A stretch of 43,144 nt of DNA from a virus, in the IMG/VR virus record IMGVR_UViG_3300017967_000055, positions 1 through 43,144 of that record; one strand, written 5' to 3'. The first letter of the stretch is position 1. Every line of letters begins with the position of its first letter. The notes beneath the pieces are model-generated. The model saw nothing but the letters and a program-made list of their open reading frames with translations. It did no database searches and was not told the origin of the DNA. Position numbers and translations under genes: made by a program. This document shows, in pieces, positions 1-43,144 of this stretch.

Positions 1-51
1 AAAGATTAAAATGGTTAATTGATAGTAAACGTAAACAAAAGGAGTAATATT

Positions 52-330
52 ATGCCAAACGTGATTGAATCAGACTTTTTTGCAGAAAGAAATAGCCAAG
101 AGTGGCAATCTAGAGTTAGAAAGTTCTTAACTAACAGCACTTGCTTTTTTAAGTTTCAAAAACAAAATGGTGAACTTAGAGAAATGAACTGCACATTAAA
201 TCCTAGTGTAGTGCCTGCTGTTACTAATCCTAAAGCTCCCAACGATAAGAATCTTACAGTATTTGATACTGATGTTTCTGGTTGGAGAACTATTCCGTGG
301 GACAAAGTTATCTCATTTAAAGTATTGTAA
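52..330 (+). CDS. Small SH3-like phage protein (DUF2693-like)
   Basis: This encodes a 92-aa protein. The pattern KFQKQNGELREMNCTLNP near residues 33-50 resembles the 'K.G..R...CTLNP' signature of small SH3 beta-barrel phage proteins (DUF2693-like), whose role is unknown. I chose the ATG at 52 rather than the upstream in-frame start at 19 because a clear Shine-Dalgarno sequence, AAAGGAG, lies about 8 bases before it. The C-terminal tryptophan-rich segment (GWRTIPWDKV) fits a compact beta fold. The gene sits 2 bases before the sulfotransferase gene, so the two are probably co-transcribed. The family assignment rests on memory of the motif. Confidence 0.75.
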   Translation: MPNVIESDFFAERNSQEWQSRVRKFLTNSTCFFKFQKQNGELREMNCTLNPSVVPAVTNPKAPNDKNLTVFDTDVSGWRTIPWDKVISFKVL

Positions 331-332
331 TC

Positions 333-962
333 ATGCGTCCTCTGCGCCGGGCAGTATTTGTACATGTCCCTAAAACTGCTGGCTCGGCGATTATTCAATG
401 GGCGAATAGAAACAGTCAAAAACATAGCTTTGTTCTTGATCATTGTGGACATGCTACACTTGAAGAAATAAATGGAACAGGTGATAAAGTGCCGTTGTCA
501 CAATACACAGATATAGACCCGTATGTTATATTTGGTGTGCGAAGAAATACATATGATAGAATGATAAGTGTGTATAACCATATTGGATTACAACCAGTAA
601 CACGACGAGAAAAAACCAAAGAATGGAAACTATACACAAAGGCTCATAAAAAAGGCATCGTGTATTTCACTGATTGGATTAACGACAACAAATCCTCAAG
701 ATATACTCACTGGAATCGCTCATTAATAGAATGGTTAAAAGGTGTAAATGTTGTTCTCCAATATGAAAACTTACACAATCAATTTAAAATAATTAAAGAG
801 GTTCTAGCTGTCCCAGATCCATTAAAACCAGCTAATGTTCTGCCTTATCGATACAGAAAATCAACTTACTACACTCAAGATTATATTGATGTTATACAGA
901 AACACTATGGCGAAGAGATTGAGAAGTACAAGTACCTGCCAAAAAAATGCTTGACATCCTGA
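333..962 (+). CDS. Sulfotransferase family protein
   Basis: This encodes a 209-aa protein with the two PAPS-binding signatures of sulfotransferases. The 5'-phosphosulfate loop is FVHVPKTAGSAI near residues 9-20, and the 3'-phosphate motif is VRRNTYDRMISVY near residues 69-81. Enzymes of this family move sulfate from PAPS to sugars, proteins or small molecules. The length is near the low end for a single-domain sulfotransferase. No signal peptide is visible, so it should act in the cytoplasm. An APS-kinase-like gene at 4634-5068 could supply PAPS, which is inference. The acceptor substrate is unknown. Confidence 0.85.
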   Translation: MRPLRRAVFVHVPKTAGSAIIQWANRNSQKHSFVLDHCGHATLEEINGTGDKVPLSQYTDIDPYVIFGVRRNTYDRMISVYNHIGLQPVTRREKTKEWKLYTKAHKKGIVYFTDWINDNKSSRYTHWNRSLIEWLKGVNVVLQYENLHNQFKIIKEVLAVPDPLKPANVLPYRYRKSTYYTQDYIDVIQKHYGEEIEKYKYLPKKCLTS

Positions 963-979
963 TCTACCGATGTTATAAT
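951..979 (+). promoter_or_regulatory. Sigma70-like early promoter with extended -10
   Basis: TTGACA at 951-956 and TATAAT at 974-979 are separated by 17 bases. A TG one base before the -10 makes it an extended -10. It lies over the end of the sulfotransferase gene and points at the 1006 gene, giving a short leader with a clear AAAGGAG ribosome site at about 992-998. Confidence 0.85.
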
Positions 980-1005
980 TAGTAGATTAATAAAGGAGTC
1001 CTTCT

Positions 1006-2148
1006 ATGGCACAAACTAAACGTAAACGCAGCACCTATGTGATGACTGAACCTCATTGGGTAAAGCTAGCATTAATTGAAGACAACACTCAACGAGAACA
1101 AGAGTGGAAAGATATTGATTACTTTGTCCGGTACGAAATCGCAGACAAAATTCTACGAGCAGCATTTAAAACCTGGCTTCGTAAAGACTCTGGTTTGACT
1201 AAGGAAGAGATATCTGCTATTCTAACTTTGTCAGATTGGAACTTTAACCATGTAGGCAAGTATTGTTTTGTCCATTCTAAGACAGGGTGGATGACAGAGT
1301 CTGCTAGAAACTATATTGATAAGAAACTACAACAGTTTCTAGAAAAAGCAAAAACAAACCCTAAGTCTAGTTGGGAAGAAGATACTGAAGACGCACCTAA
1401 ACCTAAACCTAAGAAGGTTGTGGCAATGCGTGAGAACTTAAATGAAGCAATGTGCTTTGTTGAGTTGGGTATTGATGAGATTGTAGACGGTAAAAATGTA
1501 CGGAGTGTCACAGCATTGCGAGATTTTAAACTAAACAATGCTGAGATTAATAAAATGTTTGCAGAGTTAGGCAAATACAAAGACGAGATGGTGGAACTCC
1601 AGCAAGTTCGTCAGTTAAAAGATCCTAGCGATTGGGACAAGCAGCTACTTGAAGGCTTTTCTAATCTAAAGGTAACTACAGTTAGAAAGATTATCGAGTT
1701 CTATGATGCTTGTGAAGGCTTTCTAATGAATGAGAAGACAGCCAAGAAAATTACTCGTATTAGGAAGAAGCGTCCTACAGACAAGAACAAACTTGTACGT
1801 CGACTACGCTACCTAGCTGAGGATAAAGACTTGGGTATTGCCTCTGTAAACCCTGTAGCAATTATTGGTGCTACTGAGGTTTGGATGTATGATGTTAAAC
1901 GTAAGCGACTCTGTGTATACGCCTCAGAGTATGATGGCGGACTCAGTGTTAAAGGCACTGCTATTGAAAACTATTCAGATTCTAAGTCTTACGAAAAGAC
2001 GATTAGAAAGCCTGAAGAGATGGTGCCAGCATTTATGAAGGCACGAGCCAATGGCTTGCACAAGTTCATGGATAATATCCGTGGTAAAAAGATGGCAGTT
2101 AAGACTAGGGTACAACCTAACTCTGTAATTTTGAGGATTAAAGAATGA
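1006..2148 (+). CDS. Conserved phage protein of unknown function (380 aa)
   Basis: I do not recognise this 380-aa soluble protein. It starts with a basic stretch (AQTKRKRS) and has a charged, lysine- and proline-rich linker near residues 118-138 (DAPKPKPKK) that seems to separate two domains. The C-terminal half has another basic segment (ITRIRKKRP near 245) and ends in a beta-rich region. The ATG follows AAAGGAG at a good distance and has its own strong promoter at 951-979. The stop overlaps the RNase H start (ATGA), so they are translationally coupled. A replication-related role is suggested only by that coupling. Confidence 0.8.
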   Translation: MAQTKRKRSTYVMTEPHWVKLALIEDNTQREQEWKDIDYFVRYEIADKILRAAFKTWLRKDSGLTKEEISAILTLSDWNFNHVGKYCFVHSKTGWMTESARNYIDKKLQQFLEKAKTNPKSSWEEDTEDAPKPKPKKVVAMRENLNEAMCFVELGIDEIVDGKNVRSVTALRDFKLNNAEINKMFAELGKYKDEMVELQQVRQLKDPSDWDKQLLEGFSNLKVTTVRKIIEFYDACEGFLMNEKTAKKITRIRKKRPTDKNKLVRRLRYLAEDKDLGIASVNPVAIIGATEVWMYDVKRKRLCVYASEYDGGLSVKGTAIENYSDSKSYEKTIRKPEEMVPAFMKARANGLHKFMDNIRGKKMAVKTRVQPNSVILRIKE

Positions 2149-3044
2149 TTGTTGTAGACTTTAATCAAGTCGCCATTGCCAACTTTATGGCAGAGATTGG
2201 ACACCGTAAGGATGCCAGTGTAGATGTAGACGTTAATCTACTTAGGCATATGATTCTAAATACATTACGTTCCTATCGTAATAGGTTTGGTGCTGAATAT
2301 GGTGAACTAGTAATTGCTATGGATAACAGGCACTATTGGCGCAGAAAAGTGTTCCCTTTCTACAAATCTCACCGCAAAAAAGTGCGAGAAGAAAGCGCTC
2401 TTGATTGGAGTACTATATTTGATGCATTGCACATCATTAGACAAGAGTTAGAGGAGTTTTTTCCTTATCCTGTAATTGATGTAGACGGTGCTGAAGCCGA
2501 TGATGTTATTGGTACATTGGCAGAGTACAGTCAAACATCTGGGGACAGTGTAGGTGGATTGTTTGACGATCCCACACCTGAACCTTTTCTTATTATCTCA
2601 GGTGATCATGACTTTAATCAGCTACAGAAGTGGAGTAATGTAAAACAGTTTGCTCCTGCATTTAAGAAGTGGGTTAAGATTAAAGAGCCTGCCGATAAAG
2701 TTCTCATGGAACATATTATTACAGGCGATAAAGGTGACGGCATTCCTAATATGCTGTCTGCAGACGATACATTTGTTGAGGGTAAACGACAACGACCTAT
2801 TAGAAAGGCATTGTTGGCAGAGTGGAAAGGCATGAAGCCAGAGGAGTTTGTAGTGAACTCTGAGATGGCTCATGGGTTTAACCGTAATCAACTTCTAGTA
2901 GACTTGTCTAAGACACCAGAAGATATTAAAGAAAGTATTATAAATAGTTATGAAAGACAACAAGGTGGCGATAGAAGCCAGTTGTTAAACTACTTCATCA
3001 AGAACAGAATGAAACTAATGATGGAAGTGATAGAAGATTTTTAA
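2145..3044 (+). CDS. rnh: T4-type RNase H (5'-3' exonuclease, FEN-1/PIN-like)
   Basis: This 299-aa protein is close to the length of T4 RNase H (305 aa), the flap/5'-3' nuclease that removes lagging-strand RNA primers. Metal-binding acidic residues are in the expected order: D5 in IVVDFNQ, the acidic residue in VIAMDNRHYWRR, the ExxDD block in GAEADDVIGTLAEY, and the DxD in IISGDHDFNQLQ. The helix-3-turn-helix DNA-binding loop GDKGDGIPN follows. The start overlaps the previous stop by 4 bases. Together with gp59 and gp32 at the far end of the window it belongs to the T4-type replisome. Confidence 0.93.
   Translation: MIVVDFNQVAIANFMAEIGHRKDASVDVDVNLLRHMILNTLRSYRNRFGAEYGELVIAMDNRHYWRRKVFPFYKSHRKKVREESALDWSTIFDALHIIRQELEEFFPYPVIDVDGAEADDVIGTLAEYSQTSGDSVGGLFDDPTPEPFLIISGDHDFNQLQKWSNVKQFAPAFKKWVKIKEPADKVLMEHIITGDKGDGIPNMLSADDTFVEGKRQRPIRKALLAEWKGMKPEEFVVNSEMAHGFNRNQLLVDLSKTPEDIKESIINSYERQQGGDRSQLLNYFIKNRMKLMMEVIEDF
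2939..2946 (+). promoter_or_regulatory. Possible T4-type late promoter box
   Basis: An exact TATAAATA lies near the end of the RNase H gene, about 110 bases before the 3056 gene. T4-type late promoters consist only of this box. It may drive the 3056 and 3568 genes, but a chance match inside AT-rich coding sequence is possible. Confidence 0.4.
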
Positions 3045-3055
3045 ATGGAGACACT

Positions 3056-3562
3056 ATGAAATTCAGACAAATCAACGAAGGCTTTGAATGGGTATTTAAA
3101 GTCGACACCCCAGAAGAGCAAGTCGCAAGACTAAAACAATGGGCCCCTACTAACCAAACACTAGTACCAATCGTTCGTATTGGTGTTGGTGCTGAAAAAC
3201 CTGATTGGGGCTTGCCAGAAGGTATGCCTTCTACTACTAAACTTCAAGAAGATATTCCTGACGGTATGGGAGAGACGACTCTTACATTAGAATGGAGACG
3301 TGTTAGACAGTTCATGGAACCTGGTTCTAATATGAAAAAGCTACCTACTTGGAAACAAGAATCTAATTGGGTACAAATTTTAGAAGGACTGCATCATTTA
3401 GAGGCAAAAGTTCTAACAGCAGTTAAAGATGGTAAACTGTTAGACATGTACCCTAAACTTGAAGGCATGTTACCACTTCTAGGTATCACAGAGTACAACA
3501 AACCCGAAAAACCAAAAGCAAAAAGAAGTCGAAAGACTAAGGCAGCAGCTAAAAAGGTATAA
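3056..3562 (+). CDS. Conserved phage protein of unknown function (168 aa)
   Basis: This encodes a 168-aa soluble protein that I do not recognise. The N-terminal two thirds are mixed and tryptophan-rich (WVFKV, WAPTN, WGLPEG, LEWRRV). A helical segment lies near 105-140, and the C-terminal 20 residues are a lysine/arginine/alanine tail (KPKAKRSRKTKAAAKKV) of the kind that often binds nucleic acid. The start has GGAGA about 8 bases upstream. It follows RNase H by 11 bases, so it is probably in the same operon. A DNA-associated role is only inferred from the basic tail and position. Confidence 0.75.
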   Translation: MKFRQINEGFEWVFKVDTPEEQVARLKQWAPTNQTLVPIVRIGVGAEKPDWGLPEGMPSTTKLQEDIPDGMGETTLTLEWRRVRQFMEPGSNMKKLPTWKQESNWVQILEGLHHLEAKVLTAVKDGKLLDMYPKLEGMLPLLGITEYNKPEKPKAKRSRKTKAAAKKV

Positions 3563-3567
3563 AATAC

Positions 3568-4185
3568 ATGATCGGTATGTTCTACGAGGACGATGTCCTC
3601 GCAGTTAATGCAGTCGTTTCAGCTCTACTTCCAGAAAAAGGTATTCTTGTAGAGATTGGATGTTTCCAAGGCAAGAGTACAGTTGCCTGGGCTGAAGCAT
3701 TTGAAGCTAATAATAAAGACTTTAAAATCCATGCAATTGATAAGTTTGAGGGACTGAACCCTCGACGTCCCACCCAAGATGAACTAAACAAGGCAAAAGC
3801 AGCAGGCCTCAACGTTGAGTACATGGGTAGTGACGAAAGAATGGAACACATGAAGCAGTTTAAATGCACCGGTGAAGAGCAATACAGTAACTTTAAAAAG
3901 AACACTGAGCGCTTTGATAATATCACTGTTCAAAAGAAGCTCTTTACACCAAAGTTTGAATGGAATGTTATGGTAGATTGTGTCTTCTATGACGCTGATC
4001 ACAATTACCAAGCATGTAAAGACGCTCTAGAATATTGGCAACGCAGACTCGTCAAAGGAGGCATTATGTGTGTACACGATAACACACCTAATTGGCCAGG
4101 TACTCAAAAGGCTATTAAGGAAGTGTATCCTAATGCTGAAGTTGAAGTTGTCAGTAAGCAGGGCTTTACAGTTATTCGCCCCTAG
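3568..4185 (+). CDS. Class I SAM-dependent methyltransferase
   Basis: This encodes a 205-aa methyltransferase-like protein. Motif I for SAM binding is ILVEIGCFQGKSTVAWAEAF near residues 26-45, followed by the acidic beta-2 end (IHAIDKFEG). The catalytic-domain motif DCVFYDADHNYQACKDAL and the strand GGIMCVHDN match the Methyltransf_24-like families, which often methylate sugars or small molecules. The protein is one complete Rossmann domain with no extra DNA-recognition domain, so a DNA methylase is unlikely. An alternative start lies 9 bases downstream. The gene ends convergently with the - strand DUF2061 gene and overlaps it by 14 bases. Confidence 0.85.
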   Translation: MIGMFYEDDVLAVNAVVSALLPEKGILVEIGCFQGKSTVAWAEAFEANNKDFKIHAIDKFEGLNPRRPTQDELNKAKAAGLNVEYMGSDERMEHMKQFKCTGEEQYSNFKKNTERFDNITVQKKLFTPKFEWNVMVDCVFYDADHNYQACKDALEYWQRRLVKGGIMCVHDNTPNWPGTQKAIKEVYPNAEVEVVSKQGFTVIRP

Positions 4186-4360
4186 TCCACAATCTTTCGT
4201 GTATGTAATACACAATCATCTTAATAAAGAACTCTGCGGTTCCTATCGCTAATCCTACTCGCCAGTCACCTACAATGATCCAAGCTGTTATCATTGTAGT
4301 GACTGTGGCGACTATTCTCCAGCTAAGAGTTTTTGCTATAGTCTTACTAACGCTATCCAT
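4172..4360 (-). CDS. DUF2061 small membrane protein
   Basis: This encodes a 62-aa protein that matches the DUF2061 pattern: a K(A/T)xSWR motif (KTLSWRIVATVTTM), a hydrophobic span, GDWRVGLAIGTAEFFIKM, and YYIHERLW near the C-terminus. Two short transmembrane helices are likely, at about residues 15-31 and 34-53. DUF2061 proteins are found in many bacteria and their function is unknown. The gene is the last of a - strand operon, overlaps the nucleotidyltransferase gene by 8 bases, and overlaps the end of the opposing methyltransferase gene. Confidence 0.88.
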   Translation of the reverse strand: MDSVSKTIAKTLSWRIVATVTTMITAWIIVGDWRVGLAIGTAEFFIKMIVYYIHERLWTRGE

Positions 4361-4739
4361 CTACCTTAGGGTGAGTGGCTGCAATTTGTTGCAGTCCTTT
4401 ACGGATATTAGTAGCAGAAATTGCTTCGATATTGTCTTCTAACTTCTCTTGCTCAATGGTGTAACCTACATCTCTACCATATGTAATATGTTCAATGTTA
4501 GGTACATTAATGATGGTGTAGTCTTCGCCAGAATAAAATCCCTCTTTAGCTAGAGCGATTACAATCTGTGTAGAACGTTGATCAAAGTCGTATGGGTTTT
4601 CATCTGTCCCATCAGAAGCTCTGAGTAAAATAGCTACTTGGCCAGTTTTGTCAATTGCTCGCTTAAAAAGTTCTGTATGCCCTTTATGCCAGGGTTGAAA
4701 CCTTCCAAGGAGTTGCGTAGTTGGTTTTGTCCAATCCAT
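4353..4739 (-). CDS. HxGH nucleotidyltransferase (NMNAT/cytidylyltransferase-like)
   Basis: This encodes a 128-aa member of the nucleotidyltransferase alpha/beta-phosphodiesterase superfamily. The ATP-binding motif is LLGRFQPWHKGH near residues 10-21 (GRFQPxHxGH as in NMN adenylyltransferases), and the C-terminal ISATNIR near residues 107-113 matches the ISSTxxR motif. It adenylylates or cytidylylates a small phosphorylated substrate that I cannot name. Its first 35 codons overlap the 3' end of the kinase gene in another frame. AAGGAT lies about 6 bases before the ATG, so independent initiation is plausible. It may be the detached second half of a kinase-adenylyltransferase fusion. Confidence 0.85.
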   Translation of the reverse strand: MDWTKPTTQLLGRFQPWHKGHTELFKRAIDKTGQVAILLRASDGTDENPYDFDQRSTQIVIALAKEGFYSGEDYTIINVPNIEHITYGRDVGYTIEQEKLEDNIEAISATNIRKGLQQIAATHPKVDG

Positions 4740-5068
4740 TTTGTTATCCTTATGTTGTAATTATCTAAAGGCTCGAAGATTTTATTAGTATCTTCAAACC
4801 TGCCTTCCTTGATAGTATCCATCCAAATAATATAGTCTGCTTGTACTAGCTCTCTAGTATAAGCGGTTGGACAAACAAAGTCAAGTATACCATAATATTC
4901 TTTCATACGAAGTGCCTGACGCCATCTACCTGCTTCAGAGAAATCCCAATCGTCGTATAGTTCTCTGATGGTGTCAGCATTATGGTGGGGCAAAAGGAAA
5001 TGATACGCCAATTCTTTTGCTAACGTAGATTTACCAGAACCTGGTAAGCCGCAAATTAATATTTTCAT
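4634..5068 (-). CDS. P-loop kinase, adenylylsulfate (APS) kinase-like
   Basis: This encodes a 144-aa P-loop kinase. Walker A is GLPGSGKSTLA near residues 7-17. The segment HNADTIRELYDDWDFSEAGR resembles the CysC block 'GDxxR..L...LGFSxxDR', suggesting APS kinase, which makes PAPS from APS and ATP. The protein is shorter than CysC (about 200 aa). Its last 35 codons run in an alternative frame through the start of the nucleotidyltransferase gene and look like a frameshifted echo of it: the last in-frame natural residues are RITKW. The start overlaps the preceding stop (ATGA). Other small-molecule kinase functions are possible. Confidence 0.8.
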   Translation of the reverse strand: MKILICGLPGSGKSTLAKELAYHFLLPHHNADTIRELYDDWDFSEAGRWRQALRMKEYYGILDFVCPTAYTRELVQADYIIWMDTIKEGRFEDTNKIFEPLDNYNIRITKWIGQNQLRNSLEGFNPGIKGIQNFLSEQLTKLAK

Positions 5069-5490
5069 AGTTTGTAATAAAAATTATATGTGTTTTCGTT
5101 CTCACGAAATAATGTAGCCCTATTTGCCATATGAAATCTTCTGGCAGTGTCTGTTTTAGGGCTAAGTGTATAAACACCTTTGGCAATGCCTAATTGCCTA
5201 AAGTGATCGACAACGGAGAGTGCTAATCTTCTCCCAGCAAAATGAGAATAAGACCAAATGGTATAGAGTATAGGAAAGTCTGTACCCTCATTATTAATCT
5301 CATCTTCATCTTCTGGAACATGACTACAGTGTGCTACACACACCATAGCAGCTACTTCTCCGTCTTTTTCCCAATAATAAACTTCCTTGTTATTGGAAAT
5401 TCTGTCTATTGCTGGTATATGTCCTCTAACAGGATCTTTAGCAATGTGTTCTGCTGCGGGATCATCTAATGATAAAAGTTGTTTAAGCAT
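5065..5490 (-). CDS. GNAT-like acetyltransferase domain protein
   Basis: This encodes a 141-aa protein. The C-terminal part (HFAGRRLALSVVDHFRQLGIAKGVYTLSPKTDTARRFHMANRATL) follows the pattern of GNAT acetyltransferases, with a helix, a strand, and an 'A.RFH...GA' end, though the canonical acetyl-CoA loop (Q/RxxGxG/A) is not obvious. I chose the ATG at 5490, which begins one base after the stop of the upstream gene (TGAAATG). The longer in-frame start at 5604 would only add residues that lie opposite the well-formed NUMOD3 gene end. The substrate is unknown. Confidence 0.65.
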   Translation of the reverse strand: MLKQLLSLDDPAAEHIAKDPVRGHIPAIDRISNNKEVYYWEKDGEVAAMVCVAHCSHVPEDEDEINNEGTDFPILYTIWSYSHFAGRRLALSVVDHFRQLGIAKGVYTLSPKTDTARRFHMANRATLFRENENTYNFYYKL

Positions 5491-5491
5491 T

Positions 5492-6013
5492 TCATAATAA
5501 CTCGTCTGTATCTGGTTTGTAGGGATCAAAGAACCTACCACGTTGCCAGCCCTCTGGTAGCGGTTGGGACTTCGGTATTGTTGTTGCTTTGCCATTTGGA
5601 TCACATACCCAATAACGTCTTTCTCTCTTTACCCAAGCCTCATGCATCTTTTCTCTAGTGCTTACTCTATGGCGTCTGCCATACATTGGATTATTCTCAC
5701 CGCCTCTAGTACCTTGCATAGTCTTGGATATTCTTTCTTTGTGTTCATCTTTTAAACCATCTTTGTGAGGATGTTTGTCACCTAGTTTAGCTTCTCTAAT
5801 TCTTTGTCTGCCTTCTTCAGTGTGCTTTCTAGTTCTCTTTCTAGCAGTATCGGATACGATAGGTAAACCAATTTGTTCTGCTATTTCTCGACACTGTTCT
5901 ACAGTTGAAACTCTTCGGATTAACTCACGCGGTTTTGGAACATCTTGTACATGGTTACTGTCTACTATGTATAAGCCATCGCGACATTGGAATAAGAAAA
6001 AAAGATTAGTCAA
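5492..6013 (-). CDS. NUMOD3-motif protein (homing-endonuclease-associated)
   Basis: This encodes a 173-aa protein with NUMOD3 DNA-binding motifs near residues 70-125: EEGRQRIREAKLGDKHPHKD, then DEHKERISKTMQGTRGGENNPMYGRRHR, then STREKMHEAW. NUMOD3 modules bind DNA in GIY-YIG and HNH homing endonucleases. No nuclease core (GIY-YIG or HNH) is visible, so this is either a freestanding DNA-binding remnant or a protein with an unrecognised catalytic part. The C-terminus (YWVCDPNGKATTIPKSQPLPEGWQRGRF) resembles the small 'plant-pathogen-like' tail seen after such modules. It overlaps the 2OG oxygenase-like gene by 8 bases. Confidence 0.75.
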   Translation of the reverse strand: MTNLFFLFQCRDGLYIVDSNHVQDVPKPRELIRRVSTVEQCREIAEQIGLPIVSDTARKRTRKHTEEGRQRIREAKLGDKHPHKDGLKDEHKERISKTMQGTRGGENNPMYGRRHRVSTREKMHEAWVKRERRYWVCDPNGKATTIPKSQPLPEGWQRGRFFDPYKPDTDELL

Positions 6014-6518
6014 CGATCAAATCCCTTCTTCTTAGTCTTTGTATTAAACTGTCCCACTCTTCACTTGTAGAAAATTGCCATACATAAGAATCTTCTCCAC
6101 TCTCACCTTTATATACTCCCTTATGCTCTACACGAGTATTACATACAACAGGAAAATCGTAGTTAAAAACACCTTCTTCTGTATGAAACTCTCTTACGCC
6201 TGGAGTAAGAGGAATTGTAAACATTGATTGTCTTGTGTCAGGATCTGTGTGCCAATCTATTTGTGTATTTGGACGAGATTTTATCAAGGTTGAGCCTGAT
6301 ATTCTATTAACTCCATATTTTCCAGCAACCTTGATAATTGTTCTATTTACTTGTACTTGCACACCTAAGTAATTGGTGCTTTCTTCTCCATCACGCAACC
6401 ACACTTGGCCATTTTCGTCCAGATGATAATCTTTCCAGACTGTTTCATATGCCATGTTTAAAAACTCTTGGGTTTCTTCTTCAGTAAGAAGATTTTTGAG
6501 TCTATAAGCGTTACTCAT
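6006..6518 (-). CDS. 2OG-Fe(II) oxygenase-like protein
   Basis: This encodes a 170-aa protein with a plausible double-stranded beta-helix iron site: H90 and D92 in QIDWHTDPD, and H132 in TRVEHKGVYKG. The spacing of about 40 residues fits the aspartyl/asparaginyl hydroxylase-like branch of 2-oxoglutarate oxygenases. The substrate is unknown. The ATG at 6518 overlaps the stop of the preceding gene (ATGAGTAA); in-frame ATGs at 6524 and 6533 are alternatives, and no strong ribosome site distinguishes them. A second, unrelated 2OG oxygenase of TauD type is encoded at 39086-40108. Confidence 0.7.
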   Translation of the reverse strand: MSNAYRLKNLLTEEETQEFLNMAYETVWKDYHLDENGQVWLRDGEESTNYLGVQVQVNRTIIKVAGKYGVNRISGSTLIKSRPNTQIDWHTDPDTRQSMFTIPLTPGVREFHTEEGVFNYDFPVVCNTRVEHKGVYKGESGEDSYVWQFSTSEEWDSLIQRLRRRDLIVD

Positions 6519-7854
6519 CAGCATATTTGGCAATCAATTTGCCTAATCCATCTAGTTTTTCAATAATATTACGGAAATATGGAGAGCCATCTGCTCTATA
6601 GTCTCCACCTTTAACTCTAAGTCGTATTAATGTTGTGCCGTCTTTTGTCATAAAATCTATTTGAGGAAGTCCTGGTTTGCCTGTACCTCTCTCTTTACCT
6701 CTTTTATACTCTCCTTTGATTGGAGATAACGCATCAAATGTTTTAAATAAGTTGTCAAAGGTATAGATTTTAGCTTGTCCGCGATTTAATTGAACAAGAG
6801 TTACATATTCTTCGTTACGAGTAGCGTGCCATTGTATAGCATCAGCAAAATGTTTCAATGTCTTTTTATCGTCTTGTGATAATAATTTGGTTACTTTAGG
6901 TTCTACACCTTTGTAAACTTCACTAATGGCACCTTTTAAATCGCCTGCCTTAATTTTAGCATCGTATTTTGATCTAAGTTCTGTAATTGTAATGCCAAAT
7001 AGATCTTTAAAGAAATCTTGGAATGTTTCAAAGTTCGAGCCTCCCATTTGACCAAACTGTTTCACATCACCTGCTTTTAATGACACGTTGATGTTTACAG
7101 GAAGCATATCTCCATCATGATTAGATATCATGACACGAACGTCAACCTTTGTTCCTGTTTGGTCTTCTAATCCATCTGACAATACATGTATCTCATTGAA
7201 GGTATTGTTCTCATATACTTCTTTAGACCATTGTGTAACTGTTATACCATTTGCATAAGAACATGCAGCATTTACAACGTCTTGAATATCTTTGAGTTTT
7301 CTAATTGAAGGATCTGTCAGTGCTTTCATGTTGTTTAATGCTAAACCTAAAGTAAATACCACCTTATCCTTAATTTTAGGATTCTTGTTGGGTGAGTCAA
7401 ATTTTAAGACTTGTTTGGTTTGATTAGCGCTAAGTTTACGCAACACCTTCTCTACATCAGAAGGAGATACTCTTTGATTTTTATTAATAAATCTAGCAGC
7501 TACAGCGGCACCAAATATGCCCTCTGCCATATCGCCTTTGTTGTAAGACTTTCTCTCTCCCATCTCACCACCAGACTTAAACTCTTCTGATTTAAGTAAC
7601 ATGCCGTTGTGATATTCCTTGCCTGCTACATCATACATTTTGAAGTTAGCTGCCTTTAAATTCTCAATAGCATTAACAAGAGTAGCTGCTGATGTATTTG
7701 CTTTATACTCTTTGCCGTCTATATTGAGTTTTTTAACTGTAACAGAACCTCCTTTTTCTAATTTAAGAGGAGTGTTTTTAGTAATCATAGACACTAATGT
7801 TACGACTCTTGTGTATTTCTTGTTTAATAAGTTTGCTTTACTTAGATTTGCCAT
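6511..7854 (-). CDS. Large phage protein of unknown function (447 aa), possibly nuclease-like
   Basis: This encodes a 447-aa soluble protein I cannot name. It contains GDMAEGIFGAAVAARFI near residues 107-123, and a strand-rich block VDVRVMISNHDGDMLPVNINVSLKAG near 237-262. The acidic-helix followed by an 'xNxSLKxG' strand is reminiscent of PD-(D/E)XK restriction-like folds, but this is a weak structural impression. The C-terminus is basic (KRGKERGTGKPG near 383-394). It is the first gene of the - strand operon and lies behind the - strand late box at 7887-7894, so late expression and a virion or packaging role are conceivable. Confidence 0.8.
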   Translation of the reverse strand: MANLSKANLLNKKYTRVVTLVSMITKNTPLKLEKGGSVTVKKLNIDGKEYKANTSAATLVNAIENLKAANFKMYDVAGKEYHNGMLLKSEEFKSGGEMGERKSYNKGDMAEGIFGAAVAARFINKNQRVSPSDVEKVLRKLSANQTKQVLKFDSPNKNPKIKDKVVFTLGLALNNMKALTDPSIRKLKDIQDVVNAACSYANGITVTQWSKEVYENNTFNEIHVLSDGLEDQTGTKVDVRVMISNHDGDMLPVNINVSLKAGDVKQFGQMGGSNFETFQDFFKDLFGITITELRSKYDAKIKAGDLKGAISEVYKGVEPKVTKLLSQDDKKTLKHFADAIQWHATRNEEYVTLVQLNRGQAKIYTFDNLFKTFDALSPIKGEYKRGKERGTGKPGLPQIDFMTKDGTTLIRLRVKGGDYRADGSPYFRNIIEKLDGLGKLIAKYADE

Positions 7855-7864
7855 ATTTGTACCT

Positions 7865-7872
7865 TATAAATA
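7865..7872 (+). promoter_or_regulatory. T4-type late promoter (rightward)
   Basis: An exact TATAAATA lies 35 bases before the 7907 gene in an intergenic region. It is followed by a second TAAATA. The distance to the GGAGG ribosome site is right for a late transcript starting near 7879. It faces a leftward late box 14 bases away. Confidence 0.7.
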
Positions 7873-7886
7873 AATAGGTTTATTCA

Positions 7887-7894
7887 TATTTATA
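7887..7894 (-). promoter_or_regulatory. T4-type late promoter (leftward)
   Basis: The + strand reads TATTTATA, so the - strand has an exact TATAAATA. It lies 33 bases before the start of the 447-aa - strand gene. It probably drives the 7854-4172 operon. Its transcript start would coincide with that of the opposing rightward late promoter. Confidence 0.7.
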
Positions 7895-7906
7895 TTGGAG
7901 GAAATG

Positions 7907-8344
7907 ATGGGCCGATTTAATCGATTATTAGACGCAACATATACTCCGCCTAGCAGGTGGGTTTTAAACACCGCTTTATCTTACGATACTGATGTATTAA
8001 CAGAAAGTCAAGTAAAAGAGTTTAAAAGATTGGGCGTTAGAATTACTGTTAAAGGTAAAATTACTGCCCCTAAAGGTTTTGATACTGATTTAGCATCAGT
8101 ACCAAGAGCTGGTTGGATGTTTATTGCGCCTTTTGATGTTGCTAGAGCAGCAGTTATTCATGATGTGTTATACAAAGCTATTCGCGATGGCGATAGCGAG
8201 ATGAAGTCAGAACTACGACAAGCCGCCGATTTGGTATTTAAAGATGCCATGGCACAGTCAGAGCCTGTGGTTGCCCCCTGGAAATGCTGGAGTGCATGGG
8301 CAGCTGTACGGGTTTTCGGCTGGTCTGCAGTCAGATCCAAGTAA
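7907..8344 (+). CDS. DUF1353 family protein
   Basis: This encodes a 145-aa protein with the DUF1353 signature: an early strand region, then GFDTDLASVPRAGWMFIAP near residues 62-80 and AAVIHDVLYKAI near 85-96. DUF1353 proteins are common in tailed phages near lysis or tail genes; the GF.TDLASVP...HD.LY pattern looks like a metal-binding or hydrolase site, but no activity is established to my knowledge. GGAGG at 7897-7901 sits 5 bases before the ATG at 7907, which is better spaced than the ATG at 7904. A T4-type late promoter precedes it. Confidence 0.88.
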   Translation: MGRFNRLLDATYTPPSRWVLNTALSYDTDVLTESQVKEFKRLGVRITVKGKITAPKGFDTDLASVPRAGWMFIAPFDVARAAVIHDVLYKAIRDGDSEMKSELRQAADLVFKDAMAQSEPVVAPWKCWSAWAAVRVFGWSAVRSK

Positions 8345-8373
8345 AAAAATTCAACTTTTTTCACATCTCTAGT

Positions 8374-8412
8374 AGAATCAAGCACTTAGCAATGCCTAAA
8401 AGTGCTGATTCT
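8374..8412 (+). other. Long imperfect hairpin upstream of early promoter
   Basis: AGAATCAAGCACTT at 8374-8387 pairs with AAGTGCTGATTCT (about 8400-8412) with one bulged base around a 12-base loop. Its right arm is the conserved block found before the -35 of two other early promoters. It has no downstream T tract, so it is not a classic terminator; it may insulate or regulate the promoter. Confidence 0.6.
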
Positions 8413-8414
8413 GC

Positions 8415-8443
8415 TTGACTTCTTGCCCAAAAGAGTGCATAAT
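8415..8443 (+). promoter_or_regulatory. Sigma70-like early promoter
   Basis: TTGACT at 8415-8420 and CATAAT at 8438-8443 are 17 bases apart, with TG directly before the -10. The 18-base block GTGCTGATTCTGCTTGAC (8402-8419) is repeated exactly at 9100-9117. It drives the 8486 gene through a leader ending in AAAGTGAGG. Confidence 0.8.
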
Positions 8444-8485
8444 ATACACATAAACTAAAGAAACGTAGCAAAAGTGAGGAAATAT

Positions 8486-8731
8486 ATGTTTGTTTATTTT
8501 GGTGCAGATAACGGTAAAGTTGAAGTCAGTGTAGAACAGAAGAAGATTGGTTCTTCTAAAACTGCAACTGGACTTGCCAAACTCCTAATTAAAGCTAAAG
8601 TTAATGTCGATTCAGATGATATCTTCTGTTCATCCAGCATTGACTTTGCAGATGAATACGGCTTCAATCATTATAACGATGCACGTGACTTGATTGAAGA
8701 AGCAATTGACCTTGTAGCGGAGGCAGCATAA
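8486..8731 (+). CDS. Small acidic phage protein (81 aa)
   Basis: This encodes an 81-aa acidic protein that I do not recognise (MFVYFGADNGKVEVS...). The C-terminal half is helical and acidic (DARDLIEEAIDLVAEAA). I chose the ATG at 8486 because GAGG of the AAAGTGAGG leader lies 6 bases before it; the in-frame GTG at 8474 is part of that leader, which recurs before the genes at 9173, 16187, 16402 and 38087. It overlaps the next start (TAATG). Confidence 0.75.
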   Translation: MFVYFGADNGKVEVSVEQKKIGSSKTATGLAKLLIKAKVNVDSDDIFCSSSIDFADEYGFNHYNDARDLIEEAIDLVAEAA

Positions 8732-8940
8732 TGTCATACGATAAGCGTAACGGTAGTCCATATGATCGCGGAGCAGCTGATAGCTACTACCAGCGTGGTT
8801 ATAACCCTCATTATTATGTGGGTGGTACTTATCAATCAGAACGAGTTGAGTTAGAAGATATGACTCCTCAGCAGATTGTAGAGTACAGTAAAGGTTATTC
8901 AGACAACGAAGCGTGTCCAAGCGCTCGTAAGGCTTACTAG
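8731..8940 (+). CDS. Small tyrosine-rich phage protein (69 aa)
   Basis: This encodes a 69-aa polar protein, rich in tyrosine and glycine at the N-terminus (SPYDRGAADSYYQRGYNPHYYVGG) and with a helical C-terminal part (LEDMTPQQIVEYSKGY). No domain is recognised, though the 'DRG.ADsYY.R...PHyy' arrangement is familiar from other small phage proteins of unknown function. CGGAGG lies about 8 bases before the ATG. Its stop overlaps the GTG start of the next small gene. Confidence 0.8.
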   Translation: MSYDKRNGSPYDRGAADSYYQRGYNPHYYVGGTYQSERVELEDMTPQQIVEYSKGYSDNEACPSARKAY

Positions 8941-9098
8941 TGTTAGAAATTATCGGTTTTATTGCGCTCTTTTATATCGCCTTTAAGTTAGCCCCCACTG
9001 TTCTTGAGGTGGGGTTCAAGGCGGCAGTTATTTGTTTAGGCTTTGTTGCCTTTCTTATCATATTAGGGTGGTTAAAAACAGCATTTTTCTTGTGGTAA
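8940..9098 (+). CDS. Small membrane protein with GTG start (52 aa)
   Basis: This short frame begins at a GTG that overlaps the preceding TAG stop (TAGTG) and encodes 52 residues. Two hydrophobic spans are clear: residues 3-20 (EIIGFIALFYIAFKLAPT) and 30-50 (a leucine/valine/phenylalanine-rich stretch ending in GWLKTAFFLW). It is probably a two-helix membrane protein translated by coupling to the upstream gene. I do not recognise a family. The frame is otherwise unexplained by any ORF on either strand. Confidence 0.6.
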   Translation: MLEIIGFIALFYIAFKLAPTVLEVGFKAAVICLGFVAFLIILGWLKTAFFLW

Positions 9099-9112
9099 TG
9101 TGCTGATTCTGC

Positions 9113-9140
9113 TTGACATTTGCAGAAAAGATGCTATAAT
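9113..9140 (+). promoter_or_regulatory. Sigma70-like early promoter with extended -10
   Basis: TTGACA at 9113-9118 and TATAAT at 9135-9140 are 16 bases apart. TGC before TATAAT makes an extended -10. The 18 bases at 9100-9117 are identical to those at 8402-8419. It drives the 9173 gene through a leader with GTGAGG. Confidence 0.88.
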
Positions 9141-9172
9141 AGTGGCATAGTTAGAAAAAAGTGAGGTTAAAA

Positions 9173-9412
9173 ATGTCTAATATATTTAATGAAATGTTCC
9201 TAGAGAACGCTTTTGATGAAGGACTTGCAATGGGCATGTCCGACGAAATGGCAGAGAAGTTTGCCAACGCTAAGTTTGAGGGTTCCTCCTTAGACGAGTT
9301 TGATCGTTTCCTAAACCAAGAAGGTGATTTTGACGGCGACTACTGCTTGTGCGGTGCTCCGTTGTCCAATCCTGGTCCTGATTGTTATGTACACATGAGT
9401 CAGGGGTACTAA
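9173..9412 (+). CDS. Small acidic phage protein with CxC motif (79 aa)
   Basis: This encodes a 79-aa acidic protein. The first two thirds form a helical, methionine- and acid-rich segment (MSNIFNEMFLENAFDEGLAMGMSDEMAEKF begins it), and the C-terminus has a small cysteine cluster, YCLCGAPLSNPGPDCYVH, that could bind one metal ion. No family is recognised. The ATG at 9173 follows the standard GTGAGG leader of the local promoter; the in-frame GTG 12 bases upstream is that leader. The next gene starts 2 bases after its stop. Confidence 0.78.
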   Translation: MSNIFNEMFLENAFDEGLAMGMSDEMAEKFANAKFEGSSLDEFDRFLNQEGDFDGDYCLCGAPLSNPGPDCYVHMSQGY

Positions 9413-9414
9413 TT

Positions 9415-9615
9415 ATGATGGCTTACTGTGATTATATCGCTCATCGAATCCAAGCAGGTTTGCGTGATGATACGGAAAGCCTTCTTGGCAAAGTACAACC
9501 AACCAAGATGGATTTGTCTCCAGAAGGTTACTTTGTCAGTCCAAAGAAAACTATCCGAGTTACCGATAAGTTTGGTAAGAAGTATATTGTGACTGTGGAA
9601 GAAGAAGATGTTTAA
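9415..9615 (+). CDS. Small phage protein (66 aa)
   Basis: This encodes a 66-aa protein of unknown function. It begins MMAYCDYIAHRIQAGLRDD and ends with a beta-rich, acidic segment (KKTIRVTDKFGKKYIVTVEEEDV). ATGs at 9415 and 9418 are both possible; AGGGG at 9402-9406 supports either. It overlaps the start of the next gene by 8 bases, so translation is probably coupled. Confidence 0.7.
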   Translation: MMAYCDYIAHRIQAGLRDDTESLLGKVQPTKMDLSPEGYFVSPKKTIRVTDKFGKKYIVTVEEEDV

Positions 9616-9895
9616 GATTGCATTAGAGAGAACCATGTCAGCAGGCTCGTTGCCTTATCAAGTTGGACATGGTAACTTCACTTTGAAGTTTTCCAATGGC
9701 TACACTGTATCTCTTGCAATGGGAGATGGTATGTACAGTGAAGGCAATTTTCAAGAAGGCTTCAACACTATTGAAGTTGGTGTATGGGACGACAAAGGTG
9801 ACTGGTATTGTCCTTGGAATGATGACGACGATGTTATCGGTTATCAGACTGTTGAAGAAGTTTTAGAAATTATTAACGAGGTGGCTGAACTATGA
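9608..9895 (+). CDS. Small acidic phage protein (95 aa)
   Basis: This encodes a 95-aa acidic protein with aromatic beta-strand segments (FTLKFSNGYTVSLAMGDGMYSE, TIEVGVWDDKGDWYCPWNDDDD) and a C-terminal helix (TVEEVLEIINEVAEL). The composition suggests a compact beta-sheet fold; the function is unknown. The start lies inside the end of the preceding gene next to GAAGAAGA, and its stop overlaps the next ATG by 4 bases (ATGA). Confidence 0.78.
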   Translation: MFKIALERTMSAGSLPYQVGHGNFTLKFSNGYTVSLAMGDGMYSEGNFQEGFNTIEVGVWDDKGDWYCPWNDDDDVIGYQTVEEVLEIINEVAEL

Positions 9896-10083
9896 TTAGA
9901 GTTGTTATTGGATTTTTTCTTATTATGGGCGCTGTTGGCACTCATGACTTCTATGATGAGTGCATTATGGCAGCAGATTGTGTTGCAGGCGATCCGCCTT
10001 CTTTGATTGTGTCTGCTTTGATTGGACTAGCTGGTTGTGCAATTGCCTTTTGGGGTGCTTTGTCATTAAATGAATGTCGATAG
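9892..10083 (+). CDS. Small membrane protein (63 aa)
   Basis: This encodes a 63-aa protein with two predicted transmembrane helices, at residues about 3-18 (RVVIGFFLIMGAVGTH) and 37-57 (SLIVSALIGLAGCAIAFWGAL). The loop between carries two cysteines (DECIMAADCVAG) that could form a disulphide outside the cytoplasm. No family is recognised. It overlaps the preceding gene by 4 bases and the following GIY-YIG gene by 14 bases. Confidence 0.7.
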   Translation: MIRVVIGFFLIMGAVGTHDFYDECIMAADCVAGDPPSLIVSALIGLAGCAIAFWGALSLNECR

Positions 10084-10534
10084 TTTAAAAGAGCTAGGAT
10101 TTAAACAAGCAGCCTGGCTCACTCTTACAGCAGATTTAAAAGTAGAACCGGTATTCTTACCTCAGGCTGACATTGAGACGCCTGGGGTATATTTTTGGGT
10201 GCAGTTGTATCCAAACGATACTAGCGAAATTGTTTACATTGGATTGTATGGGCAAACAGTCAGGAAAAGATTTAAAGAACATCTAGGCGGTTTTAAGCAC
10301 AGCAAATCAGGTAGACTTAAAGGTAAATATCTTACATCGTGTCTACAGTCTGATTCTTATTTTGAGATATATTCTAAACCCAGCCATTCACAAGTAATAA
10401 CATATCAAAGCGTTCTTGGCGAACAGGTTGGAACAGTTATTTCTACCAATGCACAAGATGAAATTGATATGTTAGCTGCCTTTTATAAGGAACATGGCAG
10501 AAAACCAGTATTAAACAAGACGAAAGGTGGTTAG
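10070..10534 (+). CDS. GIY-YIG nuclease-fold protein
   Basis: This encodes a 154-aa protein with a GIY-YIG fold near residues 37-80: GVYFWVQL is the first strand (GIY position), EIVYIGLYGQTVRKRFKEHLGG holds the YIG strand, the catalytic arginine and the histidine, and the rest of the domain follows with YFEIYSK. The C-terminal acidic helix (DEIDMLAAFYKEHGRKPVLN) contains a glutamate/aspartate and asparagine near the place of the metal-binding residue. It may be a homing-type or repair nuclease; no DNA-binding NUMOD module is seen. It overlaps the preceding small membrane gene. Confidence 0.72.
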   Translation: MNVDSLKELGFKQAAWLTLTADLKVEPVFLPQADIETPGVYFWVQLYPNDTSEIVYIGLYGQTVRKRFKEHLGGFKHSKSGRLKGKYLTSCLQSDSYFEIYSKPSHSQVITYQSVLGEQVGTVISTNAQDEIDMLAAFYKEHGRKPVLNKTKGG

Positions 10535-10551
10535 TATCGTGCTGTTTCTGC

Positions 10552-10580
10552 TTGACAAATGAGTAAAAAGATGCTATAAT
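10552..10580 (+). promoter_or_regulatory. Sigma70-like early promoter abutting a start codon
   Basis: TTGACA at 10552-10557 and TATAAT at 10575-10580 are 17 bases apart, with extended -10 TGC. The upstream block at 10539-10556 matches the block at 8402 and 9100 with one mismatch. Transcription would begin around 10586-10588, exactly at the ATG of the HAD gene. Confidence 0.88.
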
Positions 10581-10586
10581 ATGTAC

Positions 10587-11180
10587 ATGAAAAAAGATAA
10601 AGTAATACTAACAGATTGCGATGGTGCAATCCTCGATTGGGAATTCGGGTTTCACACCTGGATGGAAGCACACGGACACATCATTAAAGACAAGAATGTT
10701 TATGATGTGGCTCGACAATATGAACTAGAAAAGCCAGTTGCTAAGGCACTTGTTAAGACTTTTAATGAGAGCGCGGCGATTGGTTTCTTGCCTCCGTTAC
10801 GAGATGCTCAATACTACATGAAGTTACTTCATGAGAAACATCAGTATCGTTTCGTGGCAATTACTAGTTTGAGTTTGGATCCTTTTGCACAGAAGCTAAG
10901 GGAGAAGAACTTGGCAAAGATATTTGGTCCTAACACCTTTAAGGATGTTATTTGTTTGGACTGTGGTGCAGATAAAGATGAAGCACTAGAAGCAGCAGCC
11001 AAGAAGTATCCTGGTGCGTTTTGGATTGAAGATAAAATGATTAACGTTGAAGAAGGAATAAAGAACGGCTTGCGAGGCATTCTTGTAGAACATGGACACA
11101 ATATGAACTACCAAGGCGATGCTTTTGTCGGTAAGACTTGGGAGGACATATATAATTACATTATAGAGCAGGAAAGCTAA
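10587..11180 (+). CDS. HAD-like phosphatase
   Basis: This encodes a 197-aa HAD-superfamily hydrolase. Motif I is VILTDCDGAILDWE near residues 6-19, giving the nucleophile and acid/base aspartates (DxD). Motif II is the threonine/serine in FVAITSLS, and the late acidic motif is FWIEDKMINVEEG, with lysine before it for motif III. The cap region between is small and helical. It probably removes phosphate from a nucleotide or sugar phosphate. The ATG at 10587 lies 7 bases after the -10 box, so the mRNA may be leaderless; the in-frame ATG at 10581 would lie upstream of the predicted transcript start. Confidence 0.82.
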   Translation: MKKDKVILTDCDGAILDWEFGFHTWMEAHGHIIKDKNVYDVARQYELEKPVAKALVKTFNESAAIGFLPPLRDAQYYMKLLHEKHQYRFVAITSLSLDPFAQKLREKNLAKIFGPNTFKDVICLDCGADKDEALEAAAKKYPGAFWIEDKMINVEEGIKNGLRGILVEHGHNMNYQGDAFVGKTWEDIYNYIIEQES

Positions 11181-12040
11181 TGGACAAAATTCAAAGACCC
11201 TATTTGGAATATTATGTCGCATATCATTGTAATTTGAAATGCGCTAATTGTTCAGTAGGGTCTCCTTTTATTGATGAACGCTACAGTGATCTAGACAGTT
11301 ACAAAAGAGATGTAGACGCTCTTGGTGAGTACATGCACATTGGTGTAATGAGACTTATTGGAGGCGAGCCTACTCTCAATCCAGAAATTATAGAGTATTT
11401 AAAGTATGCCAAGATGAGTGATTTGGCAGACGCTACCTCTGTGGCTACAAATGGCATCAAACTTCTCAATATGCCAGAAGAGTTTTGGGATTGGACAGAC
11501 ATTATCAATCTCAGCATATATGAGAACACCAATATCAACTACGATAAGATTCTAAACTATCTAGAGCAGAGAGGACAGCGTTATAACATAACCAATCGTC
11601 CACTCACTACACAGACAGGACAGGCAAACAAAGACAAACTCAAAGGTTTGTCTCAGGCTCTTGATTGGGGCTCTCAGTTCAGAGTATTAGATCAGTTTGA
11701 GGAACATAGCGAAGAAACAGCACAAGCAGTGTATAGCACTTGCATGATGCATGAATGGTGTCATACATTTAAGAACGGAAATTATTATCGCTGTGGTTTT
11801 AGCATACATCGTAACATGTATTATGATTCAATTGGTGTGCCGCTGCCATATAATTTGAGACAAACAGACGCAATAGCTATTGACAAAGACTTCGTTAGCA
11901 ATTATAATCAGCATCAGAGCTGTAAGACAATAAACATTAATGCCTGCAGGTTTTGTAAAGGTTTTGGAGATGGTGTAGAGCCGGTAAATGAGCCTCACCG
12001 TCAGTTAACTAAAATTGAAATACAGGAGTTGAGGGTATGA
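11180..12040 (+). CDS. Radical SAM protein with C-terminal cysteine cluster
   Basis: This encodes a 286-aa radical SAM enzyme. The iron-sulphur motif is CNLKCANC (C17, C21, C24), and the SAM-binding GGEPTLNP lies near residues 61-68. The C-terminal part has further cysteines (STCMMHEWCHTF, YYRCGF, SCKTI, ACRFCKGF), consistent with a SPASM- or twitch-like auxiliary cluster. The reaction and substrate are unknown. Its ATG overlaps the stop of the HAD gene by one base (TAATG). It is distinct from the two N-terminal-twitch radical SAM proteins at 26651 and 33530. Confidence 0.88.
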   Translation: MDKIQRPYLEYYVAYHCNLKCANCSVGSPFIDERYSDLDSYKRDVDALGEYMHIGVMRLIGGEPTLNPEIIEYLKYAKMSDLADATSVATNGIKLLNMPEEFWDWTDIINLSIYENTNINYDKILNYLEQRGQRYNITNRPLTTQTGQANKDKLKGLSQALDWGSQFRVLDQFEEHSEETAQAVYSTCMMHEWCHTFKNGNYYRCGFSIHRNMYYDSIGVPLPYNLRQTDAIAIDKDFVSNYNQHQSCKTININACRFCKGFGDGVEPVNEPHRQLTKIEIQELRV

Positions 12041-12312
12041 CAGAACATGCAACAGTTGTAGAGAAACAAAGAAAGTATTTAGAGGCACTTGAGTGGGCAG
12101 GTAAAATTAAATGGATGCAATCATTTGATACCACCACAATGAACATGTGGTACGATAATAGACGTGACGATGGTGGAGTGTGTGATACTGGATACAACGA
12201 TGGCACCATTATTAGGCTAATAACTAGAGGGCCTAATAAGGGACAGGAAATCGTGATGGAAGAAGGTGTATCTGGAGAAGATTTATTAGATATGTTTTAT
12301 CGAAAAGAGTAA
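12037..12312 (+). CDS. Small phage protein of unknown function (91 aa)
   Basis: This encodes a 91-aa protein. It begins with a helix (TEHATVVEKQRKYLEALEWAGKI) and continues with a polar stretch (MWYDNRRDDGGVCDTGYNDGTIIRLITRG) and an acidic C-terminus. No domain is recognised. It overlaps the radical SAM gene by 4 bases and has GGAG about 9 bases upstream of its start, so coupled expression is likely. Confidence 0.75.
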   Translation: MTEHATVVEKQRKYLEALEWAGKIKWMQSFDTTTMNMWYDNRRDDGGVCDTGYNDGTIIRLITRGPNKGQEIVMEEGVSGEDLLDMFYRKE

Positions 12313-12323
12313 GGAGAAAGGAA

Positions 12324-12515
12324 ATGGGTGTAGCAATGAGTGATTCACAAGAAAAGATTTTGGAACTAGAGGCTCGTGTTTTTGTTCTTGAGCGCTTTGC
12401 AAAACAAATGTTAGATCCCGAGTCGTATGGACATGCCGTCACAGCGGAAGTTCGTGACGAAGCTCGTAGGCTTTTTGGCATGCCAGCAGTGGAGACTAAT
12501 AATGTCAGGTATTGA
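12324..12515 (+). CDS. Small helical protein (63 aa)
   Basis: This encodes a 63-aa protein dominated by a heptad-like amphipathic helix (SDSQEKILELEARVFVLERFAKQML), probably a short coiled coil. AAGGAGAAAGGAA directly precedes the ATG at 12324; an in-frame ATG at 12336 is the alternative. The 3' end overlaps the next gene by 14 bases. The function is unknown. Confidence 0.72.
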   Translation: MGVAMSDSQEKILELEARVFVLERFAKQMLDPESYGHAVTAEVRDEARRLFGMPAVETNNVRY

Positions 12516-12687
12516 GATTGCTGTAGCACTATTTTGTATGGTGGGTTGTTCTTATTCCTCATTTAAGATAGGAGTTAAGACAGGTGCTTCTGTGCTGTTT
12601 GATAGTTTTTATGAAAAAGCAGACAAGACAACAGGAAGGATTTGTTTAAAGTTTTCTGATGGTGGAAATACTTTTGAGATAGAATGA
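12502..12687 (+). CDS. Small membrane-anchored protein (61 aa)
   Basis: This encodes 61 residues with one N-terminal hydrophobic helix (residues 3-18, GIEIAVALFCMVGCSY) followed by a short polar domain (KTGASVLFDSFYEKADKTTGRICLKFSDGG). The ATG at 12502 is preferred over an in-frame start at 12427, which would only add residues lying opposite the preceding gene. It overlaps the next gene by 4 bases (ATGA). No family is recognised. Confidence 0.65.
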   Translation: MSGIEIAVALFCMVGCSYSSFKIGVKTGASVLFDSFYEKADKTTGRICLKFSDGGNTFEIE

Positions 12688-13190
12688 AATATTCAACAAT
12701 GATAGAAGGGAAGAACTTTTCAATCTTCTCTCTTATTCCTAGATGCTGTGATGTGTTGATAGATTATATGCAGGTTAATGGCATATCTTATCTAGCTAAT
12801 CACGTCAACGCTCACGATTATCAGAGGATTGTGCGTAAGTATCCTATGCACAATCATGTCGTCGTGATTGACGATCCTGTCGCATTACACAAGACAGGCT
12901 CTTATTATATGCAAAAGACTGATTGGGATACAAGATGGAGAGAGGACTTTTATTCATATTATCTCACACCATGGCTAGGACACTTTGAAGATAGAAATTT
13001 ATTTACCTATATTGAATATAGAGAACTGCATGAGTACATAGGAAAGTTTTCGCCTTATGAGTGGAAAGACGGTCCTCAGTTATTTGATTTAACACAAGAG
13101 ATACAAGAGTACGCACTCACACTCAAAATAGGAACCAAATTAACAGTTGGTGATTGGAACGACTATATACTTAGGAAGAATTTATTATGA
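12684..13190 (+). CDS. Phage protein of unknown function (168 aa)
   Basis: This encodes a 168-aa soluble protein rich in tyrosine, histidine and tryptophan. A segment near residues 57-70 (NHVVVIDDPVALHK) looks like a strand followed by an acidic turn, and WREDFYSYYLTPWLGHF is aromatic. No motif is diagnostic. It overlaps neighbours by 4 bases on each side, placing it in a tightly coupled run with the small membrane genes and the glycosyltransferase-like gene downstream. Confidence 0.75.
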   Translation: MKYSTMIEGKNFSIFSLIPRCCDVLIDYMQVNGISYLANHVNAHDYQRIVRKYPMHNHVVVIDDPVALHKTGSYYMQKTDWDTRWREDFYSYYLTPWLGHFEDRNLFTYIEYRELHEYIGKFSPYEWKDGPQLFDLTQEIQEYALTLKIGTKLTVGDWNDYILRKNLL

Positions 13191-13414
13191 ACCAGAACGA
13201 AAAACCACATCAAGGCTTAGCATGGTTTGCTACAGCATTTTTAATCCTAGCAGCATCGCTTGCTAGTTTTGTACCAGAGTTAGAATATCACCATTATGCT
13301 TTTATCACTGCTAACAGTATTTGGGTTGCAGTTGGTATTCTATGGAAAGAGCAGACAGTTTGGGTGCTTAATGGAGGACTGACTCTTATCTATATTCTAG
13401 GACTTATATTATGA
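13187..13414 (+). CDS. Small membrane protein (75 aa), paralogue of 25737 gene
   Basis: This encodes a 75-aa protein with two or three transmembrane helices, at about residues 10-28, 37-52 and 57-74. The central and C-terminal part (ITANSIWVAVGILWKEQTVW, NGGLTLIYILGLIL) resembles the C-terminal half of the protein at 25737-26057 (VGALGWFVVGFLWKDRALVL, NGVIGIMLFGSLL). The two are probably paralogues. The function is unknown. It overlaps both neighbours by 4 bases. Confidence 0.75.
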   Translation: MNQNEKPHQGLAWFATAFLILAASLASFVPELEYHHYAFITANSIWVAVGILWKEQTVWVLNGGLTLIYILGLIL

Positions 13415-14283
13415 GACATACCATTCTAGTGGTAACCTGTAAGGAGGAGTTAGGCTTTCTGCCTATGCAAATGTCTAACTTTAAAAAATATCTCGATCCA
13501 GAAATATACAAACTCCATCTTGTCGTTAATACTGACACAAAAGATATTGGCCCTCTAGAACTACAAAAAATTCATAAAGGTTTAAACGACTGCCCACTGT
13601 TCTATCAAATAGAGATGGCTGATCCAAATATATCAGAGCTAATGCCTGATGGATGGCGCTCACAGCAGTATTATAAACTAGAAGCGGCAAAAAGAATTAC
13701 CACCCCTTATTATACATCGATTGATGCAAAGCATTTCTTTCAAAAGAAACCAGTGTTCGTTGATCACGCAACAAAAAGAATTCTTACGTCATTAGACATC
13801 GCTACAACACATAAGCACACAAATATCATTAACACAGCAGCACAGTATGTTGGAGCAGATAATAGTCCTGCAGGTATGGTATGTTGCCTACCACCTGTGA
13901 CTATGATAACGAGTGAGGTACAGGAGTTATTAGACGAACACAGCGATTTGCATATCGCCATGGCAAATAACTGGAAATTGATGGATTATTTCGTCTATAA
14001 TGCTTGGATGCACAAAAAGAATAGGCTCATGACGGAATACATTTTCAGTGAAAGACAATCATGTAACGTGATGCAAAATCATAACGTGAACAGAGCCAAA
14101 GGACAATGTGAAATGATGAATAGATACATGATGGGTTCGTATCATCGCAAATGGTTTAAATGCACAGCGATTCTTCCTTATATAAGAGAGTCCTATAAAA
14201 AACATACTAGCCTCTCCCCTAGCGAGATAGACGCTATCATAGAAGAGGTAAACGAAAACTCAAGGTATAACTTACATGAATAG
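13411..14283 (+). CDS. Glycosyltransferase-like protein (DUF6492-like)
   Basis: This encodes a 290-aa protein that looks like a GT-A-type glycosyltransferase. The N-terminus (HTILVVTCKEELGFLPMQMSNFKKYLDP) fits a first Rossmann strand and donor-binding helix. The segment DGWRSQQYYKLEAAKRITTPYYTSIDAKHFF near residues 75-105 resembles the DUF6492 pattern 'GW..QQ..KL......Y..lDsD', with D102 in the place of the metal-binding DxD, though here it reads SIDAK. It directly precedes, and overlaps by 8 bases, the first of three SGNH-like genes, which suggests shared glycan chemistry. Confidence 0.6.
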   Translation: MRHTILVVTCKEELGFLPMQMSNFKKYLDPEIYKLHLVVNTDTKDIGPLELQKIHKGLNDCPLFYQIEMADPNISELMPDGWRSQQYYKLEAAKRITTPYYTSIDAKHFFQKKPVFVDHATKRILTSLDIATTHKHTNIINTAAQYVGADNSPAGMVCCLPPVTMITSEVQELLDEHSDLHIAMANNWKLMDYFVYNAWMHKKNRLMTEYIFSERQSCNVMQNHNVNRAKGQCEMMNRYMMGSYHRKWFKCTAILPYIRESYKKHTSLSPSEIDAIIEEVNENSRYNLHE

Positions 14284-14893
14284 AACAGATGACGAAATCA
14301 TCTATGACACTGCTATGAAGGATTGGAGTCTGCGTGACATCGTTCCTGTAAAAGGATCGATTTGGGCGTTAGGCGATTCACGAACCTACGCACTAGCAGT
14401 TAAAAAAGGAGAAGAGTGGCCTAAGATATTAGAAGATAAACTCGGTTTAGAGATATGTAATCTATCCATTCTCGGCATATCGGTAAAAGCAATGACGAGT
14501 TTATATAAGACTCTTATTCGAAAGCACGGCAAACCTTTTATGACATTATGCGTGTTCTCCGATACCAATCGCGATCATCTAGCGTTCTGTAGAATAACAA
14601 ACGATAAAGCATATCACACTGTAGGGCCGCTTCAACAGCGTCTTTTAAAGACTCCAAAGTCTCTCAATATGACAAAGGAAGATGTACTTATATCCATGGA
14701 CGATGCCGATAAAAACTATTTTAAACGCATAGAACAATTAGCAACCTACTCTAAATCGATAGACGTTCCCTTTCATTATATTCTCAAATCAGAGTTCAAG
14801 GATTTAGATAAGGGCAACGACGGAATTCACTCAGGACCGTTAACCCATATAGAGGTAGCAGAACGCTTTAGAAAAATGATTCTAGACTGTTAG
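14276..14893 (+). CDS. SGNH/GDSL hydrolase-like protein 1
   Basis: This encodes a 205-aa protein with SGNH block I, IWALGDSRTYALAVKKGEEWP near residues 28-48, in which the serine follows GD. Block II glycine is in NLSILGISV, and the C-terminal catalytic pair is in DGIHSGPLTHIEVAERF near residues 180-196 (D-x-x-H). SGNH enzymes remove or add acyl groups, often acetyl groups on sugars. No signal peptide is present. It shares 'KGEEWP' and 'GGPLTHI..AE.F'-type ends with the 15443 gene, so those two are close paralogues. Confidence 0.82.
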   Translation: MNRTDDEIIYDTAMKDWSLRDIVPVKGSIWALGDSRTYALAVKKGEEWPKILEDKLGLEICNLSILGISVKAMTSLYKTLIRKHGKPFMTLCVFSDTNRDHLAFCRITNDKAYHTVGPLQQRLLKTPKSLNMTKEDVLISMDDADKNYFKRIEQLATYSKSIDVPFHYILKSEFKDLDKGNDGIHSGPLTHIEVAERFRKMILDC

Positions 14894-14910
14894 TTACCGG
14901 AGGTACGGCT

Positions 14911-15474
14911 CTGAAATACCGCAAATCCAACCCAATAATTATTCCCGACAAAAGATATAAGGTAAACTCCTACGGCTATAGAGGCATAGAGCCACAGCCA
15001 GGACTACCATGGGCACTTGGATGCTCACAGACTTATGGCTTCGGAGTAGAAAATAACGAGACATGGCCATATATTCTCGGCAAATTACTCAACACAGAAC
15101 TAATTAACTTCGGCACACCCGGCGGCAGTATAGACACTCTCATACGAATATTCAATGCCTGGTACACAGAACTCAAACCGCCGCGTATTTTTTGCCTATT
15201 ACCGACAGCAGGGAGATACGAAATAAACGGTAAACCGGTGCAAAATAGAACAACCGACGAGAGATGGCAGCAGTATAAACACGAAATAGAAATATACGAC
15301 ACTAAGGTAATGATGCTTGAGACGATGGCCATTGAGAAAGGTGTAGAGATTCATATCAAAAAGCCATTTAAATTTATTGATCTCGCCTGGGATAAAAAGC
15401 ATATGGGCAAGGAAACACACAAACAATTCGCGAAACATTTATATGAAACTTATAGATCAACTTCCACCTCCTAA
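14911..15474 (+). CDS. SGNH/GDSL hydrolase-like protein 2, apparent CTG start
   Basis: The open frame from 14911 encodes 187 residues and carries SGNH block I (WALGCSQTYGFGVENNETWP, residues 36-55), the block II glycines (LINFGTPGGSIDTLI) and a C-terminal DxxH (WDKKHMGKETHKQFAKHL). No ATG, GTG or TTG occurs in this frame before 15235, which is well past these motifs. A perfect GGAGGT at 14899-14904 lies 6 bases before CTG at 14911, so I take CTG as the start. A start at 15235/15238 would remove the catalytic serine block. It overlaps the next gene by 32 bases. Confidence 0.75.
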   Translation: MKYRKSNPIIIPDKRYKVNSYGYRGIEPQPGLPWALGCSQTYGFGVENNETWPYILGKLLNTELINFGTPGGSIDTLIRIFNAWYTELKPPRIFCLLPTAGRYEINGKPVQNRTTDERWQQYKHEIEIYDTKVMMLETMAIEKGVEIHIKKPFKFIDLAWDKKHMGKETHKQFAKHLYETYRSTSTS

Positions 15475-16018
15475 CGGAGAACGAATATGGGCTATAGGCG
15501 ACTCATGGACAGCAGGAGCCGGTGTAAATAAGGGTGAGGAATGGCCTAATCAATTAAGTAAAATACTCAACGAGCCGGTATATAATATGGGTATCGTAGG
15601 ACAATCCCTCGAAGCGGTAGAACATACACTAAAAGAAGCAATTAAAGAATATAAGAAACCTGATGTAATATGCTTATTAGACTGCAAATTAAGTAACAGC
15701 ACATACAGAATAATCAAAGGAAAAATATTCCATATAACACGATTATTCATTGACAAGCTAATCAAATCCGGTAATAAAACACTATTAGGATATGAGTATT
15801 CGTGGTATAAATGGCAAATAGAAAACAATATAAAGACATACAACGAACGAAAAAACAATCTAATAGAGTGGGCAAACAGCAACGATATAGAGTTAATAGT
15901 AAGAAACAAAGAAGGATTAGTAGATAGAAGCTGGGATATGATACACGGAGGTCCGTTAACGCATATAGTATACGCAGAGTGGTTCGCCGAGCGTGTAGAG
16001 AAGTGTAGAAAAGTGTGA
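15443..16018 (+). CDS. SGNH/GDSL hydrolase-like protein 3
   Basis: This encodes a 191-aa protein with block I IWAIGDSWTAGAGVNKGEEWP near residues 15-35, block II in YNMGIVGQSLEAVE, and the C-terminal pair in WDMIHGGPLTHIVYAEWF near 168-185. I chose the ATG at 15443 (MKLIDQLPPPNGERIW) because the frame upstream lies opposite the preceding gene. No good ribosome site is visible, so coupled translation from the overlapping gene is likely. The sequence here is more A-rich than in the neighbouring paralogues. Confidence 0.8.
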   Translation: MKLIDQLPPPNGERIWAIGDSWTAGAGVNKGEEWPNQLSKILNEPVYNMGIVGQSLEAVEHTLKEAIKEYKKPDVICLLDCKLSNSTYRIIKGKIFHITRLFIDKLIKSGNKTLLGYEYSWYKWQIENNIKTYNERKNNLIEWANSNDIELIVRNKEGLVDRSWDMIHGGPLTHIVYAEWFAERVEKCRKV

Positions 16019-16127
16019 TAAAGTGTGCCGTTCTATACTTGAATAGAAACTCTGTCGAATAACTGAGATCTGATGAACCTTAATTCGTTTGTCTAAAAAG
16101 TCAAGCCTCTGAGCCCGAATAAATCGC

Positions 16128-16156
16128 TTGACATTCGATTCAATATATGCTAGGCT
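16128..16156 (+). promoter_or_regulatory. Possible sigma70-like promoter
   Basis: TTGACA at 16128-16133 is preceded by GC, as in the other early promoters. At 17-base spacing the -10 position reads TAGGCT (16151-16156), a weak match. A GTGAGG leader like that of the other early genes follows at about 16177-16182, which supports it. Confidence 0.6.
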
Positions 16157-16186
16157 CGCACTTCCTTTTCAGTAGAGTGAGGCTAT

Positions 16187-16357
16187 ATGAAAAATTTACA
16201 CAAACGTATAACACGTTATCTAGAAAACTATAGTAATATCAAGTACATACCCGTACATCCGGACGATTATGAAATACTGTTAAAAAACAATAAGTTACAT
16301 AGTTATCCACAACCTTTTGTAATTTTGGGTGAAATAATGCTTGACAGACAGGAATAA
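16187..16357 (+). CDS. Small basic protein (56 aa)
   Basis: This short frame encodes 56 residues, beginning MKNLHKRITRYLENYSNIKY and ending in FVILGEIMLDRQE. GTGAGG lies 5 bases before the ATG, the same leader as other early genes in this phage. Its 3' end contains the -35 box of the next promoter. No domain is recognised. Support comes from the promoter, leader and start arrangement rather than from homology. Confidence 0.6.
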   Translation: MKNLHKRITRYLENYSNIKYIPVHPDDYEILLKNNKLHSYPQPFVILGEIMLDRQE

Positions 16358-16369
16358 AGGTGCTATAAT
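16341..16369 (+). promoter_or_regulatory. Sigma70-like early promoter with extended -10
   Basis: TTGACA at 16341-16346 and TATAAT at 16364-16369 are 17 bases apart, with TGC giving an extended -10. It starts inside the end of the 16187 gene and drives the 16402 gene through a leader with AAAAAGTGAGG. Confidence 0.88.
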
Positions 16370-16401
16370 CGATAGTGTAAAATGAAAAAGTGAGGTTTTT
16401 T

Positions 16402-16761
16402 ATGTTTAAAGTATTCCAAGTCCAGGTCCCCCGAGAGCAGTTCGATGCGGTCAACGAGCTCGGTTGGGCAGAAGCTATGGAGAAGTTTCCCGCAGTGGAG
16501 GCTCATATGGCCTGTCATAGAGGTTCGGAAGGCTTCGTTCCCGAGGCTCACAGCCAATTCTACTCCCATGTATGTAACATCGATGCTACTGATCTTGAAG
16601 ATGTTTTCAGAATCGGTAACATGGGCCCCGAAGAATCCATTGAACGACTGGCTCCGATGCACAGCGTCTCAGTTGGTGATATCGTGGTCTCCCCCGATGG
16701 TGTAGCTCATATGGTAGATAACTTCGGCTTCTCAGTAGTAGGCTATAAGGTAGCAGCCTGA
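16402..16761 (+). CDS. YodL-like domain protein (119 aa)
   Basis: This encodes a 119-aa acidic protein. The C-terminal MHSVSVGDIVVSPDGVAHMVDNFGFSVVG matches the pattern of YodL-like domains ('hsmSvGDvv...dG....vd..GF'), known from phages and mobile elements with no established role. The N-terminal part (VFQVQVPREQFDAVNELGWAEAMEKFP) is helical. The ATG at 16402 follows the GTGAGG leader; the in-frame GTG at 16390 belongs to that leader. The gene is noticeably more GC-rich than most of the window. Confidence 0.75.
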   Translation: MFKVFQVQVPREQFDAVNELGWAEAMEKFPAVEAHMACHRGSEGFVPEAHSQFYSHVCNIDATDLEDVFRIGNMGPEESIERLAPMHSVSVGDIVVSPDGVAHMVDNFGFSVVGYKVAA

Positions 16762-16767
16762 TAGTTT

Positions 16768-16840
16768 GGGGTACGGCCCTTTGGTAACAGGGGGCCTCCA
16801 TCGGATGCTCGGAGACATGCAAATCCTGTCGCCCTGCCCC
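16768..16840 (+). other. GC-rich cloverleaf-like structured segment, unexplained
   Basis: This intergenic GC-rich stretch can fold as GGGGTA (16768-16773) with TGCCCC (16835-16840), enclosing three arms: GGCCCT/AGGG with loop TTGGTAAC, CTCC/GGAG with an 11-base loop, and GACA/TGTC with loop TGCAAATCC. The size is tRNA-like, but the anticodon-like loop is 11 bases and the T-like arm does not fit tRNA rules. It may be a structured leader, a decayed tRNA or chance. Confidence 0.35.
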
Positions 16841-16882
16841 TCCCCCCTTATACATAGTCATAACATCAAGAGGTAACGATAT

Positions 16883-17389
16883 ATGGCGTTCTATATAGAC
16901 TCTAATGGCGGTACTCAAGCGATGCGTACGATAGCAGAGGATGTCTGCTACGAGACTCTCAAGCATCTGATGCCAAGAAAAAGAAATCTCGATCTAGATA
17001 TTCTCATCACGAACACGCTCAAAGAAGGTGCATACGGATTCGCCTACCAAGCCCCTGCTGACGAAGAAGGACCAGCGACATCATACATCGAGATCGAGAA
17101 CAAGCCCGTCAATCTCTATAGCTTCATAGAGACTCTCTGTCACGAATGCGTACACATCAAGCAGTATACGCGCAATGAAATCAAAGAGATACGTGGAAAG
17201 ACGATGTGGAAAGGTACTGATCATACCGATACAGCGTACTATCGACAGCCCTGGGAGAAAGAAGCTTGGGGTGTGCAGAAGGAACTCGCTAAGACCTATC
17301 TGAAGCGCAAAGGAAAGTCAATGGCCGCAGCCAAGCGTATCGGAGTAAGATCGAAAGAAGCAGTTGACTTTCTAGGAATAGACGCTTAG
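16883..17389 (+). CDS. Zincin-like metallopeptidase (HExxH)
   Basis: This encodes a 168-aa protein with a zinc-metallopeptidase signature, LCHECVHIKQYTR near residues 92-104 (HExxH), and a downstream YYRQPWEKEAWGVQKELA near 133-150, in which a glutamate would be the third zinc ligand, as in SprT/ImmA-like phage zincins. The substrate is unknown. GAGG lies 10 bases before the ATG. Codon use is GC-richer than in the surrounding genes, like the preceding YodL-like gene, hinting at a shared recent origin. Confidence 0.82.
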   Translation: MAFYIDSNGGTQAMRTIAEDVCYETLKHLMPRKRNLDLDILITNTLKEGAYGFAYQAPADEEGPATSYIEIENKPVNLYSFIETLCHECVHIKQYTRNEIKEIRGKTMWKGTDHTDTAYYRQPWEKEAWGVQKELAKTYLKRKGKSMAAAKRIGVRSKEAVDFLGIDA

Positions 17390-17472
17390 CATCAAGCAGC
17401 ATCTAGAGGAGACCAGACCAAGACCCAGAATCCGAGCTATGGATTTCTGCTAAAGTCAAGACCAGCATCTGG

Positions 17473-17514
17473 GGTTATAGCGTCTGCCAATCTGTTTACG
17501 TTATAACCTTTTTT
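17473..17514 (+). terminator. Intrinsic terminator
   Basis: GGTTATAGCG at 17473-17482 pairs with CGTTATAACC at 17499-17508 (10 bp with one G-U pair) around a 16-base loop, and TTTTTT follows at 17509-17514. It ends the transcript of the YodL-like and zincin genes. A further T-rich stretch with GCACA/TGTGC (17530-17550 area) follows. Confidence 0.8.
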
Positions 17515-17585
17515 GTCAGCAGAATTTTTGCACAGAAATTTTTTTGTGCAGAATTTTTTTGCGCTAACCCTTTATAAGTAATAGT

Positions 17586-17705
17586 ATGAAAGAGACTATG
17601 GAAGAGATTGAATATACACCCTATTCGTATCGAAAGGACATGCTTTTGTTTTGTTCTATTGGACTTAATATAGGCTTTATTATAGGATTGCTAGTTTATG
17701 CCTGA
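17586..17705 (+). CDS. Small membrane protein (39 aa)
   Basis: This encodes 39 residues: a polar, acidic N-terminus (MKETMEEIEYTPYSYRKD) and a single hydrophobic helix from residue 19 to the end (MLLFCSIGLNIGFIIGLLVYA). It lies between a terminator and the fourth SGNH-like gene, which it overlaps by 8 bases, so it may be translationally coupled to it. TATAAGTA, one base off the late box, lies just upstream (about 17572). No family is recognised. Confidence 0.55.
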   Translation: MKETMEEIEYTPYSYRKDMLLFCSIGLNIGFIIGLLVYA

Positions 17706-18495
17706 AGGATACAGAGGTAACGAAAAGCGTATCGATCCGCCTGATGGATGGTTTAAGCCTGGAGAGTTAGTACAGGGACATAATACAGGGCTTTTAAACG
17801 AGTGGAGTTCTGATAACAGTCGTACACACGGTTTAGCCTTAGAAGAGATACGAAAGAAATGGCCTAAGCATGTATATGAAAGCCGTAAAGAGATTATCAG
17901 ACAATACGGAGATATACAGTATTATATCAATAAGCAGGGCTTTCGTACAGACGAATTTGATGAGATACGCGACGTTTTAATTATCGGTTGTTCTATTACA
18001 GCGGGCGTTGGTGTACATGAGCATCAGATGTTCAGTAATAATTGGTGTCGCGAAAAGGGTTTATCCTTCTACAATCTAGGAATTACCGGTGGTGGTTTTG
18101 AGACAATGTATCGTATGCTACACGATTATATGGATATACTCAAACCACGCATAGTGTTATGTAACTATCCTTACACCGATGCGCGTCGTGAGGTTCGTTT
18201 GGAGGACAGATGCGTTATCTTCTCCCCTAAGCATATTATGGACAATCAACGAAATCGTGACTTTCCCTGGATGCCTGTTCTCTTCGGTGAAAAGGAAATT
18301 AACATAAATCGTGAAAGAATGCTTGACGCCATACGCTGGCGATGTTATAATAGGAATGTGAAGTTAATAGAGTTTGCTGATGTGAACACTATGGAGTCAG
18401 ACTTCCAGGCTCGTGATCTGCACCATCCTTCGGGAGAGCAGCATGCGAGCTTGTTAACTTCGTTATTATCGAAAACCAAAGACGAGATATTATGA
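17698..18495 (+). CDS. SGNH/GDSL hydrolase-like protein 4
   Basis: This encodes a 265-aa protein with an extra N-terminal segment of about 80 residues. Block I is VLIIGCSITAGVGVHEHQM near residues 95-113 (GCS in place of GDS), block II is NLGITGGGFETM, block III asparagine is in VLCNYPYTDARREV, and the catalytic pair is in ARDLHHPSGEQHASLL near 242-257. It is strongly similar, in protein and DNA, to the next gene, so the two are a tandem duplication. Its stop overlaps the next ATG by 4 bases. Confidence 0.83.
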   Translation: MPEGYRGNEKRIDPPDGWFKPGELVQGHNTGLLNEWSSDNSRTHGLALEEIRKKWPKHVYESRKEIIRQYGDIQYYINKQGFRTDEFDEIRDVLIIGCSITAGVGVHEHQMFSNNWCREKGLSFYNLGITGGGFETMYRMLHDYMDILKPRIVLCNYPYTDARREVRLEDRCVIFSPKHIMDNQRNRDFPWMPVLFGEKEININRERMLDAIRWRCYNRNVKLIEFADVNTMESDFQARDLHHPSGEQHASLLTSLLSKTKDEIL

Positions 18496-19205
18496 TAAAC
18501 AGATTTTATTCGTCGGACTGTATTTCGCTCGAAGAATGCGAAAAACGAATAAACGAAAACAATAAGTTTCCGCGAAGAATTGCTTTGTGGCCACGCTACG
18601 GTGAGATTGAATACGATATTAATAGTAATTACTTTCGAACCGATGAGGTGAAGGAATCCCGTGATGTTTTAATTATAGGTTGTTCCATTACCGCTGGTGT
18701 TGGCATTCACGAACATCAAATGTACGCTAACAATTGGTGTCGTGAGAATAACTATACGTTTTACAATCTTGCCTTTCCCGGTGCTGGATTTGAGACATTG
18801 TATCGTGTTTTAGAGGAGTATATCGACATTGTACGCCCTAAAATAGTATTGTGTTGCTATCCGTTTACCAACGAAAGACGAGAGGTGCGTTATCCTCATA
18901 AAGACATGATCGTTCATCCGTATCATTTTCAGAACATTATAAAGGGTGATGATCGTTCCTTGATGAACAAAAACAGAAGCGTTTTGCGAGAACTATTTCA
19001 TGAGCAAGAAATCGCAATAATGCGAAGACGTACACTTAACGCTATACGCTGGTTATGCCATAGCAAGAATACACAATTGATTGAATTCGATGGTCCACAA
19101 ACCCTCGGAAACGATGAGGGAGCGCGAGACGCTTGCCATCCATCAGATAAAATGAACGAACGATATTTAACTAAATTAAGAGATGAAACCAGAAACAAAA
19201 ATTAA
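18492..19205 (+). CDS. SGNH/GDSL hydrolase-like protein 5 (tandem duplicate)
   Basis: This encodes a 237-aa protein. Block I is VLIIGCSITAGVGIHEHQM, nearly the same as in the preceding gene; block II is NLAFPGAGFETL, and the C-terminal pair is in ARDACHPSDKMNERYL. The block III asparagine of the fourth copy is replaced (VLCCYPFTNERREV). The N-terminal extension is shorter. The 3' end overlaps a small membrane gene at 19183. The local duplication keeps length and motif order, so both copies are probably functional. Confidence 0.83.
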   Translation: MINRFYSSDCISLEECEKRINENNKFPRRIALWPRYGEIEYDINSNYFRTDEVKESRDVLIIGCSITAGVGIHEHQMYANNWCRENNYTFYNLAFPGAGFETLYRVLEEYIDIVRPKIVLCCYPFTNERREVRYPHKDMIVHPYHFQNIIKGDDRSLMNKNRSVLRELFHEQEIAIMRRRTLNAIRWLCHSKNTQLIEFDGPQTLGNDEGARDACHPSDKMNERYLTKLRDETRNKN

Positions 19206-19320
19206 AATCGGCTTGACATTTATAGGAATACTAACTATAATGTCTTTTGTATATAATATGCTTTATCCTGAAGTGATGGCTCCGTATTATATACAAATGA
19301 TGACAATCGGAGCCTTGTAA
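19183..19320 (+). CDS. Small membrane protein (45 aa)
   Basis: This encodes 45 residues: a basic N-terminus (MKPETKIKIG), a hydrophobic helix (LTFIGILTIMSFVYNMLY) and a short tail. AAGAG precedes the ATG. It overlaps the end of the fifth SGNH-like gene, and the sigma70-like promoter at 19213-19241 is embedded in it. A start at the internal ATG at 19240 would lose the helix. No family is recognised. Confidence 0.5.
   Translation: MKPETKIKIGLTFIGILTIMSFVYNMLYPEVMAPYYIQMMTIGAL
19213..19241 (+). promoter_or_regulatory. Sigma70-like early promoter
   Basis: TTGACA at 19213-19218 (preceded by GC) and TATAAT at 19236-19241 are 17 bases apart. It lies inside a small membrane gene and drives the 19347 gene and probably the sixth SGNH-like gene. 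Confidence 0.82.
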
Positions 19321-19346
19321 ACAATCCACAAAAGAGGAATATCCTA

Positions 19347-19784
19347 ATGAAAGATCGCTTTGACTTGGAACAAGACATCATGTACTGTCGCAACATTATC
19401 GATGATATTGATATGTTGTATGAGAACGTATGTGATAAGTTTGACATGCCTGCCGAGACAGTTGATCGTATTGCAAACATTCTGCTAGGAATGAAAGAGC
19501 TTTATGAGATGCGTTTTGATCGTCTTGACGATACGTTTTGCCAAGCATACAAACTAAACGAATATCATACCACAGAAGAACCGGAATCAAATTCCGACTA
19601 TTTTGCTGGGGGCCCAGGTGGCACAGTGAACGTCACTTATGACTTCAATGACGGAACGTGGGATACATCAAACCCTGTAAACCTTACTATGGACTCAGGT
19701 GATGTTGATCTCTGGAGTACACACAACGACATTGTCACGGGTGGTTATACTACTGACGGGCAACTAAGTTTGAAGTTTTCATGA
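19347..19784 (+). CDS. Phage protein with helical N-terminus and beta-rich tail (145 aa)
   Basis: This encodes a 145-aa acidic protein. Residues 1-70 are helical (DRFDLEQDIMYCRNIIDDIDMLYENVCDKF, then DRIANILLGMKELYEMRFDRL), a module common in marine phages with no known function. Residues 85-145 are a glycine-, threonine- and aspartate-rich beta segment (GGPGGTVNVTYDFNDG). This C-terminal part looks like an added domain. GAGGA lies about 9 bases before the ATG. It overlaps the next gene by 4 bases. Confidence 0.78.
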   Translation: MKDRFDLEQDIMYCRNIIDDIDMLYENVCDKFDMPAETVDRIANILLGMKELYEMRFDRLDDTFCQAYKLNEYHTTEEPESNSDYFAGGPGGTVNVTYDFNDGTWDTSNPVNLTMDSGDVDLWSTHNDIVTGGYTTDGQLSLKFS

Positions 19785-20554
19785 AAAAATACGATACCCT
19801 ATACGCTGCTGGATGCAGTTTTACATGGCACCGTCCTTTAAGACTTGAGGAAACATGGCCGTATCACCTCCATCGGCGTATGGGTATCAAAAATCTTGTT
19901 AACAACGGCGTCGGCGGGGGATCTAATTATAAAATCTTTCGTAGAACAGAAGAATACTTTCGAACAAACAAGAATACATCAAATACTTTAGCAGTTATTC
20001 AACTTACAAATCCTCTGCGTTTTGAAACATATGATGATAAATTTAGCCACATAAAAAAATATACTGAAGAAAACTGGATGGATCATATAGCAACACATGT
20101 AGGCCATAACAGAAAAACAGTGTTGGGTGCAGCAGACGAGCTAATGAAAAAAAATGATGATACTCCTCCACATAAGAAACTGGCAATACAGCTGCTGGAG
20201 GCTCGTATACCTGTATGGAACGAAACATATGAGTTTTATACCTATCTCCAACAAATATACTCTATAGATGCTATCTTTAAAAAATACGGTGTAGATGTAT
20301 ATTATATGAACTACCATACACTCAAATATTACTCCGCACAAAGAACACAGATTCTTTCGGACTCTTTTAATTGGATTGGAGGTAATTTTGATTCAGGAAA
20401 TATTGTTTCAGTTGGAGATTTTATTGATCATAATCAACCATTTGGATTGAGGCCGAATTTATATATTAGCGAAACTGATCATCATCCTAACAGTGCTGGT
20501 AATAATCAATTATCAAAATTTATTTTTGAGTGGATCAAAAATAACCCCCTGTAA
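19781..20554 (+). CDS. SGNH/GDSL hydrolase-like protein 6
   Basis: This encodes a 257-aa protein with block I YAAGCSFTWHRPLRLEETWP near residues 8-27, block II glycines in NNGVGGGSNYKIF, block III asparagine in VIQLTNPLRFE, and a catalytic pair in ISETDHHPNSAGNNQLS near 231-247. The middle of the protein (about 90-190) is a lineage-specific helical insertion. The stop codon lies in the loop region of the hairpin at 20541-20565. It is coupled to the preceding gene by a 4-base overlap. Confidence 0.83.
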   Translation: MKKYDTLYAAGCSFTWHRPLRLEETWPYHLHRRMGIKNLVNNGVGGGSNYKIFRRTEEYFRTNKNTSNTLAVIQLTNPLRFETYDDKFSHIKKYTEENWMDHIATHVGHNRKTVLGAADELMKKNDDTPPHKKLAIQLLEARIPVWNETYEFYTYLQQIYSIDAIFKKYGVDVYYMNYHTLKYYSAQRTQILSDSFNWIGGNFDSGNIVSVGDFIDHNQPFGLRPNLYISETDHHPNSAGNNQLSKFIFEWIKNNPL

Positions 20555-20565
20555 TAGGGGGTTAT
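20541..20565 (-). terminator. Intrinsic terminator (leftward, possibly bidirectional)
   Basis: ATAACCCCCT (20541-20550) and AGGGGGTTAT (20556-20565) form a perfect 10-bp stem with a 5-base loop. On the - strand the stem is followed by TTTTGA, so it can end the - strand operon that starts at 24596. It also sits at the end of the opposing + strand SGNH-like gene. Confidence 0.8.
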
Positions 20566-20573
20566 CGATAAGG

Positions 20574-20702
20574 TTACTTCTTCGAGGAACCTTTAACTTT
20601 ACCCCCACCAGGGATATCGTTTCTTTTTTTGTTTTTAGCCCTAAAGCCTTGTAACACAAAAAATGCTACTCCGGCAAAGACTACAACGATTACTAATTCC
20701 AT
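20574..20702 (-). CDS. Small membrane protein (42 aa)
   Basis: This encodes 42 residues: a hydrophobic helix at the N-terminus (ELVIVVVFAGVAFFVLQGF) followed by a basic, glycine-containing tail (RAKNKKRNDIPGGGKVKGSSKK). A strong AAGGAGGT lies 5 bases before the ATG. It is the last gene of the - strand operon, before a terminator. The form is typical of small phage membrane proteins such as lysis accessories, but the role is unknown. Confidence 0.7.
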   Translation of the reverse strand: MELVIVVVFAGVAFFVLQGFRAKNKKRNDIPGGGKVKGSSKK

Positions 20703-20719
20703 GTGGTACCTCCTTGTAC

Positions 20720-21181
20720 TTAGTCTTCGTTATTTAATGGGTTATCAAGAATACGCTCAATTTTCTCATCAAGCTCTTTTCTAACCCCCCTAACTTCGGC
20801 TTCGATTTCTCTTAGCCCGTCGTTAACTCTTTGTTCGAGTTCGTATACTGTATTTCTTACGTCCCTTTGTGTATCTGCTGTATTATTATCTACTGTTCTT
20901 ACTAATCCCTCTACGCTACGAATACGTTGATCCATATCGCCTAGTTCTTTAGCGTATTGGTCGTTTAATAGAGTAATCTCTGTCTCTATAACTCCCAATT
21001 TGTTTTCAATACCTGACAAGTCTGGCTCAACATAATTAACGATCGCTTCTTCAGCGTCAAGAAGTCTTTGATACACTTCAAAGCCTCCCCACAATGCCCC
21101 TGCCAGTGTGCCTATCAAAGGAAGTATAAGAAGCATTTTACTGCCAGATACTTTCATATCTCCAATTTCTATTTCTGCCAC
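20720..21181 (-). CDS. Membrane-anchored coiled-coil protein (153 aa)
   Basis: This encodes a 153-aa protein: a short N-terminus, one transmembrane helix at about residues 15-35 (KMLLILPLIGTLAGALWGGFEV), and a long acidic coiled coil from about 40 to 145 with regular heptads (IENKLGVIETEITLLNDQY, ELEQRVNDGLREIEAEV). It lies between a small membrane gene and the large secreted protein gene, all behind a late promoter. A structural or lysis-linked envelope role is plausible; spanin-like topology is possible but not shown. Confidence 0.75.
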   Translation of the reverse strand: MAEIEIGDMKVSGSKMLLILPLIGTLAGALWGGFEVYQRLLDAEEAIVNYVEPDLSGIENKLGVIETEITLLNDQYAKELGDMDQRIRSVEGLVRTVDNNTADTQRDVRNTVYELEQRVNDGLREIEAEVRGVRKELDEKIERILDNPLNNED

Positions 21182-21190
21182 TTGTTTCTC

Positions 21191-23593
21191 CTAGTCGTAT
21201 TGTAAGTCTACTAGTGCCCTATGTTTAGCATCACTGCCTAGTAGTAAGTTAATGTTTCTTCTCATATTATCATGAACTGCCTTGCCTCGATAAATCCCTC
21301 TATCTACATACCAGGCTTGGTTATCAGTTAAAACTGTATTGTACTGGCCAAAATTAGGGTTGTAACCCATTATAGTCAGTGTCAATCTCTGGTCGGTGTC
21401 AAAACCACCGTCATCTTGGTTGGATTCCACGTTCTCTTTTAACGTTTCCTCAATTTCTTCTTGTGACATACTTGATAATGCCTGTTCTGCCCTTGCCATT
21501 TGCCTTTGCTCTTGGGGAGCAGGTGGTGCAACATCAAATTTGCCAAAATCTGGCTGGACACCACTTAGGAATTGTCCCAAACTTTGTCCTGTTGCCAAAG
21601 ATTCTGTTAAATCGTTCTCAAATTGTACTGCTTGTTCACTAAATGTAAGGCTCTCCACTGTTTCTTCAACAGTTTCGCCACTCTCACTTTGTAGGCTAGT
21701 GTCAGAAACACTGATTTCTGAGGTTTCCTCTCCTGCAAGTAGTGTGCTAGTACTCTCATTTTCATTTTGTTCAGTTTCTACACTAAAATCAACATTTTCA
21801 ACGCCAATTTCAGGTGTTCCGTCGCCAAAATCCTCTGTTTCTTGAGCAGAATTTGTATTACCCTGTGCTTGTTGTACTGTCTCAGCAATTACCTCTGTCA
21901 CAATAGCCAATAAACGCGTTTGTTTTTCTTTTCGTATTGTTCTTTTTTCATCCTCGTTATTAACTGCTGTTTCTTCTACTGATTCAATTTCTTCAGATAC
22001 GGGTAATTCTTCCTCAATAATACTCACTTCCTCTTCCACCTGTGTAATTTCTTCTTCAAAATACGCATCATCTACTACAGGCTCTTCAAAAATTTCTTCA
22101 AAAACATCTGTTGGTGACTCTTCTTGTAACACCATCTCCTCTACATAAATTTCTTCTTCAACCGCAGCTACTTCTACTACTGGTTCTACAATAGTTTCTT
22201 CTACTTCAGGTGTAGTAAAGTCTAGAATGCCGTCATCTACAAAATCCTCTTCTCCAGTATAAGTTTCAGTGAACGTTTCTTCTTGGTAACCGAAATCCTC
22301 TTCCTCTGTTATACTTTCTTCTATAATTGTTTCTGTTTGTTCGTTTGCCATTTGTATTGCTAATGCTTCTTCATAACCGTCACAACCAGTGTCATACAAA
22401 GGATCTGCCGAACAAGCCTCAGCATATAATAAAGCATCATATGCTACTTGATAACCTGGACACGCTTGATCGTAAAGAGGATTTAAATCACACTGTTGAT
22501 TGAAGTATGCTTGTTCATATCCTGGACAACCACTGTCATACAAAGGATCTAATCCACAAGAATAGTTGTAAAACGCTTCTTCGTAACCTGGACAGCCACT
22601 ATCATACAAAGGATCTTCTGTACATTGTTGTGCGTAATATGCTTCTTCATATCCTGGACAACCACTGTCATACAAAGGCGAGTTTTGACACTGCTGGTTG
22701 TAGTATGCTTGTTCGTATCCAGGACAACCAGGATCATACAAAGAGTCTATACTACATTGTTGATCATAGTATGCTTGTTCGTATCCAGGACAGCCTGTGT
22801 CATATAAAGGATCTGCATCACATTGTTGAGAGTAATAAGCGTCATCATATCCTTCACACGATGAATCGTTTAGTGGGTTACTACAATCGGGGCCAGATGT
22901 GTAACCCCCGTCTTGCCCGTACCATGCGGCATAAGTTCCTGTTTCTGTTTCATTTACTACTGAAGCAAAAGAAGCCACATCATCCATTGACAAACTACCT
23001 TGCCCGTAAAACAATTCGGTTACTTCATCGTAAACGTTACCATTTAAACTTGTCGTGTCACCAGTATATCCAATCCATACACTATGTTGTGTGATATTAA
23101 CATCTGCATAATGAAAATCAAAAGAGCCATCGGGCCATAGCTGTGCACCAAATGTATTTAAATTACTAGTACCAAATTCTTGTAAATTTTTCCAAAGAAA
23201 TGAAGTGCCACCTTCTCCTGTTTCATAAAAGTAACCTGAGTCTGGTATAGAAGTGTTATGTCTTAAGTCTGTCCACAGAGGAGCAAGCATGTAACTAAAA
23301 CTGTTTCCAGCATAGTTATAACCAGAAGGGTTGAACCCGCTGCAACAACCTTGGTTGTTAGTGCTAGAATTTCCGTAACCTGTTGTAGGGTCATACAATA
23401 AAATGAACCCGTTACTAGACATCCAGGCATCAGTAAAGATCCCACCGTAATATGGAAAGACGTGACCAAGTTGAATATGAACGGTGCCGTCATCGACACC
23501 ATTCATTACTTGAGTTTCTTCTGCTTGTAAACTATAGGGCAAGAAGCAGCAAGCCAATACCGCCAGCCACTTTAAGCATGTTTTCCAAAACAT
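21191..23593 (-). CDS. Large secreted protein with nidogen-like domain and Cys repeats (800 aa)
   Basis: This 800-aa protein begins with a signal peptide (residues 1-24, hydrophobic WLAVLACCFLPYSLQA). Residues about 30-220 resemble a nidogen-type (NIDO) domain (GIFTDAWMSSNGFILLYDP, MLAPLWTDLR, FGAQLWPDGSFDFHY). Residues about 245-410 are seven cysteine repeats of about 22 residues. A glutamate-rich low-complexity stretch (about 410-680) follows, then a C-terminal domain with PQEQRQMARAEQALSSM and a tail that looks conserved. It is probably a virion or envelope-associated protein made late; adhesion is an inference from the NIDO-like part. Confidence 0.8.
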   Translation of the reverse strand: MFWKTCLKWLAVLACCFLPYSLQAEETQVMNGVDDGTVHIQLGHVFPYYGGIFTDAWMSSNGFILLYDPTTGYGNSSTNNQGCCSGFNPSGYNYAGNSFSYMLAPLWTDLRHNTSIPDSGYFYETGEGGTSFLWKNLQEFGTSNLNTFGAQLWPDGSFDFHYADVNITQHSVWIGYTGDTTSLNGNVYDEVTELFYGQGSLSMDDVASFASVVNETETGTYAAWYGQDGGYTSGPDCSNPLNDSSCEGYDDAYYSQQCDADPLYDTGCPGYEQAYYDQQCSIDSLYDPGCPGYEQAYYNQQCQNSPLYDSGCPGYEEAYYAQQCTEDPLYDSGCPGYEEAFYNYSCGLDPLYDSGCPGYEQAYFNQQCDLNPLYDQACPGYQVAYDALLYAEACSADPLYDTGCDGYEEALAIQMANEQTETIIEESITEEEDFGYQEETFTETYTGEEDFVDDGILDFTTPEVEETIVEPVVEVAAVEEEIYVEEMVLQEESPTDVFEEIFEEPVVDDAYFEEEITQVEEEVSIIEEELPVSEEIESVEETAVNNEDEKRTIRKEKQTRLLAIVTEVIAETVQQAQGNTNSAQETEDFGDGTPEIGVENVDFSVETEQNENESTSTLLAGEETSEISVSDTSLQSESGETVEETVESLTFSEQAVQFENDLTESLATGQSLGQFLSGVQPDFGKFDVAPPAPQEQRQMARAEQALSSMSQEEIEETLKENVESNQDDGGFDTDQRLTLTIMGYNPNFGQYNTVLTDNQAWYVDRGIYRGKAVHDNMRRNINLLLGSDAKHRALVDLQYD
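22385..22858 (-). repeat. Seven tandem ~66-bp coding repeats (cysteine-rich)
   Basis: The unit is CPGYEQAYYNQQCxxxPLYDSG, 22 residues with two cysteines; six units are 22 residues and the seventh is 26, followed by a partial eighth (CDGYEEAL). The constant parts are CPGYE, AYY, QQC and PLYD. The repeats keep frame within the 800-aa gene. Two cysteines per unit suggest a disulphide-linked solenoid or stalk. Confidence 0.88.
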
Positions 23594-24596
23594 TTGATTT
23601 CTTCTCCTCGCCTTCTATTAAAACTTCGTCTAAAGCATTGTCAGGAATTAACTCTGGGTTGTCTTGCCAAGCAGTCAACGCATCGGCTCCAATTTTTCCT
23701 TCAAATGGACATGGTGTTCCTGCCATCATCATTGCTTTCCAAACTCTTTCATCTTGACACATTGTTGATACGGCTGCTACACGCATTCCCATATCATATA
23801 ATGTTTTACTAAGTTTAATTCTTTCACAGTTCATATCTCTTACAGATTTTCCTGCTGATAAACCCAGTATTTGAGTTTGTATTGCACCACTCACACCAGT
23901 CGTACACAAATCTTGTGAATACGAACTGCCTATGCTTGGAGCAATTGCACTTGGAGGGGGAGATTCAATCTTTTGATTAATATTTTGTGTTTGTACAGAC
24001 TCACTTCTAGACTCGTTTATGTTTCTATTTGTGTTGTCTGTTGTAACATTAGATTCTGATTCATTATAATTGTTATTAGTATTATTACTAGTACTATTTG
24101 AATTAGACTCATTAATATTAGTATTTGTATTATTACTAGTACTATTAGAGTTTATGTTTGAATTGTTGTTATTTGTATTAGTATTATTACTAGTACTATT
24201 CACCGTTGTATTGTTGGTGTTCGTATTATTGTTAGTATTAGTATTATTACTAGTGCTATTAACAGTGGTGTTATTGTTGTTCGTGTTTGTATTGTTACTA
24301 GTACTGTTAATATTAGTATTGTTATTATTGTTGTTAGTATTAGTTGACGTACTAGTACTGGTTGTGTTATTATTGTTAGTATTGGTATTGTTACTAGTAC
24401 TATTCACCGTCGTATTGTTGGTGTTAGTGTTATTATTAGTGTTTGTATTGGTATTGTTACTAGTAGAGTTTGTAGTGGTATTATTAGTTGTGTTTACATT
24501 AGTTGTCGTGTCACCACTTTCAGCGTCTTGTGCTTGGACACCAGATCCCATTAATATAAGTACCGCTGCTACCATTGGAGCAATCTTATTTAACAT
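23532..24596 (-). CDS. Secreted Asn/Thr/Ser-rich protein with conserved C-terminus (354 aa)
   Basis: This 354-aa protein has a signal peptide (residues 1-22, ending VQAQDA), then about 170 residues of almost pure asparagine, threonine and serine repeats (units such as TVNSTSNNTNTNN), and a C-terminal domain of about 130 residues with four cysteines (LCTTGVSGAIQTQ, MNCERIKLSKTLYDMG, STMCQDERVWKAMM, TPCPFEGKIG). A C-terminal hydrophobic helix (AGGIGLLLLAL) ends it. The C-terminal domain resembles a protein found in other marine T4-like phages, function unknown to me. It overlaps the next gene by 62 bases and sits behind a - strand late promoter. Confidence 0.8.
   Translation of the reverse strand: MLNKIAPMVAAVLILMGSGVQAQDAESGDTTTNVNTTNNTTTNSTSNNTNTNTNNNTNTNNTTVNSTSNNTNTNNNNTTSTSTSTNTNNNNNNTNINSTSNNTNTNNNNTTVNSTSNNTNTNNNTNTNNTTVNSTSNNTNTNNNNSNINSNSTSNNTNTNINESNSNSTSNNTNNNYNESESNVTTDNTNRNINESRSESVQTQNINQKIESPPPSAIAPSIGSSYSQDLCTTGVSGAIQTQILGLSAGKSVRDMNCERIKLSKTLYDMGMRVAAVSTMCQDERVWKAMMMAGTPCPFEGKIGADALTAWQDNPELIPDNALDEVLIEGEEKKSNVLENMLKVAGGIGLLLLAL
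24000..24500 (-). repeat. Low-complexity Asn/Thr/Ser coding repeats
   Basis: On the + strand the core GTATTATTACTAGTACTATT recurs about every 50-70 bases with small changes, encoding NSTSNNTNTN. It is part of the 23532-24596 gene. Copy number is likely to vary by slippage or recombination. Confidence 0.85.
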
Positions 24597-24643
24597 GTTG
24601 TTTTCCTTTGAATTTAATTAATCTTTTTCACCCCCAAAAATGC

Positions 24644-24672
24644 TTGACATTCGTAACAATACATGTTAAAGT
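24644..24672 (+). promoter_or_regulatory. Sigma70-like promoter (weak -10)
   Basis: TTGACA at 24644-24649 (preceded by GC) and TAAAGT at 24667-24672 are 17 bases apart. It points at the 24776 gene with a leader of about 100 bases, in a 179-base intergenic region between divergent operons. Confidence 0.6.
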
Positions 24673-24679
24673 ACATATC

Positions 24680-24687
24680 TATTTATA
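24680..24687 (-). promoter_or_regulatory. T4-type late promoter (leftward)
   Basis: The + strand reads TATTTATA, so the - strand has an exact TATAAATA, 83 bases before the start of the 24596 gene. It is in the intergenic region and probably drives the - strand structural-type operon. Confidence 0.7.
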
Positions 24688-24741
24688 AGAACTATTGACT
24701 CGTTTTAGTTAAATTGGTCGGTATTTCTTTAGTTGAACTCT

Positions 24742-24749
24742 TATAAATC
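24742..24749 (+). promoter_or_regulatory. Possible late promoter variant
   Basis: TATAAATC at 24742-24749 differs from the late box at the last base and lies 26 bases before the 24776 start, just ahead of GAAGGAAGGA. It may give late expression of the 24776 operon. Confidence 0.45.
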
Positions 24750-24775
24750 TCTATGAGAGAGAAGGAAGGATTATA

Positions 24776-25135
24776 ATGGCTTACATGAACTTTTCCGGCT
24801 CACTACGTTATGACGCACACGGAAGAAAGCGCCGTAAGAAAAAATTTAAAGAAAACACACAGGTGTTTGCTAAACCAACAACCAGGACGTTTAGAGAGCT
24901 AAAACCCTCACCTTCATATCGCGGAGATGATCATAGAGAAAAATATCCTTCTATGATGGAGCGACAAATTGCCGAAGGAACCTTCACACAAAATGGAGGC
25001 GCTGGCACAAAAAAAGAACCAATGAAATATACTGGAACCCTTATTAAAGGTATTGCTACAATGCACAAAAGCAATGCAGTGCCGGTTATTGATGAACAAC
25101 ATGCGAAAGATATCGCAAGAATGAGGCGAGGATGA
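24776..25135 (+). CDS. Basic phage protein (119 aa)
   Basis: This encodes a 119-aa basic protein. A lysine/arginine cluster near residues 14-24 (HGRKRRKKKFK) is followed by a polar region (KPTTRTFRELKPSPSYRGDDHREKYPS) and a C-terminal segment (TGTLIKGIATMHKSNAVPVIDEQHAKDIARMRR). This layout occurs in other marine T4-like phages; the function is unknown. Strong AAGGAAGGA precedes the ATG. It overlaps psiE by 4 bases. Confidence 0.8.
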   Translation: MAYMNFSGSLRYDAHGRKRRKKKFKENTQVFAKPTTRTFRELKPSPSYRGDDHREKYPSMMERQIAEGTFTQNGGAGTKKEPMKYTGTLIKGIATMHKSNAVPVIDEQHAKDIARMRRG

Positions 25136-25533
25136 TGAACAAATTGCACTGGACAACCTTAATAGCAGAAAAAATACTTCTAGCGATTATTGGTATTGCA
25201 ACCTTTGTTGCTGCGGGACAGTATGTTTACCATATGGTCCTAAGTCAGCATGTAGCACTTGCTGATTTGTTCATGATGTTTATTTACGCTGAGGTTATTG
25301 GTATGGTTGGTGCTTTTTACAGTACTAGCAGAATACCTGTTACATTGCCAATTATTATTGCTGTGACAGCTTTGTGTAGACTAATCGTGTTACACTCTAA
25401 AGAAATGGAACCATTGACTCTTGTTGCAGAGTCGGGTGCTATTTTTATACTTTCAGGTGCGGCATATATAATGAGTTTAAAAGATAAACTAAGCCTTGAG
25501 AAGCTTAGAAAAGGAGAAGAAAATGAGTATTAA
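25132..25533 (+). CDS. psiE: PsiE-like phosphate-starvation membrane protein
   Basis: This encodes a 133-aa membrane protein, close to E. coli PsiE (136 aa). Four transmembrane helices are likely, near residues 12-32, 43-63, 70-90 and 98-115. The signature FIYAEVIGMVGAFY followed by SRIPVTLPIIIAVTALCRLIVLH is typical of the PsiE family, which is induced by phosphate starvation in bacteria but whose activity is not known. With phoH at 37220 it is the second phosphate-stress-related gene in the window. Neither gene has a visible Pho box. Confidence 0.82.
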   Translation: MMNKLHWTTLIAEKILLAIIGIATFVAAGQYVYHMVLSQHVALADLFMMFIYAEVIGMVGAFYSTSRIPVTLPIIIAVTALCRLIVLHSKEMEPLTLVAESGAIFILSGAAYIMSLKDKLSLEKLRKGEENEY

Positions 25534-25744
25534 AATTAGAAAATTGGAATATTTAGAAGGTCCGTATGCTGACGCTATTAATGAAAAATGCACAGACGGT
25601 GTTGTGTTGAGAAGAAAAACTGTCATTATTAAAAACAAAAACGGTTATTTGGTGGAGGAAACACATACAAGGTGTTATAACACTGAAACTGGTGACTATA
25701 ATGATACTACCACAATTTCACCTATTATAAAAGTGGATGAATAA
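25523..25744 (+). CDS. Small phage protein (73 aa)
   Basis: This encodes a 73-aa beta-rich protein (SIKIRKLEYLEGPYADAINEK, VVLRRKTVIIKNKNGYLVEETHTR). The ATG at 25523 is preferred over one at 25496 because AAAGGAGAAG lies directly before it. It overlaps the end of psiE by 11 bases and the next gene by 8 bases. No family is recognised. Confidence 0.72.
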   Translation: MSIKIRKLEYLEGPYADAINEKCTDGVVLRRKTVIIKNKNGYLVEETHTRCYNTETGDYNDTTTISPIIKVDE

Positions 25745-26057
25745 TGGCATGGCACCCAATGAATTTTCTAAAGAAGAGTTAGAAAAAAGCAAACGAATTC
25801 AAAAAAGCCAAACACCAAAAGGAACAGTAGACTGGTATATTAAGTGGATATCTAGTATTTCTGTTCTTTTTGCTGTTGCTATTCGAAGCTCAAACGTACC
25901 CGAACTTCACATGTATGATGTGTTTTTAAGTTGGGTTGGTGCATTGGGTTGGTTTGTTGTTGGTTTTTTGTGGAAAGATAGGGCACTTGTCTTGCTAAAC
26001 GGCGTTATTGGTATTATGTTGTTTGGCTCATTACTACGAACAATTTTTGGAGCATGA
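25737..26057 (+). CDS. Small membrane protein (106 aa), paralogue of 13187 gene
   Basis: This encodes 106 residues: a polar, helical N-terminus (EFSKEELEKSKRIQKSQTPKG), then three hydrophobic spans (about 37-52, 62-82 and 85-104). The C-terminal half (GALGWFVVGFLWKDRALVLLNGVIGIMLF) resembles the small membrane protein at 13187-13414. ATGs at 25737 and 25749 are both possible. The role is unknown; it directly precedes the modification cassette. Confidence 0.72.
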   Translation: MNNGMAPNEFSKEELEKSKRIQKSQTPKGTVDWYIKWISSISVLFAVAIRSSNVPELHMYDVFLSWVGALGWFVVGFLWKDRALVLLNGVIGIMLFGSLLRTIFGA

Positions 26058-26058
26058 A

Positions 26059-26658
26059 ATGGTTATTAAGCCTGAAAGAGTTTCCCTTTGGTTCGATTAT
26101 GTGCGATACCAAAATCATTTAAGTCAAAGATTCTCAGACTGTTTTTTCCCTTCTCAATTAAAGTCAAAAGATTGGCTTCTCACTCAAATGAGATTTTACT
26201 TGCCAGACATAATTACTGGTCAAGTGATTATTTTTGGAGGTTGGTACGGAATACTAGCAGGACTTTTTAGAGATAACAAAATGTGTAATGACATTGTTAC
26301 AGTTGACAAAGATCCTGAGTGTGTTAAAGTTGTTAAACAAGTAACTACAAAACAAGATAAAATTTTCCCTGTTACATGCGATATGGTTGATTATGAATAT
26401 ATCGCTCGTCCTGGTCTTGTAATTAATACAAGCTGCGAACACATCACACAAGAAGAATACGACAAATGGTATAATAATATTCCCATAAATACTTACTATA
26501 TCCTACAAAGTAATAATTTTGCTTTAGAAGAACACGTTAGAACCGCAGACAGCATTGAAGAGTTTGTGGAGCAATCTAAAGTATTGCCTTTCTATAGCGG
26601 AACACTTGATTTGGGTGAGATGAAAAGATTTATGATTATTGGAAGAAAGAATGGCTAA
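26059..26658 (+). CDS. Class I SAM-dependent methyltransferase-like protein
   Basis: This encodes a 199-aa Rossmann-fold protein. GQVIIFGGWYGILAGLF near residues 54-70 is in the position of the SAM-binding motif I, followed by the acidic end of strand 2 (IVTVDKDPECVKVV) and CDMVDY. The catalytic strand appears in GLVINTSCEHI. The ATG at 26059 begins one base after the upstream stop. It overlaps the radical SAM gene by 8 bases and opens the cassette that runs to 36486. I infer a small-molecule or sugar methyltransferase. Confidence 0.78.
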   Translation: MVIKPERVSLWFDYVRYQNHLSQRFSDCFFPSQLKSKDWLLTQMRFYLPDIITGQVIIFGGWYGILAGLFRDNKMCNDIVTVDKDPECVKVVKQVTTKQDKIFPVTCDMVDYEYIARPGLVINTSCEHITQEEYDKWYNNIPINTYYILQSNNFALEEHVRTADSIEEFVEQSKVLPFYSGTLDLGEMKRFMIIGRKNG

Positions 26659-28144
26659 AAAAGAATATGAATCTGATGTTGATGGTATTAAACAAAGAAC
26701 TGCTAAACTTGAAAAAGAGTTTAGCCCAACTTTTTGTTTAGCAAAATGGCATCATACCTCAATTTACATGTATTCGGGACAAACACATAGTTGTTACCAT
26801 CCTCGCCCTCATGATATCTCAGTAGAAGATATTAAAGTAAACCCAGCAGCACTACACAATACAAGACAAAAGAAGAAAGAACGAGCAGAAATGCTTGTTG
26901 GTGAAAAACCTGATGGTTGTAAGTATTGTTGGAATGTTGAAAGTTTAGATACTCCCGAAACACCTTATGAACAACAACATATTAGCGATAGAAAAATTCG
27001 TAACTCTAGTATCTACACACCAGAACGTGTAGAAGAGATTAAAAACATGCCTTGGGATTATGACGTTAATCCCGAATATATTGAAGTTGCTTTTCACAAT
27101 GAATGTAACTTTAAATGTGGCTATTGCCACCCTGCTGTAAGTACGAGCTTTTATAATGAGATTAAAAAGTTTGGTCCTTACAATATGGTTAAAAATCATG
27201 CCTTAGATATTGATTATATTGAAAAAAGTTCTCTTTTGTCATCATTAAAAGACGAAGATACCAATCCGTTTGTTAAAGCGTGGTGGGAATGGTGGCCAGA
27301 GATGTCTAAAACGTTGAACATTCTTCGTATTACAGGTGGCGAGCCATTGTTACATAAATCTACATGGCGCTTGTTTGATGATTTGAAAGAGAATCCAAAA
27401 CCACACTTAGAAATCAATGTTAATAGTAATTTAGGTATGTCCTCTAGACATGTTCAGAAGCTCGTGCCTAAAATCACTGAATTATTAGACACGAAAAAAA
27501 TTCGTAAGTTTAAAATGTTTACAAGCATGGATACTTGGGGCAAACGTGCTGAGTATTTGCGAACTGGTTTAGATATCGAGACTTGGGAAAAGAATCAAGA
27601 CATTTATGTAAGAGGTGTTAAGAGTCATATCACTCACATGTGTACATTTAATATTTTGTCAGTGACTTCTTTTACAGACTACTTGCAAAAGATTTTAGAT
27701 TGGAGAGAATTGTATGATGATGTGATTCCTGTTCTTGATCCTAAAAATCCTCAAGATAGAAAAATTAGATTTGACACACCATATCTAAAAGAGCCATTAC
27801 AATACGATATGCACATTTTACCAAAAGAAGAATACTTACCTCACTTTGATAAAATTTTGCAGTTTATTGATGACAATAGAGACGACAAAGATACCACTAA
27901 ATTTAGTAATATTGAGTATGAACGTTTTCGTCGTGTAAGGGATTACTTTGCAGAAGTACAATATGATGAGGAAAAAGTAAAACAAGGCAGAATCGATTTT
28001 TATAACTGGTTTACAGAAATTGATCGCAGAAGAAATACAAACTTTTTAGAAACCTTTCCAGATATGAGTTCTTTTTGGGATCTTTGTAAAGGACTTGCTG
28101 AAGAAAGAACAAGAGATAGGATAGATGTTGTAAATGTTAGCTAA
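26651..28144 (+). CDS. Twitch-domain radical SAM protein A
   Basis: This encodes a 497-aa enzyme with an N-terminal twitch-like auxiliary-cluster domain (C48 in HSCYHP, C90 and C93 in CKYCW) ahead of the radical SAM core (CNFKCGYC, C152, C156, C159) and the SAM-binding GGEPLL near residue 228. The C-terminal 200 residues are a helical domain ending in RRRNTNFLETFPDMSSFW. This matches the 'N-terminal twitch radical SAM' family of marine phages and bacteria, whose substrate is not known. The 33530 gene is a full-length paralogue. I chose the ATG at 26651 with GGAAGAAAG upstream. Confidence 0.9.
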   Translation: MAKKEYESDVDGIKQRTAKLEKEFSPTFCLAKWHHTSIYMYSGQTHSCYHPRPHDISVEDIKVNPAALHNTRQKKKERAEMLVGEKPDGCKYCWNVESLDTPETPYEQQHISDRKIRNSSIYTPERVEEIKNMPWDYDVNPEYIEVAFHNECNFKCGYCHPAVSTSFYNEIKKFGPYNMVKNHALDIDYIEKSSLLSSLKDEDTNPFVKAWWEWWPEMSKTLNILRITGGEPLLHKSTWRLFDDLKENPKPHLEINVNSNLGMSSRHVQKLVPKITELLDTKKIRKFKMFTSMDTWGKRAEYLRTGLDIETWEKNQDIYVRGVKSHITHMCTFNILSVTSFTDYLQKILDWRELYDDVIPVLDPKNPQDRKIRFDTPYLKEPLQYDMHILPKEEYLPHFDKILQFIDDNRDDKDTTKFSNIEYERFRRVRDYFAEVQYDEEKVKQGRIDFYNWFTEIDRRRNTNFLETFPDMSSFWDLCKGLAEERTRDRIDVVNVS

Positions 28145-28952
28145 TACAGATACTGTTATACTGGGATTGGGAGATTCTTATTTACAAGGATCAGAAGCTG
28201 GTGGCGCAGAGTACTCTTTTTTAAACAATTACTGCAATCAAAAAGGATTTGATTGTGTTAATATGGGACACGAAGGCATTGGCAATCTAGGGAGTGTATA
28301 TAAAGCACTTATTTACGATATTGATTGGAGTCAATGGAATAATAAATATATTTTCTGGATGCCTACCGGTTTAAATCGATTTGATATGTCCAACAGATCA
28401 TGGAAACCTGATGATAATTGGGGTGTAGTACATAACTCTCCAATATTTACACCATTTCCTAATAGACACCCTCACGACAAATGGAGTGACAGTAGAAAGA
28501 AATTAGAGAAATCTTTAGCAGAGTTTACTACCCCACAGACTGTTAGGCAAGATTTTTTAACAGCCTATCAAATTCTAAAAAACTTTTATGACGCAAAAGG
28601 TTTTAACAAATTACTTATTTTTCCTGCCTTTAATGATGAAACCACACGGAAAAATATGAAAGATTTTCGTAAAACTCCCGCGACGCAGGGCATATATAAA
28701 ATGAACGAGGGTCTGTTTAAAAGAATGGGTTGGGAATATTATATTACAGTAGATGGCTCTAACAATTATTTCCAATGGCTTTGTCAGAAGGCAGGTTTGC
28801 CATCAAATACACAACCACATAGTACTATGGAAACTACCCCAGATAATATAAGAAACGAAACCGTTGAAAAATGGATTGCTCCTCGATCTCATGCAACAAG
28901 AAAAGCCAATATCGTTTTTTCTAGGAGACTATTAGAAGTTTTAGACTTATGA
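28134..28952 (+). CDS. SGNH/GDSL hydrolase-like protein 7
   Basis: This encodes a 272-aa protein with block I VILGLGDSYLQGSEAGG near residues 8-24, block II glycines in NMGHEGIGNLGSV, and a C-terminal histidine in APRSHATRKANIVFSRRL near 249-266, where the usual DxxH is not clear. The catalytic acid may therefore be missing or displaced. The middle is long and tryptophan-rich. It overlaps the radical SAM gene by 11 bases and the epimerase gene by 4 bases, so the three are co-translated. Confidence 0.78.
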   Translation: MLANTDTVILGLGDSYLQGSEAGGAEYSFLNNYCNQKGFDCVNMGHEGIGNLGSVYKALIYDIDWSQWNNKYIFWMPTGLNRFDMSNRSWKPDDNWGVVHNSPIFTPFPNRHPHDKWSDSRKKLEKSLAEFTTPQTVRQDFLTAYQILKNFYDAKGFNKLLIFPAFNDETTRKNMKDFRKTPATQGIYKMNEGLFKRMGWEYYITVDGSNNYFQWLCQKAGLPSNTQPHSTMETTPDNIRNETVEKWIAPRSHATRKANIVFSRRLLEVLDL

Positions 28953-29953
28953 AAATTTTAATTACAGGAATTGCAGGTTTTTTAGGTAGTCATTTAGCAG
29001 AAAAACTATCTGCTATGACAGAAGCAAACATTATCGGAAATGATTCTCTTATTGGGGGTTATGCAGACAATGTTCCTTCCCATATTCATTGGGAAGTTGT
29101 AGATTGTTGTGACTTTAATGAAATGAATCGTTTAATGGAGGGGGTTGATGTTGTCGTACACGCAGCAGCCACTGCACACGAAGGATTGTCAGTATTCTCA
29201 CCTTCATTTATTACAAAAAATATTTTTGAAGCGTCTGTTACTACAATGTCAGCCGCTGTTGCTAATAATGTTAAGAAATTTATTTTTTGTAGCTCAATGG
29301 CTAGATATGGAAATCAAGAGTCCCCTTTTACCGAGGATATGACACCACAGCCTGTTGATCCTTACGCTGTTGCAAAAGTAGCGGCTGAAGATGTGTTAAA
29401 AATATTGGGCAAAGTTCACGGAATGAAATGGAATATTGCAGTGCCTCATAATATCGTTGGACCCAAACAACGTTATGACGATCCTTTTAGAAATGTTATG
29501 AGCATTATGGCTAATAGAAACTTAATGGGTAAGCCTTCTATTATTTACGGAGACGGTGAACAAACTAGATGTTTTTCTTATGTTGACGATTGCGTTAGAT
29601 GTTTAATGGAAATGATTTTTAGAGATGACATTAACGAAGAAGTTATTAACATCGGCCCGGACGAAGGTAGCATTACAATCAACGATTTAGCTAATTTAGT
29701 TGCAGACAAAACTGGTGTAAATGCAGAACCAATTTATATGGACGACAGACCTCAAGAAGTAAAACATGCAAATTGTTCTGCTGATAAAGCTAGAGAACTA
29801 TTGCATTTTAAGACAAACACTACAGTAGAAGAAATGGTAGAGTCCGTGGTACAATATATAAAAGACAAAGGACCTAAACCCTTTAATTATAATTTGCCAG
29901 TTGAGATTAAAAATGAAAAAACTCCTAAAACATGGTCCGAGGGTCTCATGTAA
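28949..29953 (+). CDS. NAD-dependent epimerase/dehydratase (extended SDR) A
   Basis: This encodes a 334-aa extended short-chain dehydrogenase. The NAD-binding motif is ILITGIAGFLGSHLAE (GxxGxxG) at residues 3-18, the SSMARYG strand carries the catalytic serine, and Y139 and K143 in DPYAVAKVAAEDVL form YxxxK. The GPKQRYDDPFRNVMSIM and RCFSYVDDCVRCLMEM segments match nucleotide-sugar epimerases such as UDP-glucose 4-epimerase relatives. It probably acts on a nucleotide sugar in the cytoplasm. The stop TAA overlaps the next ATG by one base. Confidence 0.92.
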   Translation: MKILITGIAGFLGSHLAEKLSAMTEANIIGNDSLIGGYADNVPSHIHWEVVDCCDFNEMNRLMEGVDVVVHAAATAHEGLSVFSPSFITKNIFEASVTTMSAAVANNVKKFIFCSSMARYGNQESPFTEDMTPQPVDPYAVAKVAAEDVLKILGKVHGMKWNIAVPHNIVGPKQRYDDPFRNVMSIMANRNLMGKPSIIYGDGEQTRCFSYVDDCVRCLMEMIFRDDINEEVINIGPDEGSITINDLANLVADKTGVNAEPIYMDDRPQEVKHANCSADKARELLHFKTNTTVEEMVESVVQYIKDKGPKPFNYNLPVEIKNEKTPKTWSEGLM

Positions 29954-31269
29954 TGAATTTTAGATTTAAGGACAAGGTGAATCTATTATGCTTTCCTCAA
30001 GATGAAGAAAACTTAAATCTGTCAGGATTACAGCGCTTTACACCATGTCCAATAACCACTACACTTGTTCGTTATTGGCAAACAAAAGAAAAATATAAAA
30101 ATGCTTCTTTTGAAGACTTTTCTACAAGCAAAAAAGAAAAGTATGTTATTTCAACAGCAGTAAATCATAATCCTCACGAATGGTGTGGCTCAGACAATAT
30201 TGGTCAAGGAGCACACCCTCAACACCCAAACAGAAAAAATGTTTTTGACTGTTTAGATTACGAACAAATGACTGATTTACAAAAAGGCAACGCAATGCTT
30301 GTTTTGGATCAAAGTCATGAAGGCTATCAAACAGAATGGTTGTGGAGTTGGTTTCATAACTCTTGTGAAATGTATTTAATCAATCCTAAAGCAGTTGTTT
30401 ATGTTACTGGTAACTGTAAAGCAAAAGAACAATACACAGCGTGGGCAAATACACATGGTCTTGTTAATAGAATAAAAGTTATTCCTCACACACACTTTGA
30501 AAATATGATTCATGTAACTGCTGTTAATGAAGTTAGAATTCATAAAAAAGATCCGTTACCAACGTTTGAAGATCATATGGCTTACAAGGCGACAAATGAT
30601 TGTAAGACTTTTAATGCGTTACAAAAAAGAGTTCGTCCTCATAGAACCTGGTTGTTTAAAACTTTGTACGATCATGACTTAGTCGATAAAGGTCTTTGTA
30701 GTATGAACGAATTTCAACCAGATCAAACGTTTATGGAAACTAAAGGTATTGACAACGAACATTGTTTGTTGTATAATAGAGGATTACCATTAAAAGCATA
30801 CGGTGTAGCTAATAATGAAAAAGATGATGGCTACTATATTACTAGATTTAATAGTGATGTAGTATTAGATACCTATGTTAGTGTAGTAAGTGAAGCTTCT
30901 TTTGCTGATGCGGATCAAACATGCTTTTTAAGTGAAAAAACATTTAAATCTATTGCGTGTGAGCATCCTTTTATTGTATTTGGCAATCGTGACTCCTTAC
31001 GTTATTTAAAAGAGTTTGGTTACAAAACATTTCATCCTTTTATTGATGAAACTTACGATACGCTGCCTACATGGGAAAGATTAAATGCCATTGCTAAAGA
31101 GTTACAGCGAATTGATGCAATAGAAGATAAACTAGAGTGGTTTGCAGGTATGGAAGATATTTTAAAACATAACAGAAAGGTTCTAAAAAGAAACTCAGAA
31201 GAATACTTACCTGACTCTATGATTGAATTAATTAATTACTATAAGGAATATTTTCATGTGGAAGGATGA
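29953..31269 (+). CDS. Glycosyltransferase-like protein (438 aa)
   Basis: This encodes a 438-aa soluble protein. The C-terminal half contains YVSVVSEASFADADQTCFLSEKTFKSIACEHPFIVFGNRDSLRYL near residues 300-345, which follows the 'F.SEK......G.P.I..G' donor-binding pattern of GT-B enzymes such as the fucosyltransferase group. The N-terminal half is less informative (LNLSGLQRFTPCP; HEWCGSDNIGQGAHPQHP). A transferase acting on a nucleotide sugar supplied by the neighbouring epimerase is a reasonable inference. The start at 29953 uses the TAATG overlap. Confidence 0.6.
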   Translation: MNFRFKDKVNLLCFPQDEENLNLSGLQRFTPCPITTTLVRYWQTKEKYKNASFEDFSTSKKEKYVISTAVNHNPHEWCGSDNIGQGAHPQHPNRKNVFDCLDYEQMTDLQKGNAMLVLDQSHEGYQTEWLWSWFHNSCEMYLINPKAVVYVTGNCKAKEQYTAWANTHGLVNRIKVIPHTHFENMIHVTAVNEVRIHKKDPLPTFEDHMAYKATNDCKTFNALQKRVRPHRTWLFKTLYDHDLVDKGLCSMNEFQPDQTFMETKGIDNEHCLLYNRGLPLKAYGVANNEKDDGYYITRFNSDVVLDTYVSVVSEASFADADQTCFLSEKTFKSIACEHPFIVFGNRDSLRYLKEFGYKTFHPFIDETYDTLPTWERLNAIAKELQRIDAIEDKLEWFAGMEDILKHNRKVLKRNSEEYLPDSMIELINYYKEYFHVEG

Positions 31270-32206
31270 GTATACCCGTGTCAATGATGACATTATAAAA
31301 CATAAAAAGGCGGTAATTGGATTTGGTTGTTCATTTTCAGATGGACAAGGAGCCATTGAACAAGAAATCCTTGATAATTATCCTTGGTATATAGATGGCG
31401 GTAACACACTCAAATGGGATAAACTAACCAAAGAACAACAAAGTGAAGTTAAAGCCAAATATCATGATGTTGGAACTCTTCCTTGGATGCAAAATGGCAC
31501 AACATTAGATTTTCATTTGCACGAAAGACGTCGAGCATATTCTTATCAGCTTGCAGAGATGTTAGGGGATCATGCAGGTATTAACTTTGGTATGCGAGGC
31601 AATGGTAATAGAGCAAGTATTAGTCAACTGTTTACGCACCCCGAATTACTGTTACATCGTTTAGAGGAAATTATTGTTATTTACACCCCAGCAGGTGTTG
31701 AACGTTTTGATTTCTTTCAAAAGACTCTTAATGATCATCATAACTTTATTACAATGTGGCCGCACGAAGATAATTTTCCTGAAGATGTTTGGAGAAGCAA
31801 TTTGTGGGGAGCATACAAACATTATTTGTTGTCAGATTTAAACATTTTACAAGAACAGGTTTTACAAGTAAGAATTTTAGAAACTTGGTTAAAATCGACA
31901 GGAGCAAAATGGAAACTTATTATCGTTCCTGCTTATGACTATGCTCTCTATGAACAGCACTATAACGGCAAAGCTAAAGAGTTTTATAAAAAGAATTGGC
32001 CACATCAATATATGTGGAAACCAGATGGCGAACTTACATTTATGAATTTGGTAGAACAAGCAGAAGGGTTGGAAAGAAACTCTTATTATGGTTACATGGG
32101 AAAAGGATCGCCTGGTGGGTGGGTTACACCTTGTGCGCATCCTTCTATCAAAGGACATAAATTGTTTGCAGAAAAATTATATGAGAAGATTAAAAATGAA
32201 GCGTGA
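31256..32206 (+). CDS. SGNH/GDSL hydrolase-like protein 8
   Basis: This encodes a 316-aa protein with block I VIGFGCSFSDGQGAIEQE near residues 20-37, block II in NFGMRGNGNRASIS (the glycine and the block III-like asparagines), and the C-terminal histidine in TPCAHPSIKGHKLFAEKL near 293-310. The usual aspartate three residues before the histidine is replaced (CAHP), so the acid may come from elsewhere. It overlaps the preceding gene by 14 bases and the next by 11 bases. Confidence 0.82.
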   Translation: MWKDEYTRVNDDIIKHKKAVIGFGCSFSDGQGAIEQEILDNYPWYIDGGNTLKWDKLTKEQQSEVKAKYHDVGTLPWMQNGTTLDFHLHERRRAYSYQLAEMLGDHAGINFGMRGNGNRASISQLFTHPELLLHRLEEIIVIYTPAGVERFDFFQKTLNDHHNFITMWPHEDNFPEDVWRSNLWGAYKHYLLSDLNILQEQVLQVRILETWLKSTGAKWKLIIVPAYDYALYEQHYNGKAKEFYKKNWPHQYMWKPDGELTFMNLVEQAEGLERNSYYGYMGKGSPGGWVTPCAHPSIKGHKLFAEKLYEKIKNEA

Positions 32207-33140
32207 TTATAAACCAAATGGATTACAATACGAGCCCAATATTTTTTGGCAAATTACAAAAGATGTCCCTGTTGAAAGAAGAAAAAAAATCCATGAAGAT
32301 GAAAAACATTTTCCTGATTGTGATGCTTTTCCAGCACCTATTTTCTTACAGGAAAATTATCCCTTGGTTTACCAAGAGCCTTGTAATGAACAGCCAAACG
32401 GTTCTTATAAGTTTTCAACAGGAGATGACGAAAATAAATTTCAACAGAACCTAAAAACACAACCTGATGATTGGAAGTACCGAACACAAGAGGTGTATTA
32501 TAATTTAAATAACAATGGTTATAGAGCACAATCTTGGGAAAAAATAGATTGGGAAAACAGCGTCGTTGTATTGGGTTGCTCTTGTGTTTTTGGAACAGGG
32601 TTGTCGGAGTTTGAAACACTTGATGCTGCATTAGCAGATGCATATAACGGTAGACCTTTTATCAATTTAGGTTATCCTGGAGGATCTAACGAACATACTT
32701 TATACAACCTAACAATGTTGTTTAAATATTTTCCAATGCCAGCAGGTGTTATTGTTTCATATACAACAACAGATAGATCATTATCGTTTGAAGATATGCG
32801 AGCTTATGGTATTGGTCCTTGGGATGTTGCTAATTATCCGGAAAGAGAAACAATCATACACGGAGAAAATAAAACTCAACAATACTTAGCAAACTTTTTG
32901 TCAAAGTCTAATGAATTAGGAAGAAACTACTTTACTGCTTCTGTAATACAGCAAATGTGTGATATGTCAGGTGTCCCAAGTTATCATTTTTCATGGTTCC
33001 AGAGTGCCGCACACGCTGCAAGAGTAGATTATGTTCCGTATTTAGGTGTTAAGGCAGACAGAGCAAGAGATTTGTTACACCCCGGTGCTGAGGTAATGAG
33101 ATCTACTGCTAGTCATATTAAAAAGCATTTTCCGTTATAA
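32196..33140 (+). CDS. SGNH/GDSL hydrolase-like protein 9
   Basis: This encodes a 314-aa protein with a long N-terminal extension of about 120 residues (polar, with YNLNNNGYRAQSW) before block I, VVVLGCSCVFGTGLSEFETL near residues 122-141. Block II glycines are in NLGYPGGSNEHTL, and the catalytic pair is in DLLHPGAEVMRSTASHI near 291-307. The start at 32196 (MKRDYKPNG) overlaps the end of the preceding SGNH-like gene; longer in-frame starts would run opposite it. The late box at 33136 overlaps its stop codon. Confidence 0.82.
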   Translation: MKRDYKPNGLQYEPNIFWQITKDVPVERRKKIHEDEKHFPDCDAFPAPIFLQENYPLVYQEPCNEQPNGSYKFSTGDDENKFQQNLKTQPDDWKYRTQEVYYNLNNNGYRAQSWEKIDWENSVVVLGCSCVFGTGLSEFETLDAALADAYNGRPFINLGYPGGSNEHTLYNLTMLFKYFPMPAGVIVSYTTTDRSLSFEDMRAYGIGPWDVANYPERETIIHGENKTQQYLANFLSKSNELGRNYFTASVIQQMCDMSGVPSYHFSWFQSAAHAARVDYVPYLGVKADRARDLLHPGAEVMRSTASHIKKHFPL

Positions 33141-33143
33141 ATA
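33136..33143 (+). promoter_or_regulatory. T4-type late promoter box
   Basis: An exact TATAAATA overlaps the stop codon of the ninth SGNH-like gene, 6 bases before the 33150 ATG. Transcription from it would start at or just inside the 33150 gene and read into the small genes and the second radical SAM gene. Confidence 0.5.
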
Positions 33144-33149
33144 AATTGT

Positions 33150-33401
33150 ATGAAGGAAACATTGAAAAACTTTTTTAAAAAGCTATTTTTAGAGAGATGG
33201 GAGTTAACAATATACTTTCCCGCAGAAACAAAAGTTTTGCCTGACGGAACCAGGCTGGAAACAGTGTCTCCCAAGACGTATATCGTCAAGCGTATAAAAA
33301 AGTTATCACACCTTCATATGGTGTTTGTTGAAGAAAACGGCATGCGACATGAAATAAAAGTTGTCAATCCCGTTGGATATGATTTAAGGAAAATATTTTA
33401 A
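33150..33401 (+). CDS. Small basic phage protein (83 aa)
   Basis: This encodes an 83-aa basic protein (KETLKNFFKKLFLERWELTIYF, then KTYIVKRIKKLSHLHMVFVEENG). The N-terminal amphipathic helix followed by beta strands suggests a small SH3-like or OB-like fold. It overlaps the next small gene by one base (TAATG). Similar pairs of small proteins occur in other T4-like marine phages; the function is unknown. Confidence 0.75.
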   Translation: MKETLKNFFKKLFLERWELTIYFPAETKVLPDGTRLETVSPKTYIVKRIKKLSHLHMVFVEENGMRHEIKVVNPVGYDLRKIF

Positions 33402-33514
33402 TGAAAAAATTGTGGAATAAAATTAAAAATTGGTGGCTCGACAGAAAAGCCAAAAAAGAACTTGAAAAAAGAATTAAGGAACTAAAAGACCGAGATCCCT
33501 TTATTTACGACTAA
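33401..33514 (+). CDS. Small conserved phage protein with DPFIY end (37 aa)
   Basis: This encodes 37 residues: a basic, tryptophan-containing helix (KKLWNKIKNWWLDRKAKKEL) and the ending KRIKELKDRDPFIYD. Small proteins with a 'RDPFIY' ending are, as far as I recall, widespread in marine T4-like phages. The ATG overlaps the stop of the upstream gene. It is too short for routine ORF calling but well formed. Confidence 0.75.
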   Translation: MKKLWNKIKNWWLDRKAKKELEKRIKELKDRDPFIYD

Positions 33515-33529
33515 AGAAAAGATTATATT

Positions 33530-35041
33530 ATGAGTGATTATGGCAGTGCTGCTGATCAGGCAGAAAAGCAGCTTCGAAATATTTCTAAAACCATGTGTTA
33601 CGCAAAGTGGGCGCAGGTATCCATGCACCTTACTAACGGACAAACACATAGCTGTTATCACCCCCCTACACATAAAATTGATGTCTTAGAAATACAAGAC
33701 AATCCTTCTGCTCTGCACAATACAAAACAGAAAAAAGAAGAACGCAAAATGATGTTGGAAGGAAAACGTCCAGCTGGGTGTTCTTATTGTTGGAAGATTG
33801 AGGACGTTGGGGGAAGAAGTGATCGTATTTACCGAAGTGGAGAATACTGGGCTCAAAATGCCAGAAAAGATATAATCGAAACATTAGATATTGGTAACAT
33901 TAATCCACGTTATGTTGAAGTTAATTTTAATCAGGCATGTAACTTTAAATGCAGTTATTGTTCCCCTCACCTGTCTACTACATGGGAACGAGAAATTAAA
34001 AAAGAAGGTCCTTACAGTATTATTGGACAAGACGGGCATTCTACAAAACACAATGACATTGCTCATTTAGAAAAAATTGATTTAATGCCTATTAAAGTTG
34101 CACAGGATGAAAATCCTTATGTAACTGCTTTTTGGAAATGGTGGCCAGAGTTATATAAAACACTAGAAGTTTTTCGTATGACTGGAGGAGAGCCATTAAT
34201 GGATAGTAATACTTACAAGGTGTTGGATTACATTTATGAAAATCCAAACGCTTGGCTAGAAGTAAGTGTTACAAGCAATATGTGTCCCGATAAACCTAAA
34301 CTGATGGACATGTTTGTTGAAAAACTTCAAAAACTAGAGGAAATACAAATTTGGCAAAGCGACAGATTTAATCCCGGTTCAGGTAATCACTGGTATGTAA
34401 ATATGGCAGTGAAAAACTTTGCAGTATTTGTAAGTTTGGACGGAGCAGGAAAACAAGCAGAATATATTAGAAATGGTTTAAATTATGACACACTACAAAC
34501 AAATGTTGAACGTATTTTAGGGGATACATGTAATACAACCATTACATTTATTAATACATTTAACAGTTTAAGTTTAACGAGTTTTAAGGAATTCTTGGAG
34601 TATATTTTAGAATTACGACACGAGTATTCAAGACAAAACCAAGGTGTTAAAAAGATCCCTATCTACGATCCTTATAACACTCACCCGGACTTTGAAGTGC
34701 ACCCGAGACAACGTATTTGGTTCGATGTTCCACTTTTAAGAAATCCTGAATGGCAGTGTATTAATACTTTGCCAGAAGAATTTGAAAAATACTTAGAAGA
34801 AGCAATCGAGTTTATGGAACACAATTCTAATGTAGATGATTTTGTAGGCTTTTACGACTTTGAGATTGCCAAAGTTAAACGTAATCTAGAATGGATGCGT
34901 GAAAGAAATATGCCTAGAGAAAAACTTGATATTGCAAGAAAGAACTTTGTTAAGTTTTTCAAACAACACGACGAAAGGAGGGGAACTAACTTTTTAGACA
35001 CATTCCCTGAGTTTACAAGTTTTTGGAGGAAATGGGAATGA
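33530..35041 (+). CDS. Twitch-domain radical SAM protein B
   Basis: This encodes a 503-aa paralogue of the 26651 protein. The N-terminal auxiliary cluster cysteines are C42 (HSCYHP) and C84 and C87 (CSYCW); the radical SAM core is CNFKCSYC (C137, C141, C144), and GGEPLM follows. The C-terminal end (RRGTNFLDTFPEFTSFW) closely matches the paralogue. The two copies differ in the middle, so they may act on related but different substrates. It overlaps the carbamoyltransferase start by 4 bases, so the two are coupled. Confidence 0.92.
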   Translation: MSDYGSAADQAEKQLRNISKTMCYAKWAQVSMHLTNGQTHSCYHPPTHKIDVLEIQDNPSALHNTKQKKEERKMMLEGKRPAGCSYCWKIEDVGGRSDRIYRSGEYWAQNARKDIIETLDIGNINPRYVEVNFNQACNFKCSYCSPHLSTTWEREIKKEGPYSIIGQDGHSTKHNDIAHLEKIDLMPIKVAQDENPYVTAFWKWWPELYKTLEVFRMTGGEPLMDSNTYKVLDYIYENPNAWLEVSVTSNMCPDKPKLMDMFVEKLQKLEEIQIWQSDRFNPGSGNHWYVNMAVKNFAVFVSLDGAGKQAEYIRNGLNYDTLQTNVERILGDTCNTTITFINTFNSLSLTSFKEFLEYILELRHEYSRQNQGVKKIPIYDPYNTHPDFEVHPRQRIWFDVPLLRNPEWQCINTLPEEFEKYLEEAIEFMEHNSNVDDFVGFYDFEIAKVKRNLEWMRERNMPREKLDIARKNFVKFFKQHDERRGTNFLDTFPEFTSFWRKWE

Positions 35042-36486
35042 GTGATAAAATAGTTTGGGGTGTAGCGGCAGGGACACATGATGGATCTTTGACAGTGATG
35101 AAAGGAAATGATATTCTTTTTGCATCTCACTCTGAAAGATTTTCCAGAAAGAAAAACGATAAAGATTTACATCACTATTTAATTGGGGAGGCGATGGAAT
35201 ATGGATATCCTGAAAAAATTTACTGGTATGAAAACCCTCTTGTTAAAGCAACAAGAAAACTTTATGCTGGCCAAAAAGACATTTGGTTATCACCTAAGAA
35301 ATACATGGAACGCTATGGTATCTTTGACACTGTTATATGGGGAGATCATCATGCAAGCCACGCTTCTGCTGGTTATTATACTTCTCATTTTACAAACGCT
35401 TGTGTTTTAGTTGTTGATGCTATTGGAGAGTGGACTACAACCTCAATTTGGAAAGGCACTAATACAGACTTAAAATGTTTAAATCGCTGGAAGTATCCTA
35501 AATCATTAGGATTATTTTACAGTGCATTTACAGACAGAGTTGGCCTAAAAGCAAATGAGGACGAATACATTTTAATGGGTATGGCTGCTTACGGCAATCC
35601 TGATAGGTTTTATGATGAAATTATGGAACTATCTGTTTTACACGATAATTTTCACAGGGGTATTAGATGGTGGAAGCCAGAACTTACTGAGGAAGATTAT
35701 TTTGATGTTGCTGCTGCCACACAAAAGGTTTATGAAGTATATCTAAAAAGAATACTTACAAAAGCAAAAGAACTGACAGGTGAAGAAAATTTAGTTTTTA
35801 TGGGAGGGTGTGCTCTTAATTGTCTGGCAAATAGAATTATTCCAGATTATTTTAAGAGTAGTTGGATTATGCCTAACCCCGGTGACGCTGGCTCTTCGTT
35901 AGGTGCTATTTTAGCACAAACAAAAGAAAGAGCAAATTGGTTAACTCCTTACTTGGGGCATAATATTGAAGGTGAGTATCCTGTAGACAAGGTGTTTAAA
36001 GAATTGATTAAAACCGGTATGTGTGGTGTGGCAAATGGCCGCGCTGAATTTGGTCCACGTGCTTTAGGTAATCGTTCTCTTCTCGCTGATCCTAGAGGTA
36101 TAGAGATGAAGGACAAAGTAAACACAATTAAAAACAGGCAGGAATATCGTCCTTTTGCTCCTGTTATTAGACAGGAAGACGTTAGAGATCATTTTAAAGT
36201 TGGTCCACACTTCACTTCTCCTTACATGCAATATATTGTGGAAGCAAAAGAGCCTGAAAAATACCCTGCTATTGTACACCAAGACGGAACCAGTAGAGTG
36301 CAGACAGTAACAAAATTGCAACACCCGGGTTTGTATAACTTACTTACAAAATGGAAAGAAAAAACAGGGTGTCCTATGTTACTTAATACAAGTTTAAATA
36401 TTAAAGGACAACCCATTGTTAACACCGAAGAGAATGCAAAAGACTTTGAAAAACACTATGGTGTTAAGGTTTTTACGGCTAAGTGA
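35038..36486 (+). CDS. NodU/CmcH-family carbamoyltransferase
   Basis: This 482-aa enzyme has the full set of O-carbamoyltransferase motifs: an N-terminal ASKHA-fold metal site (HDGSLTV, SHSERFSRKKND, DHHASHASAGYYTS), GGCALNCLANRI, NPGDAGSSLGA, and the YrdC-like C-terminal part (RAEFGPRALGNRSLLADPR, YRPFAPVI, LLNTSLNIKGQPIVNT). Such enzymes transfer carbamoyl from carbamoyl phosphate, through carbamoyl-AMP, to hydroxyls of sugars or natural products. GGAGG lies about 9 bases before ATG 35038. It is the last gene of the cassette. Confidence 0.95.
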   Translation: MSDKIVWGVAAGTHDGSLTVMKGNDILFASHSERFSRKKNDKDLHHYLIGEAMEYGYPEKIYWYENPLVKATRKLYAGQKDIWLSPKKYMERYGIFDTVIWGDHHASHASAGYYTSHFTNACVLVVDAIGEWTTTSIWKGTNTDLKCLNRWKYPKSLGLFYSAFTDRVGLKANEDEYILMGMAAYGNPDRFYDEIMELSVLHDNFHRGIRWWKPELTEEDYFDVAAATQKVYEVYLKRILTKAKELTGEENLVFMGGCALNCLANRIIPDYFKSSWIMPNPGDAGSSLGAILAQTKERANWLTPYLGHNIEGEYPVDKVFKELIKTGMCGVANGRAEFGPRALGNRSLLADPRGIEMKDKVNTIKNRQEYRPFAPVIRQEDVRDHFKVGPHFTSPYMQYIVEAKEPEKYPAIVHQDGTSRVQTVTKLQHPGLYNLLTKWKEKTGCPMLLNTSLNIKGQPIVNTEENAKDFEKHYGVKVFTAK

Positions 36487-36512
36487 AATACTAATTTTAA
36501 CTAAATAAAGAT

Positions 36513-36806
36513 ATGGGAGACGTCATAAACCTAAAAAGATGGAAAAGTAAGCCCAAGAAAGTACTTGGGTACAGGATGTCTTTCTATTCTGAAGAAGAAA
36601 TCGAAATGGCTCTTCTAGCCTTAAACATGTACGGATTTGGAGAAATTAAGTATACTAGAGATTACATGAAAAAATTAGATCCTGTGTTTATAAGAAGATG
36701 CCTAATGTCTTTGTATCACACAGATTTCTTATCATTAAAAGGCAAAAGAATCATAAATAATATTATAGACCACGTTGAAGAAATATATGATGAGAAGGTA
36801 GGATAA
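36513..36806 (+). CDS. Small phage protein (97 aa)
   Basis: This encodes a 97-aa basic, helical protein (GDVINLKRWKSKPKKVLGYRM, then EEEIEMALLALNMYGFGEIKYTRDYMKKLDP). The helices and arginine-rich C-terminal part (VFIRRCLMSLYHTDFLSLKGKRIINN) suggest a small nucleic-acid-binding fold, but no motif is diagnostic. It follows the carbamoyltransferase gene by 26 bases and precedes the FmdB-like gene by 3 bases. Confidence 0.72.
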   Translation: MGDVINLKRWKSKPKKVLGYRMSFYSEEEIEMALLALNMYGFGEIKYTRDYMKKLDPVFIRRCLMSLYHTDFLSLKGKRIINNIIDHVEEIYDEKVG

Positions 36807-36809
36807 TTA

Positions 36810-37130
36810 ATGCCAATATACAGTTTTGAAAACATCGAAACCGGAGAAGTACATGACAAAATTATGTCGTGGGATGAAAAGGTTAAATACTTGGAAGAAA
36901 ACCCTAATGTTAAATCAATTATTACAGGGGCTCCAAGTTTAGTGAAAGGAACTGGTGATCGAACTAAACCACCAGCTGGCTTTAAAGATGTTTTATCCAG
37001 GGTTGCCCAAAGTAACCCTACTAGTGCGCTTGCAGAAACATGGGGCAAGAAAGACGCCAAATCGGTTAAGATTCGAGACACCGTTAATAAAGTAAAAAAG
37101 AAAATAGGAAATATTAGCACTGACAGCTAA
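36810..37130 (+). CDS. FmdB-like phage protein lacking zinc cysteines (106 aa)
   Basis: This encodes 106 residues. The start (MPIYSFENIETGEVHDKIMSWDEKVKYLEENPNV) is built like the N-terminus of FmdB-type zinc ribbons ('MP.Y.f.....G......s..e....l') but has no cysteine. The second half (GFKDVLSRVAQSNPTSALAETWGKK...VNKVKKK) is helical and basic. Similar proteins occur in T4-like cyanophages; the function is unknown. An intrinsic terminator follows at 37155-37191. Confidence 0.75.
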   Translation: MPIYSFENIETGEVHDKIMSWDEKVKYLEENPNVKSIITGAPSLVKGTGDRTKPPAGFKDVLSRVAQSNPTSALAETWGKKDAKSVKIRDTVNKVKKKIGNISTDS

Positions 37131-37154
37131 AAATCCAGCAGTTTCTAAACCAAC

Positions 37155-37191
37155 AAAAGGGCAGAATGTCAAATAGGCACTCTGCCCTTTT
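37155..37191 (+). terminator. Intrinsic terminator
   Basis: AAAAGGGCAGA at 37155-37165 and TCTGCCCTTTT at 37181-37191 form a perfect 11-bp stem around a 15-base loop, with the T run built into the right arm. It lies 25 bases after the FmdB-like gene and ends the long transcript of the modification cassette. Confidence 0.85.
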
Positions 37192-37219
37192 CTCATCTAA
37201 AAAACGGAGAAAGACCAAA

Positions 37220-37972
37220 ATGGCAAAACGTAAAGCACTAGACTTAGTACACACTCAAGGTGCAGCACCAGGAGCAAGCAATTCTCTCAGAATGAGAATC
37301 GAGGACATGGTGACAATTGATGCAATAACTGAAATGCAAGGACAGTTTTTTGCTCAATACAAATCAACAAATGCCTTAGCATTTTTATTACACGGTTGTG
37401 CAGGTACAGGTAAAACATATATTGCGCTGTATCGAGCATTAGAGGAAGTTCTCATGAAAGGAACACCTTACCGAAAAGTGGTCTTAGTTCGTTCAGCAGT
37501 ACCATCAAGAGAAATTGGACACTTGCCAGGTGACGATAAGGATAAAATTGAAATTTATTCGTTACCTTATCAAGCAATGTGCCAAGAACTATTTCCAGGA
37601 AAAGAAAAGCCATATCAACGTTTAGTTGAACAAAAATATATGGACTTTATGTGTACGTCTTTTGTTAGGGGTATTACATTAGACAATTCTATTGTTATTG
37701 TAGACGAATGTCAGAATATGACAGATATGGAATTAAACTCTATAATGACACGAATTGGTGTAAGCACTAAAGTTATTTTTTGCGGTGATTTTAGACAAAC
37801 TGACTTATATAAGAGACATGATATGTCAGGATTACAAAAATTCATGGTTATCGCCGAAAATATGAAATCATTTAAAATTGTTGAGTTTACAACAGACGAT
37901 ATTGTACGTTCTGATCTTGTTAAAGAATACATTGAAGCAAGGCTAAAATATGAGGATGAATATGGCACTTAA
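37220..37972 (+). CDS. phoH: PhoH-like P-loop ATPase
   Basis: This 250-aa protein has the PhoH core: Walker A GCAGTGKT at residues 59-66, a Walker B-type IVIVDECQNM, and a FCGDFRQTD motif, with the RSAVPSREIGHLPGD segment typical of the family. PhoH proteins are ATPases, some with helicase or RNase activity, and are very common in marine phages. I chose ATG 37220, with GGAGAAAG upstream, over the in-frame start inside the terminator at 37166. It follows a terminator, so it has separate transcription, though no good promoter is visible. Confidence 0.94.
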   Translation: MAKRKALDLVHTQGAAPGASNSLRMRIEDMVTIDAITEMQGQFFAQYKSTNALAFLLHGCAGTGKTYIALYRALEEVLMKGTPYRKVVLVRSAVPSREIGHLPGDDKDKIEIYSLPYQAMCQELFPGKEKPYQRLVEQKYMDFMCTSFVRGITLDNSIVIVDECQNMTDMELNSIMTRIGVSTKVIFCGDFRQTDLYKRHDMSGLQKFMVIAENMKSFKIVEFTTDDIVRSDLVKEYIEARLKYEDEYGT

Positions 37973-38026
37973 CGTAAGTTATTGATATTCTTACAAAAGA
38001 AATTCACTATTTTTAGTAAAAAAGGC

Positions 38027-38055
38027 TTGACTTTTGTTGAAATAGGTGCTATAAT
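38027..38055 (+). promoter_or_regulatory. Sigma70-like early promoter with extended -10
   Basis: TTGACT at 38027-38032 and TATAAT at 38050-38055 are 17 bases apart; TGC before TATAAT makes an extended -10. It drives the 38087 gene through a leader with AGAAGTGAGG. Confidence 0.85.
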
Positions 38056-38086
38056 GTACGCATAAACAATGAGAAGTGAGGAAAAA

Positions 38087-38446
38087 ATGAAAACAGAACT
38101 TAAAGTAGCAGTAGAAAAACTTTGTCAGGATATTGTAGCACAACATAACGAAGACTGGCCTACATTAGACGGCTTTGATTGTACTTACAAGGCTGGTAGA
38201 AAGTTTATTAAAATCATCAGAGAAGACGGAAATGGTTCCAGATCTGTTTGGGGTTTTATTAACTTGGCCCATGAGAAGTTCAAAGAAGGAGATGTGCTGT
38301 TAGCTCAAGGTTGGGCAGGTCCAGCTCTTAACAAGGCTAGGGGTAACTTGTTAGATGGTTATGACATGAACCATAGGTTACAGTACGGCCCAGGTTACTG
38401 TTCAGGTGTGATGGCAGGCACCCCAAGAGATGGAAGTTTTATTTAA
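38087..38446 (+). CDS. Phage protein of unknown function (119 aa)
   Basis: This encodes a 119-aa protein with a helical start (KTELKVAVEKLCQDIVAQHNEDW) and a beta-rich remainder (CTYKAGRKFIKIIREDGNGSRSVWGFINL; GDVLLAQGWAGPALNKARGNL). No family is recognised, although the second half looks like a compact single domain found in other marine phages. The ATG at 38087 follows GTGAGG; the in-frame ATG at 38069 precedes the leader ribosome site. The next gene starts 2 bases after the stop. Confidence 0.78.
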   Translation: MKTELKVAVEKLCQDIVAQHNEDWPTLDGFDCTYKAGRKFIKIIREDGNGSRSVWGFINLAHEKFKEGDVLLAQGWAGPALNKARGNLLDGYDMNHRLQYGPGYCSGVMAGTPRDGSFI

Positions 38447-38448
38447 TA

Positions 38449-39117
38449 GTGTTTATTCATAATCAGGTAGAAGTACCTAAACTCAAACAAGTAAATACAG
38501 AAAACGGACGGAGGTATGTTACTCCGTCCGGTGATCATTTGCCTTCTGTTACTACAATTTTATCTCACAAATCCAAACCATTTATACAAGCCTGGCGTAA
38601 ACGCATTGGCGAGGCTGAAGCAGATAAAATTTCCAAACAAGCCACGACACGTGGTACTCGTATTCACAAACTTTGCGAAGACATTCTTGACAATAAGTTA
38701 ACAGAGGATACTCATCTAAATTATATTGACAAAGAAATGTTTCGTAAGTTTCGCCCTTTGTTAGACGATATAAATAATATTAGAGCATTGGAGACAAAGC
38801 TCTATAGTGAACATTTAAGACTTGCAGGACAAGTTGATTGTATCGCAGAATATAATGGCAAGTTATCTGTTATTGATTTTAAAACATCAAAGAAAAGAAA
38901 GACGCCCTCACAATGCGAGAACTACTTTATACAGTGTAGTGCTTACGCAATTATGTTTGAGGAACTTACTGGCATCCCCGTATCTCAAACTGTTATTTTA
39001 ATGGCAGTTGAAGGAGAAGAGCCCATAGTGTTTTTACAAAAGAGAGATAACTTTGTAGAAAAACTTTTTGAAGCACGGGACGCATATGAAAACGAAATCC
39101 TTAAACGGGGCAACTGA
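38449..39117 (+). CDS. PD-(D/E)XK exonuclease (RecB/MGME1-like)
   Basis: This encodes a 222-aa nuclease of the RecB/Cas4-type PD-(D/E)XK superfamily. RGTRIHKLCEDIL near residues 69-81 gives the motif I histidine, LAGQVDCIAEYNGKLSVIDFKTSKK near 125-150 carries the catalytic GxxD and DxK residues, and YFIQCSAYAIMFEE matches the QxxxY motif IV. Relatives process DNA ends with single-strand polarity, including MGME1. The GTG start at 38449 has only a weak GGAAG upstream. It probably helps phage recombination or host DNA breakdown. Confidence 0.88.
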   Translation: MFIHNQVEVPKLKQVNTENGRRYVTPSGDHLPSVTTILSHKSKPFIQAWRKRIGEAEADKISKQATTRGTRIHKLCEDILDNKLTEDTHLNYIDKEMFRKFRPLLDDINNIRALETKLYSEHLRLAGQVDCIAEYNGKLSVIDFKTSKKRKTPSQCENYFIQCSAYAIMFEELTGIPVSQTVILMAVEGEEPIVFLQKRDNFVEKLFEARDAYENEILKRGN

Positions 39118-40108
39118 AGCATACGACTTTGACATTTACTCTGATGAGCACATCGAGGATTTGGGCAGACTAGTAGCAAACAAAGCAGTCGTCCTAGTTA
39201 AACAAAAATTAAATCAAAAAAGAACCTGGGAAATCCAAAATAGTTGGGGCGAAGGTGCACAGTCTATTGTTAATCGAGCAGTGTCTCTTAGCAACATGGG
39301 TAAACATTGGTCCAGTTTACGACTAGATATCTTCAACGTCTCAAGCGAGATTGAGCCTGAATATCGGGACACCATGAATGTTGTTACCTATCAGCTAGGT
39401 AAGAAAGGACGCCCAAAAGGTTTATTTGCTAACGGCTCGTTGGGTTGGCATAGTGATCAGGTTGCTGTTGATGACGGCGCGCGAGTAATTGGTTTAGTAT
39501 CCGTAGAACATTCAGAAAATTCACAAACTTGTTTCTTATGTACTGCCGAGGCTTACGACAAACTGAGCCAAGAAGACAAAACAATGGTAGATGAACTTCG
39601 TAGTGTTTACAAGTGGAATAGAGTCAACTTTACTGGAGATTTAATTGACGAACAAAAAGCATTAGTTCGTTACAATCAGGTTCCAATAGACGGTATGTCT
39701 TGTAAGTTACAGCAAGAAACATCAGCCGGTGTTAAAGGCATTCATTTTCCTGGCTCGTTGTTTTCTCACTTCGAGGGTATGACAGAGTATGACAGTTTAA
39801 AATTTAAAGAGCATCTCTGGGAACAAATAAATAAACCCGAATACATATACGAACATGATTGGCAAGACGGACAGGTTGTGTATATGGATCAAAATATTAC
39901 ATTACATGCACGTCCAACCAACATTAAAGATGGTAATATGAGAAAGATGTGGAGAAGTGTTTCTTATATGAACAAACTGTATCCTAATCATGGCCATTGG
40001 GATAGTTATACAGTAAACGGAAAAGTAATGACAGGCGCTGAGTTTATTAGTTTAGTCGATCAGCAAAGATTACAAGAATACAACGAAGGCCAAAAAATAG
40101 CAATTTAG
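39086..40108 (+). CDS. TauD/TfdA-type 2OG-Fe(II) dioxygenase
   Basis: This encodes a 340-aa protein with the taurine dioxygenase-type iron site: H122 and D124 in LGWHSDQ, the distal H274 in NITLHARP, and R290 in MWRSVSYMNKLYP for 2-oxoglutarate binding. The spacing fits the TauD/TfdA family. Enzymes of this group hydroxylate small molecules; in phages they may modify a metabolite or nucleobase. The ATG at 39086 overlaps the end of the exonuclease gene by 32 bases; the in-frame start at 39068 is less likely. Confidence 0.87.
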   Translation: MKTKSLNGATEAYDFDIYSDEHIEDLGRLVANKAVVLVKQKLNQKRTWEIQNSWGEGAQSIVNRAVSLSNMGKHWSSLRLDIFNVSSEIEPEYRDTMNVVTYQLGKKGRPKGLFANGSLGWHSDQVAVDDGARVIGLVSVEHSENSQTCFLCTAEAYDKLSQEDKTMVDELRSVYKWNRVNFTGDLIDEQKALVRYNQVPIDGMSCKLQQETSAGVKGIHFPGSLFSHFEGMTEYDSLKFKEHLWEQINKPEYIYEHDWQDGQVVYMDQNITLHARPTNIKDGNMRKMWRSVSYMNKLYPNHGHWDSYTVNGKVMTGAEFISLVDQQRLQEYNEGQKIAI

Positions 40109-40110
40109 GC

Positions 40111-40144
40111 TTGACAAATTAAACAAAAGGTGTTATTATAAATA
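40111..40144 (+). promoter_or_regulatory. Overlapping sigma70-like and T4-type late promoter for tmRNA
   Basis: TTGACA at 40111-40116 and TATTAT at 40134-40139 are 17 bases apart. An exact late box TATAAATA occupies 40137-40144, sharing bases with the -10. The tmRNA could therefore be made both early, by host RNA polymerase, and late, by the gp33-modified enzyme. Confidence 0.8.
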
Positions 40145-40164
40145 CCTTGTTCGATGAAACGGAC
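40144..40164 (+). repeat. Direct repeat, left copy, at 5' end of permuted tmRNA
   Basis: ACCTTGTTCGATGAAACGG here matches ACCTTGTTATCAAACGG at 40442-40458, differing by a 2-base gap and one substitution. The two copies mark the opposite ends of the permuted gene. Confidence 0.75.
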
Positions 40165-40181
40165 TGAAAGGTTACTTGGAC

Positions 40182-40209
40182 GCGGGTGCGATTCCCGCCA
40201 CCTCCACCA
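40182..40209 (+). other. tmRNA acceptor piece: T-arm, acceptor strand, CCA
   Basis: T stem 40182-40186 and 40194-40198 (5 bp), T-loop TGCGATT at 40187-40193, acceptor strand 40199-40205, discriminator A at 40206 and CCA at 40207-40209. The loop has G where tRNAs usually have the second T (TTC becomes TGC). The CCA is encoded, so no addition is needed. Confidence 0.92.
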
Positions 40210-40302
40210 GATATGTATTTGTGTATTTGTAACAATGTAAGAGAAAACGATACTGATAAGTATCATCTGATTGGAACAAATTGTGGTAAGTGCATATCTG
40301 AT
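40208..40302 (+). other. tmRNA intervening segment with processing hairpins
   Basis: CAGATATG (40208-40215) pairs perfectly with CATATCTG (40293-40300), stacking on the acceptor stem and closing the spacer as a loop. Inside it, GATACT/AGTATC (40249-40264) forms a 6-bp hairpin with a GATA loop. This spacer would be cut out to give separate acceptor and coding RNAs, as in known two-piece tmRNAs. Confidence 0.85.
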
Positions 40303-40387
40303 GGGGGTGAACAGGTTCGACAGGTAATAAGTAGGAAAGTGGAGGACCAGTGCGGAAGCTACTGTGAACGCAACAAAACAAATAAAT

Positions 40388-40420
40388 GCCAACGATGAGG
40401 TATTTTCTCTAGCTGCATAA
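40388..40420 (+). other. tmRNA tag reading frame (ANDEVFSLAA)
   Basis: The frame runs from the resume codon GCC at 40388 to TAA at 40418-40420 and encodes ANDEVFSLAA. With the alanine carried by the tRNA-like part the tag would be AANDEVFSLAA. It ends LAA, the form recognised by ClpXP, and starts like the E. coli tag (AANDENYALAA). ATAAAT precedes the resume codon, in the place of ATAGTC in E. coli. Confidence 0.92.
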
Positions 40421-40441
40421 GTTAGACGGGGTATGGGTTCC

Positions 40442-40460
40442 ACCTTGTTATCAAACGGGC
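40442..40460 (+). repeat. Direct repeat, right copy, at 3' end of permuted tmRNA
   Basis: This is the right copy of the diverged repeat at 40144-40164. It lies at the 3' end of the coding piece, 24 bases before the ATG of the SleB-type gene. It may be a relic of the tandem duplication that made the permuted gene. Confidence 0.75.
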
Positions 40461-40482
40461 CCCTGTATTAAAGGAGAAAAAT

Positions 40483-41043
40483 ATGCGTAATGTATTTTTA
40501 TCGTTATGCGGAATACTAATCCTAGGTGGTTGCAATGCTCTAGATGAAGAGCCAGTTAGTGCAAAAACTATTGAAGCAGCACCTAATATCGAAGCAATAC
40601 AAGAAGTACAAGATCCGAGGCAAGTGTCTTGTATTGCTAAAAACATTTATTTTGAGGCTAGCGGAGAGCCTCTAGAGGGACAAATTGCTGTAGCTCATGT
40701 TGTCTTAAATCGTGCAAAATCTAGTAATTATCCTAATACACCATGCGAGGTTGTTTACCAGGCACGTTTAAGCAAGTGGGGTTTAGAACGCGGTAAGGTT
40801 ATTCCTTTACGAAACCAATGTCAATTTTCTTGGTACTGCGATGGTAAATCCGATCTTATTAAAGATTGGAATCGTTATAGAAAGTTCGTTAGTATTGCTC
40901 ACGACGCAATGAGTGGTGAACTACAAGACAATACAAATGGAGCTTTATGGTATCATGCCAATTATGTTAATCCTTATTGGAACCGTAATATGCAGTTAGT
41001 AGCATATCACGGAGCACATAAATTTTATACAAAAAACTATTGA
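40483..41043 (+). CDS. SleB-type cell wall hydrolase lipoprotein
   Basis: This encodes a 186-aa protein with a lipoprotein signal peptide (MRNVFLSLCGILILGGCN, lipobox ILGGC with C17 as the lipidated cysteine). From about residue 49 it matches the hydrolase_2/SleB domain: CIAKNIYFEASGEPLEGQIAVAHVVLNRA, with the catalytic glutamate in YFEA, then YPNTPCEVVYQ and CQFSWYCDG. SleB-type enzymes cut peptidoglycan glycan strands. A membrane-anchored form could act in lysis or in remodelling the host envelope. AAAGGAG precedes the ATG, and it may be read from the tmRNA promoter. Confidence 0.9.
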   Translation: MRNVFLSLCGILILGGCNALDEEPVSAKTIEAAPNIEAIQEVQDPRQVSCIAKNIYFEASGEPLEGQIAVAHVVLNRAKSSNYPNTPCEVVYQARLSKWGLERGKVIPLRNQCQFSWYCDGKSDLIKDWNRYRKFVSIAHDAMSGELQDNTNGALWYHANYVNPYWNRNMQLVAYHGAHKFYTKNY

Positions 41044-41068
41044 CAAATCTTTTTGTATAGTGTATAAT
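41040..41068 (+). promoter_or_regulatory. Sigma70-like promoter abutting a start codon
   Basis: TTGACA at 41040-41045 overlaps the TGA stop of the SleB-type gene. TATAAT at 41063-41068 is 17 bases downstream. The ATG at 41076 lies 7 bases after the -10, so the transcript would begin at or next to it. Confidence 0.85.
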
Positions 41069-41075
41069 GTGACAC

Positions 41076-41939
41076 ATGATTAATACAATTCCTAACATAA
41101 TTGTTACTGGAGGATGTGGCTTTATAGGCTCGCATCTTGTAGAACGTTTGTTATTCGAAGGCTTCTTTGTTACAGTTATTGATGATAAAAGAGCTGGAGA
41201 CTTTGTTATACAGCATCCTAATGTTAGGTATTTTATTCAAGATGTATCTAGATTCTCGCCCTTTACACATCACATACCGCCGCCAAATGCTATTTTTCAT
41301 TTAGCAAACAGTCCCAGAGTAAGACGTTCAATTGATTATCCTGGTGATACAATTTCTAATAATATTTCTACAACTGCGGCAGTTTGTGATTGGGCGAGAA
41401 TTTTTAATTGTAGACTTTACTTTGCTACATCTTCAAGTACACAATACAAGGAATCAAAAAATCCTTATACATGGAGTAAAAAAGCATGTGAAGATATGAT
41501 TAATATGTATGAGGAACAATATGGTATCTTTTGTACTAAATTGTTCTTCTATAACGTGTACGGACCACGTGAAGCTAATTATGGAGAATATAGCACTGTA
41601 ATTAGAAAATTTAAAACCGATTATTTAAATGGTCGTCCTTTAACTGTTTTTGGTTCTGGAAAAAAAGAACGTGACTTTACTCATGTTTATGATGTTGTCC
41701 AGGGCTTGTTACAGTTATTGATCGATGAAAGAAAACATTCAGACGTACATTTAGGAAAAGGACTGCCACAGAGTATTATGTCAATAGCAGAAGATTTTAA
41801 TACTGACATTATTCACTCTTTTGATAAACCGGGCGAGGCACAGGTTACGCAGTGCATAAAACCATATATCAATTGTCCTTCTGATGTGCATGAGTATATT
41901 GCCGATTGGCTAAAAAGGAATCATAATGGAGTTAGTTAA
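41076..41939 (+). CDS. NAD-dependent epimerase/dehydratase (extended SDR) B
   Basis: This encodes a 287-aa extended SDR. The NAD motif is IIVTGGCGFIGSHLVERL near residues 7-24, the substrate/NAD strand is IFHLANSPRVRRSIDYP, the catalytic serine lies in FATSSSTQY, and Y131 and K135 in NPYTWSKKACEDM form YxxxK. KLFFYNVYGPRE and KERDFTHVYDVVQGLL match nucleotide-sugar epimerases. The protein is somewhat shorter than the first epimerase. No ribosome site is seen, in keeping with leaderless translation from the promoter at 41040-41068. It overlaps gp33 by 14 bases. Confidence 0.92.
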   Translation: MINTIPNIIVTGGCGFIGSHLVERLLFEGFFVTVIDDKRAGDFVIQHPNVRYFIQDVSRFSPFTHHIPPPNAIFHLANSPRVRRSIDYPGDTISNNISTTAAVCDWARIFNCRLYFATSSSTQYKESKNPYTWSKKACEDMINMYEEQYGIFCTKLFFYNVYGPREANYGEYSTVIRKFKTDYLNGRPLTVFGSGKKERDFTHVYDVVQGLLQLLIDERKHSDVHLGKGLPQSIMSIAEDFNTDIIHSFDKPGEAQVTQCIKPYINCPSDVHEYIADWLKRNHNGVS

Positions 41940-42201
41940 AGACGAGAAAGTAACAGATATTTTTCTCATTACAAAAAAATTTAATACATCATCAGAATTT
42001 TCTCAACATATTGAGAAACAAGCATTACGCACACAGCTTAGTCACATGGATGTTTTAGTTGACTATTGTGAAAGAAATGAAATTGAAATTGAGAGTGTGA
42101 ATAAACTATTGAGCACATCATTGAAAGAGAAAATTAAAAACGAAGCATTGAATTTAAATATGCTCAAGGAGAAAAAAAGCAACGAACTTCCTTTGGATTG
42201 A
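41926..42201 (+). CDS. 33: gp33-like late promoter transcription accessory protein
   Basis: This encodes a 91-aa protein related to T4 gp33, the coactivator that links host RNA polymerase and the sliding clamp for late transcription. The helical core HIEKQALRTQLSHMDVLVDY, then ERNEIEIESVNKLLSTSLKEKIKNEALNLNML, aligns with the T4 gp33 segment that ends 'IIEKIQSEAIDENLL'. The acidic, hydrophobic C-terminus (NELPLD) resembles a clamp-binding tail. The gene order gp33, gp59, then gp32 is that of T4. TATAAATA boxes elsewhere in the window fit its function. Confidence 0.85.
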   Translation: MELVKDEKVTDIFLITKKFNTSSEFSQHIEKQALRTQLSHMDVLVDYCERNEIEIESVNKLLSTSLKEKIKNEALNLNMLKEKKSNELPLD

Positions 42202-42203
42202 AT

Positions 42204-42800
42204 ATGGATCCTTTTGACGTTTACAGGCTGTATCTTTCTTTACGATTACACTTTACAACACCTGATTATGACATTACCAAGTATAAAGGTGCAGTAAAAG
42301 GTAAACGAGAAACATTCTTAAAAAGAAAAGATCTTATTGCTATGCGTAAACTAGCTAGAGACTATACTAAGAATGAAATCATAGACTTTCTAGTAGCTAA
42401 CTTTGTAAGCGGTAATCAATGGGGCGGTATATTTGATACAGAAGCTACAGAAACATACAATTTCTGGTTGACAAAACGGCAAAGGTTGTTGTATACTTTA
42501 CAAACTGATTTAGACACTATTCTACTTCAACAAGAAATTCGTAGATTAGAGTCAGCAGTATACGATACTGGACACCCTTTAGTTTTTAAACTTTTAATGT
42601 CCAAAGAAATACAGATTGAGACTGTTGTAATTTTAGAAAAATTGTTACCTTTTGTAGATAGATATAAAGAGGATTTTGTGTTACAAGACTATTGTTTATT
42701 AATTAAAAAATATAAACCGTTTGTTAAATTCGATAAGGACAAAGTTTTTAACAAGCACAAGAGCGCTTTGAAGAAGGTGTACGGCAATGTCCAAAACTAA
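42204..42800 (+). CDS. 59: gp59-like DNA helicase loader
   Basis: This encodes a 198-aa protein close in length to T4 gp59 (217 aa), which loads the gp41 helicase onto gp32-covered forks. The N-terminus (MDPFDVYRLYLSLRLHFTTPDYDITKYKGAV) is typical of gp59, and YNFWLTKRQRLLYTL lies where the two helical domains meet. I chose ATG 42204; an in-frame TTG at 42198 overlaps the gp33 stop and is possible. No clear ribosome site is present, so coupled translation after gp33 is likely. Confidence 0.92.
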   Translation: MDPFDVYRLYLSLRLHFTTPDYDITKYKGAVKGKRETFLKRKDLIAMRKLARDYTKNEIIDFLVANFVSGNQWGGIFDTEATETYNFWLTKRQRLLYTLQTDLDTILLQQEIRRLESAVYDTGHPLVFKLLMSKEIQIETVVILEKLLPFVDRYKEDFVLQDYCLLIKKYKPFVKFDKDKVFNKHKSALKKVYGNVQN

Positions 42801-42975
42801 TCGCAATTTTGATCGCGATAAGAGAATTAAAAAAGTTGGTAAAAAAAGTAAAAAATCGCTTGACAAAATCATAAATAACATATATAATTATGATTCATCA
42901 CATAGTGGTGAACATGATGACGATCTAGATGAAATACTAGATCAACTTTACTATGAAGAACGTAATAAAACGTAA
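42787..42975 (+). CDS. Small charged protein between gp59 and gp32 (62 aa)
   Basis: This encodes 62 residues: a strongly basic first half (MSKTNRNFDRDKRIKKVGKKSKKSLDKI) and an acidic second half (SSHSGEHDDDLDEILDQLYYEE). It overlaps gp59 by 14 bases. Its position between gp59 and gp32 suggests a replication role, but no family is recognised. It contains the promoter for gp32. Confidence 0.75.
   Translation: MSKTNRNFDRDKRIKKVGKKSKKSLDKIINNIYNYDSSHSGEHDDDLDEILDQLYYEERNKT
42860..42888 (+). promoter_or_regulatory. Sigma70-like promoter for gp32
   Basis: TTGACA at 42860-42865 (preceded by GC) and TATAAT at 42883-42888 are 17 bases apart. It lies inside the 62-aa gene and gives a leader of about 107 bases before gp32, long enough to hold translational control sites. 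Confidence 0.82.
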
Positions 42976-43001
42976 TACAACGCTATATAAGGAGAAAAAA
43001 T

Positions 43002-43144
43002 ATGTCGTTTAATTCACTATCTGATCTTCGTAAATCTCGCGGCGGCTTTGATAAGCTAATGAAAGAGGTTGAGAAGATTTCTAACCCCGTCCAGCAATCG
43101 CAGGGCGATGATCGAGAATGGAAACCCACAGTAGACAAAGCCGG
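43002..43144 (+). CDS. 32: gp32-like single-stranded DNA-binding protein (5' part only)
   Basis: The first 47 codons of gp32 are present and the gene runs off the window. The N-terminal basic motif SLSDLRKSRGGF corresponds to the LAST motif used for cooperative binding in T4 gp32, and REWKPTVDKAG matches the start of the DNA-binding core (EWKLKLDNAG in T4). AAGGAGAA lies 5 bases before the ATG. It binds ssDNA at the fork and is the partner of the gp59 loader. Confidence 0.9.
   Translation, partial: MSFNSLSDLRKSRGGFDKLMKEVEKISNPVQQSQGDDREWKPTVDKA

Follow-up and report, generated by a model that had tools for sequence, protein, structure and literature searches.

Several phage-encoded tmRNAs of the permuted, two-piece kind have already been described. 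A 2022 article (PMC9004378) reports such a gene for the Methylophilales phage Melnitz and assigns the two-piece form to 53 of the 133 unique structures among phage tmRNAs; 50 of the 53 come from aquatic phages. Phage sequences number 79 in the 2025 tmRNA database, whose authors made the Rfam model RF04321 (PMC11915505). Many permuted tmRNAs are present in viral contigs. We analysed a virus record of 43 kb (43,144 nucleotides; hereafter the window), which looks like a fragment, and identified a circularly permuted tmRNA encoded at 40148-40464 on the + strand. An earlier note on this DNA could not say whether a phage example had been described; the possibility of a first one falls with the Melnitz gene, the 53 two-piece structures and the 79 phage sequences of the database. 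The window gene is a further member of the already published phage two-piece tmRNAs.

Identity and anatomy of the gene

ARAGORN places a permuted tmRNA with the tag ANDEVFSLAA at 40117-40511, and the tmRNA_permuted model of Rfam (RF04321) gives a full-model match at 40148-40420 with 118.6 bits (E 1e-22; gathering score 47). The hallmarks of this model are found at the locus: a tRNA-like 3' half that lies upstream of the tag-coding half and is joined to it as one acceptor stem, the alanine identity pair G3-U70 together with a CCA end, and an open tag frame that follows the resume codon and closes on a degradation-type end. Among the three clade models (beta, alpha and cyanobacterial), RF01850 beta_tmRNA scores best, with 94.9 bits against a gathering score of 84, and the alphaproteobacterial permuted model RF01849 is also over its cut-off (68 bits, gathering score 50). 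The cyanobacterial permuted type is rejected at 38.2 bits, below its cut-off of 70, as is a standard one-piece tmRNA (RF00023, 28.2 bits, under its cut-off).

The central claim of the earlier note, a phage-encoded, circularly permuted two-piece tmRNA, is thus confirmed by searches of the kind it had proposed, with Rfam models and ARAGORN, and the acceptor stem, G3-U70, CCA, T stem and tag are all where it had put them. Its extent for the gene, 40145-40460, needed a small correction at the 3' side, where the pseudoknot region carries the gene on to about 40464. The D-loop signature that it had cited stands as a region, with a qualification for its bases: from the D-loop AACAGGTTCGAC and the T loop TGCGATT, position 18 is not the usual G and position 55 is not the usual U.

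Table 1. Features of the tmRNA locus, in coordinates of the window
Feature	Position	Strand	Remarks
Sigma70-like promoter	40111-40139	+	TTGACA 40111-40116, 17-nt spacer, TATTAT 40134-40139; 11/12 consensus matches
T4-type late-promoter box TATAAATA	40137-40144	+	Overlaps the -10 box; position kept in diverged relatives
Acceptor piece (tRNA-like 3' half, encoded CCA)	40148-40209	+	Start from RF04321 (40148) and promoter position
T arm	40182-40198	+	Stem GCGGG/CCCGC, loop TGCGATT
T stem strands	40182-40186 / 40194-40198	+	
T-loop position 55	40188		G
3' acceptor strand	40199-40205	+	CACCTCC, then ACCA 40206-40209
Intervening segment	40210-40302	+	93 nt
Coding piece	40303-40464	+	5' acceptor strand to 3' pseudoknot region; 3' end approximate
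5' acceptor strand	40303-40309	+	GGGGGTG
G3-U70	40305 / 40203		G40305/T40203
D-loop region AACAGGTTCGAC	40310-40321	+	A18 = 40313, G19 = 40314
P2 strand	40322-40328	+	Pairs with 40171-40177
Tag reading frame	40388-40420	+	GCC...TAA, ANDEVFSLAA; frame opens with the resume codon
SleB-like cell-wall hydrolase	40483-41043	+	Hydrolase_2, PF07486, 94.1 bits; directly downstream of the tmRNA

Judged from the sequence, the 5' end of the acceptor piece would lie at or near the transcription start, at about 40147-40150. The segment between the two pieces is predicted to form a long hairpin that extends the acceptor stem (precursor fold z -3.8), and it would be removed during maturation.

Covariation, promoter and neighbourhood in phage relatives

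Phage relatives, gathered by protein search and with two DNA patterns, gave 142 permuted ARAGORN hits, of which 76 are distinct. With anchors chosen without use of the acceptor pairing, a perfect 7-bp acceptor stem is found in 75/76 distinct phage tmRNAs and in ten sequence versions, so the halves do pair with each other in spite of their permuted order; in partner-swapped controls a 7/7 stem appears in 12%, with real and swapped stems alike given the most favourable of nine offsets. Compensatory changes in relatives, which the earlier note had wished to see sought, are present on both sides of acceptor pairs 4, 5 and 6 among these 76 tmRNAs, and the T stem shows double changes of the same covarying kind. 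The G3-U70 pair is constant wherever the acceptor stem is full (75/75), and the P2 pairing has a mean of 5.2/6 vs 4.5/6 in swapped controls. Phage tags vary between lineages and end mostly in -AA, including those from the T-arm pattern, which is blind to the tag. Two-piece phage tmRNAs are thereby shown to be common and under selection.

The tmRNA gene of the window begins directly after a composite promoter. Counted 20-85 nt before the GAC anchor, and mostly lying at 42-48 nt, TATAAATA occurs in 23/106 distinct phage tmRNA loci vs 0.9% of control stretches, and it is common to loci with otherwise dissimilar upstream sequences. It overlaps 15/26 of the sigma70-like sites before phage tmRNAs vs 7/1018 elsewhere in the same loci, statistics that are only indicative because related loci are not independent. 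The motif could in part be a plain sigma70 -10 box; at two loci (L005 and L166) it is present without TTGACA. A window-wide enrichment of TATAAATA was rejected (7 vs 4.8 expected), only its placement before tmRNA genes being enriched. The arrangement raises a hypothesis about timing, with expression both early and late, vs early only as proposed for Melnitz, whose authors assumed early expression of the tmRNA; in the accessible part of their article (PMC9004378) we found no mention of a late box at the Melnitz tmRNA gene.

The attribution to a T4-like phage, also made in the earlier note, is borne out by genes for RNase H (PF09293), a gp59-type helicase loader (phrog_269), PhoH (phrog_170) and a cyanophage-type exonuclease (phrog_298) in the window, the exonuclease being closest to cyanomyophage proteins, and by the T4-type capsid protein gp23 in several tmRNA-bearing relatives. 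In a partly redundant set made up of the window and of loci found by DNA pattern, not by the SleB protein, a SleB relative lies at most 500 nt downstream on the same strand in 36 loci and elsewhere in the locus in 15, with none in 63 that have room for it. SmpB (PF01668) was found in none of 14 viral records, which are fragments, and gave matches in 10 control bacteria.

Other parts of the window and of the data set are recorded here as separate observations. A perfect sigma70 consensus, TTGACA-17-TATAAT, lies at 41040-41068, between the SleB-like gene and an epimerase-like gene. A sugar-modification/radical-SAM cluster at 26639-36486, with a nucleotide-sugar epimerase, a Nol-like carbamoyltransferase and two radical-SAM proteins, perhaps serves glycan or virion/DNA modification. 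Two large ORFs, of 800 and 354 aa, occupy 21191-24596 on the minus strand; neither Pfam nor PHROGs gave a family match for the former, and the latter matched just a single PHROG, whose function is not known. A 2-Mb assembly (L303 genome, G004) yielded three permuted tmRNA hits above the cut-off on different contigs, perhaps phage contigs binned with it.

The tRNA-like core and lineage of the gene

With positions 18 and 55 assigned by alignment on TCGAC, the window core is A18/G55, not G18/U55. The same A18/G55 core is found in 60/60 distinct permuted tmRNAs of a class-wide alphaproteobacterial sample, in which the T-loop triplet is GGC in 57 sequences and TGC in 3, and G18/U55 is found in all four betas sampled. 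Scored at a fixed offset, 84 phage sequences are A18/G55, 16 are G18/U55 and 7 are G18/G55; these seven scores probably stem from one extra D-loop base, which the inspected sequences have, with A then G still there. The 18-55 tertiary contact is thus seen as a coupled double change, and we found no description of this coupling in a literature search confined to open-access papers. PMC1168896 notes a G at the same T-loop place for Caulobacter and for the mitochondrion of R. americana, and the idea of G55 as a phage-only oddity was rejected on the Caulobacter precedent and its generality in the alphaproteobacteria sampled. G55 in itself counts against a working tmRNA, yet it is normal for alphaproteobacterial permuted tmRNAs. 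The coupled change offers a natural test of which core contacts are needed for charging, for binding SmpB and for modifying the T loop.

In a FastTree phylogeny rooted on the betas, the window falls in an all-phage clade inside the A18/G55 group; this clade stands beside the alphas, in a tree of short sequences whose inner supports are low to moderate. Membership of the beta clade is indicated by the model score (94.9 vs 84) and by neither the core, which is not G18/U55, nor the tree, which does not place the window with the betas; the A18/G55 core is the one expected of the alpha clade. A betaproteobacterial origin read from the model score alone is weakened by A18/G55 and by the tree, and there is moderate support, from short sequences, for a phage-borne lineage that lies nearer the alphas and has a short tag. 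The earlier note had likened the tag to gammaproteobacterial and some betaproteobacterial ones and left the origin unclear, a comparison that can now be refined: the tag and the best model are beta-like, the core is of the alpha type, and the gene belongs to an all-phage clade. The best Rfam clade model is an unsafe basis for deciding where phage tmRNAs came from.

Proposed function and comparison with known systems

Besides the gene anatomy, covariation and promoter-motif conservation observed here, SmpB is absent from the window and the relatives tested, and we consider the gene to be, most probably, a working phage copy of ssrA that is made early and late and uses host SmpB. In its transcription and processing, its charging, its reliance on SmpB and its value to the phage, it would follow established two-piece tmRNAs. 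A single precursor would be made from the composite promoter, by host sigma70 early and by the T4-type late machinery later, and host tRNA-processing enzymes would excise the 93-nt spacer, with RNase P acting at 40303 and CCA-end trimming at 40209. The acceptor stem and P2 would hold the acceptor and coding pieces together. Host AlaRS would charge the assembled tmRNA via G3-U70, and host SmpB would deliver it to ribosomes that have stalled on broken mRNA; there ANDEVFSLAA would be added to the stalled product and lead to its proteolysis. By tagging the products of stalled ribosomes with the help of host AlaRS and SmpB, the phage would keep up ribosome rescue during the degradation of host DNA and mRNA, and phage control of rescue through its own tmRNA is plausible. 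On a broader reading, which we judge evenly balanced, the gene would represent an old lineage carried by phages, with a composite early/late promoter dedicated to it, providing rescue RNA through the whole infection, often as a co-transcript with SleB, and marked by a coupled G-U to A-G switch at 18-55.

It is unlikely that the tag instead directs a proteolysis unlike that of the host tag, for example in the early recycling of host proteins, as suggested for Melnitz (PMC9004378): the phage tags do differ among lineages, but ANDEVFSLAA resembles an ordinary degradation tag, and the late box speaks against early-only use. That the RNA is a decoy, binding SmpB or stalled ribosomes and inhibiting host trans-translation, is decidedly improbable despite a proposed precedent in the tRNA-domain-only RNA of mycobacteriophage DS6A, because a decoy would need no tag, and the coding piece has kept its tag frame, its stop codon, its -LAA end and its pseudoknot region, with G3-U70 invariant in relatives. 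Fragments of ssrA do occur in prophages (PMC9004378), but a recently captured, drifting host fragment without function is scarcely credible for a gene with both halves complete, compensatory changes across a deep all-phage clade, a conserved promoter motif and a frequent SleB neighbour.

The window gene is most readily compared with that of Melnitz, likewise a phage-encoded two-piece tmRNA of a T4-like marine phage (PMC9004378), with A18 together with G55 and with TTGACA-17-TATAAATA upstream; the Melnitz tag is longer, ANDNYVPVDYALAA, and a glutamine riboswitch is reported for that phage in the same source, whereas an Rfam scan of the window gave none. The consensus T loop of RF04321 has UUC where the window has UGC. 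The betas of RF01850 resemble the window in their short ANDE..LAA tag and CCUUGUUA pseudoknot loop, but they have a G18/U55 core (4/4 sampled), three lack an encoded CCA, and they score 169-296 bits vs 94.9 for the window. The alphas of RF01849, in contrast, have the A18/G55 core in common with the window and differ in their type of tag; on the window, their model is outscored by the beta model by 27 bits. Beyond the published phage tmRNAs, the A18/G55 core, the composite promoter and the frequent SleB-like neighbour add new detail.
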